Positions 1 through 64,000 of a stretch of DNA of 64,000 nt are shown here, piece by piece. The notes under the pieces were generated by a model that saw only the letters and a list, made by a program, of their open reading frames with translations, did not search any database and was not told the DNA's origin. The DNA is taken from positions 310,001-374,000 of the forward strand of contig JAIXMQ010000024.1 in the NCBI GenBank assembly GCA_025716855.1, in the 5' to 3' direction. A program made the position numbers and the translations under genes. How positions within the stretch are numbered: position 1 is the first letter of the stretch; each line of letters begins with the position of its first letter. This DNA is from Pilaira anomala (taxonomy: Eukaryota > Mucoromycota > Mucoromycetes > Mucorales > Mucoraceae).

Positions 1-238
1 AGATTTGACAGTCTTGGATTGAGAAGTAATTTATGTATTACACACATAAGATAATTTAAGCTTTTGAGGAAAAGACCAAATATGGGTTTAAGCGTTTTTG
101 TATTCCTGAAATATTCAGATGGAGCTTTGCGATACTGGGATATAAATCATTAATCAGAAATAATGTATAATGTCAGATAGAAAGTGGAGGCACCTCTAAA
201 TAGTAATCAATGATAAAGATATATATCTGGTATATATC

Positions 239-519
239 ACTCGTGAAAGTCAATTTAAACCTACTGGATCTTCATTAACATCAACTTCAAGTCGTCAAAC
301 ACCATCCGCCCTTTCTCAACCTAGCAGTGCTTCATTACCTCGTGCAAGTCAATTTAAACCTACTGGATCATCGTCAACATCAACATCAAGTCGTCAACAT
401 CAACATCAAGTCGTCAAACATCACCTATCCTTTCTCAACGTAGCAGTGCTTCACAAAAAATTTCATTAACTCGTGAAAGTCAATTTGAACTTACCCCAAA
501 TCTCTCTTACACCCTATAA
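239..519 (+). repeat. Decayed Ser-rich coding repeat, three units
   Basis: Three copies of a unit starting near 242, 341 and 472 read R-[EA]-S-Q-F followed by a Ser/Thr-rich stretch. The second unit carries a perfect 20-bp tandem duplication (371-390 and 391-410) that throws the downstream part out of frame; without it the frame would continue through the third unit to a stop near 519. I see no start codon or complete gene, so this looks like the broken end of a low-complexity protein gene or of a transposon-borne gene. Confidence 0.5.
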
Positions 520-688
520 GGGGTATAAGAGAGATACCAGAAATCAGCCAATAAAAAGTGAAACTGAATTTATCTAAAATTCATCGGAGCTATTACACGA
601 AAGAATGATAAAAAAAAAAAAAGAAGGATGCAAATAGTTTTATCTTTTTATTGTGCTTATTATTATCTATTTAACTACATAAAATAAA
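520..688. other. Short gap with an imperfect palindrome
   Basis: Positions about 503-533 form an imperfect hairpin with CTCTCTTA-type arms around a 4-5 base loop. The same 8-mer (or its complement TAAGAGAG) recurs at about 1440, 1463 and 1806 on the other side of the transposase remnant. No gene is visible between the hairpin and 689. Confidence 0.4.
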
Positions 689-1423
689 ATGTCATTCTCT
701 AACAACAACACTTCCAACAGCAATATAGAACCTGAAGTTTTAGTTCAACAAAATTCAACCAAAAGACACATTTTTCCTCGCTTACCTGGGAAAGCCAACG
801 TCTTTGACTACAAGGCCATTCCTGACGAGAAAGCAAGAGAGAACTTTCGTTTTACCTATCTTGAATTAGTTAGAGTTACGAAAGACTTGGGTTTTGAAGG
901 AAAAACTGAAATTAGAGCAACCGAAGCCACGTCGAAACACGTCTTTTATGTTTTAGGTTTGGAAGCGATTGTAATTGTTTTGGCTCGACTTGCAAGACCC
1001 ACTTCCTATGCTCAATTGGAAAGTGTATTGATTGACAACATTAGTGATACGAATGAAAGACTTCGTGAAGTATTTGATCGCGGCTTTTTGGATGGTCATC
1101 ACTATCACCTTTACGGCGATAAAGGTTACATGAACACCAATATAGTAGCCCAATCTTACAGCATGTATGAGGTCAACGTAAATCCAATCTACCAAGCCGG
1201 CAATGATATCATGAAACCACTTCGGGTAGTCGTAGAATGGGAAATTGGCCACGTTAAGACTTTTTTTCCTAGTTTTAAGCTTGAAGATTCAAACAAGTTG
1301 GGGGAGAGTAGATTAGCAATGGAAATTCACAATGCTACTTTATTCAAAAACATTCAAGTTTGTCTAAAAAGAAGAAATGAAACTTCACTCATATGTCAAA
1401 TGCCATGTTTGTTCGGTTTTTGA
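689..1423 (+). pseudogene. Internally deleted PIF/Harbinger-type (DDE_Tnp_4) transposase
   Basis: The 244-residue frame resembles the two ends of a Harbinger-like DDE transposase. Residues about 70-115 match the N-terminal region (GLEAIVIVLARLARP..LESVL). Residues about 140-200 match the C-terminal catalytic part, with YGDKGY and then VEWEIGHVKTFF, where the glutamate of the DDE triad normally sits. The central segment that should hold the first catalytic Asp and the HGLKYQ-like motif is missing, because residues about 115-120 jump straight from one part to the other. At 244 residues it is shorter than the roughly 350-400 usual for the family. Likely a non-autonomous or dead copy. Family assignment is from motif recall. 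Confidence 0.65.
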
Positions 1424-1967
1424 TTTGTTTCCTTAATTTAAGAGAGAAAAAACCATTGCTCTCTTAATTTTTCGGACTTCAAATTAAATTTTGTAAAAAA
1501 TATCCATATATGGCGTTAGAGAGATTTCTAGTAGATATCAAGCATCTACAGCCTCATTTGAAGTATGTGTAGATGCAAAAAAGCAGGAAACGTCTGGAGA
1601 AGTATCTAGAGTTGACAAGCGAAGCGAAGCCGATATAAAAAGCAGGATTTTAGCAGAAGAGCTAAAATATATAACAATACTGTGGTATTTACTTGTTTCC
1701 CGCAAGAGATTACTCTTGCTATATTAATAACAAGCACAATCAACCAAAAGATGAAGAAGAAGAAGCGCCCTTCTCTGGTAAGTTATTTTTATATCATATT
1801 GAATAAAAATGCCTCTCTCTTAATTTTTTTTGTTTTTGTTAGGGTTCGTAAAACATTACGAACCAAGAAAACCCACAGTGTCAGAGGAGGAGGATTCAGT
1901 CTTAGAAGATATGAAAAAGTTGTTGTATTCCGATGAGCTGATAGATGGGCCCCCCTTTCCAAACTAA
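1424..1967 (+). pseudogene. Coding-like fragment with one intron; unknown
   Basis: A stretch at about 1514-1678 reads as charged coding sequence without stops in one frame. A second stretch reads a D-E-E-E-E run, is interrupted by a good 65-nt intron (1778-1842, GTAAGT...TTAG), and continues in frame to a stop at 1965-1967. I could not join the first stretch to the second with consensus sites. The open frame beginning at 1682 uses a different phase and is probably a shadow. Function unknown; it may be a broken gene or part of the neighbouring small gene. Confidence 0.3.
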
Positions 1968-2003
1968 TAAACAATTAAATAGATAGGGAAAGTTGGGGGA
2001 TAA

Positions 2004-2459
2004 ATGGCAGCAGATGAAGCTTTGGTTTGGTCTTATACGGCCATTCAGTCCAAGAACAAGGCCGAGAAGAAAGTAGCGGCGTCGTTGGCTACAGTGTAAG
2101 TACAATTCAAATATAAATAAATATTCTAATTAAAGAAGATTCCTGTATCATATTTAGGTTAAAAAATTTAGCCCAAAGGAACGTACAAACAATGAAAGAG
2201 CCGCTCTTTTGTAGCCAACTAGTGGAGCCAGTGGTTTGTCCTTTCATCCCTCAATCCGGGGATTTCAAATTGAAGGGGTAGGTTATGTAGTAATAAACAC
2301 ACAAACATATCACTGCTAAAATTACTCTGCTTTGGTAGGAGCTCGGAGGAGTCAGAGGGCTCGAGAGCTAGGAGGGGAACAGAAGGAAGAAAGCCAGACC
2401 TGTCACTTTCCACTCAAGTGGGTGGGGTCATAAGCACTCCCTTTTCCTTTGCGAAGTAA
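2004..2459 (+). CDS. Small spliced hypothetical protein, 110 aa
   Basis: Exons 2004-2095, 2158-2277 and 2339-2459 join in phase to give 110 residues plus a stop. Both introns (62 and 61 nt) have GTAAGT or GTAGGT donors and TAG acceptors. The N-terminus (MAADEALVWSYTAIQSK) is helical and charged, the middle has two Cys in a hydrophobic patch, and the tail is Ser/Arg-rich. No single exon is long, so the gene is invisible as an open frame. I do not recognise the family. The consistent phase over two introns argues for a real or recently real gene; its position beside a transposase remnant makes a transposon-linked origin possible. Confidence 0.4.
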
Positions 2460-2675
2460 AAACAATGGCTTATATGTTATGTTGGAATTCGGTTTGAAGG
2501 ATTTTTTAAAAATAAAAATAAAAGGCGATAAATTAAATGACAACGAACAAAGGGTGTTTATTCTTTATTCAAAATTAACTGAGAGCTCCATATTTCTAAA
2601 CTATACGGTTGTAAGTTTTTTCTACCTCTTTCACCGTGTTACATATTTGTTTTCTTTTGGCTTTATAAGACTTAC

Positions 2676-2732
<57 letters not shown>

Positions 2733-3132
2733 CCCTAGCAAAAACAACAGACAAGATGAATCAATAAACAAGGTAAAACCAATGTAAAGTGTAAAATAAG
2801 TAATAGATAAATTATAAAACAGACCCATATCGTTCCTTTTTTTTTTAATAAATTTACTATTTGATACAAAACAAGAGTCTATTCGTAAGAGATATCCTTG
2901 CAAATAAACGAATCGGAGAACGTTTTTTATGGGATAAAGATCGCAGGAGAGGGAAAAAAAAGCAAAAAAATGCAGGATCCATCTGTGTGTTAATATGATC
3001 AGGAGAGGAGAAGTACGAAAGACCCGAGATTTTTTTTTTGAAAGGAAGTAACCTTTTTTTGTATCGTTAGCATTTCAAATATAGTCTTGAGAGAGAAGTC
3101 CACTTTTTTTTTATGTTATTAATAAATCGAGA

Positions 3133-3174
<42 letters not shown>

Positions 3175-3968
3175 GAGAAAGCTGCTGATAACTAAAATAA
3201 ATCACTCATATATATAGAATATTTAAGGCGTATAAGGTAAAATTTCCCTCCTTTTCGCTGTATGGGGTGAAAAGGGACAAGATTACGTGTAACTGATGAT
3301 ATACCAATCGTAAAAGGAATAAATAGGTAATAACGTTATGGCACACCATGATGTGTTAAATATGATTGGAGCTGTATAAACAAAGAACAGACGCAAATGT
3401 ATATAAATATACATTTTCAAGATAATGGCGTTATGTACCAATAAAGACGGATGAAAGAGAGAAATTGCTGCTTATATGATAATGAGGTGACAATTTAATG
3501 GTTCTAGAACAAAGGATTCACGGATTACGGAACTATTATAATGCACGCACTTTATACAGCCACAGGTACACAAAATCAGGAGAGAAATGGTTGGATGAAA
3601 GGACATTTTCGGATGATCTCTATTAACACAGTTCAGACTGTAATACAAAAAAGATAAAAATATTTTTTTCAGTGAAATTCAAGGAGGCACTCTTTTTTAT
3701 TTATACTATAAATGTATTTATATAACTATAATATTACTTCCGTGTTTTATAAATAACAAGTTATAGGTTTAGAATAACATTTGATGTGGTACCAAGTTGG
3801 TCGAAATGATGTCAATATTTAGTAAAAGATAATCGGAAGGCTAATAATAGTTTATCACACGTGTGTATTTTATTGGTTTATTTGTGAAAAGGTATGCAGA
3901 TAATGAAGTGATGTGTGTGTGTGTGTGTGTGTATGGATGAGAAGTTATTACATTTTGGTTATATTTAA
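2460..3968. other. AT-rich intergenic region with long homopolymers
   Basis: No gene seen in about 1.5 kb. It holds a poly-A run of about 48 at 2681-2728, a poly-T run of about 40 at 3135-3173 and a (TG)n run at about 3912-3931. The open frames here are lysine or phenylalanine runs created by the homopolymers. Confidence 0.6.
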
Positions 3969-5297
3969 CTATTTAGACCAACCAATACCACCTTTAAGCC
4001 AGATACCATCAAGTAATACAAATTGAGCTAATGAGTTTGCTAATTCAAGATATAATGAAGGATGATGATCAACGTGTTTAGTTACTTTAAGAATCGAAGT
4101 GAGAGCCAAGATAAGTTTAGGTTGAGCCGATTGAATGATGGTGGATATACAAGATTCCCAATTTAAAGAGGATTTGATTGGATGCAATAATGAAGGTCTT
4201 CCTTGAACGACAAAAGTAGATAACAAAGATAAAAATAGTAAATCAATAAACTGATGATTATTGCGTACAATTAATTTCTTGATTGCAAATACAGCATCAA
4301 TGAATTGACCACCAGCCAAAAACCAATCTAACTCAATTGAACAAGAAGAATATTGACGTGATCCCAACCGAGTTAATTTAATAGCGGAATCTAATAAGGT
4401 ATCTAGTTTTTGTTCTATCGTTAGATTGTTTGAGAGTGTAGCCCAGGTAGTAAGGTATGTCTTGATAAGGTCACTTTTACTCTTTATCAATAATTTGATA
4501 CAAGAATGAAATGAGTTGTTTCCTTCAATTTTACCACCAAATCTTTGATCGGAACCAATAAAATCAAATAAAATTGTATTTGATATATTTGTCTGTTGTT
4601 GACTGGTGGTGGAAGTATTATTGGTCTTCTTGTGATCTTCACAATAATCCATAATACTGGTTACGTCCAAGTAAGAAGTAGCATAATAAGCTAATGCTTG
4701 ACTTATCATTTGAGGTAAATCATGTTCAATACCAAATGCTAATTGAACAAGTGGTTGAAGTTGAGAACCAATCGAGTTTGGAATAGAATAAAAATAAGTA
4801 TTTAAAGTTTCTTGTAATCCCAACAAACACAACTGATTATCGAAAAATACTAAATAATCGCTGTATAAACTAAAATAATGGACTGAGTTTTTTCATATTA
4901 AAATAAATTATTTTTTATTTTACCTGGATGTCCCGAGATATTCTTTCCAGTTGGATTCATTAATCTTATGGGAAGGTCGAATAAGTTGTGTATCAAGTCT
5001 AGTTTGTCTATAAGCTTGTGATAACTGTTCCTGAGTGGCTATTAAATTTATAATGAAAATGTTAGCATATATATATAAACCAAAATGTATATATGTATAC
5101 TTGCCTCCTAATTGATGAAGTTCAACCAAAACACGAATTATATTGTTTGGGCGATCTCTTTTTTCCATGTGATATAATAAATGATTTTCTTGAACAATAT
5201 CAAGTAATAAAGCTCTACTGATATTTAAATCTTCTTTATCATCAGAAGAAGAGGATTCAAATGGTTGTTGATGTGGTGGTATAGATTGACGTAACAT
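3969..5297 (-). CDS. Helical protein of unknown function, 402 aa
   Basis: Exons on the minus strand are 5297-5105, 5038-4924 and 4869-3969; the phase closes and gives 402 residues. I chose the ATG at 5297 (MLRQSIPPHQQP) rather than 5363, because the upstream extension is a poly-Phe stretch. The first intron uses a GC donor in the classic context AG|GCAAGT; reading it as GT-AG breaks the frame. The protein is almost entirely alpha-helical, with an acidic Ser-rich N-terminus (residues 13-25) and a disordered Asn/Ser/Thr/Gln insert near residue 190. It ends in a hydrophobic helix. It has the look of a helical-repeat subunit of a large complex, but I do not recognise the family. Confidence 0.75.
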
Positions 5298-5628
5298 TTT
5301 GTTATAAAGAGAAAAAAAAAAGAAGAAAAAGATCTGATTTAGTTCATTTCTTTTTATAGACATTTACAAAAAAAAAAAAAAAAAAAAAAGTCACTAGCAG
5401 GTTTAGGCGTAAAAAAAAAAAGATACCTTATCTCTATAGTTACTCATTGTTACGTTACTGACCCTTCTTTTTATGTAAGGTAGAATCAAGCAGGGGGCAA
5501 AAAAAGAAAGGATTACATTATCTAATTTTAAGTGCATCTTTGTTACTGTGTAAAAAAAAAAAAGAATGATAAAATTTTATTTTTCAGTTTCTGGCATTTT
5601 GTGTTTTGAAAAGGGATAAAAAAAGAAA

Positions 5629-5892
5629 CTAAAGCTTTGGTGCTTCAACAACCAAGTGTTCACCAGTGGTATACATTTGACTAATAGCAGCTTGACGTTT
5701 AACAACAGCTAACTCTTGTTCAGCTTTAGCAATGGCGGCAGAAATTTTGTCAGGTGAAGTTTCGTTCATGTTGGCACGGAAAGCATCTCTGGATCGACGA
5801 ACGGTATAGTCTCTGAAGTTATAAGAAGAGAATTTATGACCGTGACGAATAAAGTTACGGTAAAGTGAAAGAACTTTGGTATTTGAAGACAT
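5629..5892 (-). CDS. ISD11: ISD11 / LYRM4, mitochondrial LYR protein
   Basis: A single exon of 87 residues. It has the LYR tripeptide (SLYRNFIRHG, residues 9-18), then the family signature YNFRDYTVRRSRDAFR and a C-terminal helix ending QMYTTGEHLVVE. Length and order match ISD11/LYRM4, the small matrix protein that binds and stabilises the cysteine desulfurase NFS1 and the acyl carrier protein during iron-sulfur cluster assembly. The start is clear, with the ATG directly before SSNTKVLSLYR. It is transcribed in the same direction as the upstream unknown gene, with about 330 bp between them. Confidence 0.95.
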   Translation of the reverse strand: MSSNTKVLSLYRNFIRHGHKFSSYNFRDYTVRRSRDAFRANMNETSPDKISAAIAKAEQELAVVKRQAAISQMYTTGEHLVVEAPKL

Positions 5893-6820
5893 TGATAATG
5901 TAATATAAAAAAAGAGAGAGTGGCAAATGGATTACAAATAGTTTTTTTTTTTTGTTGTTGTTGAATCCATCTATATTATTTTTCATCAGCAACCAATCAT
6001 CAACTAAATAATTAAAACAAGGTCACTATTGTTTCTTTTTTTTGACATAAATTATCGGGTTTAAATTCTTTCAAAGTTTAAGTGTAGAGTAAAGAGAGAG
6101 AGAGAGAGAGATGCAGGTTCCCTTAATAAGGATTTATTCATAGCATTCTCATAAAAGGTTGGCGTTGTCCAAACATACCAGTTGAATATCAAAACTTTTT
6201 ACAGTAATAATTGGAGCTTTTTTTGCAAAAAAAAAAAAAAGCATTACTGAAAAAGTTTTACCGGATCTTACTCACATATCTAAAGAATTTCATTCTTACT
6301 CTATATAAAAAAAATCGATTCAAAGTTACTACTATGATGAAAAAGGATTTGTTGTGCGCGTCTATTTAATCAATCTTGGCTTTAGATTGAAAACTAATAC
6401 TTTAGAGGTGTCACCACGTACACACCTACCATAGCCTGGCATTAAATTTAACCGATAATTAAAAAAAATGTCTTTTTTTTTTTCCTTTCTATTCAAAGAG
6501 AGAGAAAAAAGTAATTTATCATACAGCATACAATCTCTTTGATGGAAGAGTATTTTTTTATAAAGTATCTGTCAAATAGCATTTATAACAAAGCATACTT
6601 AATGAAGATAATACACTTCCAATTAAGAGTTCCTTGTGACTGTAGGTTAAAACAAGTTGTAAAACGCAACGAATAAAAGATTTTTTCGGTGTTTTTTATT
6701 ACCATTATCCTTTTCTTCTCTCGTTCACTTTTTTCCCTCCTCCCTCTTTTATCTGCACTCTTTTATTATATAAAATCCTTTGTACATAGAACACGCCTTT
6801 TTTTCCTTTTTTTTATATAT
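5893..6820. other. Intergenic region between ISD11 and polyQ gene
   Basis: The region separates two divergent genes and should hold both promoters. It contains a (GA)n run at about 6094-6110 and several poly-T tracts. No coding exon is visible. The 44 codons upstream of 6821 in the polyQ frame are Phe/Leu-rich translation of a pyrimidine-rich leader and are not counted as coding. Confidence 0.5.
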
Positions 6821-7624
6821 ATGACAGATACGATAACAGAAATCAAACCAGAACCAAGGGAGAATACAGTCCTTCATTTCCCACCGAACCAACATTACGC
6901 TGCCATCAAAGCAGCGATAATTAAACAATGCCAACAAAAGAAAAAAAAGACAGTTGTGCCGAGACATAACGATCATATTGGGGGCTTACCTTCACCGCCG
7001 GTTGAAGATAAAAAGGTAACACCCGAACCAGAAGAAGAAGTAGAAGACGTTGTCATGGAGGTATTACCAACGAGTGTTGAAATCAAAGAAAGGATCAAAC
7101 GCTTAACAGATGAGAAACACAGGTTATTTCAATTGCTGAAGCAATTAATGCTGCAAGAAGAACAAAATAAAAAAAGGCAACAACTGCAACAGCAACAAAA
7201 ACAACAACAACAACAACAACAACAGTTACAATTGCAACAGCAACAGCAACAGCAACAGCAACAACAACAGCAACAGCAACAACAACAACAACAGCAACAG
7301 CAACAGCAACAACATTTGCAACAGCAACAACATTTACAACAATTGCAACACCAACACCAACAACACCATCACCACCAACAACAAAATCAACAACAACAAC
7401 GCCAACAACATCATCATCAAAAGAAAAAAAGTAGGTGGGCACCCGTCTCCTCTTGCGATCATCCATCTTACTTTTATTCTCGTCCACGATATCAACCCTA
7501 CACGAATGTAAGCCTCTATAAAATTACTACTCCATGATTTTTACGTTTATAACTCATTTTTTGTATATAATAGCAACCTCAACGCAACCATTATCCTTTA
7601 CCACGCCCTCCTTACTCCCGATAA
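6821..7624 (+). CDS. Polyglutamine coiled-coil protein, 245 aa
   Basis: Exons 6821-7507 and 7574-7624 join at phase 0 (66-nt intron, GTAAGC...ATAATAG), giving 245 residues. The ATG at 6821 (MTDTITEIKPEP) follows a T-rich leader. Layout: an acidic and Pro-rich N-terminus with a basic KKKK patch, a helical segment (IKERIKRLTDEKHRLFQLLK, about residues 89-108), then a Gln/His tract of about 80 residues encoded by mixed CAA/CAG. The C-terminus is basic and aromatic (KKKSRWAP..., PRPPYSR). Such composition is common in transcription or chromatin factors, but no specific family is recognised. Long antisense Val-rich frames across the polyQ tract are artefacts. Confidence 0.75.
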
Positions 7625-7894
7625 ATAATTCGATATGATACTATCTATACTATTTTTTTTAACAGTAAAAAAAACCAAAAAAAAACCAAAAAAAATTGTA
7701 CACTATTTTAATAACTAATTTACACTTATATATATATATATATTATATTCTATAAAAAATAAAATAATTTTTTTTTTTATTGTTTTTATATAAAAATGGG
7801 GGCATAATTTAACATATTTAAAAAGGGTAGGTTGGTTCTAATTCTTCTAACTAAATAAATAATTTTTTGTTCATAGCATAATGATGTTGTGTGT

Positions 7895-9150
7895 CTACAT
7901 TGGTTTTTTAGCAATCCAGCAATTGAAACGAGAAAAGCCATGATAATCTTCAAATTCAGTCATGATCTCTTGTACGGCTAATTCATAATCGTCTGGAGCG
8001 ATATTCCATTTTGACATATAATAGCTCTTTTTATTTCTCAAGTAAGCTTTTTGAATTTCTTTATTTATGAAACCAAATTGTTTTAGTTCTACGAATAAAA
8101 AAAAAATTGAGTTCACTTTGTTCTTTTTATTTTTATTTTTTGTTTTATTACCAGAGTCTTGTGGCCATTCACCAATAGGTACATCTATTGTACGATGCTC
8201 CAAGTCAGTAAAACCAATAGTGTCCATTTCTTTTTCAATAACTTCAGTAAAGGCAAAATCGACACCGAGTTCAATACATTGTTGTTGATAATATTCGTCA
8301 AAAGCTCTTTGTACAGGGCCTGGGTTATGGTGCCATAAGTCGGGTTCAACTAGTTCAATAATTCCACCTGGCTTAAGTACTCGTAACATTTCGTTTAAAA
8401 CATGAGGCCATTGCTCTTTTTGAATCGCTAACCCCATACTACGTTGAAATATACTATGTAAAAAAGAAAATATTTTTAGTATTTTTGTAAAAGAGTAAAT
8501 TCATGAACTACTTTACTAGTCGACTGATTCGGATTCTAATGGCCAAGTTTCAGTAATATCTGCTTCATGATAATTTAAATTTTTTGGTTTTCCTTGTTGT
8601 TCAGCAGGAGGATGTAAATCGAGGCCAATGACTTTACAATTCAATTGTTCAGAAGCGATTTCAAGCGCCCAGATACCATTTCCTGTACCAACATCTACAA
8701 TTGTCATACCACTTTCTATTTGTCCCCAAGTATTTGACTTACGAGCACTTTTTAACAAGTAATGCTAAATATAAATTTTTATAAATGACGAAAATTCAAC
8801 ACATAAATAAAACATATATATATATATTTTTTTTTTACCTGTCTTTGAAGTCGATCATATTCTTTAAAATCATCTTGTACCATACTCTTTTTACGAGCAG
8901 AAAAGAATTCTGTAATTGATTGACGCCTTGACTTAGTCATAACGGGAGGAGGAGGTGGTGGCATGTTGTTGGAATCTTGTTTTTCGTCGATCCAATCATA
9001 ATTAGCTTGCATGCTTTTTGTAGCTGCCATCATTAAAGAAGAATGGGATCGACCACCCAAAGTAATTGTACTTCTACGACGATTGTTTTTTGAGCGTCGT
9101 TCTTTTCGTTCTTTTGTCTTTTCAATTACTTTACTTGCTTGGTTTCCCAT
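7895..9150 (-). CDS. SAM-dependent methyltransferase with myristoylation-type N-terminus, 351 aa
   Basis: Minus-strand exons 9150-8839, 8764-8517, 8453-8152 and 8088-7895 close in phase to 351 residues. Residues 1-8 (MGNQASKV) fit the N-myristoylation pattern MGxxxS. They are followed by a basic, Ser-rich region with a poly-Pro stretch. The Rossmann methyltransferase core begins near residue 120. Motif I is VDVGTGNGIWALEIA, motif II is the acidic end of VIGLDLH, and the later block is MLRVLKPGGIIELVEPDLW. This is the class I methyltransferase type common in fungi (UMTA/LaeA-like). The substrate cannot be told. The lipid-anchor signal suggests membrane attachment, which is inference. Confidence 0.88.
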
Positions 9151-9669
9151 AGTTATGTATTAAATATGTAAAATAAATTCTATATGTGTGTTTGTGTTGC
9201 TTGAATTAAAAAAAAAAAAAAAAAAAAAAAAAAGAAATGTATATAATTATCTCTTTATTTTTTTTTATTTTTTTTTTTAAATTTTTTGGTTGCAAGTGTG
9301 TACCTTGACTTAATTGGGATAAAATGATTAAAGAAAAAAAGAAGGTGGTAAATACAAAAAAGAGAAAAAAACAAAAAAAAAAAAAAGAAAAAAAGAAGAA
9401 AAATAGAATAGAATAAAAAAAGTCTATATATATATATAACATTTAAAAAAAAAAAAGTGTTTTATATCGGAATAAGCCAATCCGGACAATAGATTTGATG
9501 TTGTACAAAGCAGAAGCCATGGAACCAGGACAAATAAAAATTATATCTTACTGCAAAGAAGAAATAAAAAAAATAAACAATTGATTATGTAATCAATTCA
9601 GGTACATTAAATTATGATCTGTTACTACTTTTCTGAATTATAATTTTAAATGTATTTTGGATACAAAAT

Positions 9670-9732
<63 letters not shown>

Positions 9733-9921
9733 CAATAAAGAAAAGAAAAAAGGAAAAAAAAAAAAAAGAAAGTGCACGAGCGGTCCGAGAAAAGTAAAAG
9801 ACTCCACAAAAGGAACCAAAGAAGGTAATTTTCAGATTGCACAAAACGTGGCATTTAAAGATCGATTTACTTTATTTGGGGAAAAGAAAAGTGGGACTCG
9901 AGTAAAGAAAAAAAAAATTTA
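9151..9921. other. Low-complexity intergenic region
   Basis: No gene seen. It holds A/T homopolymers at about 9210-9233, a T run of about 55 at 9674-9728, and A/G-rich tracts. The open frames called here are Phe or Lys runs. Confidence 0.6.
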
Positions 9922-11704
9922 TTACTTTTCTTCTGTTTTTTGATTAAATAATTTGATCAAAACTTGTTTATATTCTGATTGCCAAGTATTTGATCTATAT
10001 TCTTCAATTACATTTGATCTAAGCGTATCTAATTTGTTTGGATTTTTTACAAGTAATTCCTATTAAAGAAAGAAAAAATTTTTATAAAAAAAAAAACGTG
10101 TCAAAAAAAATAAATAAATAAAATGACGTTGGTAATATATTATAAAACATTTTAAATTACCATAAATTGTTCGGCTAAATCTTGACTGTTCTCGAAAACA
10201 AGACCATTCTTACCATCCAAGACCAATTCATTCAAACTAGAAAAGAAAAGAAAAAAAAAATAGATACATATTTAATTATTGTTATTTATATCTCCTTTTA
10301 ATTTGTTACCATGGAAAATTAATTGCACAAACAGGTAATCCACAACCAAACATGTCTACAACCTTCATGGGAAGATCCATACCACTTGAACTTGTGTGTA
10401 ACGAAACACCTAAATCAGCACTACCCAATAAAAGAGGATAATCACTTGATTCTAACCAAGTCGTAATAATTCTAGTTTTGACTAATTTCATTTCCTTAAT
10501 TTTGGATTCATAAAATTTCTTTAATGGACCTTGACCTGTAATGACAAACAATAATTTAGGATCCGATGGTTTGGCTTGTGCTTCATAAATCTCAATTGAT
10601 TTCAACAAGATACTGAAATCTTCATCTTCAGTCCAAGAAGTACTTGAGACAATTAATTTTGGTCTATCTTCTCTCCAGATTAAGATACCTTCATCATCAG
10701 CATCTGTCAAAAGAGTACCTAAACTAGGATCATTAAATTTCCCTAAAAATTCTTTTCCACCTTCTGTTGTTTCTTCCACCAAATTTTGAATAAGTTTCAA
10801 AGACCAAGTGAAATGACGATGAATTAAATCGATGGAGAGACGTTTGAAATCGGATTGAGGTTTATCTTTTAAAGTATAGATTTGACCTTGTACTTTCCAC
10901 TTAGTTTCCAATTCTTGATGTAATTTATCCGTTACAGTTAAATGTGCATAGGTAACATGACCAAACTTTTGTTCATACCATTTTGCAAGACGTACCACAG
11001 GATGGCTTGGACCAAATTTCATAGCAAGCATTGAGTAACCAAAGTTGTGCCAATCAATAATAAACCATGCTTTACGCATTGTACCCACTAAACGTCCAAT
11101 GAAAAGTGTAGGAATAGATGGTGGGTTCTAAAAATGGGAATATCAATTTATTGCAATTTTTTTTTTTTTTTTTTAGCTTTTTTTCTTACTTGAACAATGA
11201 TAAAATCAGGACGTTGGGTAATACAACCCATTACCCAAAATAATTGAATTGCCAAGAAGGCAGCTTTAAAAGGAGCCCATAATAGATAACACAATTTAGG
11301 ATATCCTTCAGGCACAGACCATGCTTGACGAATACCACGTACGCGAATAAATCTGTTTACATTAATTCTTGCACCAGGATTTGTTTCTTTACAAGAATGT
11401 TTAGATAAAATATAAATAGAATTGGAGGGTTTATATATGTATGTATATATTTACCTTTATAACCGATCAAGTCTACGGTACAACCAGAGTCAGCTAAAGA
11501 AGTAGCATGATATCTCATACGTGGTGAACGACCAATGTCACCCAAGACAACCACTTGCACCATCAACCTCTTCCTCATGCCAGTACTACCCGTGTTATCA
11601 AACACGTACATACCTACTAATTTACCAAACAAGACATAGCAACACAAGAAAGCTAAAAAGAGACCAAGTGTTGAAAACCCATAGTCTTCAATATTTTCAA
11701 ACAT
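9922..11704 (-). CDS. ALG1: ALG1, chitobiosyldiphosphodolichol beta-1,4-mannosyltransferase
   Basis: Five minus-strand exons, 11704-11455, 11386-11190, 11127-10310, 10236-10161 and 10059-9922, close in phase to 492 residues. The enzyme adds the first mannose to GlcNAc2-PP-dolichol on the cytosolic face of the ER. Visible family signatures: an N-terminal hydrophobic segment; VVVLGDIGRSPRMRYHATSL; QNPPSIPT across the exon 2/3 junction; IIDWHNFGYSML; FVITGQGPLKKFY; and the nucleotide-sugar binding end HTSSSGMDLPMKVVDMFGCG followed by the LNELV helix. The length is slightly above yeast Alg1 (449). All introns are GT-AG, 62-101 nt. Confident by motif order. Confidence 0.95.
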
Positions 11705-12600
11705 TGTTCAATGAGAAGGAAAAAAAAAAAAGTAGATGGTGGGAAATATAATATATGGTTTTATTTTTTTTTTTTTTTTATGGTGCAAGCTGGTCACGAA
11801 AAAAAAAAAAGAAGCTCTGTTGTTACTCAATCTTTTTTTCTTTACAAGGATATCTCACGAACATCAGTTTGAAATATAACATTGAATCTCTCCTTGCCAC
11901 TGCTGTGATATAATTGCTTGCTTTTTGATTACATATGTGATCCGTACAAGGGATTATATCAACTTTGAAACATGTAATTTTATCACAAAAAATAGTGATT
12001 TATTTGTCCAAAAAACAAATGTTCTTTATAAATATTTTATAACGGGTGAGTACTCTTGTAAATAGAACATCTTGTGGCCGTTCTTCTAAGAAAGATTGTT
12101 AATTATAAGTAGTTACATTACAGCTTTCTTGGTAGGCATTTCTAGCTAATTACAAGTTTATTGGCCGTTTAAATTAAAGTTAAATCATTTTTAATTGTAT
12201 AAATATTTAAAAAAAAGATCGCGTCTTTTTTCTTTCTCTTTTAAATTTATTTCTGGTATTTAGATACTCTTTTGAAGCTGTTATAAAGGTATGAATAGTA
12301 AATGCTTTTTTTGCTGTTGTTCAAGTTTAACTTATACAGTTGTATACAGGGAAAAAAAAAAAAAGACCTTTTTTGTTGTTGTCAGTATAGTGGTGACTAT
12401 ACTATAGAAGTTTATATTGCTTCAAAGTATTGACTCTGTCTTGGCTTGGAATAGAAAAGAAAAAGTCGTCGTCTCCTTCTGAAGTGTGTCGAAGCTCGTC
12501 TGGAATTGGCGATAAACAGCTATCAAAGCAAATACCGTACCAGAATTCAGACTTCTGTGGCCTTATTTCTGACTAGAGAAAACTAAATACGGCAGAAAAT
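11705..12600. repeat. Intergenic region with a diverged dispersed-repeat copy
   Basis: No intact gene. About 11940-12015 resembles the dispersed repeat better seen at 23.6, 41.2 and 63.2 kb: it shares a CCGTACAAGGGAT-like block, AACTTTGAAACATG and AATTTTATCA. The rest is AT-rich with short homopolymers. Confidence 0.35.
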
Positions 12601-13574
12601 GGCGGAAAAGGCCTTCAATGGAGCGGCCCATGGGTATCCAAAAACCTATGGGTCGTGGGAGCTTCTTTCATATGAACAGGTAATAAGTTCAATTTTTGAT
12701 GACGTAAAGTGATGATGATAATTGACATTATTTTTCTGTACTTTAGGAAGTACAAATCCGGACATTGGAAGAGACAGGGTGACATCCTTACCAACAAAAA
12801 GCTCCAGCTTAGATAATAATCTAAGCGCCACAAAAGCTTGGAGCTTTGTTTAAAAAGGTTATTTTCGTTTTATACAAAAATTATTTTTGATTAACTTATA
12901 CTTTGTCTAACCACATATTTATAGGGGAGATACAATTAGCAAAAGTTGTATTTCATTCAAGAAATATTTCAAACTGGATTTAAGAATCTCAATGATTGTA
13001 GATGAAGATAACTGCACAACAAAAGGCCACTGTAAAGAAAGTCTATAAAGACAAACTTAAATCTACAGTGGCCACAAAGTGTCATTTAAATTCTTTTTTA
13101 AAGTATCTAAAACATATTCAAGCTAAAGATGTCCCTCACGTCAAGATGCCAATAATTCAAATCGCTGCTTTCAACGGAAAGTTATCTATGGTGTATCTCG
13201 CCAAGAAGAAAGAGTAGGAGCTAGTTGACCTTTGTTCCTTCTCTTTCCCCACATCATTAGAGCAAATTCAGTCCGGTGGCCTCATTGAAATGTCCATAAT
13301 TAATGTAAAGTGATTAATGGAACAAATTTTTTTTTTGTATTATCTAATAATATTCCTCTTTCTTTTTTTTAGGACATGAATGATAACTTGAGAAAGTTGT
13401 TCAATGACCATTCTACCGAAGAAGAAAACTCCTTAGATGTGGTCTTGAATGGTCCAAATAAAAAAAAAAAAGATTTGATTATGATGCCTGGGCAACAGAA
13501 CCCATCTTTACAGATGAAGACGTTGAAGATAATAATAATGATGATAATGATGTTGAGGAATAATTTCTCTTTAT
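12601..13574 (+). pseudogene. Broken copy of a multi-exon, multi-copy gene (C-terminal part)
   Basis: Coding-like segments are separated by intron-like gaps and stops. A first exon is at 12601-12679, followed by GTAATA...TTTAG. From about 12925 the frame reads GDTISKSCISFKKYF and then FKLDLRISMIVDEDNCTT. After a frameshift near 13050 it continues KLKSTVATKCHLNSFLKYLK to a stop at 13214-13216. The frame then resumes at once (ELVDLCSFSFPTSLEQIQ) and runs across a plausible intron (about 13309-13373) into DMNDNLRKLF. The in-frame continuation past a stop and a frameshift shows decay. I recall a multi-copy protein family with similar blocks in Mucorales genomes; that memory is the only basis for the family. 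Confidence 0.45.
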
Positions 13575-13752
13575 AATAAACCATAATAATAATTTAATAT
13601 TTTCTAAATGATGATTTTTATTGGTTGATGGAAAAGGCTTTGCAAGAAAGGATTATATAAGGCATTTATTTATTCATGTATGTTAATTAACCTATTATTT
13701 ATATATTTGAAAAAAAAAACATTTATTAAAAACGGCTTTATTTAGCCTTGAA

Positions 13753-14043
13753 ATGCATGCTGACCGCCTTTGGGTTTTTTCTAAGGACTTTGTATTCTTG
13801 TATTCAGAAACAGATTATCGATATAAATTTTGGAGCTACATCTTGGAATTATTTATAGGAAGAAAACAAGATGTCATATTGAGATGGTAAATATTTTGTT
13901 ATGAATTTATGCACCTTATTTGTCTAACTATTTTTAGGAGTAATACCATTAGCGGAATAGTTGTAAAGAAGAAGCTGGCGAAAGATTCAAAAAATTATAA
14001 GTTTTTAAAAGAAAACTTTACCTGTTGCACCAAAATGAATTAA
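13753..14043 (+). pseudogene. Second fragment of the same multi-copy gene family
   Basis: Two exons, about 13753-13886 and 13938-14043, with an intron GTAAAT...TTTTTAG, give a frame MHADRLWVFSKDFVFLYS, then ETDYRYKFWSYILELF, then SNTISGIVVKKKL. The block after the intron (SNTIS) parallels GDTIS in the fragment at 12.9 kb, so the two are probably pieces of related copies. This piece holds the part that precedes GDTIS, although it lies downstream. That arrangement fits two truncated copies in tandem rather than one gene. Confidence 0.4.
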
Positions 14044-14818
14044 AGCCTTTTCTTAAAAAATAATATAACAAAAGCAGTACGGCACAACTTTAAGCTGCTT
14101 TAGGTGAGAATTACACATTCTACACTGATTACAACAAGAATGACAGCTTCGACAAGCTGGAGGGGCATTGAGGCTGTCTCTGGTGAATCGGTGCGCGTCG
14201 GAAGCAAAAGAATGAAAAGAGAAGCCAAACAGCAATATCGAAAATAGCCCGTGCCCGTTTTTGGTCACATATGTGATCTTATCTTCAGACAATGTACCAT
14301 ACAGCACTCTAGCCCTTTGGGACTAGTAAAGCCAAAGTCACTATTGAAGATGAAACTGGTACCAACTATATATGAAGGATGGCTTTTACAAATTATCACG
14401 TACTTTAAAACTCAAATGAAAGCAGTAAAGAAAAAATGTTCTTTTTCTTTCCTTTTTGTTTTTTTTTAAAACTATTATGTAGGTATACAGTTATAGCTCT
14501 TTCCAAATTAAGTTTGAATTTAATTAGTTGAGTGTTTGCCATTTTTATTTCAAAAAAAAAAGTTCCATTTTGAGAGTGGAAATATAAATATATAAGTGAA
14601 TAAAAAAGAAAAAGAGAAACGAATATAAAAGTAATTAGAGAAAAAAGAAAAAAGACAAATGTTTTTCAGTGTATTTGCGTGTGTATTTGAGTTGAAAAAG
14701 GGGGGGGGCATAAAATAATTAAGAACATAATAGTGTGTTGAATTTTTTTTTGTTTTTTTTTTGGTTTGGGAGAAAGTATGGAGCATAAAAGAATTATAAT
14801 AATAATGATTTTTTTTTT
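14044..14818. other. Intergenic region with a Cys-rich antisense frame
   Basis: A minus-strand frame at 14053-14307 ends in a Cys-rich stretch (CRSCHSCCNQCRMC) that could be a decayed zinc-knuckle region of a transposon protein, but there is no start or neighbour to support a gene. The rest (14310-14818) is homopolymer-rich with an 11-base G run at 14700-14708 or so. Confidence 0.3.
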
Positions 14819-16480
14819 CTAACATTCAGGTAAAACTTGATTTAAGAAACGAGTCATGTCTTTAGGGTTTGAACAAGGTAACAAATTGGATTGAATATGA
14901 GCTTCAATTTCTAAAAGTGCATCACGGGCACTTGGTCTTGTTTCTGGTTCTTCATCTAATAACCAAGCAACTAAACCTCTCATGTACATTGTAGGATAAC
15001 TGTATGTAAATGTAGGGCTAGGTTCTGTTGCGATAATATCAAATAATTCTTCTTCATCTTTAATTGCGTAGTGAGGTGGTACACGATCCATCATTTCGAT
15101 AATCGTAATACCAAGAGACCACATGTCAATTTTTTCGCTATAATATTCTTCTCTAATTACTTCAGGAGCCATCCTATATAAGGAATTTGTTTTGTATTTA
15201 GTATATATGAATATGACAGTAAAATAATACATACCATTTGGTGGTGCCTAAACGTTCATGATTTGGACGAGCAATACGTGCAGATAATCCAAAATCAGCT
15301 ATTGAATTCATGGTTTAATATAATATAATTGATAAATCAACTAAAAAAAAAAATCTATATATATATATTACCTAATTTAACTTCACCATGCCAACCTAAT
15401 AAAAGATTTTCACATTTCACATCACGATGTAAGATACCTTGTGTATGTAAATGAGAAAGACCTTTCAAGGTTTCACAAGCCATATAAACGGTATATTCTT
15501 CAGGAATACCTCTTTGACAGAGTACAGCAAATACGGAGCAACGCATTAAATCCATGGTCATCCAGATATCGTCTTGACATAAAGTGACTTCACGTAATTT
15601 GATTAAATTTGCATTTCCCGAGGACATGATACGTAATTCACGCATGATGGCAGCACGGTATTCACGATCAGGATCTAATTTACAACGTTTGATGGCTACA
15701 CGTACATTGGGTCGTTTACGATAACAAGCACGGACGACGGCGCCATTGACACCAGTACCAATTTCTTTGAAATTTGTATAACGTGTAGAAGGATCACTGG
15801 ATCGAACAGAAACTCTTTTAGGTAAAATTTTTCTTAATTTTGCTTCTAATTTGTTTTCTGTACGTTTTACTGGAGGAGGAGTAGGAATTTGATAATTAGG
15901 GCTAGGAGGATACCAAGGACGCTTTTTTTTTTTTAAAGAAAAAAAGAGACGTTTTTTTAGTTTTTTTTTTTTTCTTTCTTTCTTTCTTTATTCTATTCTT
16001 TATTGTTCTTTTTTGTTACCTTGGAAACTTGCTTAGCAATATCAGTAGGACGTAAATCAAAAGAAACAGGTGGGCTTGGTTTCAAATAAGCGTTGCCTAA
16101 AATATCAGGAATTTCACAATGACCAGGTGGACGCCAAATCTATATTTATATATACAACATTTAATAAATTTTTGATTATTTGATATTAATTATGGAAATA
16201 ATTTTACTTTAGTTGAAGTAGTAGATGTTGTTGTTGTTGTGGCTGTAGCTGCTTGACTCATGGATTGCTGAATATTTCCAGTTGATCTACGTTTAGGATA
16301 AAGCGAAGATTTAAAAACGGAAGCAGTGCTCTGACAATTAGGTTCAGATCTTGATTTTTGCATCAATGCCTAAAGAATATTTTGTAAGTCTTTTTTTTTT
16401 TTTTTTTTTTTTTCTTGTTTTTTTTTTTTTACCTTTTCAGAGGAACGCATTCGATTGTTTGTAATAGTGATCATTGTCAT
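14819..16480 (-). CDS. STE20/PAK-like serine/threonine kinase, 432 aa
   Basis: Six minus-strand exons, 16480-16433, 16369-16208, 16139-16020, 15921-15372, 15298-15235 and 15173-14819, close in phase to 432 residues. The kinase domain covers about 160-415: Gly loop IGTGVNGAV (164-172), VAIK lysine 188, MRELRIM helix C, HRDVKCENLL with catalytic Asp 277, DFG at 295, and GTTKWMAPEV as activation and APE segment. WSLGITIIEMMDRVPPHY is typical of the STE20/PAK group. The first 150 residues are Ser/Thr- and Pro-rich. No CRIB motif (ISxPxxFxHxxHVG) is visible, so direct Cdc42 binding is doubtful. Subfamily not resolved. Confidence 0.92.
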
Positions 16481-17241
16481 TCTTTAAATATTTCTGAAAA
16501 CGAAAAAAAGGGAAGCAGAGGATAAAATAAAAAAAAGTAGGATGGATATTTTTTTTTTATATAAAATATAAAAAAAAAAAATAGGGGAGTTTGTTGTTTG
16601 TTAGTGAGTGTGAGTGTGTGTGATTGAGTATTTTGCAAAAACTGTTGTTATTTTGCTATATATTTCTTTTTGATAAAAAAAAAAGGAGAGTGATAAAGGG
16701 GGTTTATTCTTTTTAAGCTGGATTATATTAAAGGAAAGTTTATAATGCCAACAAAAAGAAAGAAAAATGAACGACTGTAAATAGCGCTTTTTGAGTTTTT
16801 TCAAAAGAAGAAAAAAAAAAGTTTGATAAAGAAGAAGAGAAAAAGAAAAAAAAAAAAAAGGAACCAAAATAATGAAATAAAAACGTTGTATTTCTTGTTG
16901 TGGTACAATTATTGATGATGAGGAAAAGGGAGTTCTAACTTGAACTCCGCCCTCGTTTTTTGTTTTTTTTTTTTTGCTATAGCAACAACAATCAATCAAT
17001 ATCTTTATTTTGAAACGATTTTTACAATTACTGTACTGTTTGTCTTTTTTAAAAAATTAATTCAATTGTATTATATGTAATTCAAGCTGTGATAATAATT
17101 TATTAAAATTATGCATTACATATTTTCAACATGTAAGAAAAAAAAAAAGACACCAGTCTTATTTTTTATATAAATAAAACAAAGCCTCATTCTCTTTTTA
17201 TTACTGGTAAAAAAAAAAAAATTAAACTATACCATTTGATT

Positions 17242-17283
<42 letters not shown>

Positions 17284-18422
17284 ATAGAAATAGAAAAGAA
17301 GGAGAAAAACAGTATTTAGATAGCTATCAGGTGTTAATACCTGGCTTGAGGGTATTTTAAAGGCATGTGGAAGTATTATATTTTTTATTTCTCACTGACA
17401 TCTCGGACTATCTAAGTTCCATTACCTCGTGTTTCTTTCTCTCTTTTACTGCTAAAATATATACTCTTTCTAAAACCTACTATTTTATTCAAAAAATAGC
17501 ATGTCTCCATGGAAACGTATATTTTTATTTATTTGACACATGGAATCAATTCTCAGGAGAGAGAGAAGAGCGACAATAAACCTGCATCTACAGTCACAGC
17601 TCTCTCTCTCTCTCTCTCTCTCTCTAAGTTATTCTTTGTTGTATACATATTTACTTTATTGTACAGAAAAAGTTCAGGAACACATAAATATGTAATAATC
17701 GGTTAAAAATTAAAGGCAGAATTTTTTTAATGCACGTGGTGGCTTTACAATAAACAATGAGATTGTGATAAAAAAAAAGTAACAGTAAGATTGAAGATAG
17801 AGGTGTATTTATTTATTTATTCTTTTCTGCTTTTTCATTCACCCTTGAATGTCAACAACAAGTGTGGCGGTTAAGATGATAAGATGATGATGATTTTTTT
17901 TTTTTTTTTTTTAGTTGGTTGCATACAAAACAGATTCGGTTTTTTTTTTTTTTCTTTCATGTTCGTTTTTACTAGTTACTCTAAATTACTTATCTCCACG
18001 CGTGTGTGACTAAAAAAAACCCCCCCTGCCTCTTGTAGGTCAACCGTGCATGGTCCTTTTTTTTTAATCTTGAATTATTGTGTAATACATTTTTGTAAAA
18101 CTGGTATAACACATTCATAAATGACCTCATTGATGAGTGTGTAAGTTATTAATAAAATATTAGTATATTTATGAATTTATTTTCGCTCAGTTAAAAAAAA
18201 ATATATCTTACTAAGATTATCAAAATATAAATATAATTTGATTGTCTTCATCGTTAAAAAGGACTTGCGGGTTCGTTAGGGCGATCTTTTGCAAACATTA
18301 AGCCTTCCATATTTGTATTACTGGTAAGCCACAATACAGTCACGGACCTGAATGAAAATTATACTTTTTCCATTTTTTTATTTTTTTTTTTCTTTATAGT
18401 TGATTCTTTTTTTTTTAAAAAA
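16481..18422. other. Long intergenic region with simple repeats
   Basis: Nearly 2 kb with (GA)n at about 17245-17283, (CT)n at about 17600-17625 and many poly-A/T tracts. The only coding-like piece is a 30-codon minus-strand frame at about 18254-18345, preceded by a good acceptor (TTTTCATTCAG) and reading SVTVLWLTSNTNMEGLM to a stop. I found no upstream exon for it. Confidence 0.45.
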
Positions 18423-19735
18423 ATGAGTAGTTTATTATCTACACCTATCAAGGTTGACAGTCATTTGGACGACTTATTTAAGACCTCAGTAAAGTATATT
18501 TTATAAGCTGTTGATTAAAGGATCTATTTTATTAAACCAAAAAGTTTTTTTTTTTTTTTTAGGCAGGTAAAAGTGAAATAGCTGTCAAACCTATTCTTAC
18601 AGAAGAAGTTATTGCCAACGTTCAAAAGAAAAAGACAGTACAAGGAAAACAAGATAAGAATAAAGCCTTTTTAGGTTTTTTGAAAGCAAAAGATTTACTT
18701 AGTAAAGCAAACAAGGTAAAAAAAAAAAAAAAATAAAAAAAAAAACTTTATTGTCAAGTAAAACAAGCATGTATAGTAACTCACTTTTTTTTATTATTAA
18801 AAAAAAACAGAGAAAAGCAGAGGAAAATGATGAAAAGACCAGTAAAAAGGCTAAAAAGGGGTTAACTTTGGATGAAAAAGCAGAAAAGGAATTAAGAACA
18901 ATTTTTGTTGGTAACTTGCCAGTTGAATGTATTGAGAAAGTAAGTAGAGAATCAAGCTATAAAGTATTAGAAGTATATTCATTTTAAAAAACTTGTTTTT
19001 TTTTAGGAGGGCTATAAACAATTAGAATCAAGATTTAAAGACTGCGGAAAGATTGAATCAATCCGATTCAGATCGGTTGCATTTTCAGAACCCATGGATC
19101 GTAAATCTGCCTTTATTTCACGTAAACTTCATAGTTCTCGAGATGTATTAAATGCATATATCGTATTCAGTACACGAGAAGCTGCAGATAAAGCGTGTGA
19201 ATTAAACGGTGTTGTATTTATGGATAAACATTTACGTGTAGATGGAGCCTCCAACAATAAACAACATGATCGTAAACGCTCAGTCTTTTTAGGTGGATTA
19301 CCATTTGATGCAGAAGAAGAAGAACTTTGGAAGTTTTTTGAAGATTGTGGAGAGATTGAGAGTGTACGTGCAGTCCGAGATAGCAAGACGAATGTGGGTA
19401 AAGGATTTGGCTATGTTCAGTTTGCAGAACGTGAAAGTGTGGATGCAGCATTAGCATTAACGGATAAAAAGTTTCGTGAAAAGATAAAGATTCGTATTCA
19501 ACGTTGTAAAATACCCGTATCTGAAGGTGGTGTCAGAGATACTAAAAAGAAAAATAAGGGTGGAAGTAAAAAACAAAATGCCCTTCGTAGACAGTCTGGT
19601 AAGGCTGGTAAGCTGATACCGGCTGCTAAACGATTTGAAGGTACTCGGGCTACTAAGGATGATGGTAAAAAATTCAAGATTGTAAAAAGTCCCAAGAATA
19701 AGAAGCCTGCCAACAAAAAGCAAGGAAAAAAGTGA
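18423..19735 (+). CDS. NOP12: NOP12-like nucleolar RNA-binding protein, two RRMs, 358 aa
   Basis: Exons 18423-18488, 18563-18715, 18811-18939 and 19007-19735 close in phase to 358 residues. RRM1 begins at RTIFVGNLP (RNP2), with a long insert containing FISRKLH before YIVF. RRM2 has RSVFLGGLPF (RNP2) and GKGFGYVQF (RNP1). The insert-containing first RRM, the K/R-rich linker and the Lys-rich tail (KFKIVKSPKNKKPANKKQ) match yeast Nop12 and human RBM34, nucleolar proteins needed for 5.8S/25S rRNA processing. The downstream IMP dehydrogenase start is only about 105 bp away on the same strand. Confidence 0.92.
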
Positions 19736-19839
19736 AACCCAAGCTATAAATAATAAAAATTTTGCGAGTTATAAAAAAAAGTATATATACATGTATTTTT
19801 CTCTTTTTATCATTATTTCTCTTTTCTTTAAAAAAAAAA

Positions 19840-21564
19840 ATGTCTTTTTTGGATTGTTCAAAAGCAAATGGGTATTTACCAGAATATAATCATAAAGATG
19901 GTTTATCAGTTGAAGCGTTAATGGATGAACAATTGAGTGGAGGTTTAACTTATAATGATTTCTTAATTCTTCCTGGTTATATCAATTTTGATGCAAACAT
20001 GACCACACTTGAATCTAAAATCACTAAAAACATTACACTCAAAACTCCATTTTTATCTTCTCCTATGGATACTGTTACTGAATCCGACATGGCCATTTCC
20101 ATGGCAGTAAGTATAAAATATAAAAAATATATATATATTCCTTTTTTTTTCTGATACATAAAAAAATAAAAAAATCAAGTTGTTAGGTGGTATTGGTATT
20201 ATTCATCATAATTGTGAACCTGAATTTCAAGCCGAGATGGTGAGAAAAGTCAAGACATTTGAAAACGGGTTTATTGTAGACCCTGTTGTACTCTCACCAA
20301 GAAATACAGTAGCTGATGTAAAAGAAATTAAAGCAGAACATGGATTTTGTGGTATTCCAATTACAGGTAACACAGCATGAAAATGAATTAAAAAAAAAAA
20401 ATCAAGTAAAATAAAAAATAATTATATGTAGAAAACGGCGCGTTAAATGGTAAATTGGTTGGTATTGTTACTGCGCGAGATATTCAATTCTTGAAAGAAG
20501 ATTCAACCTTACTTGAAGATATCATGAGTACAGATTTAGTTGTAGCCAAAAAGGGAGTGACGTTACAAAGGGCAAACGAAATCCTTCGATCCTCCAAGAA
20601 GGGTAAATTACCTATTGTAGATGAACAAGGACAACTTGTGTCACTCTTGTCTCGTTCAGATCTCTTGAAGAACCAAAACTATCCATTGTCATCTAAATCA
20701 GCGGACTCCAAACAACTTTTAGTAGGTGCAGCGATTGGCACACGACCCGATGATAAAACACGACTGAGTCTCTTGGTGGAAGCAGGACTGGATGTGATTG
20801 TATTGGACTCGTCTCAGGGAAACTCTATTTATCAATTAGAGATGATCCGTTGGATTAAGAAGACGTATCCTGGACTGGAAGTGATTGCAGGTAATGTGGT
20901 CACACGTGAACAAGCGGCCAACTTGATTGAAGCAGGAGCGGATGGGATTCGTATTGGTATGGGTTCAGGCTCAATCTGTATTACACAAGAAGTGATGGCA
21001 TGTGGTAGACCTCAAGCAACGGCCGTCTATCGCGTATCTGAATTTTGTCGTCGATTTGGAGTCCCTACGATTGCCGATGGAGGGATTGGAAACGTAGGAC
21101 ATATTGTAAAGGCTTTAGCACTTGGCGCGAGTGCGGTGATGATGGGAGGACTCTTGGCGGGTACGACAGAGTCCCCAGGAGAATACTTTTTTCATGAAGG
21201 ACATCGGTTGAAAAGGTATCGTGGGATGGGATCAATTGATGCAATGAGTATTAAATCGAAAAAGGGAGGACAAGATGGAAATGCAGCTACGAAACGGTAC
21301 TTTTCTGAAGGTGATGCAGTAAAAGTAGCTCAAGGTGTAGTGGGCAATGTATTGGATAAAGGGTCTGTGCGCAAGTATGCAAGTTATTTAATTACAGGTG
21401 TTCAACATTCGCTTCAGGATATTGGGTGTTCTTCGCTTGAAGCGTTTCATGCATCTGTTTATGATGGGAAAGTAAGGTTTGAGAAAAGAACGGCAGCTGC
21501 TCAAATGGAAGGCGGTGTTCATGGCCTTCATTCATTTGAAAAGAAACTCTTTAGCAGTACATAA
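19840..21564 (+). CDS. IMD: Inosine-5'-monophosphate dehydrogenase
   Basis: Exons 19840-20106, 20180-20366 and 20432-21564 give 528 residues, the normal fungal length. It oxidises IMP to XMP with NAD+, the rate-limiting step of GTP synthesis in the cytosol. Seen: [15 protein letters not shown] near the N-terminus; [26 protein letters not shown]; two CBS repeats (about residues 115-230); the catalytic loop [13 protein letters not shown] with Cys 334; [23 protein letters not shown]; and the flap [12 protein letters not shown]. The start at 19840 ([11 protein letters not shown]) is chosen over an upstream in-frame ATG that would add a Phe/Leu-rich leader. Confidence 0.97.
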
Positions 21565-21749
21565 AAAAAAAAGATAATAAAAATAAAAAAGAAATGTGTA
21601 CATTTTTTTTTTATTTATCCAATGATACAATTTATTCTCACACACAGCTTAAACGGTAAAACTACCATTTTTGGTGTATATAGAGTATAATACAAGCCAA
21701 TACGAAAAAAAAATGGGGGGTTTTTTTTTTATTATTATTATTATTGATG

Positions 21750-22376
21750 TCAGGACGAATAGGTAACCATGGCTTGAATGACACTTTCTTTTTGTATTTG
21801 AACAATGGATTTTTTAGAAGAAGTAGGAGGTAAAGGAGAATCGGGATCAGATAAGGTAGTGGGTACAATAAGGTGATGATCAGGTAAGATTCTACCTAAA
21901 TAAATCAGTTTGACACGAGTTGAATCCGTATTGTTTTCCAAGTGAGGTAATAAATCTTTGTGAAGACCAGCTACGGTTAAATAAGGTGGATCGTTTGGTA
22001 TTTGAATTGGTATATCTTTACCATTATTTGAAAGTCGAATAAATATTTTACATGTATTATTATTAGAAGGAGATAGTGGTGCAGGTGGTGGTGGTGGTGG
22101 TGGCGGTGAAGATGATGAAGAGGAGGATGTATTTATTGGTGAGTCAAGAGTAGAAGAGCCTTGGATAATTTTTTTCTCGGCATGAAGTGAGTCTAGAGAT
22201 AAACGGGTTCTTGTTTTCGTTACTTGTTTTGGCTGTGTTGATAATGCTATAATAATAATAATAATAACAATACTGTATTTAATATTTTTTTTTTTTGTTT
22301 AGTTTTTTTTTAAAGAAGAATGTATTTTACTTTGTGGTTCTTCTTCTTCTTGAGGTATTGATGAACAACAACCCAT
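21750..22376 (-). CDS. Ubiquitin-fold protein with lipid-anchor N-terminus, 180 aa
   Basis: Exons 22376-22331 and 22246-21750 join across an 84-nt intron to give 180 residues. The first exon encodes MGCCSSIPQEEEE, a classic dual-acylation signal (Gly2 myristoylation, Cys3/Cys4 palmitoylation). After a Ser/Pro-rich linker with a poly-Pro run (about residues 66-73), residues about 85-180 read as a ubiquitin-like fold: CKIFIRLSNNGKDIPIQIP, then VKLIYLGRILPDHHLIVP. The LIYLGRIL block resembles ubiquitin-like domains of the Dsc3/DUF2407 or membrane-anchored UBL type. The anchor suggests plasma-membrane or Golgi location. The name is not certain, but the domain call is reasonable. Confidence 0.7.
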
Positions 22377-22529
22377 TATATGTATAATAGAAAAGAGAGA
22401 GAGGGAGAGAGAGAGAGAAAGAGAAAGAGAGATAAAAAAAGAGAGAGAGAAAAGAGAGAGAAAAGAGAGAGAGAGAAAGGTATAAAATAGAAACAAAGGA
22501 AGGGGAGAAAATAACTAGATTGATGGTCA

Positions 22530-22538
22530 CGTCTAGTA
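22530..22538. repeat. 9-bp target-site duplication, left copy
   Basis: CGTCTAGTA, exactly matched by 28449-28457 on the other side of the Mutator-like element. The match is 9 bp and no longer on either side. Nine bases is the typical duplication length of Mutator-like elements. Confidence 0.85.
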
Positions 22539-22828
22539 GAGAGCTATTAAATACCACCCACTTAATTTCCTTATATGGGTTTTCTGCCACCCACCTCTTT
22601 TTCATTTTTTTTCCAAATCACCCAGTTTTAAAAAAAAAGCGGAAATCTCACTTTTTTTAAAAAAAAAATCTCTGGCACCCACTTCTTGTTTTTTAAGCAA
22701 AATATTCCAACCAAAACCCTTTTTTTTTTCTGGGCTTTTTTTTGGCTTTTTTTTTTTTTTTTTTTTTTCTGGCACCCACTTGTTTTTGGCCTTTTTTTTT
22801 TTTTTTTTCTGGCACCCACCTGTTTTTG

Positions 22829-22861
<33 letters not shown>

Positions 22862-22964
22862 CTGGCACCCACCTGTTTTTGGCCTTTTTTTTTTTTTTTT
22901 TTTCTGGCACCCACTTGTTTTTGGCCTTTTTTTTTTTTTTTTTTCTGGCACCCACCTGTTTTTG

Positions 22965-22997
<33 letters not shown>

Positions 22998-23064
22998 CTG
23001 GCACCCACCTGTTTTTGGCCTTTTTTTTTTTTTTTTTTTTTTTTCTGGCACCCACTTGTTTTTG

Positions 23065-23100
<36 letters not shown>

Positions 23101-23323
23101 CCAACCTTCAAAATTGAACTTTTTACCATGATTTTTTTTTTTTTTTTTTATGCTTTTAGTAAAGAAAAAAAAAATCTCTGGCACCCACTTCTTGTTTTTT
23201 AAGCAAAATATTTCAACCAAAACCCTTTTTTTTTTGCCAACCTCCTTCAAAATTGAACTTTTTACCATAATTTTTTTTATTTTTTTTTTGACGTTTTTGA
23301 CAAAAAAATTTTTCAAGCACTCA
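22539..23323 (+). repeat. Left terminal inverted repeat with seven-unit minisatellite
   Basis: The outer part (TAAATACCACCCAC..., to about 22735) is nearly identical to the reverse complement of the right end. It is followed by seven units of TGGCACCCAC[CT]TGTTTTTGGCC separated by poly-T runs (about 22769-23065), then a unique inner block (GCCCAACC...TTTACCATG). Compared with the right end, this side carries an extra partial duplication at about 23170-23275, repeating both the CTCTGGCACCCACTTCTTG block and the inner block. Long Phe/Lys frames across it are artefacts. Confidence 0.88.
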
Positions 23324-23580
23324 GAGATATTTGCTTTCGTACCATTATTGAATGTAATAATAAAAAAATTGTATTTACCTATCATGGTAGAAGTCGGTAG
23401 TAAAATCACGGATGATTTTTATCCGGATTTATAAAAAGTATAATAACAAGGCACATCGTCACGCGAATAAGGTTTTTTTATAACATTTGCATGAAATACA
23501 CCATTACATCAATTTTTTTCTTATACGCCTTTTTTTTTTTTGGTTCTTTTCTTTCACTTTCTTCTCTTTACATATATTCC

Positions 23581-23760
23581 TTCCTTACCGCTCCATTTTT
23601 AACCTCTTCTTTTGCCACACTCCTTATCTAAAGAAGAGATCGTTCCAACAAGAAAAAAATAACTTTGAAACCTGCATAAAACATGTTGTTATCAATGGTA
23701 AATCTAATAATTTTATCAAAAAATAAATGATTCATTTTGTCTAATAAATCTCAATAGAAA
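23581..23760 (+). repeat. Dispersed repeat, copy inside the MULE
   Basis: Shares GAGATCGTTCCAA, AACTTTGAAACC, CATAAAACATGTTG, ATGGTAA and the tail TTCATTTTGTCTAATAAATC with 41165-41345 and with 63110-63420 reversed. It encodes KKRSFQQEKNNFETCIKHVV followed by a GTAAAT donor and, about 55 nt later, a CAATAG acceptor, so the repeat seems to derive from a short exon plus an intron. Confidence 0.55.
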
Positions 23761-24116
23761 ATAATCCTTTTTTCTTTTTTGTCCAAATTACAAGTGAAGA
23801 GAGAATAAGTTACCTGGTTTTTTTTAAAAAAAAATGTCAAGTATTTTGTTGACTTAACGGCTAGTTAGATCAAATTTCATCCGTGATGCTACTACCTTCT
23901 TTTTTACTACTCTTTTACCCACCACCATCATGATAACATGTAAAGTCTAATTTAAGCTGACTTGTAAAGGTAGACTCCGTATAGGATTACACGTGAAGAA
24001 GTTACTCTTTGTGGCCTTGAAAAGAGAGGGACTAGAAATACATACTCCCTAGTAGATTGGATTCTTTTCTTTTCTTTTCTCTTTCTATATATCACTTTAT
24101 TATATTTGATTTTAAA

Positions 24117-27100
24117 ATGTCATCAAGCAATTATAGTATTCAGGAAGACGATGATTATTTTCAAGATCCCGTCCCAGCAAACTTCCCAGTATTAGATGAT
24201 GGTGATGATGATTTTGAAGAGTACATCCAAGCCAACAGTTTGTTAGAGGAAGATGAATGTCCTGAGGGTTGGGTTGATGTGCCCCTCAATCCAAGAAATA
24301 AACACTACGATGTCACCGTATTAGAAAACACTCTCTATGCATGGGCAGAAAGAGAGCATTTCAGTCTTGTTAAAGCAAAATCAGATTTAAAGAAGGTGTA
24401 CTTTGTTTGCGCTTACAGTAATCGCTATCCTAAATCAAAGGATACAAATACAGATCCTAAAAGACTAGGTAGCTCTTATAAGACAGATTGCCCTTTTGTT
24501 GTAAGAATTACACATAAGTTAGCTCGCGGCTTTTGGTCTGTCAATGATCCTTTAAATGAATCAGAGCACACGCATAACCATCCTTGCACTGCTGAGTATA
24601 ATAGTATCACACCTCAAGGAAAAAAGAAGCTCGCAACTCAAGCAGATATTCAAACTATTATTAGCATGACAAGAAACAATTCAAAAATCAGTGAAATTGT
24701 GAAGAATATTTCGAAATTCGACGGTAGTTCTGTCTATAACCATCAAGATGTAGCTAATATTGTAAATGAAATTAGACAAGGAAGTAAGCCTAATAGCAAA
24801 ATTGACGACGCTACAATCTTGATAAATAAGATGAAAGAAGAAGGTTACCTGGTTCGTCACCAAGAATCCAATGAATTTGATGGATCATTTGCCAAGCTTA
24901 AGAGTCTATTCTTCATTAAAAATACAATGCTTCAGAATGCCAGAAAGATGGGACAGGTTTATATTATCGATGCTACTTATAAAACAAACAATGTAAATAT
25001 GCCTTTAGTTTCGGTATATGGTGTACACAACTTGGGTGGTAGCACTCTTATGAATTTTCCAGTCGCGTTTGCCTTTGTTTCAAACGAAACAGAAATTACT
25101 TATAAATGGGTAATGAAACAGTTCAAGGAGCTTGTAGTGAGTTCATCAGAAGAAAAGTATCCCGTTTTTGTTACGGATAAATGTACCGCTCTAATGAATG
25201 CTTTGGACACAGTCTTTCCCAAGTCAAAAAAAATTCTTTGCGTATGGCATATGATGGGAAATATAAGAAAAGAATTGGAAAAAGGTCGCTACACTAATGA
25301 AAAGATAAAAAATGAATGTATCTCATTAGTCCAAAAAATGATTGATACAAAGGATCAGTCTTATTTTGAAGAATGTCTCGATAAGTTCAACACCAAAAGT
25401 CTTGATCCTGATAACATTTCGGACTATGCAGAAATAAATGACTTGGATGATGATTTTGAAGAAGACACCAGTATGAATAAATCATACAATTACTTCAAAA
25501 AAAACTGGGTGCCGATCAAGGATAAATGGGCAGGTCATTTGACACAAAAGATCGCTCATTTCGGCTGCCTAACATCGCAAAGAGCTGAAAGCGGTCATGC
25601 TGCATTGAAAGTAGACATGTCGAAAAGGATGGATCTTTTCAGTGCTTTTTTGCACATGCATAAGTACTGGACTTCGTTAGAAGAAAAAACTATGCTTCTG
25701 CATAAAATCGAGAGTCGAAAAGTGGACACTTTGATGATCAATAACTCGAAGCTGGATCTTATTAGAAGAAAAATTTCCAGAGCTGCTTTAATCGCAGCAC
25801 ATTCTGCTTGTTTGGCGGTTAATTCCGAGACTCTTCTCGAGGAAGGAAACGATGTCGATGAAAGTTCTTGTGTATGTCCTGCTCGGATTAATTTTATGCT
25901 ACCATGCGTTCATACTGTCCTTGGGCTGGGTAACAATGGGTTCCAACTAACTCATATAAATAAGAGATGGCATTTAAGTACGGTGAATTACCAACTCCAA
26001 GTTACTACTTCCAGTAATAATACTGCTTCTTCTTCTTCTTCTGGTGTTTCTGGTACTTCTTCTTCTAGAACAGCTGCTTCTTCTGCTAGTACGACTACCT
26101 CTTCTTCTTCTCCCGTAGATATGCAACGTGAAGGTACTGCTTCTTGGCGCAAGCTGCTGCTAAAGATGGAATTACGTTTTCGTCAGTTGGAAGGAAATTC
26201 TGAGCAAACAGACCACCTTGAGGAGCTGATTGCAGATGTCATGAAGGAATCTGAATCCACAGAAGACGTAGTTGAAAATGTGATGGATAAAGCTATCCTT
26301 ATGCCTGTTAGTGAAGATATAAGAGCGCCTGGACGACCTAAAAAAGAAATCTGTCATCTTCCTGACTGGAAAAAAAGTAAAAATCATTCCAAAAGTAGAG
26401 CTGACCAAGTTGAATCCAAAGTCACCACTGGAAAGGTAAAGCAATTTCAAGCCTTTAAAAAACAACTCTGTTTATAACTTATTACTAATATAATGGCTTT
26501 TTTTTATCATTTCCATCGACAGTTTCTGTATTTACCTAAAGCTAATAATACTAATAACAAAAGCAGATCACCTGAGCAGTTGTCTTTGAAGAGACGAAAT
26601 GTGAAAAAAACCGAAGCTGTAAAGAAAAATGAAGAAGCCTCTCGTCCAACCGCTGTAAAAAAAAGAAGAATAATTCAACCAGATACAGATTCCGAAGATG
26701 ACATTTTTCTTGTAGATCAAGTGGTAGAAGATATTGGTAATATTGACATTGGTAGCCGTAGCATGTATTCAGCAAATATTCATCCACAAATAAACCTTCG
26801 TTTCGCAACTGAGGTTGATGTAAAAGGGGATGGATTTTGTGGATTCAGATGCCTGGCTTTTGAGATATATGGAGACCAAGAGCTTTTTTGGAAAGTGAAG
26901 ATGAAAATGCGCGATGTTCTTCTTCAAAATGTTGAATTTTACCGCCACAATTTTTCTGATTACATAGCGTATGATAGATTAAAGAAAGTTGTGTGTTTTG
27001 GAATTGAAGAGGTTATTGAAAGTAACGTGGTTAAATGGTCCCTTTTTCTCGATGATTCCGGCCAAAAGGATGTTGCTGCACCATTAAGATACTGGTTCTA

Positions 27101-27575
27101 CAACCCCGGATGCACTCAGCTTGCAGCTGATACGTTTCGACGTCCTGTAGCTACGTATACAGATGTAGTAGTTGAAAAAGACGAAGAACCTGTTATTTTT
27201 TTTCCTTTCCTTAATACCAATTACTATCATGTTACCAATGAAGGATCAGAAGCTTATTCACCAGCTCCGGTTGTTTTACAGAATATAGCAGGAAATCATT
27301 GGATCACTTTTAAGATGAAAAAGTCGGTCAAAATGTTGTGGCCAAGACCACATTCGAGATTTTGGAAACATGTGTGTGAAAAGATGCGCAAAGATCCCAA
27401 TTTTAAAAGATCTTTGTGGAATACCATTTTGCATTTTGTACCAAAGCCTGAGTTTACGCCAGCTCGTGTAGAAGATGCGATCGGTATGTTATATACAAAT
27501 CAAATACATGAAAACTTTTTATTGATATATCTAATACAACCATTTATAATAGATTTGGAGGCTCATTCTAACTAG
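24117..27575 (+). CDS. MULE transposase fused to OTU-like cysteine protease domain, 1100 aa
   Basis: Exons 24117-26435, 26523-27483 and 27553-27575 close in phase to 1100 residues; the two introns (87 and 69 nt) are GTAAAG...CGACAG and GTATGT...ATAATAG. Domains in order: an acidic N-terminus; a FAR1-type zinc region (Cys98, Cys125, His151, His153); the MULE DDE core with IDATYKT (Asp285), VTDKCTA (Asp354), CVWH and SQRAESGH (Glu491); a SWIM zinc finger CVCPARINFMLPCVH (585-599); a Ser-rich linker; an AT-hook GRPKK; then an OTU fold with GDGFCGFRC (Asp876, Cys879) and NHWITF (His1032). Transposase for the surrounding element. The OTU part may be a deubiquitinase-like protease. Without the intron the two parts look like separate genes. 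Confidence 0.88.
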
Positions 27576-27801
27576 TCAGCATCTTTCTAAAAAACTTTTT
27601 TTCACATATACATATACATAAATCAAAAAAAAAAATAAAAGATTGCCTATAGAGATCTTATTAAAGCAACGTGAAGTTATATGCAGTGTAGATCAATAGA
27701 TTATTAACTAGTTCAAGCTATATTATCTTTGATCGTCGTAGCTATCACCCAACAATCGTATTATGATAATTTTAGTTTTGTTTTGAGTAATTGATAATCT
27801 T
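27576..27801. other. 3' flank of the MULE gene
   Basis: AT-rich non-coding stretch between the transposase stop and the inner edge of the right inverted repeat, probably the 3' UTR and polyadenylation region of the transposase gene. Nothing else seen. Confidence 0.4.
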
Positions 27802-27879
27802 AAAGTGCTTAATTTTTTTTTCTTTGTCAAAAACATCTAAAAAAAAAATCATGGTAAAAAGTTCGATTTTAAAGGTTGG

Positions 27880-27928
<49 letters not shown>

Positions 27929-28122
27929 AAAAACAAATGGGTGCCAGAAAAAAAAAAAAAAAAAAAGGCCAAAAACAAGTGGGTGCCAGAAAAAAAAAAA
28001 AAAAAAAAAAAAAGGCCAAAAACAGGTGGGTGCCAGAAAAAAAAAAAAAAAAAAAAGGCCAAAAACAAGTGGGTGCCAGAAAAAAAAAAAAAAAAAAAAG
28101 GCCAAAAACAGGTGGGTGCCAG

Positions 28123-28153
<31 letters not shown>

Positions 28154-28448
28154 CAAAAACAGGTGGGTGCCAGAAAAAAAAACAAAAAAAAAAAGGCCAA
28201 AAACAAGTGGGTGCCAGAAAAAAAAAAAAAAAAAAAAAAAGCCAAAAAAAAGCCCAGAAAAAAAAAAGGGTTTTGGTTGGAATATTTTGCTTAAAAAACA
28301 AGAAGTGGGTGCCAGAGATTTTTTTTTTAAAAAAAGTGAGATTTCCGCTTTTTTTTTAAAACTGGGTGATTTGGAAAAAAAATGAAAAAGAGGTGGGTGG
28401 CAGAAAACCCATATAAGGAAATTAAGTGGGTGGTATTTAAGTTTTCTC
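27802..28448 (-). repeat. Right terminal inverted repeat with seven-unit minisatellite
   Basis: Reverse complement of the left end. It carries seven units of GGCCAAAAACA[AG]GTGGGTGCCA with poly-A spacers (about 27935-28217), then the outer block ending GGGTGGTATTTA. Reading both ends from outside inward, the C/T variant of the units runs T C C T C C T on the left and T C C T C T plus one diverged unit on the right. Confidence 0.88.
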
Positions 28449-28457
28449 CGTCTAGTA
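28449..28457. repeat. 9-bp target-site duplication, right copy
   Basis: CGTCTAGTA, identical to 22530-22538. Confidence 0.85.
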
Positions 28458-28543
28458 TGTATATTTTTTATTTTATTTTATTTTTATTCATGTTCTTCCA
28501 GTACTAAAAAAAATAACAATAATGTTAATGCTCTAAGTTTGTG

Positions 28544-29583
28544 TTACATTATTAACTTACAGTTATTATCTTGGTCTGTTTGTAAAGAAGTTTTGTTAAA
28601 TTTATTCTTTATAAAGGTAGAATACAAGATAAACTGCATAACAATGAGTGAATCGACTGACAATTGAATAGCACCACAAATAATGAACTGTAATGGTGCT
28701 TTTGTAAAAATAAAATAAAACAATTTAAATCCATCACCTAAAAACTATATATATGTATGAGTACACACACACACACACACACATGTCAATCTATAAATAT
28801 ATATACCCATGATCCTAATACAATTAAACTAAATCCACTGGTAGACTTATTTTTATAATTTGATATACATTGAGGTAAAGGTAAAGTACTTTCAATTCCT
28901 AGACTCAATGCACCTAAAGTTTCAATAAAAGCTGGATATTGACGTAATAACATGTACAAAAAAGCAATGAATGTTGTAAATCCTAATAAACAATTAATAT
29001 AATCCAAATAATGATCCCAGCTCCAAAAACGTTGTCGCCACCACGGTTTAGTACCCCGTATCACACCATTTTCTTCTGCTATCAATTCTTCTTCAATTGA
29101 ACTAGACGAAAATGAGCTTCGAAGGTCACTGTATAATACTGAATAATTGTCTTTTGGTCTATATTTAATAACAACTTGTAAAAGAATCAACATGGCTGTT
29201 AACATTGCGATAGATTGAAATAAGAGTGTCAAGTCAAACCGTTTTCCTATCCTTTTTTTTTTTTTAATAAAAACATGTATACATATATCCATATTTATTT
29301 ACCAGAAATAAATTCGAAGAATACTATAAAGAAAAGAGTTTAGTACAAAAGCAGCCTTTAAAGCAGAAAAAGACTTACTTTGCAAATAATAGAATGGCAC
29401 ATGTCATGGCATTAAAACCAACACTTGATTGTTTTCGTTTTATCAAAAAGTACTAAAGATAAACCCGTTACTATAGTATCATCATGACTACAGGTTTTTT
29501 TTTTTTCTTACTTGGTCAATATAGCCCACAACAGGTCCTATCACCATGGTTACTGAAAGCGCTGTTTGTGCAAAGCCAGGCAT
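28544..29583 (-). CDS. PQ-loop membrane protein, SLC66A2/PQLC1 family, 270 aa
   Basis: Five minus-strand exons, 29583-29512, 29452-29379, 29323-29303, 29251-28807 and 28744-28544, close in phase to 270 residues, the same length as human SLC66A2 (about 271). Exon 3 is a 21-nt microexon, and it is needed to complete the conserved ANILRIYFWIGKRF block. Seven hydrophobic segments are visible, with the two PQ-loop regions around IGPVVGYIDQ and STLPLPQCISNYKNKSTSGF. The last exon restores the second loop end GDGFKLFYFI and the final membrane helix. Relatives include yeast Any1, linked to phospholipid asymmetry and endosome-Golgi traffic. Transport substrate is not known from sequence. Confidence 0.9.
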
Positions 29584-30034
29584 GATTAAATAATACAGAA
29601 TAAGAAAGAAGGTATTAAAGGCTCTTGCTTATTACATGCAAACATCATGTTTCAATCTCCACAAAACTCATGCTGCTGAAGAAAAAAAGCGAGTCATAAA
29701 TGCAAACAAAAACATGAAATTTTTTTTTTTTTTTTAATTTTTTTTTTTTTCTTCTTTGTCCTTTTCAAAGGGGAGATGCTTACTCAAGTGAGGTAACTAC
29801 TGATGAGTAAATGCCGAACCCAAAATATATATAATATATATAAAAAGACCAGTAATTATATTTATTTTAGTTGCTGGTCAATTTTTGGAAACCCTGCAAA
29901 GGGTTTTATTTATTTATTTATCTACTTAAAATTAAAATGAAAAAAAAAATAATCATAACATAGTTTTGCAGTGAAAAAGTTAGGAAGGGGAAAAGAGAAG
30001 GAGGGGCATATTATTACTATTATTATTGTTCTTA
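29584..30034. other. Intergenic region
   Basis: Lies between the start of the PQ-loop gene and the stop of the next minus-strand gene. T-rich tracts and short AT repeats; nothing else seen. Confidence 0.5.
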
Positions 30035-30920
30035 TTAGCTTTCAGTAGGTTTTTTTAATTTTCTTTTTGTATGATGATCCGGTTCGGATTTTCTTCTTCT
30101 ACCAAAGGAAGTAATTGATCTATGACGAGTTAAAGTAGCATCATTATAAACACGTAATAATGGCATAGAAATACGATGTAGTAATGGTTTTGCAGAATGT
30201 TGATTATTAGGTATGGGATCTATAGGTGAATACACTAATGGTTTTGGTGGATATTGAGTGATGGTAGGTGGATTTGCCAAGACAGGATTAAAATTATTAT
30301 TATTTTGATGATGATGATTATTAGATGATCTAGTATTAGTGGATGGAATGGATATGGTTGTCTTCATTAATAACTTTGTAGGTGATCTATTATTATTATT
30401 ATTATTATTATTATTATGTGTTTGTTCTATCGAGTTGTTGTCTATAAATTCATCTCCTTGTGATTTATTCTTTCTTAATGAATCAAATTTTAGTTTTAAA
30501 AAGGCTGAAGATTTGCGTAATAAATCACTTGCGGAAACGGATCTTTTACCTGTTGTATTATTACTAATATAACTAGTTGTATGATGACTATAATGACTTG
30601 ATTCTTCCGTTTGACGCGTTGAAACTGGGTGAATTTCGTCATCTAATTGAATTGGTTCTTGATCATAATAATCTAATATTCTCGATGATTCCGGTGATGG
30701 CTCCTGTTATAATATAAAAAAAGTGTCAAATTACTAAAATTAGATTTTGTCCACGATGATACAAAAAATATTTTTATTTTTTATTTTTATTTACCTCTGT
30801 TGTGAAGCCTAGTTCATAATGTAAACGGGATCTTCTTTTATCGAATTGACGTAAAAGGTCTTTTGAAAATGTATCATCTTCTAAAGTTAAATCTCTTGGA
30901 AGAGATAATTTATGTGACAT
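30035..30920 (-). CDS. Hypothetical basic, low-complexity protein, 264 aa
   Basis: Exons 30920-30795 and 30703-30035 join at phase 0 across a 91-nt intron, giving 264 residues. The start at 30920 (MSHKLSLPRDLTLEDD) is preferred over 30986, because the upstream extension is a poly-Leu/Phe run from an ATT repeat. The protein has a charged N-terminus, a Ser-rich segment, an Asn run (eight codons AAT) and a basic C-terminus with SITSFGRRRKSEP. The RHRS and RRRKS sequences look like basophilic kinase sites. No domain is recognised. Probably a regulatory or scaffold protein, which is a guess. Confidence 0.65.
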
Positions 30921-30933
30921 ATATATATAAAGA

Positions 30934-30968
<35 letters not shown>

Positions 30969-31245
30969 GAAGAAAAGGGAATACAACTTTCTTTTTTTTT
31001 TTAGTTTTTATATCAAAATAAAAATCTTTATTTAGTGCCTTGCACGTGGATTCTTTATTTTTTGTTTTTTATTTTCTTTCTTGTACATGTAAAAAAAAAA
31101 AAAAAAAAAAAAATGGGTTTAATGAATCAAAAGTTTATAAAATGTATATATATGTTACAAGTGTGTGTGTGTGTGTGTTAGTGTAGCGTAGTGTAAAGCG
31201 TGGTGTGTTTGAAAGGAAATTGGGGTATATTATATAACGAAGAAA
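30921..31245. other. Intergenic region with ATT and GT repeats
   Basis: Contains (ATA)n at about 30936-30963, a T-rich tract and a (GT)n run at about 31161-31178. Nothing else seen. Confidence 0.5.
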
Positions 31246-33073
31246 CTATAAATTGCGGTTAATACCCAATAACTTTAAATCATCTTCAACATTTTGTAAA
31301 GAAAGTCCAGCTGGATTCGGTGCCATCGGGAAACCAACCGTTTCCTTTATATCTTGTAACTCTACAGTTTCTTCTTTTTGTTCTCTTTTGTGTGCAACCA
31401 TTTCACGTCCATCTGGGAATACACGATCATCTTTTTTTTTTTTTTTTTTTAATAAAAAATGTATATATATGTCAGTTGTCATAGCAACAAATAAATGTAT
31501 ATGTATATTTTTAGAAAAATTAATGTGTAACTTACTTCTTGCAGGGTCATTTAATTGTGTACGTTCATCTTCAATATTCCATCTTTTACCGTTAATACTG
31601 CTTAATAAATTTCTTCTCAATGCATTTTTTTGTGACTAATATGATAAAATAAGTAAATAAAGAAAAACAAATAGTTATTAAATATTTACTATAAAATGAA
31701 TATTAGCTTGATACTCAAATCCTTCAAATTGTTGTTTAAAATTAGCATGTTGATGCTTTCGCCATGCTGCTGCACTATGAATACGCTTTCCTTTCTTTTC
31801 TTCAATTTCTGCCATTAAAGTAACTAGTTCAGGGTGTGTACCATTAGCAATCATCATTGCTTCCTCATTTAATTCAGACATTTTTTCTTCGTACATTCTA
31901 GAAGAGCTTTAATTAAAGAGACTATATTTATATATATAATCGGCTTTACTTACTTGTCTCTTAATCTCGCGAATTCTACTTCAATATGGGTAAGAGCGTC
32001 AAGAGCTTCTTTATGTCTTTGTTGATAGTCATGGTCATCATTTTCTATTAATTTTTTTTTTTTTTTTCATCAGTGAAAAAAGTATAAATAAAAATAAAAA
32101 ATAAACAGTTTTTACCTTGTGGTTCACTCATTTTTTGATCTTCACTATCACCATTTGATTCTAAAGGTGTATCAGTTTGAGTCTTTTTTAATTCATCAGT
32201 ATTATTATCTTTATTATTTTCAGTTGATTTTTCATCCTCTTCATCCTCATCTTCTTCTTCTTCATCATCATCATCATTTTTTCTTTTCGTTACTTGTCCC
32301 TCCTCTTCATCTTCATCATCATCGTCATTACTTTTATCTTCCATTACTTCCTTTTCTTGTTCGATTTCTTGTTCTTTTACTTGTTCATCTTGTCTACTTT
32401 GTCTTCTACGAGGTCTTGAAAGTGGTTCAGGCATAATATTATTCGTAATCGATCTTGAAGCGCGTCTTTTCCTAATAGAAGTTTCTTCAATCATCTTTTG
32501 TTCTTCCAAGGGAGCTGGTTGTACTTTTTCTGCCTTTGTTTTTTTATTTGGACTAGATACATCATCTTTATTTCTACGTTTTCTAGTTGTTGGTAATTTT
32601 TTCTTTTCTACTACCACTTTCTCTTCTTCTACTACCTCTTCCTCCTCTTCTTCCTCATCCTCTTCTTCTTCATCCTCCTCCTCCTCTTCTTCTTCTTCTT
32701 CAGGTAAAGTTTGCATCGGTTCAACTAAAGGTAACAATTCAGGCGAGGCGGATCTAGATAATGGGAAATCATCAGGTACAGAGGAAAGAGGAGAAGCCGA
32801 GTCTTGTTCGGTATGTAAATCATCCTCATCGTCAGATACTTCTTCATTTGATAAGGAACCAGGAGAACCAGCTTGTAATATACTATTTAAAGCAGATAAG
32901 TCATCGTCGTCTTCGTCTTCATCGTCTTCTTCATCGTCTTCCATTTTATCTGTAGGTGTCAAAGGCCCATCTCCTTCTAACTGTTCGTCTGCGCTTAGAA
33001 CAGAAGGTGAAGAACCTAAAGATAATTTTGAACTTTGTCGGGTTGTTATTTCTTCATTGGAAGGCGTGTCCAT
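31246..33073 (-). CDS. DEP1: Sds3/Dep1-family subunit of a Sin3-type histone deacetylase complex, 513 aa
   Basis: Minus-strand exons 33073-32116, 32044-31954, 31897-31690, 31635-31536 and 31430-31246 close in phase to 513 residues. The first 320 residues are very acidic (long Glu/Asp runs) with basic islands TRKRRNK and RPRRRQSR. The conserved Sds3-like region follows: HKEALDALTHIEVEFARLRD, KMYEEKMSELNEEAMMIANG, THPEL, and an AAAWRKHQ helix. This fits fungal Dep1/Sds3 and animal SUDS3/BRMS1, coiled-coil subunits that hold the Sin3-Rpd3 corepressor together in the nucleus. The acidic N-terminus favours Dep1 over Sds3. Gene-level orthology is not proven. Confidence 0.85.
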
Positions 33074-35099
33074 TATTTATAAAATTTTCTTTTATAATAA
33101 AAAAAAAAGGTATAAATGATACGATATATATTTTGTGTTTCTTTTTTTGTATAGAAAAATGTATTAGAGATAATAAGAAAAATTTGACACGTCTGTTAAG
33201 AGCAAAAAAGAAGAAGAAAGGTAAAAGAAAGGGTTTAATATTTCCCTTTTCACTTTTGAATAAGTTATTATAAAAAGAAAAAAAAAAAGAATTTTTTTCT
33301 ATCTGTACTCTTTTTTTTTTTTTTTTGTGACGTCGACCTTAACTTGGTACACCTCCATAGTTACATGAGGCAAAAATGCATTGTTAGGCAATTAGTTGTG
33401 AAATTAAGCATATTTGTATCTATGGTAAAGAAATGGATCAACCAAAGTAGAAGAAGAAAAAAAAAGAAAATCGGGGCTTTAGTGTTAACTGTATCACTAG
33501 GATTTCTTCTTTGTGTTTTTGTCTCAAGCAAAAAACAAAATACACTGATAAAGCGTGTGCAGACTTTATTTATGCAAATGAAAAATTGCATGTATCATCG
33601 GTTTTATCTAATTTAGTACTATATCTTTTTAAAAAAAAATGTGAACTAGAGTTGGAAACTATTTTAATATACACAACATCGCTTCTAAAAACACGATACG
33701 TACATAGAATGCTAAAAGAAAAAAAGCTATACCATAGATATATTAATTAATTTTCAAAAAAAAAAAAATTATATTATAATATCAAGCGCGTATAAACCCT
33801 TCTAGTTAAACAGGGCTATTAACCATGCATTCATTTAAAAATGATCGAATAATTTTCTTCAGTTTGTTATATATATCCTACAAAGTTCTCTGACTATTGT
33901 TCAAAAAACATACAAAATATGTTTGTTCTTCTTTTATTTTTATACAACAGGTATTTAATCAGTTACAGACTTATATAAGTTCAATAGATCATAGGAATAT
34001 TAATAATACCATGAATGATGTATATTATGTTTATCCTATAATATTAAAATCGTTAGAAACTTGCTGTTCAGTAACGAGTTTTATAAGGAATAATTGTCAC
34101 TTGAGTTTGCAATTGTAGTTATTATGGCTTCTTTATTTTTTTTTCACATGCCATCATACGAACAGGTTTTTCTTTTTTCATTATATAATATAAATAAAGC
34201 ATTTCCTTCTTCCATCGTTTTGTCTTTCTTCCTTTTTTTTTTTTTCCTTCAAATATAAAATACATATGAATCTTTCCTACCAATACCATCTTTTTCTCTC
34301 ATTCATTAATCATATATGTTATCCAGACAAGAGGTCTTATCTCAAAATATGGACAACGTGTATAATACATGTTATGAATAGTAAAGCAATATTTTTCATA
34401 AACCCCAGTAATTTTATCACAAAATGGTTAATTGTCACTATAATCTCAATAACAAATACTTTTTTTTTCTGTAAATGTATTTAGTATGAAAAATACTCTG
34501 TTCGAAGTCTTTAAGGTAAGATGATAGTCATCGAACGAAGTGAGTAGGTTAAAATTTTGGAGACTGCGCCGTCGTGTCAATAACTACAATAATCATGAAA
34601 GACACTTTGAGTGATACTCTTTTCAATCACCAGAGCAATCAATTGTTTGATACAAAACAATATTCCATCTATAACAACTCATGTCAAAAAAAAACATGGT
34701 GTTAATGAAAGGATGTAATTATATAACTGAATAGCAAGCGGATGGATTGGTAAAAGGACCAAGGCCATACTGTCACCCGTTTTTTGGGGTCATCGATTCA
34801 AAAATTGTCAGCATCAATCACGGATACTGTTGCCTTAAAAGAGGTATTTTATTCCAACAACAGCAAAAGTATTCGCAAAAGATGCAAGACAATTGAATCG
34901 ATATACCACGAAACACTCTGCATCCGGTAATAAACTGATAAAGAAATATATCACGGAACTAAATTGCAAGGATCAGCTCATAATCAGTGAATATAGTCAT
35001 GTATAACTAAAATACATGTTGTAAATTTATGAAAGTACACTCGCTGGAGCGAAAACAGGCACAAAACATTAACATTAAAAGTTGAAAAAAGAATATAAT
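33074..35099. other. Intergenic region with a possible decayed gene and a repeat copy
   Basis: Plus-strand frames at 33344-33616 and 33511-33750 are out of phase with each other. A third, 33897-34118, has an acceptor-like site (ACAACAG) at about 33951. Together they look helical and coding-like, but I could not build a joined model. The dispersed repeat occurs at about 34255-34455. From 34500 to 35099 nothing is recognised. Confidence 0.35.
34255..34455 (+). repeat. Dispersed repeat, diverged copy
   Basis: Resembles the 63.1-63.4 kb copy reversed: both read [CR]YP.KRSY, then IIHV.N, and share the GTATAATACATGTTAT block. More diverged than the others. Confidence 0.45.
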
Positions 35100-36249
35100 C
35101 ACCTGGGGATTTTCGAGTGACCTAAACCCGAAATTAATGACCCAAAGCCTATATTAACCTCAAAATTACCTAAACAGGACTACAGATGCCACTAAGTTCA
35201 TCGGGCTATTAAAATAAATAATATAAAAACCCAGAGAATACCAAAATAAAATTATTTAACAAACATTCTAATAGTAATGTATTTAATATTATTTTATTTA
35301 TAAAAAATTGAGAGCTTTTACGATATTACATGTGTCGCTTACATTTTTAAAAAAATTCTATGTATTTTAAAAAAAATAAATAGAGAAAATATCTCTTAAT
35401 GCATGATTCTGACACCGCTACTATGAAAATAATATATGTACATTGAAAGTCAATAATATGATTTCAACAAAATAATCAATAAATAAAAATTCTATCTTCT
35501 GTAATTCATATATTTTTACATGTACTAATAGATAGAAAAACAAGTTATTTTATGATACCAAATTTATCTTTTTACGAGTTATATATAGTTGTCTACGATT
35601 TTAAAACACTTCTGCCTATATAATTATATTTGTATAAAAAATAAATCAACAAAAAACTTTAATTGGCTTAAAAGCTATTTTTATTAAAAACTGGATTTCA
35701 AAGAGAGAAATAGCTTACAGCCGGAGTAGAGATAATATATGAAAATTTTTCAGCGGTGTGAGAATAAGAAAAAAAAAATAGCAAAGGTACAAAAAAATAA
35801 AGGACAAAAAAAAAAGGAAAAGGGGACTGTAATTTTACTTGAATATTAAGTCAGACGGGTTTCCTAAATACTTTCCTCATGTCTTTTTTAAACGCTACTT
35901 CAGGTCTGAATACCATCTGTTGTGAAGAGAATTCAGTAAGAACATCTCTTTTTGGACTATACACCAAACCTACCAAAGTCTCAATATATCGCACGCATCA
36001 AAGATAGCGTGGTCACGCGTACCCACCTTAGCAAAGCTAACAGTAGGAATAGCAGTATTAAAGTAGGCAGCTTCTTGAAACTGTGCCATTTCCGCAAAGC
36101 ATAAATGGCTGCCGGGACCATCAGAATTATATTGGAATGAAAAAAAGAACAAGACTCGAACAAAGTAATACTTGATTTCAACTTTTTGAGTCCGTATGTA
36201 GAGTAAAAAAGTCAGTTTGATACTTAAATAAGCATGATAGCAATAATAC

Positions 36250-37268
36250 TTACGCGTTTCTTTTAGTAGCACTGGATATTATGTATTCGCCTTTTTTTGT
36301 TGTACTCTTGTTGCTTCTCATTGAGAGATCCGAACTGTAAAAAGTATAATCACACCAAAGCTTAGGCGCAATAATCATTTCCTGACAAAAAAATGGGAGG
36401 GAAATGACGGGCAGTACAACTTTCTCTACGAGCAATATAATTCAACATAGCAAGCACCCAAGTACCAGTAATATAGCCTGCAATTTTAGACTTACCAAGG
36501 TCTATTTCTTGCCTGAGTTTTTCGGTATTGTAGCTACTTACGAATGGCCCCCAGAGTTGGGATAAATCTTCTAGAAGATGTTCCAAATAAATAGACTTTA
36601 CTAAGGCACTACGTTCTTTTTCTTTCTTTCAAAGACTACCATTCCTGACAGTTCAAGATAGCTGAAGATTGCCTGCGGAAATCCCGATAAGTTCGCTTAC
36701 CTTCATTACTCGCTTCAGCTTACTAATGCCTCTTTCCATACTTCTCGAAGACAGGCAACACAAAGGACTATGTATAAAGATATACGAATTTTGTAAGTTA
36801 TCCTATTGATGAAAATTATTACGATATCATTGAATTACCCCATGCGACGAATGATGTTAGGTACATGCAAAAGTAGATGCATGTTTGCACGGATGACAGT
36901 ACGAGAAGTTATTTTTTGAACGAGGCATTTGTTGAGGTAATTAAACCAAGTAGAAAATGAGCTATAGAGGAGAATTTGTAAAGTTAGTTTTTTTTTAACA
37001 TATTCACTTACTTTTTAATGTCATACAAATCTTCTGGAGTAATACACCATCGCAGTCCGTGACAAAGCGCAGAAATAACATCCTTGCAATCAGGCGGACA
37101 GAATGAAGCAATCAATAAAGGAACAATATGAACCAGCCATGAGATCCAGTCTACACTTCGGTAATTGCCTTTTTGATTGTCAAAACTTTGACAAGCGAAG
37201 CTTCTACTGAACGTTCCTGCGAGTATATATTTGCTACGACTTCTCTTGCCCTCAGTTCTGACCCTCAC
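36250..37268 (-). pseudogene. Decayed Tnp2-like transposase exons
   Basis: Minus-strand fragments in order: 37268-37008 (SFDNQKGNYRSVDWISWLVH then IVPLLIASFCPPDCKD), about 36769-36675 (SSRSMERGISKLKRVMKVSE, then AGNL and a stop), and 36586-36362 (LSQLWGPFVSSYNTEK). The VDW..WL..IVP block and the RSMER motif recur in the remnant at 51.0-51.4 kb, where Tnp2-type GHM..GCR.C is also visible. I read both as one CACTA-type transposase family. Frames are interrupted, so this copy is dead. Confidence 0.55.
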
Positions 37269-37334
37269 GTCTTTCCGGCACCTTTCCCAGTTTTACGTTG
37301 TCGTATCATTCAACCAGGTACTGATGAGTAATAT

Positions 37335-37523
37335 GAGTTCTCCATTCCTGGCTTTGGCGAACCTGATACTCGTTTGTTTAATCAAATGATATCGGGTGTT
37401 GTCAATAACAATACGGCCAGAGAGGCTCATCCTGGGAACCTTGAGGTGCCAAGAAGAAAGAGGGGAAGACCTTGTAAGGCTACCAACGAAGGTAATGGCC
37501 CAAACTGTCCCCGTTTAGATTAG
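37335..37523 (+). pseudogene. Exon-like frame with AT-hook
   Basis: An open frame on the strand opposite the transposase pieces reads PGFGEPDTRLFNQMIS and ends with RRKRGRPCKATNEGN before a stop. The RKRGRP core is an AT-hook. It probably is the last exon of a second transposon gene or of a decayed neighbour. No upstream exon was found. Confidence 0.35.
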
Positions 37524-38690
37524 TTTTCTTTTATATACTTAATAAATCTGCACCGTAAAGTGGGTAATAAACTTCAAAAAAAAACACTTAAGTCTTTTTT
37601 TTTTTTTTTTTACCTGTGACTAGTAATTAATATAAACATTTAAAAAGGATAGTTTTTTTTCAAGTCTGCTTTTCTTTCTTTCTTTCTTTAATAACTTGGT
37701 AAATATAATAAAGTTAATAATATTGACTCAATAGGCACAAACAATACATGAATTCCCTTTCATATAATTAAATGGTAAACCGTAAGTAAGCTTTTCTCTC
37801 TGAATATATAATTAATAAACCTAATGACATTATCTTTTAGAAGTAAAAATAACAAAAGCATAGTCCCCTTTTCTCTCATATTCTATTATTGTGCTCTTTG
37901 GTAAGTTTATTAATAATATAGTATAAACAAACAAACATTAATAAATATATATGTATAGAATTTTCATGGTTTATTTTCCCGGTATACCTGGTACTATATT
38001 GCTACTCCCATATTGCGAAGATGTGTATAAGGTAGGTGTTGTAATAAGCTCGAATTATTCGCGTATTCTATATTGCTTCTGATGCATTAGAGCAACGTTT
38101 CCCCTATGTAATATATATTTTCCCCATAGTATTATAATAACATACCCCCCTCCTATAATGTATATCTTATTTAAATAATTCCTGTCATTCAATAAATAAA
38201 AAAAAATTATATACAATATATTTTGAACCGTTTCATTTAAAAAGTTTTTTTATCAAATTCCTAATCGTAAAATCCAAGCTAATATCAAAGCGTCCTAATG
38301 GCAAAATTTTTGAAGCGTCGCCGTAATTTTGATTGACAGCAATGACCCATCTCGGTCGTTTTATTGTTTTCAGGTCACTCCCGATATAATAAATAGGTCA
38401 TTTATTTTTTTTTGGGTAGTTGGGAGTGATCAAGCTGAGTTGAATTTTTGGGTAGTTTTATTTAATTTTAGGTCACTCGAAAATCCCCAGGTGAATCCTT
38501 CAAAACAAAAAATAATAAAGTATGTGTACATACATTTATAAAATTTTGTCCCAATAATTTTTTCAAATTCAGTATAAGCCAAACAGGCATACATCCCGGA
38601 CATTTAATTTCCAAGCGCGGGCGAGGACGCTGAGGTAGGGAAGGCAATTCGTTGGTTATAGATTCCTTCCTTCTCTATAATCAATTAACA

Positions 38691-39148
38691 ATGGTGAGTA
38701 ATAAGATAGTTCATGTGTGAATGTATGTGCCAAAGTGTAGATGTGTTTGTGAAGATAATGTCTATAGATATAAAAAAAGAAGATAGATGGATGGATGGAT
38801 AAGAATATTTTAGAAGGAAAAACGTACCCGACGATATATATTTTTTTTCAAAAACAGTACTTTGATGCACATACATTTGAATACATGGAACGTTAAATAA
38901 ATTGAAGAAAAATATATACTAAATCATATATATGGTAGGATTCTTCTTCTAACAAGACTCCCGTCAAGCTCGCTAGAGTTACCAAGGTTCTCGGCCGTAC
39001 CGGTTCTCGTGGTGGTGTCACTCAAGTCCGTGTTGAATTCATGGATGATACCAACCGTTCCATCATCCGTAACGTTAAGGGTCCTGTTCGTGAAAACGAT
39101 ATCCTCTGTCTTTTGGAATCCGAACGTGAAGCTCGTCGTCTCCGTTAA
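38691..39148 (+). CDS. RPS28: Ribosomal protein eS28
   Basis: Exon 1 is only the start codon (38691-38693); a 245-nt intron (GTGAGT...GGTAG) follows and exon 2 is 38939-39148, giving 70 residues. The product reads [60 protein letters not shown], an unmistakable small-subunit protein S28. Codon use in exon 2 is strongly biased to C-ending codons (CGT/ATC/GTC/AAG), unlike its neighbours, as expected for a highly expressed gene. The intron is three to four times longer than others in the window. Confidence 0.97.
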
Positions 39149-39568
39149 ACAATTTGTTTTGTTTTTTTCTTACGAAAAAAAAAAGAAACCCGTCTAGCAA
39201 TAAAAACTATTCACTTATTGTTCATATAGTATATGTATAGTATTTAAATGTAATTGTGTATTTTATTTTTTATATATATGGAAAGTGAGAGAGTTTTTAG
39301 AGTATGAATATGCAAAAAAAAAAAGAGAGAGAGAGAGAGATAGAATTATTAAGGGGTTGTAAAATCATACAAATGTCATGTCCTTTTGTGTATCCAATTT
39401 TGAACGTCTTTGAATTATTCAAAATGAAGTGTAAGGTATCAGATGAAAGAAAAATAGTCGAAAAGTAGTGGCTTAGAGAGGGAGATATACTTTTTATGTA
39501 TAATGAGTCATTTTTATTTTTTATTTTTTACCCTTTTCACTTTTTTTCTTTCACGGTATTTTGTCATC
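39149..39568. other. Intergenic region between RPS28 and tyrosyl-tRNA synthetase
   Basis: AT-rich with a (GA)n run at about 39325-39340. It should hold the terminator of RPS28 and the promoter of the next gene; a pyrimidine-rich stretch precedes the ATG at 39569. Confidence 0.5.
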
Positions 39569-40878
39569 ATGTCACTCACACCCGACCAAAAGTATGAGCT
39601 TATCACTCGTAACCTTCAAGAAGTTCTCGGTGCAGATGAAATGAAGAAGATTCTTGCTGAGCGTGACCTCAAGATGTATTGGGGTACTGCACCTACTGGT
39701 AGACCTCATATTGGTTACTTTGTACCTATGGCTAAAATTGCAGATTTCTTGTCTGCTGGCGTAGAGGTAAAAATAATAATAATAATAATAATAGTTATTA
39801 GAACGTTTAAAATATTGGGTATTAAATATACTCGGATTAGATGAGTGTTCTTTTGGCTGATATTCACGCTTTCCTTGATAATATGAAAGCACCCCTTGAA
39901 CTTGTCAGACATCGTGTTAATTATTATGAAGCTATGATCAAGACAGTTTTGACCACACTTGGTGTTCCTATTGAGAAACTCAAGTTTGTGATTGGATCCT
40001 CCTATGAATTATCAGCCGAATATTCTATGGATAACTTTCGTTTATGTGCACTCTTGACAGAACATGATGCTAAGAGAGCTGGTGCCGAAGTAGTGAAGCA
40101 AGTTGCCTCACCTCTTTTATCCGGTTTATTGTATCCTGGTATGCAAGCACTTGATGAAGAATATTTAAAGGTGGATGCACAATTTGGTGGAGTTGATCAA
40201 CGTAAGATTTTCATCTTGGCAGAAAAGTATATGCCTTTATTAGGATACAAGAAGCGTTCACATTTAATGAACCCTATGGTACCTGGTTTGGCCGGATCCA
40301 AAATGTCAGCCTCTGACCCAGATTCCAAGATTGATTTCTTGGATAGTGCAAAAGATGTATCTAAGAAGATTAAAAAGGCATTCTGTGAAGAAGGTAATAT
40401 TACAGATAACGGTATTCTTTCATTTGTCAAGTCAGTTTATTTCCCACTCAAGACATTAAATGGTCAAAAGGCAGTGTTTACCTGTATTCGTCCTGAACAA
40501 TATGGTGGTAATATGATGTATGAGAGCTTTGAAGCATTGGAAAAAGATTTTGCTGATAAGGTGGTTCATCCTGGAGATTTAAAGGCAGGTGTGATTGCTG
40601 CTATTAACGAATTATTGGAACCTGTACGTAAGGCATTTGAGACACCCGAGATGAAGAAGTTGACAGAATTAGCTTATCCTGCTCCCAAGCCTGCTGAGAA
40701 AGTAAATCCCAAGAAGGATAAGAAGGAGAAGAAGAAGGCTGAAAGAGCTGCTGCTTTGGCTGCTAAGGCTGCTGCCGGTGGTGAAGTTACCCCTGAAGCT
40801 GCTGCTGCTGTTCCTGACTCTGCCCCTTCTGCTGCCGCTGCTGTTGAAACCCCCAAGGAAGAAAAGAAGCAAGAGTAA
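39569..40878 (+). CDS. TYS1: Cytosolic tyrosyl-tRNA synthetase
   Basis: Exons 39569-39766 and 39841-40878 join at phase 0 to give 411 residues. It charges tRNA-Tyr with tyrosine. The class I signatures are present: HIGY at residues 47-50 within [13 protein letters not shown] and KMSAS at 220-224. GGVDQRKIF and the eukaryotic/archaeal-type [13 protein letters not shown] are also seen. The C-terminus is a Lys/Ala/Pro-rich low-complexity tail (about 355-411), comparable to the basic tails of eukaryotic enzymes, and lacks an EMAPII domain. The ATG at 39569 is chosen because upstream codons are Phe-rich leader. Confidence 0.96.
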
Positions 40879-42749
40879 AAAAGTGCTTGATTTTTGTTTG
40901 TTACGCTTTCCTTTTTGTCATCATTATATTAATCATTTTTGTATATTAAATAAAAAACTTATAACCTTTTTTGTTCCTGTATTACACTTTTAACATGACT
41001 TGTCAGACTGTTGAGAGAACCAATTGCTTAAACCAAACATCGTATTTTTTTTTTTTTTTTTTTTTTTTACATGAAATACGTATACAAGTTTTTTTTTTCG
41101 CACGCCACATAAACAGGTTTGTTGTTAATTTCATTATAAATCACTTTTTAAAATGAATCTTCTTTACATCTATATTCTCAATCTCTTTTTTTAACCGCAT
41201 ACCTCATCTAGAAAAGAGATTGTTTCAAGAAATAAATAACTTTTTGAAATCTGTATAAAACATGTTGTCGATGGTAAGTCATATCAATGCTTTAATAATT
41301 TTATCAAAAAGAAGTGATTCAGTGTTTAATAAATCTGAGTAGAAAATGCTCTTTTTCGTCCTAGCCCATTAGTAGTGCTCCAAGAAAAATCTTGATGAAA
41401 GCCTTAAACAAAAAAAAAGGGCGAAAAGAGACAAAGAGTTGAGCTAGTTACGGAAGCTCAAGTTAAGCAATTCCTTGACGAGCCTATACGAAACCAAAAA
41501 ATGATGACATAGAAGATAACAATCTCAACCTTGGAGATTTACAATCTAATTAAAATCTACACTACTGTTTTCGGTGAAAAGACGACACAATCATTTGCAA
41601 CCTGGTGGTGTCGAAACAACAAGCTGAACTTTTTACTTGGAAAGGGAAAAAGATATCAAAAAGTCACTAAAAAGTTGTATAATTTGGAAGACATATATTA
41701 TTAAATATCAAAGATATGCATGATAAAATTGAAATGATCCCTAACGTGTTTGATTTTAAACGACCTAATTCACTCCATTTGCTCGTATTTACCAAAATCT
41801 TTAAGTCGATTGCTGTATTTTTAACGATTTCTTCAGTATAGTCTACATAAAAATACATGCATATTGCTAAATTTCTTGAGATTTCCATGACTGGATAAAC
41901 GCTGTATATTCTATTCTGTTTTTACTTTAGTTTGAATAAGGGACGGGTAAAACAAAAAGTCGGAAGAAAGTGATTTTTGGTCTGGGCCAAACTCGTGAAG
42001 TAACCATGAAAGATGGATGAAAAAAGATATTATAATTCAAGCACTTAGAAAGACATTGATAGGATGCTAGATAATGTTCTTTAAGTGTGGTTATGAATAA
42101 AGAATATTTATTAGCATTTTTTAAACCATAAGTTTGGCCGAATTGACATTGGAAGCACAGTACCAGTCTTTTTTGTAAAAAGAACTGGTCTGAGTACGGT
42201 TACACACAACAAGGAGTGCACTTACCATGTATCTTTTTCATTATTAACTTAAATTTTTTTTTCTGTAATGCTCAGTCATACAGCGGCAACTCCATAAAAG
42301 TATTGTGCCTCGTGTGTACACACATAATAATTTATAGTTTTTTTTTTTTTTTTTTTAATGTAAATATAAATAATCGGGTCCTTTTTTTTTTTTTCTCTTT
42401 TTTTTTTCTTCTTTTTTAATAAAACTATTGTGACAACAGGATAATAATAAGAGTAAACTTTTTGGTAAAAAAGAAAACGAGTGCATATAACGTTATATAA
42501 AGTAAAATGAAAAAGAACTTCCTTCACATCTTGTATTTGCAGAATATTCAATTATATATTCTCAGGGATATTTTTTTTTCTAAAAAAGGTTAAGCCACCA
42601 ATTTTGATCCATAAACTCTGAAAGGTTCTAAATTGAAAGGTTGACCGAATAGTGTCCCAAATCTAAAATATATATAAAGAAAAAAAAACAAATAAACTGT
42701 TGTTGATCAGGATATATATATATATATATACACTTTTTTTTTTCATTTG

Positions 42750-42782
<33 letters not shown>

Positions 42783-43648
42783 TATGTGTGGTACCTATAT
42801 AAAATTATCTCTTTTTTTTTTTAAACAGTCAAATGAAAGAAAAAGGTAAAAAGAAAAATTAATAGGCTGTATAGGTTTCTAAGGTAATTTATCTCGTGTT
42901 TGGTGACAATCTATGCTCTTTATTTGTTTTGCTTAGTTATACTTTTTTTTTTAATTTAGCCAAATCAGCTAAAAAAAACAGTAAATAAATAATAAAGTTA
43001 CAATTATATACTGATATCAGAAGTTTCCACTGGACTTGTAACATTTGAATAAAATGGATGCCTCGCATCTCACTCTCTTTTTTAAATATATATATATATA
43101 TATATATATATTTTGACTTTTTGTTTATGTTTTTTCATAATTGTATGATTTGTTTATTATTATTATTATTATTTTTCCAATTACAGTCCAGACCTTTCTC
43201 TGGTCTCTTTCTCTCTCTTTCCTTCTCTTTTTTCTCTTTCACTCTTTTTCCTTCTTTTTATTTCTATTTTTTATTAAAAATACAATAGATCTATATCTAT
43301 TTAAATTAAAAAAAGTATAGTTATTTCATCAAGTTGAAAATGAAATAGTATTGGTAGTCTATTGTGTTACCAAATTGTCAGGTACTACAAATAAGTATAA
43401 ATAATAATATAAGCTGATCTTTTATAATAATATATATGTATATATTTACCTTCACTATATTCAAGTAGCATTCAAATACAAAAATAGTTAAAGTAGTAAC
43501 TTTTCTTTTGTTTTTGTTTCATTCTAATCCTTTTGATGGTATATTATACCATTTGAACCTTTATTTTTTTTTTAAAAAAAAAGAAAAAAAGTAATTGATG
43601 TTTGACAGCTTTTACCTAATTTTAGCACAAATATAAGGTTTTTGCCAC

Positions 43649-43687
<39 letters not shown>

Positions 43688-44333
43688 GGTTATTTAAAAA
43701 TTGCATATTGTACTTGACAATAGTCCCCTTCTTTCTAAAAGGCTTTGATTTCAAAGTTTATTAGATTAATTGATTAAAATGGTAATACCGAGTTAAAAAA
43801 AAAAAGAATGAAGGGAGGGGTTGTCATGGTTACATCATTATTCAAAGCAATATTTTTTTTTTTAGAAAGTGAATGAAATGACGTTTTCAAAGTAAGTCAC
43901 TTTTGTTATAAATTTCAGGAAAAAATAGTTTTTATAGTTTTATTTTTTTGCATTAATCATAATAAGACGCGTTCATTAATTAAAAAAAAAGGCGGGCAAA
44001 ATGTATTTCAAGCAAGGACTTTCTTTTTTTTATTTTTTTATTTTTTTTTGCTGTTGCTAGGTATTGGTTTAAACACCATTTTGAACGACAACAGAAAGTT
44101 GTTCATTTAAAACTTGACTTGTATTTCATAAATTGACAACATTTTTACAGGTAGAACAACATGTTGTTTGGATGACATCGATCACACGCTTTCCATCCAA
44201 CCCCCTTTCACCCTTATTTTACCTCCTTGATTGTTTCGTTTTTTCTTATTTCTTGACCTCCTTTTTTCTCTTTTTTTTTTTTTTTTTTTATTATTTTATT
44301 CCTTTTTTTCTATTTTTTTTCTTTTTTCTCTTC

Positions 44334-44422
<89 letters not shown>

Positions 44423-44479
44423 TTTCTGTTTTATTTATTTATTTATTTCTCAGTGTAAATAGACGCTTAACATTAGATA
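40879..44479. other. Long intergenic region with repeats and coding remnants
   Basis: The dispersed repeat lies at about 41165-41345. About 41425-41640 has broken coding-like text (TEAQVKQFLDEP..., then FATWWCRNNKLNF), unidentified. A minus-strand terminal-exon-like stretch at 42590-42662 has a good acceptor and reads FGTLFGQPFNLEPFRVYG to a stop; no upstream exon is confirmed. Simple repeats: poly-T at 42751-42781, (AT)n at 43087-43111, poly-A at about 43651-43684 and an 80-base (CT)n run at about 44338-44419 just upstream of the next gene. Confidence 0.45.
41165..41345 (+). repeat. Dispersed repeat, intergenic copy
   Basis: Aligns over about 180 bases with 23581-23760, including the GTAAGT donor after ATG and a GAGTAG acceptor. 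The short reading frame has a stop, so it is a decayed copy. Confidence 0.55.
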
Positions 44480-45242
44480 ATGTTTAATTCTTTACAACAT
44501 ACAACGCTATTATCACCTATTGGTAAACGAAGAGAGTTAGAACAAGATGATATTTCATTAGAAACTAGCCAACTTATAATTCGTTCACCAACAAATGGTG
44601 TGAATGTTTCCCATAATAAAAGACCTCGTTATGAACCAAGTTGGACACTTGATAATTTATGCACACATCCATGTAGTCCATTAGCAGCTATTGACTTGGA
44701 GGTAAAATATCAAATAAAATAAAAAAGCAATTGCAAAATTGTAAATTTATTTCATAACTAACCCTATTAAAAAAAATTTTGTTAGTCTATCTTTAATTTG
44801 TCGAACTTTCATCTTTTGCCACAAGAAAAGAGACAAGAACTCTGTCAAATGTTACCAGAAATAGACCAACCTTCTTATCTAAGCCATGATTTAGATTCAA
44901 ATTCTTATTTGAATTCAAACAATAATAATAACTTCTTTTCTAAATCTGAAAATCCTATTTTATGGAATTCTTTATCTGATTGGCAAACAATGTTAGCTCA
45001 AGGTGATTTTCAACAACATCAACAACAGCAACATCAACATATTCCTCATAATCATCAACAACATCAACATCAACATCAACATCAACATCATCATCAACAA
45101 CAACAACAGCAACAACAGCAACATTATCATCAACTCTATCATCCTCATCTTCATCATCAAGAATCTCCTCCTTCTCCACCAACAAATAGTAGTAGCAATA
45201 AATCTACTAGTACTACATCTACTCATCATTTATACTCTCATC

Positions 45243-45277
<35 letters not shown>

Positions 45278-45875
45278 GAACATATACCAGCAAAATCAAA
45301 ATGTTCATCTAAAAAAGATAAATTCAAGGTAAAATTATTTTATTGCCATCTTTAATAACTACAATTACTAAAACTACTGGCAGGATGAAGCATTTGAATC
45401 TTATTGGGGCGAATTAATTGATAAAGAAAGAGCTCATAATGTCGCTGGTGATTCTAAAAATATTACATTAAAAGACATGTGTCGTAAAGGCTTGATACGC
45501 GAAGGTGATGTTATAGTATATAAACGTAACTTTAGCGCGTGTAAAGTAGTTGTATCTAAATCAATGACTGTAAGTTTATATTGAATTCTATATTTTAAAT
45601 TCTACTTTTTTATTTATAATGTATAATGTATATAGGTTGTAAAAGCGAGTGGACTTTCTGGTATATCAATAAAATTAGACGATGAAATCTTTGAAGATTT
45701 TGAAACCCCTACTGCCTTAGAAACCAAAATATTAGATCACCATGGCAAAGTGACAAAAGATAAACGTCCAAATGGCAACGCTTTTAAAAGTATTCGACTC
45801 ATTCGATCAGGTAAAGACATGGGAAGATTATTTGATATTCGTAAAGATGGCTTTGGTGAGCAATCTAGTTATTAA
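44480..45875 (+). CDS. ASX-homology (DEUBAD) protein with RAMA-like C-terminus, 396 aa
   Basis: Exons 44480-44701, 44786-45328, 45384-45569 and 45636-45875 close in phase to 396 residues. The ASXH/DEUBAD region spans about 52-105, across the first intron: WTLDNLCTHPCSPLAAIDLE then SIFNLSNFHLLPQEKRQELC, then LPEIDQ. A His/Gln/Ser-rich linker follows. Exons 3-4 read as a RAMA-like fold: ITLKDMCRKGLIREGDVIVY, ACKVVV and SGLSGISIKL. ASXH proteins activate BAP1/Calypso-type H2A deubiquitinases, so a nuclear chromatin role is likely; this is inference from family knowledge. A CT-rich leader precedes the ATG. Confidence 0.75.
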
Positions 45876-46241
45876 AACAATTATATTATAAAAGAAGAAA
45901 AAGAATCAACAAAACAACAAACAATCATAAAAAACAAACAAATGTATACTCTTTTCTCTCAGTCTTTTTTTTTTTTTTTTTTTTTTTTTTACACTGTAAA
46001 AAAAAAACAAAATCTTACTTTTCATAAACTATTCCGCTTTTGTCTTTTTTAATCCTACTTGTTTTGTGTATCTTTTTTTGTCTTGATAATAAAATAATAA
46101 ATCTATTTTGCATATGCACCTATTCCACTTTAAAGCAGTGGCTTATGTTAGCATTGTGACGTTTTTTCACCTTTCACTTTTCACTTTCCATTTTTTGTAT
46201 TTTTTATACATGTATACTTTTTCTTTTTTCAAACTATAACC
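45876..46241. other. Intergenic region
   Basis: Contains a T run of about 23 at 45967-45990 and AT-rich sequence. It should hold the terminator of the ASXH gene and the promoter of UTP18. Confidence 0.5.
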
Positions 46242-48182
46242 ATGGCTCCTGTCAATAAAAAAGCAAAGAAAGAATCTTCGGAAAAGGAATTAGAAGGTTT
46301 TTTATTTGGTGATGCTACAGAAGATTTATGGAGCAAAACAGGTCATGAACTCGATCAAAAATTAGACGAAGCAACCAGTGAACAAGAAGCAACCGAAGAA
46401 GAAGATACAGAGGAGGTACTTATTTCTGCAATGCATATTTTTTGTATCAAACAATAATAATAATCTTCTTTTATAACATTAGACTTTTTTCTTTGATTCT
46501 GGACCTGTTTCATATACTATTGACGCACCTGTTGCTATTAACCACGATTCAGATAGTGAAGTTGATTATGAAGCCGAGGATGTTGTTGAAGAACAAAATA
46601 CAGACGTCGATAATGACAGCGAAAGTGAAGAAGAAAGCGATATAGAAGAAAAAAATGCTGCATGGGAAGACGAGGATGATAAACGTTTAATGATTTCTTT
46701 ATCTGCCAGTAATATTACCAAAAAACTTCGTAATAATGTGGATGAAGATATTGTGAATGGTGTTGAATATTCTCGTAGATTACGTAAACAGTAAGTCTAT
46801 CTTTTAGCTTTTAGATGTGTAAATTAGGTCGTTGACTTTTTTTATACATGTAGATTTAATAAGATTTATCCTAAACCCGAATGGGCTACACTTCCATCTG
46901 AAATTAAGGCAGATAGAAAGCGTAAAGCAGTAGATAGTGATGATTCAGATGAAGAAGAAGATAATAATGAGAATGAAAATGAAAAAGACAAATTAAATGA
47001 AGAAGATAGACTTGATTTATTAAAGAGCACAATGGGTATTTTAAGTAAAAGAACTAAGAGTCTTACTATATCACCAAAGAAATTAGATATTTTACGTTTA
47101 AAGAATGCTAATCGGGCTATGCATAAATCTAAAGTAAGTATAATTTATACCGTAAATACACATATATATATATATATATTTTTCTAATTTGTATTTTTTT
47201 AGGCAACAATTACCTCTGTTGCTTTTCATCCTAATGCACAAGTTATGTTAACTGCTGGTTTGGATAGAACTTTACATTTATTCCAAATTGACGGTAAAAT
47301 CAACCCGAAGATTCAATCAGTGGTATTTAAAGATATGCCTATTTATCATGCAGAATTCCATCCTTCTGGTGATCAAATTGTTTTGAGTGGTAGACGTCAA
47401 TTCTTTTATATTTATGATATTCAATCTGGTGTGATTGATCGATGCCCTGGTATTTGGGGCAGAGAAGAAAAATCATTAGAAAAATTCTCAATGAGCCCTT
47501 GTGGTCGTTATATTGCATTTTTGGGTTCAAGTGGTACAATTATCATTGTCAGTTATTTAACAAAGAAATGGTACTGTGATCTTAAAGTAAACAAAACTGT
47601 CGAATCTGTGGATTGGTCTTCAGATGGTAACTTTATTTTTGGCTTTGGTGGTGAAGGTGAAGTTTATCAATTTGATATTGAAAGCAAAAGTTGTGTCAAA
47701 CGTTGGGTTGATGATGGTTGTATTGGTCCTACTGTAATCAAAGCTAGTCCTAATGAGAGATACTATGCTACAGGGTAAAGTATACAATTATTTATTTTAT
47801 ATTATTCATTTATATTAACATTTTATTTCTTTTAAAAAGTTCTTCTACTGGTGTAGTTAATCTTTATGATCGTTCTGTACTTGAACCAAATAATACTCGA
47901 CCTAAACCTATTAAGGCACTTTTAAATTTGACATCAAGAATCAACAATATTGTATTCAATCACGATTCCCAATTAATGGTGATTACCAGTAAATTCAAAA
48001 AGGATCAATTAAAGGTGATCCATGTACCTACAGCTACAGCTTATGCTAACTGGCCAACAGATAGAACACCTCTTAGTAAAGTCAAGTGTGTGGCATTTTC
48101 ACCTAATAGTGATTACCTTGCTATTGCAAATGATCGAGGTCAAGTTTTACTCTACACTTTAAAACATTATGCTCTTCAATAA
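46242..48182 (+). CDS. UTP18: UTP18, U3 snoRNP-associated WD40 protein
   Basis: Five exons, 46242-46415, 46483-46790, 46854-47133, 47203-47774 and 47840-48182, close in phase to 558 residues (yeast Utp18 is 594). It is a subunit of the UtpB module of the small-subunit processome and acts in 18S rRNA maturation in the nucleolus. The N-terminal third is acidic (EEEDTEE, SESEEESDIEE) and contains EYSRRLRKQFNKIYPKPEWA, a family landmark. The C-terminal half is a WD40 propeller: ITSVAFHPNAQVMLTAGLDR, HAEFHPSGDQIVLSGRR and VKCVAFSPNSDYLAIANDRG. Confidence 0.95.
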
Positions 48183-48898
48183 ATAAGCATATATATAATC
48201 CCATTTTTTTTTTTATTTTCTGTATCATTTCAAACTCTTTTCCATCACTTATTTTAAAAAAATAAAAATAAAATATACACACATTTTTTTGTTTGTTTCT
48301 GTTTCTGCATAATTATTTTTATGAAAAAGCTGCCATTACATTATGATAGTAAGGTCCCTACGCTACGCTTTATATTTTTTAAACCTTAATTACTATTGTG
48401 CTTTAAAAAGCAAGATGGTTTATAATTAAACTAATTCCCTAATCGTATTATAAAAAGAAATGGTGCTAACCAAGAACTATGAAGATTATCCGATACATTA
48501 TGATATGAAAGGCTCTGTCCATTTCTTCACCAGTAACGAAACAACCAAATGGAACTTCAAGACCAAGTACTTGTAAGCATATTTTTGCTATAGTACGTTA
48601 AAGTATTACTCTAGACCAGCAAAGCTGATTTCAAGGCTGAAAAAGCCGAGCCAAAAAAATAATAATAATAATAATAATACAAATACCATTAGATAGAAAA
48701 CATAACATTTAGTTGGTAATCTGAAATGAAATTATCTTTTACTAAATCTATATTAAGTATATCTTTGAGTACGGATTAAGTCTCGCATATATATAACATC
48801 AACATAGAGGGAAGAGTAGGATTATACACCATGATGCTCTTTACAATAATAATATTCAATGGTAAAATTAATAAAAGTATAATTTAAAAACTGTAAAT
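48183..48898. repeat. 3' flank of a repeated gene; partial repeat
   Basis: No intact gene. About 48335-48400 (TAGTAAGGTCCCTACGCTA and flanks) matches 62095-62150 in the same orientation relative to the two copies of the repeated pseudogene, so the repeat unit probably extends here. A 39-codon frame at 48460-48579 is not recognised. Confidence 0.4.
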
Positions 48899-50209
48899 TT
48901 AATTGTCATAAAATGGACCGAGATGGAACATCCCTGTCTTGTCCTCGCCTTCGGTCAACTTCAACATTGTGCAGGTAACAGTGGTGGATAAATTCGTCTT
49001 TGGTAAAGACGAAAATAAACACTCACTGACTACCTTTGCACTTTCTTCCTTTAATTTTTTGATAGTTTCTACTGTTTCCTCTATCAATTTCTGCAATCAT
49101 AAATATATATTTTTTAGTGTTCTTATTTTTTCTTGGTCTGAAATGGAATATCTCTAAAAAAGATATTTACCTTCATCGTCCAGTAGAACTTAATTACAGC
49201 TGGTAATTGTTCGTCTTTTTCCTTGAAGGAAGAAATCTTGATTTCAAGACTTTCTTCAAGCCAGAGTTCATACAAGGGCCCCTCTGGGATGTACTTCATC
49301 GACCAGAGGCGAACAGTCCTTCCTATTTAACATTTTATGTTTGAAGTTGAATTAGAGCACTATAAATTAATAACATAATATTTTCATACCTGCAGCATGG
49401 GTAAAAAATACTTTAACATCTTTAAATGTTTGTATTGACCCATATTCGTAGTTATCTGCTATGGCTTTTAGCATAGATAAAGCCCCAAAAAGTCCTTTGT
49501 GATGATCAAAGGAAATTTTGGAACTATCTTTATTTCCGAAATATCCGGAAGTTTCTAAAAGTAAGACCTCCAAGTTTTTATAATCATAGAGACTAATAGT
49601 TGCATCCGCTTTATAAATAGCAGATTCATCATTAATCTCGGTCATAATAGTCTTACGAGCCATAGAAATTAACTCGGTTTCACCTACTTTAAACTGTGGC
49701 TCGCCGATCGTTGCAGATGTGCACACAGCTTTCAAGTAGGGATAGAGCAATACATCATTAAAAGGTTGTTTCTCCATCTTCCAAGTTCTGCTTGTATTGG
49801 TACAAGTAATAACTGTTTGTAATAAGCGAACCTTTAATCAGTTTTATTTTCTGAATAATAAGAAAAATAATATTTACCTTGCCCGGCAAACGTCCTCCAA
49901 GAACCCAACGAAATCTTCTTCACCATCAGGAAGCTTCCTGATGTTTTTCTTAAAATTAGTGATAGTGTCCTAAACAATTATTTTAAAAGTAGTAAGTATA
50001 AAAAGTTAATGCTATAGAACTTATATGAAAAAAATGAAAAATGTACTCTTACACTATTCAAGAATGATCGGATGTATTCCATCGCAGTGGATGGAATATG
50101 AAAAGCATTGTCCGTGTGACTTTCCAGAAGTTGACTGTACAAGTCATTATCGAGATTAGGTCTCCAAGAAACCCCTTTTCCTCCCCGAATTACATCGTGG
50201 TTTTCCGGA
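48899..50209 (-). pseudogene. Repeated multi-exon gene, copy 1 (frameshifted, 5'-truncated)
   Basis: Minus-strand exons 50209-50053, 49969-49878, 49812-49390, 49322-49171 and 49090-48899 have consensus splice sites and read as one protein: NLDNDLYSQLLES, NFKKNIRKLPDGEEDFVGFL, YLYQYKQNLEDGETTF, LYPYLKAVCTSATIGEPQF, VRLWSMKYIPEGPLYELWL, then a helical tail. The 423-nt exon has one base too many: copy 2 at 62.5 kb has a T run one base shorter at the same place (about 49757-49760) and keeps the frame. No start exon is visible upstream of 50209. Family unknown; it resembles multi-copy proteins I recall from Mucorales. The extra base could also be a sequencing error. Confidence 0.6.
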
Positions 50210-50339
50210 CTGTGTAATGAAAAAGTCGATGTTAAATTTCAGTAATCAAATTGATTTTTACGAGGAAAACTTGGCGCACGACAACAATTCACACGATGTT
50301 TTCAAATGTAACTATTTTTTTTTTTTGTATGTTTCAGTT

Positions 50340-51400
50340 AGCAGTTTTGCCTGGTAAGATCAAGAACCTTGATCCTTTTCTTTTTCCGATCGTTGAAGAG
50401 ATCGAGTTTGGGTGAACATGGTTTCGGCATAAAGAAGTACGATGGCGAAGCAATAAAAGCAAAGGTGCACTTGGTAATGGCGACAGATGATATTCTGCAA
50501 GTAAAAAAAAGGTCACAAAATTCAGCCATCACAAAGGTCATATGACTAAATCTGGATGCAGAATATGCCTTATACAAGGACAAGGTGCAGGACCTGGAAG
50601 AGGTAGCATGTACTTTCAATCATGAACTGCAGCTTTACAATCATTAGTGAGTATTTTTTTTTTTAAAAAAAAAAGCTTTTGAAACTGGGGTCACAGCTAA
50701 TGATTTAAAATAGATTAATCAATTAATGAAGCCTAATATATTTACAAAGCTACCTACGTTTTTGTCTCCTTCCTTCCATGTTTTAGATGAGCTTCATGGT
50801 TTTGGACAAGGCGTGTCTAGATTTGTTCATGGAATGATTGTAAAAGTAAACCAGAATACAAAGCTTACGAATATGCACAGCAAAAATGCGGATGGAACTT
50901 TTAAACTTATGCATTGAATTATCCAGAAGTAAAATACCAGTATCCTTTCAAAGAAGTTGGGGTAACTTGATTGCAAAAGTTGATGGAGCACAAGCTATTG
51001 ATCTCTTGGATTTCCTATTGTACGTGGTACCAACTCTCATAGTGTCATTGTTTAGTAAAACTGCAACACGCAAAGCTTTATTATGCTAGGTACGAGGTTG
51101 TACTATTGCGCTGCAATGGGAAACCAATGAGAATTTGATTAGAGAGATCGAAAAGCAAGATCATTTTATAATCATTAATTAAATATACTTACCACTTGTT
51201 ACAGTTGTTTTGCTAATTGGCATTATTTTCTTGAAGAAGAAATAAAAAAGAAGAACATATCTGTCAGCGTTTTTAAGCCAAATATTCATTACTTGATACA
51301 TATTGGATATATCATAAGAAAAGCTGGCAGAATGCGTTCATATAGTGCCCGATCAATGGAAAGAACAATTGGCAGATATTCGAAGAGGAAAGAGGAAGTT
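50340..51400 (+). pseudogene. Decayed CACTA/Tnp2-type transposase
   Basis: Plus-strand blocks in shifting frames keep family order: LPGKIKNLDPFLFPIVEEIE (about 50340), HGFGIKKYDGEAIKAKVHL, GHMTKSGCRICL (about 50538-50573), DELHGFGQGVSRFVHG (50786-50835), DLLDFLLYVVPTLIVSLFSK (about 51000-51060), RGCTIALQW, then HYLIHIGYIIRKAGRMRSYS and ARSMERTIGRYSK (about 51285-51382). The GH..GCR.C block resembles the Tnp2 zinc motif. Many stops and frameshifts make it dead. It shares the VDW/LDFL..VP and RSMER blocks with the remnant in the 35.1-38.5 kb element. Confidence 0.55.
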
Positions 51401-51970
51401 CAATGAAATCGTCCAGCGATGTCTTTTTTGGTTTTACAATATCAAGAAGATCAGTTATATTTACAGCCAAGCTGAAGTAGGAACGCATAGAGAGACACTC
51501 AGCCAAATTACCAGCATTCTTTCCAGCTGCAACTCTACTTTTGATCAACTCCTTTCAATCAAAATCATCAATTATGTAATTCTTTTGCTACTTATACATT
51601 ATTATCAACCGACTTAATTGAATTCATTTCACCTATTACTATTATCCAACAGCTTAAAAAATATTACAGTAAGTTAATTTGTTGATCATTTATCTTTAAT
51701 ATTTGTGCTTACCTTCTTTTGAATATAGAACCTATCGCTGGTACGTCGGTTGTGTCTTGTTTTATTTTCAGCATAAAAATTATTACCGCGAACAATAAAT
51801 TCCAAAACAGGCTGTTCATTTGAGTGTAAAAACGCGTAATGCGTTTCATAATATACAAGTTGTTGAAGTGGTGAAGTAGATTCGTGACATAACGAAAAAG
51901 AAAAATTACACGCCTTTTTTTTTTAAAAAAAAAAAATAAAAAAAAAAATAAGGACAAGTATTTCATCTAT
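51401..51970 (-). pseudogene. Inverted and minus-strand coding-like fragments near the Tnp2 remnant
   Basis: On the minus strand, 51548-51400 reads IKSRVAAGKNAGNLAECLSM then RSYFSLAVNITDLLDIVKP, which looks like the expected continuation of the RSMERTIGRYSK block that ends on the plus strand at about 51380. A second minus-strand stretch at about 51880-51710 reads LQQLVYYETHYAFLHSNEQ, VLEFIVRGNNFYAEN. Both suggest local rearrangement of the dead transposon. No complete gene. Confidence 0.4.
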
Positions 51971-52029
51971 CAAGACAAAAATACTACTTTACGTGACTAT
52001 TCAGAAACAGGTTTTTTAATAATGAGCTA

Positions 52030-52240
52030 CAGGGTTTCCCACTATTTTTGGGAATTAAAATTGAAATTAATGGGAAAAAATTTAAAAGTTATTAAAACCA
52101 AATTTGAAAGTTGATGGAATAAATTTTGAAGATTAATTAGATAAAGTTTGAAAAAGTTAGTTAGTAATGTAATTCTTACATAGACGTTTTAAGGCTTTAC
52201 CTGTATCAAGGTTTTCCAAAGCGATAACTTAGGAGGATAA
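52030..52240 (-). ncRNA. Candidate omega-RNA region at the Fanzor 3' end
   Basis: This stretch runs from the base after the Fanzor stop codon to the end of the element on the coding strand. It is almost identical in the inverted copy at 54903-55113 although it has no open frame. In described Fanzor and TnpB systems the guide RNA scaffold comes from this 3' position and its guide is the sequence just past the element end. So the guide would come from the flank below 52030. Position and conservation are seen; RNA function is inference. Confidence 0.5.
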
Positions 52241-54441
52241 TTATTGTTGAAGACGAGGTTTTTTTTCCCCCAGTTTGATTGGGTCATAGTTTTTTCTCTT
52301 GATTGAGTCTTTTTGACTTCTCAAGAATATCGCAGGTTTCTGGGATGTAGTCCTTAAGCTAATTACGATCTTCCTAAAATTTAATACAGCAGCAAGATCC
52401 CTGTTCCATAGTCGATACTTTATATTCTCTTGATCCTTTTCAGTTAATGCCTGTTTCTCCAAACAGTTTTGATTTAAGCATCTAAACACAAGTTATTTAA
52501 ACCTTTCATTGATATAAAATATGTAAGAAATACCTTAAAAGACCATGGCATGTTACTTTTGGATTAGTCGAACGTCGGTATGGCCTTGGATTAATACATT
52601 CTTTAAAAGTTGCTAGCTTGTTTTCACAAGAAGGACAGATACTAGAAGTTTTGAACTCATCCAAAAGATAAACTTTAAACCCTTCTTTTCGTAAGCTATT
52701 TCTTAATCCGTTTCCTTTAATGGGTTCGTGAAACCTTGTGCGGGAAGCAGACCAATTTCCCAAAATTAAGATACAATCCTTTCCAAACTTTTTTCTGATG
52801 TTTTTTGATAAACGTTTGGTTGATTGAATTTTATTGATATGCGCACTGAGCTTCATCTTTCTAAAAGGGATTAAGTCTTTCTCTCTCTTATCCTTCTCTA
52901 CATCTTCATTTGAATAGTATTCTTGCATCTTACAATTAACTTCAGCTCTAATCTTTAAGTATTCAACAAATGCTTCCTTCTTTACTGTGAGTGGCGAACA
53001 CTTGCTGAGTTTGTCCTCGCAATCTTGAATGTCTTTTGGTTTCAACTGTTGCCGCAGCTTTTTAAATTTTGTTGATTTTGTTTCCTTTGCTTTTTGATTT
53101 CTCGTGTACCTGTAAATTTTTTTATTATTGACTGTGCTATCTTCGTGCATACAATAAATTAGATCACGTCGACCAGGATCAATGAATACACATTTTCCAT
53201 CTGTAGATCGTAGTTCCTCGTTGGGGATTTGTTCAATATATTTGAGTTCTTCATCTTCCACTAAACTGGCCTTGGGATTACTTGTACCACCTTTAGACGT
53301 GTCGAAATTTTGTTTTATAACAGAAATACCTATGCCATCTGTCATTATAGTTCCTCTGAACTTCATGGAGCTATCTAGGCCTTGATCTTTGAAAGGTTTT
53401 GAAGATAAATTTAGGACTTTTCCCCAGATATACCCTTTATCCAATTTGCTTCTTTGGGAATTTTTTAATATATGATTGTTTAATATCATAGTATCAATAG
53501 TCATATATGACGGAATAAAAGTCTTTCTTACAGGAAAGCATTGGAATAATTTGAAATTGTTAGCCTCGCATATCTCTGCTAGTTTAAAATAAGCAAGCAA
53601 GTGTTTTCCTGGATTTGCAATAGCATCATAATAAATGGAATCTTTTTTAAACTTGTAAGTTTCAGGATAAGCAGAAAATATGTCCTTAATACAGTTGATA
53701 ATAGCCTTTTGATCTTGGAATTCTTTTGGGATTCGGCTGATATCTCTTGATGAAATAGCCAGTTTAAGTTGTGTAGCAGGTTCCAGAATGTTACTTTTAA
53801 TTTTGGCTTTAGTTTCCTCTTTTGAGTAGCCTTGCTTTTTCAAATCGCTAGTCAATTGTGAGATACGTTGTTTTAGTCCAATCAGTTTATTGACAACCAT
53901 TCTCAGCTTATTTCCAAAATCTTTAGTGATTGCATTAGTACAAGCAGTTTGTATTTTCGTAGCTTCATATGAGGCTATTTGTTGAGCAGAGGGTAGTTTG
54001 ATTGGCGTGAATGATGAATCTCTACAATACGATGCTTTATACTTGTTTATCATCTCTCTATAAGCCTTTACTTTGCCCGATAGTCTATTAACATTCACAG
54101 TTTTACTGTCTAAAAGTGATAAAAACACTTCCTTGTAGAAACCTTGGACTGCATACTCTTCTAAATTAGGATTAAGCTCTTGGATGAATATGTATCTTGT
54201 AAAGGAATACGTATGGGTGACAATAATATGAACGTCATGAACGAGTTTCTTCAAAATAGAAAGATATTGAGGTTTCCATCCTATTCCAGTAATTGAAGAC
54301 TTTACAGTCATAACCTTTTTACCATTACCATCAGTGTTTATTGATAATGTATTCACCTGTAAAAATAAATGTGAGCAAAATAATACATTTAAACCCGTTA
54401 AAAATACTTACAGGGGTATATTGTTCAACGGATCCCTCCAT
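52241..54441 (-). CDS. Fanzor: eukaryotic TnpB-like RNA-guided nuclease, 697 aa
   Basis: Minus-strand exons 54441-54412, 54356-52534 and 52481-52241 close in phase to 697 residues. Intron 1 splits a 10-codon start exon (MEGSVEQYTP); intron 2 lies between zinc-binding cysteines. Seen: FRGTIMTDGIGISVI (middle of the protein), FIDPGRRDLI with RuvC-I Asp403, LLDEFKTSSICPSC with Glu577 and Cys584/587, CHGLLRCLNQNC with Cys619/624, and WNRDLAAVLNF with RuvC-III Asp646. This is the order of TnpB/Fanzor nucleases, with the relocated RuvC-II glutamate in the DE(F/Y)xTS motif. All catalytic and zinc residues are present and the frame is open, so it may be active. Nuclear, guided by its own 3' RNA, by family knowledge. 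Confidence 0.93.
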
Positions 54442-54667
54442 TTTTACTTAAGGGAGAAATTGTTAAAAAAGAGAAAAGAACAAAGAAAAAAAAAAAAGAA
54501 AGAAAGGGTTTTGATAGCATTTATCAAACTGGTTATTGGTTTTTGGGACTGGTAAAAAAGAACTTCTTTGTATTTTATAACGTAAGCAATTACACTAATT
54601 AACCATTGAATGATGATGCATTTCGTATCTCATTTTTGAATACCATACTTTTTCAATTATTTTATAA

Positions 54668-54902
54668 AAATAAGAGAAAGAAGGACTTGATCCCCTTTAG
54701 AAAGATGAATCTCAGTGCCCATATCAATGAAATTCAATCAACCAAACGTTTATCAAAAAACATCAGAAAAAAATTTGGAAAGGATTGTATCTTAATTTTG
54801 GGAAACTGGTCTGAAACCTGCGATATTCTTGAGAAGTCAAAAAAAAAAACTCAATCAAAAGAAAAAACTATGACCCGATTAAACTGGGGAAAAAAACAAT
54901 AA
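54668..54902 (+). pseudogene. Inverted, internally deleted second copy of the Fanzor 3' part
   Basis: The plus-strand frame reads KDLIPFRKMNLSAHINEIQS, then KKFGKDCILILGNWS, nearly identical to residues about 503-546 of the intact Fanzor. It then jumps to text matching the last about 30 codons in another frame. The deletion removes about 410 bp, including the zinc finger, Glu577 and Asp646. The downstream sequence continues into the second copy of the element end. It cannot encode a nuclease, but it keeps the entire conserved 3' non-coding end. Confidence 0.85.
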
Positions 54903-55113
54903 TTATCCTCCTTAGTTATCGCTTTGGAAAACCTTGATACAGGTAAAGCCTTAAAACGTCTATGTAAGAATTACATTACTAACTAACTTTTTCAAACTTT
55001 ATCTAATTAATCTTCAAAATTTATTCCATCAACTTTCAAATTTGGTTTTAATAACTTTTAAATTTTTTCCCATTAATTTCCATATTAATTCCCAAAAATA
55101 GTGGGAAACCCTG

Positions 55114-56321
55114 TATGTAAGAATATCATGGCTATTTCTGGATAAAAACATATATATCTCATTTTTATAGTCCTCAACAATGATTTCAATATGTATTTTA
55201 AAAGAAAAAAGCGTTCTTTTTTTTTTTCTCTATTCTCTTTGAATATCTAAAAGTTAAACGTTATAATTTGATTGGTCGTAGAAAAAAAAGAGGGCCATAT
55301 TCACCAATTTGAGGGAAAAAATAAGAATATATGAGATATTTGATTTGGATTTGAATTGATCCAAAGAAGTTCCTTTTGGATCTGGAAAGTTTACTTTGAG
55401 CATACTTTCAGTTATCGTGTACTCTTTTAAGGGGCCCGAAACGTGGAAGTCGATGAATATTGTCAAACAATGCCAGCGAAAAAAAGCCATTTTAACCTTA
55501 ATAGACCAGTTTATACGCATCGAAAAGAAAAAAAAAATCTCAAATCAGACTAGGAAGGCTGAAGATTATTCACAATCAAATTATCCTTATGCCAAAATAA
55601 TCCTACAGCATAATGATAGAGGTTGCCGAGAAAGTTTCCCGGGGAAGGAAAGTTACTATTGACGGAGTTTTCTTGAGAAGACATCAGGACGGCTTGTATT
55701 CTTTCTACCTATTTTAACATGGAAATGATACCCTTATACTGAACATTATTTTCATATCCCAAAGTAACTTTAAAGATTGTATATAGGATAGATAATACAC
55801 CCGTTTCTTTTTTCCTTCGCTGCTTGACTAAAGGGTAAATGCTATATGTATTTATACAATTAATTATTTCAGAAATAAAAAAGCTCCAAAGTATTTCATT
55901 TGGTTCAAACAACTTTCAAATCAAATCCTGAAAATAGTGGGAAATCCAGTATGTATTTAATTGGCACTTTTTTTTTGCCTTTGTTTGTTTATTGTCCTAA
56001 TATGAGAGCATACTTATATTTTACTTGTTGAAGTAAATCGTTGCTCTTTATCATATAGAAGTTTGTCATAAACTTTGTTACAAATATAATAATTTTTTTG
56101 AGGAAAGATACACGCACCATATTTTTAGATAACTTTATTTCAGGTTTCTATGTTTTACTATCCAATGTTATTTGTAATCGTAAGAAAGCCAAAACATAAG
56201 TGCATGTTTTTTTGAAATATTAGTTAACAAGTTATATGGTATAAAAAAAAAGTAAAATGAAATGTATTTATTTATGAAATTGGTTAAATATCTACTAACA
56301 ATGATATACATTCAAATAAAC
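55114..56321. other. Intergenic region with a related mariner-type end
   Basis: About 55910-55953 (reverse complement starting ACTGGATTTCCCACTATTTT) resembles the ends of the Fanzor element and is bordered by TA, so it is a diverged relative or a second, outer end. Weak coding-like frames at 55254-55520 (minus) and 55396-55662 (plus) are not recognised. The rest is AT-rich. Confidence 0.4.
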
Positions 56322-57276
56322 TTACGCGGTAACATTTTTTGTTTTCTTTACGTTATTATCGATATGATCTTCTTCAGTAGGAGACACTTTACGTTTCATA
56401 GTCATCATTCCTCCAAATTTAGGCGTAGTAGTAGATGTGGTAGCGGCATTAGAAGTAGTAGCAGTAGCAGATTTCTTAGCAAGAGCAGACAATCCTGTAC
56501 GTTTCTTTAAGCCTCCCAGCATCATTTTGTTTCCAGTAGATTTTGGAGTTTCGGGTGTAACTGCAGCCGGCTTCATTGATAAACTAAGTTTAATAGGTTG
56601 TTCACCTTCTCTCTTTAATTCAGACACTTGTTGTTCAGTAATTCCACGTTCTTCAGCGGATTTTGAAGCCTTTTCGATCTGCTCTTTTAATAATTCTAAT
56701 TCTCTTTCTTCATCATCTTTTTTAGCACGATCCATCTTTTGGATAGCAGCTTGTCTAGCTAAGGCCTTCGGACTGTTATCGATCCAAGTGATATGTAATC
56801 CTCTTTCAGTTTCATCTACACGAAGAATACCTTCTCTACCCATTTGTTTACAGAACTCACTGAGTGAGTTCCATTTTGTAGCGTTCATATGTATATGTTC
56901 TTTATGTGCAATGTATTCTTGATAGACCTTATTAGCAAAGACTCTTTTTGTACCATGTCTACGTGAGAGTAGACTGAGAAATTCTTTTTTGAAGTCGTCT
57001 GAAAAGTTATGAACATAGCGACCTGGATTAGAAGCAACTAAAAGCATTTGTCGTTGATGTGATTCAGACATGATGTGACATTTAAAACCGTTTTCATCTC
57101 TACATTGTCGTTCACAAGCTTGGCAATAAAATCTTAACTTTTGAAGACCTTTGGACTACAATGGTATTTAAAAAGAGTTAATATCAAGCAAGAATAGTTA
57201 CGTTGAGATATTTTTATTATTTTACCTTCATACGGTTGCCAATGGCTTTAGGGGACATGAATTCTGCTTTAGCCAT
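56322..57276 (-). CDS. KIN17: KIN17-like DNA/RNA-binding zinc-finger protein, 294 aa
   Basis: Exons 57276-57226 and 57155-56322 join at phase 0 across a 70-nt intron to give 294 residues. The N-terminus is diagnostic: AEFMSPKAIGNRMKSKGLQK, then a C2H2 zinc finger FYCQACERQCRDENGFKCH, then SESHQRQMLLVASNPGRYVH and the winged-helix domain through WNSLSEFCKQMGREGILRV. A coiled coil (residues about 150-190) and a basic tail follow. Human KIN17 (393) has an extra C-terminal KOW domain that is not seen here; the tail ends VKKTKNVTA. A GTAAGT overlapping the stop could be a donor to another exon, but none was found. Nuclear; linked to DNA repair, replication and splicing. Confidence 0.93.
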
Positions 57277-57460
57277 TTTATACTATTATTATTATTGTTC
57301 TGATTACAGAAAAGAAAAATAAAGGAAAGAAAAGAATCTTTTCATTGGTTTTTGTTGATGATAATTAATGTGACTGTTTTTGTTGCATAACTGCCAAAAA
57401 AGAAAAAGAAAGAAAAAAAGAACATCTCTTTTCATAACTTGTTAAAGAGGGCTAAAAGAA

Positions 57461-58837
57461 ATGAAATGTTCAAATTGTGGAGAAACAGAAACTACTATTA
57501 ACGAAATTGATGACTCAATATGTTGTATAAACTGTGGTACAGTTCTGGAATCGAGTACCTTAGTAACTGATTATACAGACTCTGTCAAACATACAATTCA
57601 ACCCGAGAAAAAGGTATATGTTTAATAAAATAAAAAGGTATTTAAACTGACAATAATCTAAAAACCCTTCTAGATTCCAGCATTCGAACAACTTGAGAAA
57701 TGGTTTATTAGAGCCGCTTCATTTTTTAGTTTACGAATGGACTTGGTTGAAGTAGGAAAAAGTAAAATAGAAGAACTGGCACCAAATTTTCCAAAAAAGT
57801 ACCCAAAAGAAGTGGGTATTGCAGCGGTCATTTATTTTGGAGACACAGCAAGACCTACTTGGACATATGATGATTACATAGCAGCATTTCCGGTACCGTT
57901 GTATAAGCCAGCTCTAATTAGGGCTTATATCTTATTTCGAGGTGAAAAACTTTCATCAGCAGAATCAACCAAAAATCAATTAAATTATACAATTGAAAGC
58001 ATATATCCTCTTATTGTTAAGCAAATATTTACCAGTAAACCACCTAAAGAATTTAATATTGAAAGTTTGAAAGAAACCACTTCAAAACTACTACAATTAG
58101 GAAATGATTATGGCATTAATTCTGGTTTGAAAGCGAGAGCATTAATCACATCAGTTGCTTGCTTGTGCGCATTGCATTTACGTACAAAAATGCCAATGAA
58201 ATATATCAATCGTGGAAACAAGCCATATAAGTGTGGAAATAGTTTCTACCATATCTGGAACTTTAAACCATTTCTGCGGAATTCAATGTGTGAAGCTAGA
58301 TATCTCAAAAAAGTATATTCACAGTATTACCAATTTCTATCATTATGTATTAAACAATTTACGTGGTTAAAACAACCAGTTGATCGCAAACGTATTTTTT
58401 TTCATTTGGATGATATCTTATCATTATATTTAAAGAAAGATAATCGAAAGCCTGCATTGGAAATGTCACCAAGATTATTTTATCCTTCTTCATTTATAGT
58501 AAATTTGTTGAAAACACGATCTTTTATTAATTGTTTAAGACAAGCCAAAGAATATTTTAATAACGTTAATGATAATATGGAAGAACTGGATAAGGAATCA
58601 ATTACTTACTGCATGTATAGACTGTTAAAGGAAGGATATTCAGAAAAAGAGTTGAATTATATGTCAGTAAATGAAATCAGAAACTTATCTGATATTATGG
58701 ATTATAAGCTCACATTTGAAAATGCAAATAAAAAGAATACTGATTTGGACAGAATACAAATTGGAGAAGATGACATGTGCGATGAAGAGATTGAATTATA
58801 CCTTATAATGTCACACAGAATAACGATTGGTAAATAA
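57461..58837 (+). CDS. Divergent TFIIB/BRF-type protein with N-terminal zinc ribbon, 438 aa
   Basis: Exons 57461-57613 and 57674-58837 join at phase 0 to give 438 residues. The N-terminus MKCSNCGETET...CCINCGTVLE is a TFIIB-type zinc ribbon (CxxC near 3-6 and CxxC near 22-25). The ribbon is followed by about 200 residues of helices that could be cyclin folds. The family B-finger and the usual GRGS-type repeats are not obvious, and the second half is lineage-specific. It may be a fast-evolving BRF2-like or TFIIB-like initiation factor for Pol II or Pol III. The zinc ribbon is clear; the rest is inference. Confidence 0.7.
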
Positions 58838-58932
58838 AAAGTTTTTTTTTTATTTTTTTTTATTTTCTTTTTTTGCTTTTATATATATACTTAACTATTC
58901 CACTATATATACATATATATATATATATATAG

Positions 58933-60489
58933 ATGAATACTCGAATTATTAGATTTATATCTGTTGTACTCGTTATATTTAGTGTTTGCTTTTTATTTAG
59001 TTATTTATTAGGATTAGAACAAAAGAATACACTTTTAAAAGAACAAGAAGACTATGAACAACAAGTAAAAGAAAGAGAAACAATTGAACAGTTGAAACAA
59101 CAACAAGAAATTAAAAGACAAGAGACTATATTAAATAATAGAGCAGTGATTGAACCTGAAGTAACTATAGAAAATACAAAGGAGTTGAATAAACAATATT
59201 ATATTGCAGTACCTACACCTGTTGAAACTTGGACAGATGAAACACTTAATTTAATCAAGTCTCCTATTGGTCAATCAATTCAAGCTGATCTTTTTACTGT
59301 GCCTGAATTAGTTCCAGATTTTAAATTACTAACAACACAAGAAAGAGTATTCAAGTCCTTATTTCAATATTTTGATCCTATTATTGCAGAAGGTTTAATT
59401 GATGTAACAAATCATCAAGATTATAAAGAAATTTGGGCGATATATAAACGATTGGAAAAATTATTGTATCCATGGTTACAACCTAATTGGAAATCAGCTT
59501 TTGACATAAACTTTTCCAAGAATAGTAATAAAAAAGGTATCGTAATGTGCGTTGGTGATGGACAATTTCAACATGCAGCAACTTCAGTTAAAGCTATTCG
59601 TGATATTCTTGATTCAAGCTTACCAATTGAAATATTTTATATAAATCAATATGATCTATCAAAAGAAAATCGAGATTATTTTAATAATATACCAAACGTA
59701 AAGACGAAATCTATTGATCGTTATATCAATAATGCTTTTACAAGACTTGGTGGTTGGTCAATTAAACCTTTTGCAATTTTAGCAAGTAGTTTTGATCAAG
59801 TTATGTTAATGGATGCGGATGTATTTATGTTTGATAAACCCGAAAAGTTTTTTGAAGATGAGGGATATAAAAAGACTGGAGCATTATTCTTTTTAGATCG
59901 TACATTATTTGATAATTATTATGAAGGTAAAAGATGGTTAAAATCATTTTTACCTAACTATAGTACATTTGTTGAACAATCAAGATGGTGGAAAACAACT
60001 TCAACACATGAACAGGAATCTGGTATTGTTTTAATGGATAAACGTAAAGTTTTATTTGGTTTATTAGCTACGTGTAAATTAAATGATAAAAATGAAAGAG
60101 ATAAAGTTTCATACAAACATTCCCATGGTGATAAAGAAACTTTTTGGATCGGTTTTGAAATGAGTTCTACTCCTTATTCATTTATTAAATCTTTTGGTGC
60201 TGTTATTGGTGGTTTAGGCGATGCTGGCGCTGACAATACTGTGTGTGGTAATCAACTTCATTTAGATTCAAATAATAAGCCAATGTGGTGGAATGGAGGT
60301 CTTTTACGTGATAAAAATAAGTGGGAAAATAGATATATGAAATTTACTCATTTTGCAGAAGGTCAAGATTGGGAATTTGGTACTTCTTGTATTAGAGAAA
60401 CAGATAAAATTGTTGAATTATCTGATTACGAAAAAGAAATTGGTGCTAAACTAATAGCAATGGATAAAGAGAAAAATTTATTATTTTAA
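58933..60489 (+). CDS. MNN1-family alpha-1,3-mannosyltransferase (GT71), 518 aa
   Basis: One exon of 518 residues, a type II Golgi membrane protein. Residues 7-28 (RFISVVLVIFSVCFLFSYLL) are the signal anchor, followed by a Glu/Gln/Lys coiled-coil stem (about 30-75). The catalytic domain has GIVMCVGDGQFQHAATSVKA, LGGWSIKPFAILASSFDQVM and LMDADVFMF, which carries the DxD metal site (DAD). Other family blocks are THEQESGIVLMDKRK, GDKETFWIGFE and GNQLHLD. This order is that of the Mnn1/TTP1/Bmt GT71 group that adds mannose to N- or O-linked glycans. Its stop codon overlaps the stop of the convergent KTR-like gene (TTAA at 60486-60489). Confidence 0.92.
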   Translation: MNTRIIRFISVVLVIFSVCFLFSYLLGLEQKNTLLKEQEDYEQQVKERETIEQLKQQQEIKRQETILNNRAVIEPEVTIENTKELNKQYYIAVPTPVETWTDETLNLIKSPIGQSIQADLFTVPELVPDFKLLTTQERVFKSLFQYFDPIIAEGLIDVTNHQDYKEIWAIYKRLEKLLYPWLQPNWKSAFDINFSKNSNKKGIVMCVGDGQFQHAATSVKAIRDILDSSLPIEIFYINQYDLSKENRDYFNNIPNVKTKSIDRYINNAFTRLGGWSIKPFAILASSFDQVMLMDADVFMFDKPEKFFEDEGYKKTGALFFLDRTLFDNYYEGKRWLKSFLPNYSTFVEQSRWWKTTSTHEQESGIVLMDKRKVLFGLLATCKLNDKNERDKVSYKHSHGDKETFWIGFEMSSTPYSFIKSFGAVIGGLGDAGADNTVCGNQLHLDSNNKPMWWNGGLLRDKNKWENRYMKFTHFAEGQDWEFGTSCIRETDKIVELSDYEKEIGAKLIAMDKEKNLLF

Positions 60490-61748
60490 TAAAATCTTAA
60501 ACAACTATAACCATCATTATCAAAATTTTGTTCAGGACGACAAGTACATTTTGAATAAAGTGATTTTTCACTTGGACAATGTGTAAAATAATCTGCTACT
60601 CTATATCCAATATCTTCCCAAAAATGAATATCCTGTTTTGTTAAGAACATGACTGCACCTAATGATTGAATAATTGGATCCCCCCATCTTTCATAAAATA
60701 TGCCATTCTTTTCATCTAAATAATTGAAAAACTTTTGATATTTCTCTCCTCTATAAAACCCAACATCTGCAATCTATGTAAATAAATGTTAATATTATGT
60801 TTTATATTAAATATTATATACATTACCTGGAAATTATTCCAAAAATGACATCCATTGAATTGGTTAGATTCGTCCAGAATAAAATGCCATAGAGATTCAG
60901 GATTACTGCTTTGTTGAATCCAATCTTGATTTTCTTTTGCAAAATCAAGTACACTTTGATATAATGTTGGAATAGTTTCTCTATACTCATACAATGCCAC
61001 TGAAAATGATGTTGTCTTTTTATTTTCAAACATAAATTGAAAAGGGTCATTATCCATTGGACAAAGATATTCTGTTCCTGCTTCAAACCGCCAACTATAA
61101 TCTAAATCTTGCATCAATTCATGTCTAATCTATCTTGTTTAATTTTATATATCCCTGACAAAATATATGTATATATATATATATTTTAAATCAATACCTA
61201 TATATTGTACCAGCCATAAACCTAGATTGAAATCGATAATCTTCACTATTACCAAACATGGTGGTATTCAAATCATCACGGGCTTTTGCAGCCAACTGTA
61301 GGTCTGTATTTTCGTTATAACCATATAAATCTCGTTGTACTTGTTCGAAACGTACTGTCGCTTTCGTTAAAGAACCGACAAGTTCCATATACTCTTCTGA
61401 AAGCTCTTGGTCAGTGTAAATGATATAAGGATAATGATGATTTCTATTAAATTGATCTTCCAAATTGCGAATGGTAAATCGTAACTTGGTAAGTGAAGCA
61501 GAATCATTCTTAATGAAAGTGACAAAAGCAGCTTTGAACCTATCATGTGGAAATGACAAGCTGGTTGGATTTGTATATTGCCAAGATGAGGTACTATAAG
61601 CAAAATAGTCATCGTCCCATGTTATTCCTTTTTGTGTTTCCTTAGGATTATGTTTATAAAGAGATGATGTCGAAAATAAATAGATTCCAGTTAATAGCAC
61701 TATCACAACTAATACAATCCTGGTAACCGGTCTATTTGAATTGATCAT
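60486..61748 (-). CDS. KRE2/KTR-family alpha-1,2-mannosyltransferase (GT15), 378 aa
   Basis: Exons 61748-61198, 61124-60827 and 60773-60486 close in phase to 378 residues. The start at 61748 (MINSNRPVTRIVLVVIVLLT) gives a compact signal anchor; an upstream in-frame ATG (61784) would only add Phe/Leu. GT15 landmarks: KAAFVTFIKNDSASLTKLRF, IRNLEDQFN, YPYIIYTDQELSEEY, YRFQSRFMAGTIYRHELMQD, DYSWRFEAG, FQFMFENKKTTSF, GCHFWNNFQIADVGFYR, GDPIIQSLG, and the Cys-rich end KCTCRPEQNFD. Golgi enzyme that extends O-linked and N-linked mannose chains. It pairs with the convergent GT71 gene, so the two glycan enzymes share a terminator region. Confidence 0.95.
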
Positions 61749-62489
61749 ATAATGTATATATAATAATAAAAGAAAGAAAAACAAATATCAAAACTTTATT
61801 GTAGATGCACTATCATCCAGTTCTTTTATGATTGTTACTGCAGATCCCCTTTAAAATAAAACACTTTGCTCTCGTACCACCAACCTTTAATTAATCTAAT
61901 AACTCTCTCCATAGTCTCAATACTATTAATGTCTTTATTAAATATAAACTTAATAAGGGCCTTTATATATGTATATAAAGCTTCTTGATATAATGTTGTC
62001 TACATTCATATTTATTGAATTGAATATGTCTTTTTTAATTTAATTTAAAGCCTCGCTTCTCCTTTTTATGTAGACGAGCCTATTTTAAACTGCTACTATG
62101 TACATTACGGTAGCAAAGCCCCTACGCTATGCTTCGTGTTTGCTGACCTTCATTACGTCTGGTTGATTGTCCTGTTTTTCGACAATCCAAACATCATCCA
62201 AGTCATGACTAAGTTCATGTTGCATTACCTTTTCTTGCAGTTTTATGAGAGAGAGGTGTAGAAGCTCTATTTTTGATAAACGATTAATTAATAACTTTTA
62301 TACATTTTGGACACCAATTAGAAAATATATATTACTTTAAAATTAAAAAGAAAAGTCAATAAGGATTTTAAAAAAGACGTATCTGATATCTTCAGAGGTA
62401 TAGCAATGATTGAATGTTGAGCAGCGACAAAGTGATTCTCGTGTTTTGAAAGATTATAAATATATCCTTATTTTGTTCCTTTTTTTAAT
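61749..62489. other. Intergenic region with repeat pieces
   Basis: About 61886-61945 (TTTAATTAATCTAA... to ATGTCTTTATTAA) matches 63934-64000 as a direct repeat. About 62095-62150 matches 48335-48400. Nothing else recognised; AT-rich. Confidence 0.45.
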
Positions 62490-63012
62490 ATAATAGTCTT
62501 ACGAGCCATAGAAATTAACTCAGTTTCACCTGCTTCAAACCGTGGCTCACTGATCGTTGCGGATGTGCACACAGCTTTCAAGTAGGGATGGAGAAATACA
62601 TCATTAAAGGTTGTTTCCCCATCTTCCAAATTCTGCTTATACTGGTATAAGTAAAGGCTATTTGTATTAAGCGAACCTTTAATTAGTTTTATTTTCTGAA
62701 CAGTAAAGAAAAATAATATTTACCTTGCCCGAAAAACGTCCTCCAAGAACCCAACGAAATCTTCTTCGCCATCAGGAAGCTTCCTGATGTTTTTCTTGAA
62801 ATCAGTGACCGTGTCCTAAACAATTATTTTAAAAATAGTAAGTATAAAAGGTTGATGTTATGGAACTTATGTGAAAAAAATGAAGTGTAGTTAACACTTA
62901 CACTGCTGGACATATTCCAGCGCAATGGATGGAATAGGAAAAGAACTATCTTCGTGAGTTTTTAACAGTTGATTATATAGTTCATTGTCAAGATTGGGCT
63001 GCCATGTAACCT
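62490..63012 (-). pseudogene. Repeated multi-exon gene, copy 2 (truncated)
   Basis: Strongly similar to 49643-50165, including intron positions and flanking splice sites. Reading minus: NLDNELYNQLLKTHEDSSF, an intron, NFKKNIRKLPDGEEDFVGFL, an intron, YLYQYKQNLEDGETTF. It then continues in frame where copy 1 has its extra base, and ends abruptly near 62490 after SMARKTI. The 3' exons present in copy 1 are missing. The dispersed-repeat copy just upstream (63.1-63.4 kb) may be its 5' exon. Confidence 0.6.
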
Positions 63013-63109
63013 GACCTACAGTCTTCGTTCGCTAAAAACCATCTCACCAATAACACAGATTCAAACGGAATATGTTCCGCATGCAGTCTGCACAGAAAAG
63101 AGCTATTTT

Positions 63110-63422
63110 TTATTGAGATTTATTAGATAATGAATCATTTCTTTTTTATAAAATATTGTCTTACCATTTATAACATGTATTATACCGTACACACTCTATT
63201 TAAGGCTGAAAAAAATTTCAGACCTTTGTGGCCTTAAATCGTATCATGGCCAAAATTTTCAGAAAATTGCGGCCTTAAATCGGAAACGGCCTTAAATAGA
63301 GCGGATACTGTACGCGTTTCAAAGTTGTTCATGTCTTGATACGATCTCTTGTATGGATAACGCATGTAATTAAATAAGATACTATTAAGTGGTTGTGGTA
63401 ATGAGAATTCATGTTTCATTTT
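63110..63422 (-). repeat. Dispersed-repeat copy split by a MITE
   Basis: Reading minus, 63419 starts MKHEFSLPQPLNSILFNYMR, then YPYKRSYQDMNNFETR up to the MITE. On the other side it resumes IIHVIN before a GTAAGA donor and the shared AT-rich intron. The same block occurs at about 23580-23760, 34255-34455 and 41165-41345, and weakly at 11940-12015. Interrupted at a TA by 63185-63310. Confidence 0.6.
63185..63310. mobile_element. Mariner-type MITE, 126 bp
   Basis: Imperfect 22-bp inverted ends (CCGTACACACTCTATTTAAG left; complement of the right end CAGTATCCGCTCTATTTAAG) flanked by TA on both sides (63183-63184 and 63311-63312). Internal GGCCTTAAATCG repeats are present and there is no coding capacity. 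Paralogous copies of the host repeat at 23.6 and 41.2 kb lack it and give the empty site. Confidence 0.75.
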
Positions 63423-64000
63423 TGAAGTAAAGAAACAAGAGAGAAAAAAGTGATTTATTTAAATTAAAAAACTTGTTTGTGTGCGCGTGTGAAAAAAAAA
63501 AGTCAACTTTATGCGAGCACCAGTGACAATTAGCCTTGAACTACATTACTGCAAACTAAAAAATAGCTACTAACGTGTGAGTGTAGAATAAGTACCTAAT
63601 GAATTTAATATTGTAGGATAAACATAATACATGTTATTCATTTTATTATTAATATTCTTATGTTCGATTGAACGTATCAGTCTGTATAACTGATCCAATA
63701 CCTGTAAAAATAAGAGAAGAACAAACATCTTTTGTAAAAATCAACATCAAATGTTGTATGTTTTTACCTTTTTTACACAAATCAGGGAAATTCATTGTAG
63801 CATTCTTATACGAGGTTGATAATCTGCACAACAGTATATAATATTATTATTAAATTGCCATCATTTTACCGTAGCACTTTCACTTTGTCTATGATTGATA
63901 GAATAACCAAGTCTTGTCGTGTCTAGGAAAACCTTAATTAATCTAAAAACAAGACAAATGACTCTCTCCGTAGTGTCAATTCCATTAATGTCTTTATTAA
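63423..64000. other. Window end: intergenic and repeat sequence
   Basis: AT-rich. The last about 67 bases are the second copy of the direct repeat at 61886-61945, so another copy of the repeat unit may begin here and run off the window. No gene recognised. Confidence 0.4.

Follow-up and report, generated by a model that had tools for sequence, protein, structure and literature searches.

A multi-copy Fanzor1 element with mariner-type ends and an unusual end structure in Pilaira anomala

Fanzor1 genes have been described in several transposable elements that resemble the one considered here. PUl-4, PUl-1 and PGv-1 are given as TA-flanked Mariner elements carrying Fanzor1 (Bao & Jurka 2013, PMC3627910), and those of the PUl-4 type, as that report presents them, are Fanzor-only with terminal inverted repeats (TIRs) like those of true Mariner members; Fanzor-only mariner elements are therefore, on that account, already known. 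Spu-1 of Spizellomyces punctatus is likewise described as a Fanzor-only element with inverted ends and with partial and “ghost” copies, and its description states that no transposase was found between the repeats (PMC10432273). The same source gives CATA as the TAM of its protein, SpuFz1, and reports that a CA is conserved ahead of the 5′ IR in Spu-1 elements. For PpFz1 of Parasitella parasitica (PDB 9cf0-9cf3) the TAM is given as ATN (PMC11423790; in one sentence of this text the motifs of SpuFz1 and GtFz1 have changed places), and both PpFz1 and SpuFz1 are reported to be RNA-guided nucleases (PMC11423790, PMC10432273). The Fanzor1 of SfAV lies in a non-autonomous element; TIR and TSD are both predicted to belong to its guide RNA scaffold, with reads running about 15 nt past the TSD, and the same account makes the prediction for Fanzor1s that the scaffold of the guide RNA takes in the TSD (Yoon et al. 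2023, PMC10711439). What benefit a Fanzor brings to its transposon is called unknown by Saito et al. 2023.

The Pilaira anomala (Mucorales) element is, like those of the PUl-4 type and Spu-1, Fanzor-only; it shares with Spu-1 the inverted ends, the partial and ghost copies and the lack of a transposase between the repeats, and with the SfAV element its non-autonomous character. Unlike Spu-1, it allows a partner transposase family to be proposed from its ends and from remnants, two Fanzor lineages do not share one flank motif, and the 3′ end is repeated in inverted form at the 5′ end. Compared with PUl-4, PUl-1 and PGv-1, what differs is the fungal host, the inverted duplication of the 3′ end, the near-identical unbroken copies, and the selection and flank statistics; the SfAV element differs in being viral and of another transposon type, as its description has it, and its RNA was measured where ours is predicted. 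It is thus a genuine Fanzor1 element of a known kind, present in multiple copies of which the unbroken ones are near-identical, and its end structure is unusual. A literature search of limited reach, at the level of titles and abstracts, returned no report of this element, of an inverted 3′-end duplication or of flank motifs differing between lineages in one genome. In this case one fungal genome contains two Fanzor lineages, both multi-copy and with genes that are open, each with a candidate partner transposase and with differing one-sided flank motifs; whether the nuclease helps the transposon persist can thus be put to a direct test in yeast or in a saprotrophic fungus.

The element and its gene

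The window is the whole stretch of 64,000 nucleotides that was analysed, and the TA-flanked element occupies positions 52030-55113 of it, with the Fanzor1 gene on the minus strand. Its features are as follows.

52028-52029, no strand: left TSD TA, downstream of the gene
52030-52053, plus strand: terminal inverted repeat CAGGGTTTCCCACTATTTTTGGGA, gene 3′ side
52241-52481, minus strand: exon 3 (RuvC-III D646, second Cys pair, TAA stop)
52482-52533, minus strand: intron 2, 52 nt, GTATTT..TTAG (in public model P0001 the donor appears to lie upstream)
52534-54356, minus strand: exon 2 (RuvC-I D403, RuvC-II E577, CPSC)
54357-54411, minus strand: intron 1, 55 nt, GTAAGT..ACAG
54412-54441, minus strand: exon 1 (ATG, 10 codons)
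55090-55113, minus strand: terminal inverted repeat, gene 5′ side
55114-55115, no strand: right TSD TA, upstream of the gene

The 13-mer ends CAGGGTTTCCCAC lie at 52030-52042 on the plus strand and 55101-55113 on the minus strand, and the 3.1 kb bounded by these ends and by TA duplications, as claimed in a preliminary description of this DNA, are confirmed. With at most one mismatch the 13-mer occurs 84 times in the 34.25 Mb genome, a number that takes in other element families with CTGGG ends, against 9 occurrences of a reversed control pattern. TA is present on both sides at all 19 independent two-ended sites longer than 1 kb which, together with the inverted ends, is the pattern of Tc1/mariner elements. 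A DDE transposase, the other mark of that group, is not encoded by the window element: its six-frame list, judged by eye, shows nothing resembling a transposase among frames of at least 50 aa, and no DDE_3 match falls inside it among the matches listed (of 197 in the genome), in agreement with the earlier claim that it has no transposase. Judged from its sequence, therefore, the element is a non-autonomous Tc1/mariner derivative, with no DDE frame and with ends that match those of a transposase family at 21 of 24 positions. A search for the empty site of this insertion, with a pattern allowing up to three mismatches, found none.

Splicing of the three exons gives a product of 697 aa, and both introns are GT..AG. 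The catalytic triad is in place at D403 (IDPGRRD), E577 (LDEFKTS) and D646 (NRDLAAVLN), and the Cys pairs are CPSC and CHGLLRC/NQNC, so that the frame first proposed, with its triad, four-Cys site and DEFKTS motif, stands. The motif D-X(125,275)-[TS][TS]-X-X-[C4 zinc finger]-X(5,50)-RD, given for Fanzor1 in PMC3627910, can be traced by eye through TSSICPSC, CHGLLRCLNQNC and WNRD. Among proteins of known structure the closest solved relative is PpFz1 (E 1.9e-178), with which the motifs DPGRRD, DEF[KR]TSS, NRD.AAVLN and CHGLLRC are shared; the aligned stretches, 12-496 and 504-673, cross the second splice junction of the window gene. Compared with PpFz1, the window protein is short of around 100 residues between query positions 496 and 504, and from the account in PMC11423790 these probably correspond to the cyclophilin-binding RuvC insertion (FRI). 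SpuFz1 is also matched (E 5e-54). Homology to two biochemically proven Fanzor1 proteins supports the Fanzor identity that had been proposed. Against the Pfam profile TNB (PF07282) the protein scores 16.5 bits, under the cut-off of 26.3; given the strong matches to the proven proteins, this domain is not counted as defining.

Copies, ends and a candidate partner transposase

The same ends recur in the genome, as the preliminary description had proposed to check, at 20 two-ended loci longer than 1 kb, the window copy counted; in addition, a 449-bp copy (L033) has both ends, and the 211-nt 3′ end alone gives at least 40 matches. In a frame-by-frame search the 633-aa frame of exon 2 was found whole, at 100% identity, in three copies, all of which yield the same 697 aa: the window copy, its segmental duplicate L012 and one independent insertion. 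L012 (C143:254191) has the flanks of the window copy and belongs to an inverted segmental duplication; it is a duplicate of the window copy, and the three unbroken copies therefore stand for two insertions. When 19 copies were aligned to the window copy, differences found in a single copy comprised 105 synonymous and 317 nonsynonymous changes (dN/dS-like ratio 0.78), those common to 2-4 copies 26 and 62 (0.61), and those common to five or more copies 20 and 13 (0.17; Fisher 5e-5 against singletons). The low ratio in widely shared differences, set against the high ratio in singletons, points to a source lineage under purifying selection and to single copies that decay. That the window Fanzor could be active, as was claimed, is plausible from its sequence: 3 of the 20 copies are unbroken and the selection pattern favours it, and against it the public model P0001 lacks D646.

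On its 5′ side the window family carries the Fanzor 3′ end once more, inverted and with an internal deletion. Its parts in the window copy are:

52028-52248, plus strand: outer left arm (gene 3′ end), 221 nt, 99% complementary to 54895-55115
54670-54813, plus strand: inverted partial copy of exon 2 (52748-52891), 94%
54813-54896, plus strand: inverted partial copy of 52261-52340 (exon 3 end)
54895-55115, plus strand: outer right arm, inverted copy of 52028-52248

About 830-864 nt of the inverted copy are kept in L011, L018 and L036, and a stretch at element positions of about 314-720 is missing from most other copies, the window copy included. We read the inverted 5′ end as a re-made TIR. No transposase remnant was seen at the 5′ side of the window family; the window element and the transposase element L080 share around 72 nt at each end, at 71-74% identity. 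The inverted 5′ arm had been missed in the preliminary description.

The transposase family whose TIR best matches that of the window element is that of L080 (CTGGATTTCCCACTGTTTTTGGGA), the 21 identical positions being the highest of 11 TIR strings compared and the next best 19/24; the 11 strings are a sample, many of the 33 scanned loci being without clean ends, and those of L049, L060 and L071 possibly are not true termini. An open frame of 450 aa is present in L080, where DDE_3 is found, and one of 451 aa in its relative L081; over 1,624 nt the two share 99.75% identity. A second Fanzor lineage, that of L079, gives four matches of equal extent (31-627 of exon 2, 56-57% identity) and has a different TIR, which elements of the L111 transposase type match with 2 mismatches in a 31-base pattern. 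Furthermore, the 5′ end of L079 contains a transposase C-terminus, 76% identical to L111 in DNA over 224 nt and 70% identical over 50 aligned aa, and in a third, decayed lineage (L108/L109) 240-255 nt at the 5′ end match the terminal part of the L080 transposase element at 71-72% identity. From these remnants at the 5′ ends of L079, L108 and L109, the Fanzor elements look like transposase elements in which the transposase has eroded. The suggestion that the element would move in trans is thus supported both by open transposase frames between near-identical ends and by the remnants in sister lineages.

Two other candidates were considered. A transposase inside some Fanzor copy was found only at C72 among the DDE_3 matches listed (of 197), which were compared by eye with the Fanzor matches and ends, and there it belongs to a nested, different element. 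The CTGGGTTTCCCAC elements, as a possible partner, have TIRs that match at 15/24 (L030) and 19/24 (L029) positions, weaker than L080.

A motif at one flank

In gene orientation, CATA is found at 13 of 22 independent upstream ends (L009, L010, L012/L013, L015-L018, L022, L023, L026, L028, L033, L037) and at 3 of 27 downstream ends (L020, L025, L035; Fisher 6e-4). The remaining nine upstream ends, which include C101, fetched after the motif was noticed, read AATA (4), TGTA (2), TTTA, GGTA and ACTA. CA precedes 4.5% of TA dinucleotides in the window, against which the upstream count has a binomial probability of 1e-12; the motif was spotted in the flanks first and matched to papers afterwards, with no prior prediction. 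In the 19 independent two-ended copies longer than 1 kb the figures are 11 upstream and 2 downstream (p 0.005; paired 11:2, p 0.022), and with L033 included they are 12/20 and 2/20 (p 0.002). These counts merge L012 with the window copy, with which it has flanks in common, drop L040, L043 and C18/L110 (rearranged, or with an end that lacks TA), and are made up without the one-mismatch ends at C13, C112, C177, C178:113892, C181:75608 and C219; alignment decided the side of one-ended copies, less certainly for L035, L036, L039 and L041. The A at position -3, which fits the ATN of PpFz1, is present at 17 of the 22 upstream ends.

The L079 lineage has TATA upstream in 6 of 7 cases and downstream in 0 of 5 (p 0.015), where 3 of the 7 upstream and 1 of the 5 downstream ends were assigned by TIR variant only, and five ends with more divergent TIRs (L127-L131), whose side could not be assigned and of which 2 have TATA, are omitted. 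Of 13 ends looked at in the L111 transposase family 11 bear TA, and 4 of these 11 themselves have TATA; the difference from the L079 lineage is not significant (p 0.066), and the flank case for L079 is weaker for it.

For the window family, the one-sided CATA is an indirect sign of a TAM at the 5′ flank, and lends indirect support to the nuclease-aided route that had been suggested for the element. The sequences that would take part in such a route are predicted to be:

55114-55117, minus strand: predicted TAM CATA, immediately upstream of the element and including the TSD TA, from the flank statistics
52028-52103, minus strand: predicted omegaRNA scaffold, element 3′ end including the TSD
52013-52027, minus strand: predicted guide, flank just past the TA, by analogy with the SpuFz1 and SfAV Fanzor guide RNAs

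Folding of the last 90 nt or so was no better than that of shuffles at either end (z -0.9) and the putative first stem varies among copies; no structural claim is therefore made for the RNA.

Retention, spread and the alternatives

The account that we favour, and consider probable, is that this is a Fanzor1 element mobilised in trans, and that its nuclease, with the 3′ flank as guide, made retention or homing more likely at sites bearing the motif. A Tc1/mariner-type element with Fanzor1 as its sole gene would be cut and pasted by a related DDE transposase, presumably of the CTGGATTTCCCACTGTTTTTGGGA family; the Fanzor would bind an RNA from the element 3′ end that runs via TIR and TA into the flank, and could then cut CATA followed by that flank, a sequence found at the unoccupied site of a sister chromatid or of a different nucleus. 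The element would be copied in by repair, so that copies at CATA sites would be retained or would spread. A one-sided motif is what would be left by RNA-guided retention or homing. The observations suggest that the nuclease helped the element to persist, and there is good indirect evidence that it mattered to the element's spread.

It is unlikely, by comparison with this account, that the Fanzor is a passenger without any part for its nuclease, CATA and TATA being target preferences of the transposase and the fixed orientation a result of slightly different ends. Tc1/mariner transposases often favour TATA-like targets, the TATA at L111-family ends is in keeping with this, and the first five bases of the ends do differ in 10 of the 20 two-ended loci. 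However, CATA is found at only 1 of 26 sampled ends of transposase-only copies of the L080 family (p 5e-5 against 13/22; these are a fetched subset in which several share flanks, so that fewer are independent) and at only 1 of 10 ends in families with CTGGG ends (L029-L032, L045). Where both ends are CAGGG, 7 of 9 independent copies have CATA upstream (not L011 and L014) and none has it downstream. Moreover, CATA equals the measured TAM of the homologue SpuFz1, and the Fanzor protein shows purifying selection. A still less probable alternative is that the window copy is dead or mis-spliced, an upstream donor for intron 2 giving a protein without D646 and with half a zinc site, and that such elements are relics moved only by others. 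The public model P0001 (623 aa) is 100% identical over its match to the window protein and ends ...NPKMLKSKLFGETGIN, apparently by way of another, upstream donor and the same acceptor, to stop 13 residues later; 17 of the 20 two-ended copies longer than 1 kb are broken or shortened; and P0009, the public model of the L079 lineage, stops at CHGLLR. Against this, P0002 and P0003, models of other Pilaira copies, have intron 2 removed as here and read CHGLLRC..NRDLAAVLN, and both intron positions recur in the L079 lineage, where the spliced product is of 690 aa and 55% identical. Exon 3 also aligns with PpFz1 and SpuFz1 and is open, with an identical protein, in the three unbroken copies.

The structure of the ends raises a further pair of alternatives, both of them rather doubtful. 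The element might be two-ended in its guiding, with omegaRNA directed outwards from both arms, the Fanzor targeting both flanks and homing possible by either end. The near-complete complementarity of the 221-nt arms would agree with this, as would the fact that in the window copy there are 3 mismatches over the 221 sites of the outer arms and 9 over the 144 of the inner (p 0.015), and the copy L025, in which end type and CATA side are both swapped. Downstream CATA is nevertheless near background (3/27 against 1.2 expected, p 0.12), and across all 20 copies the similarity of the outer arms ranges over 83-100%, some of these alignments being short and with many gaps, and does not clearly exceed that of the inner arms (about 91-97%); gene conversion or transposase binding could also keep the arms alike. 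Alternatively, and with similarly little likelihood, the element may be nearly palindromic, each side having its own guide-RNA end, in such a way that the type of end, and not the gene's direction, decides on which side the TAM lies, the two lineages reading CATA and TATA and each riding its own transposase family.

Among the ten two-ended copies longer than 1 kb whose ends differ, the gene-5′ end is CAGAG in nine (with CAGGG at the 3′ end in eight and CAGGA in L028). L025 is the only one of the ten with CAGAG at the 3′ side, and it is also one of the two two-ended copies with CATA downstream; this would be accounted for if the gene had flipped between its long arms. L020, the copy with CATA downstream and CAGAG upstream, does not fit such flipping. 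The one-ended copy L044 has CAGAG at the end assigned to the 3′ side, and L033 has CAGAG at both ends.

The duplication around the Fanzor element

The Fanzor element lies inside an inverted segmental duplication, the two arms of which are:

window 49732-55643: arm carrying the Fanzor element
C143:253.6-259.6 kb (L012, L133, L134): inverted arm carrying its duplicate

The left boundary of the duplication is beyond the stretch compared. Over the 3083 sites of the Fanzor element the duplicates show 3 differences, and over the 2295 of the left flank they show 18; in the near part of this flank (50201-52029), 9 of 1828 sites differ (about p 0.013). The lower divergence within the element would be consistent with gene conversion, or with homing, between the two copies, with the caveat that divergence is spread unevenly along the flank, where 8 of the 18 differences fall within one 250-base stretch.

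The ghost copy and the public protein models

A much shortened copy, with both element ends kept, is found elsewhere in the genome:

C170:103200-103648 (L033): 449-bp "ghost" copy of the Fanzor element

Element positions 1-434 are retained in it, which hold the 3' end of the Fanzor gene with only the last of the exons; CATA, the predicted TAM, stands on the side opposite to this 3' region. The copy resembles the ghost Spu-1 elements of Spizellomyces punctatus. Exon 3 is missing from the public models of the intact Fanzor lineages, apparently through an alternative donor in P0001, the window protein; the P0009 model (lineage L079) terminates at CHGLLR.

Mariner elements in the genome

The Pilaira genome is rich in mariner elements, since its 34 Mb give at least 197 DDE_3 matches, many within open frames. 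Ends of the type of L080, a Tc1/mariner family, also occur as pairs with recurrent flanks, spaced 6.1-6.2 kb apart:

C113:75960-82209: end pair
C159:181226-187309: end pair; the intervening segment holds a frame with, by eye, a DEAH helicase-like motif
C171:492661-498739: end pair

The comparison of flanks covered every end except C171:498739. The pairs look like a repeated unit with mariners on either side.

About 810 bases to the right of the Fanzor element there is a solitary end of the CTGGATTTCCCAC type:

55926-55949 (-): lone end, reading CTGGATTTCCCACTATTTTCAGGA, 2 mismatches
55709-55915: adjoining decayed frame, from the six-frame list of the window

By eye only, the decayed frame resembles the reverse frame of the transposase C-terminus.
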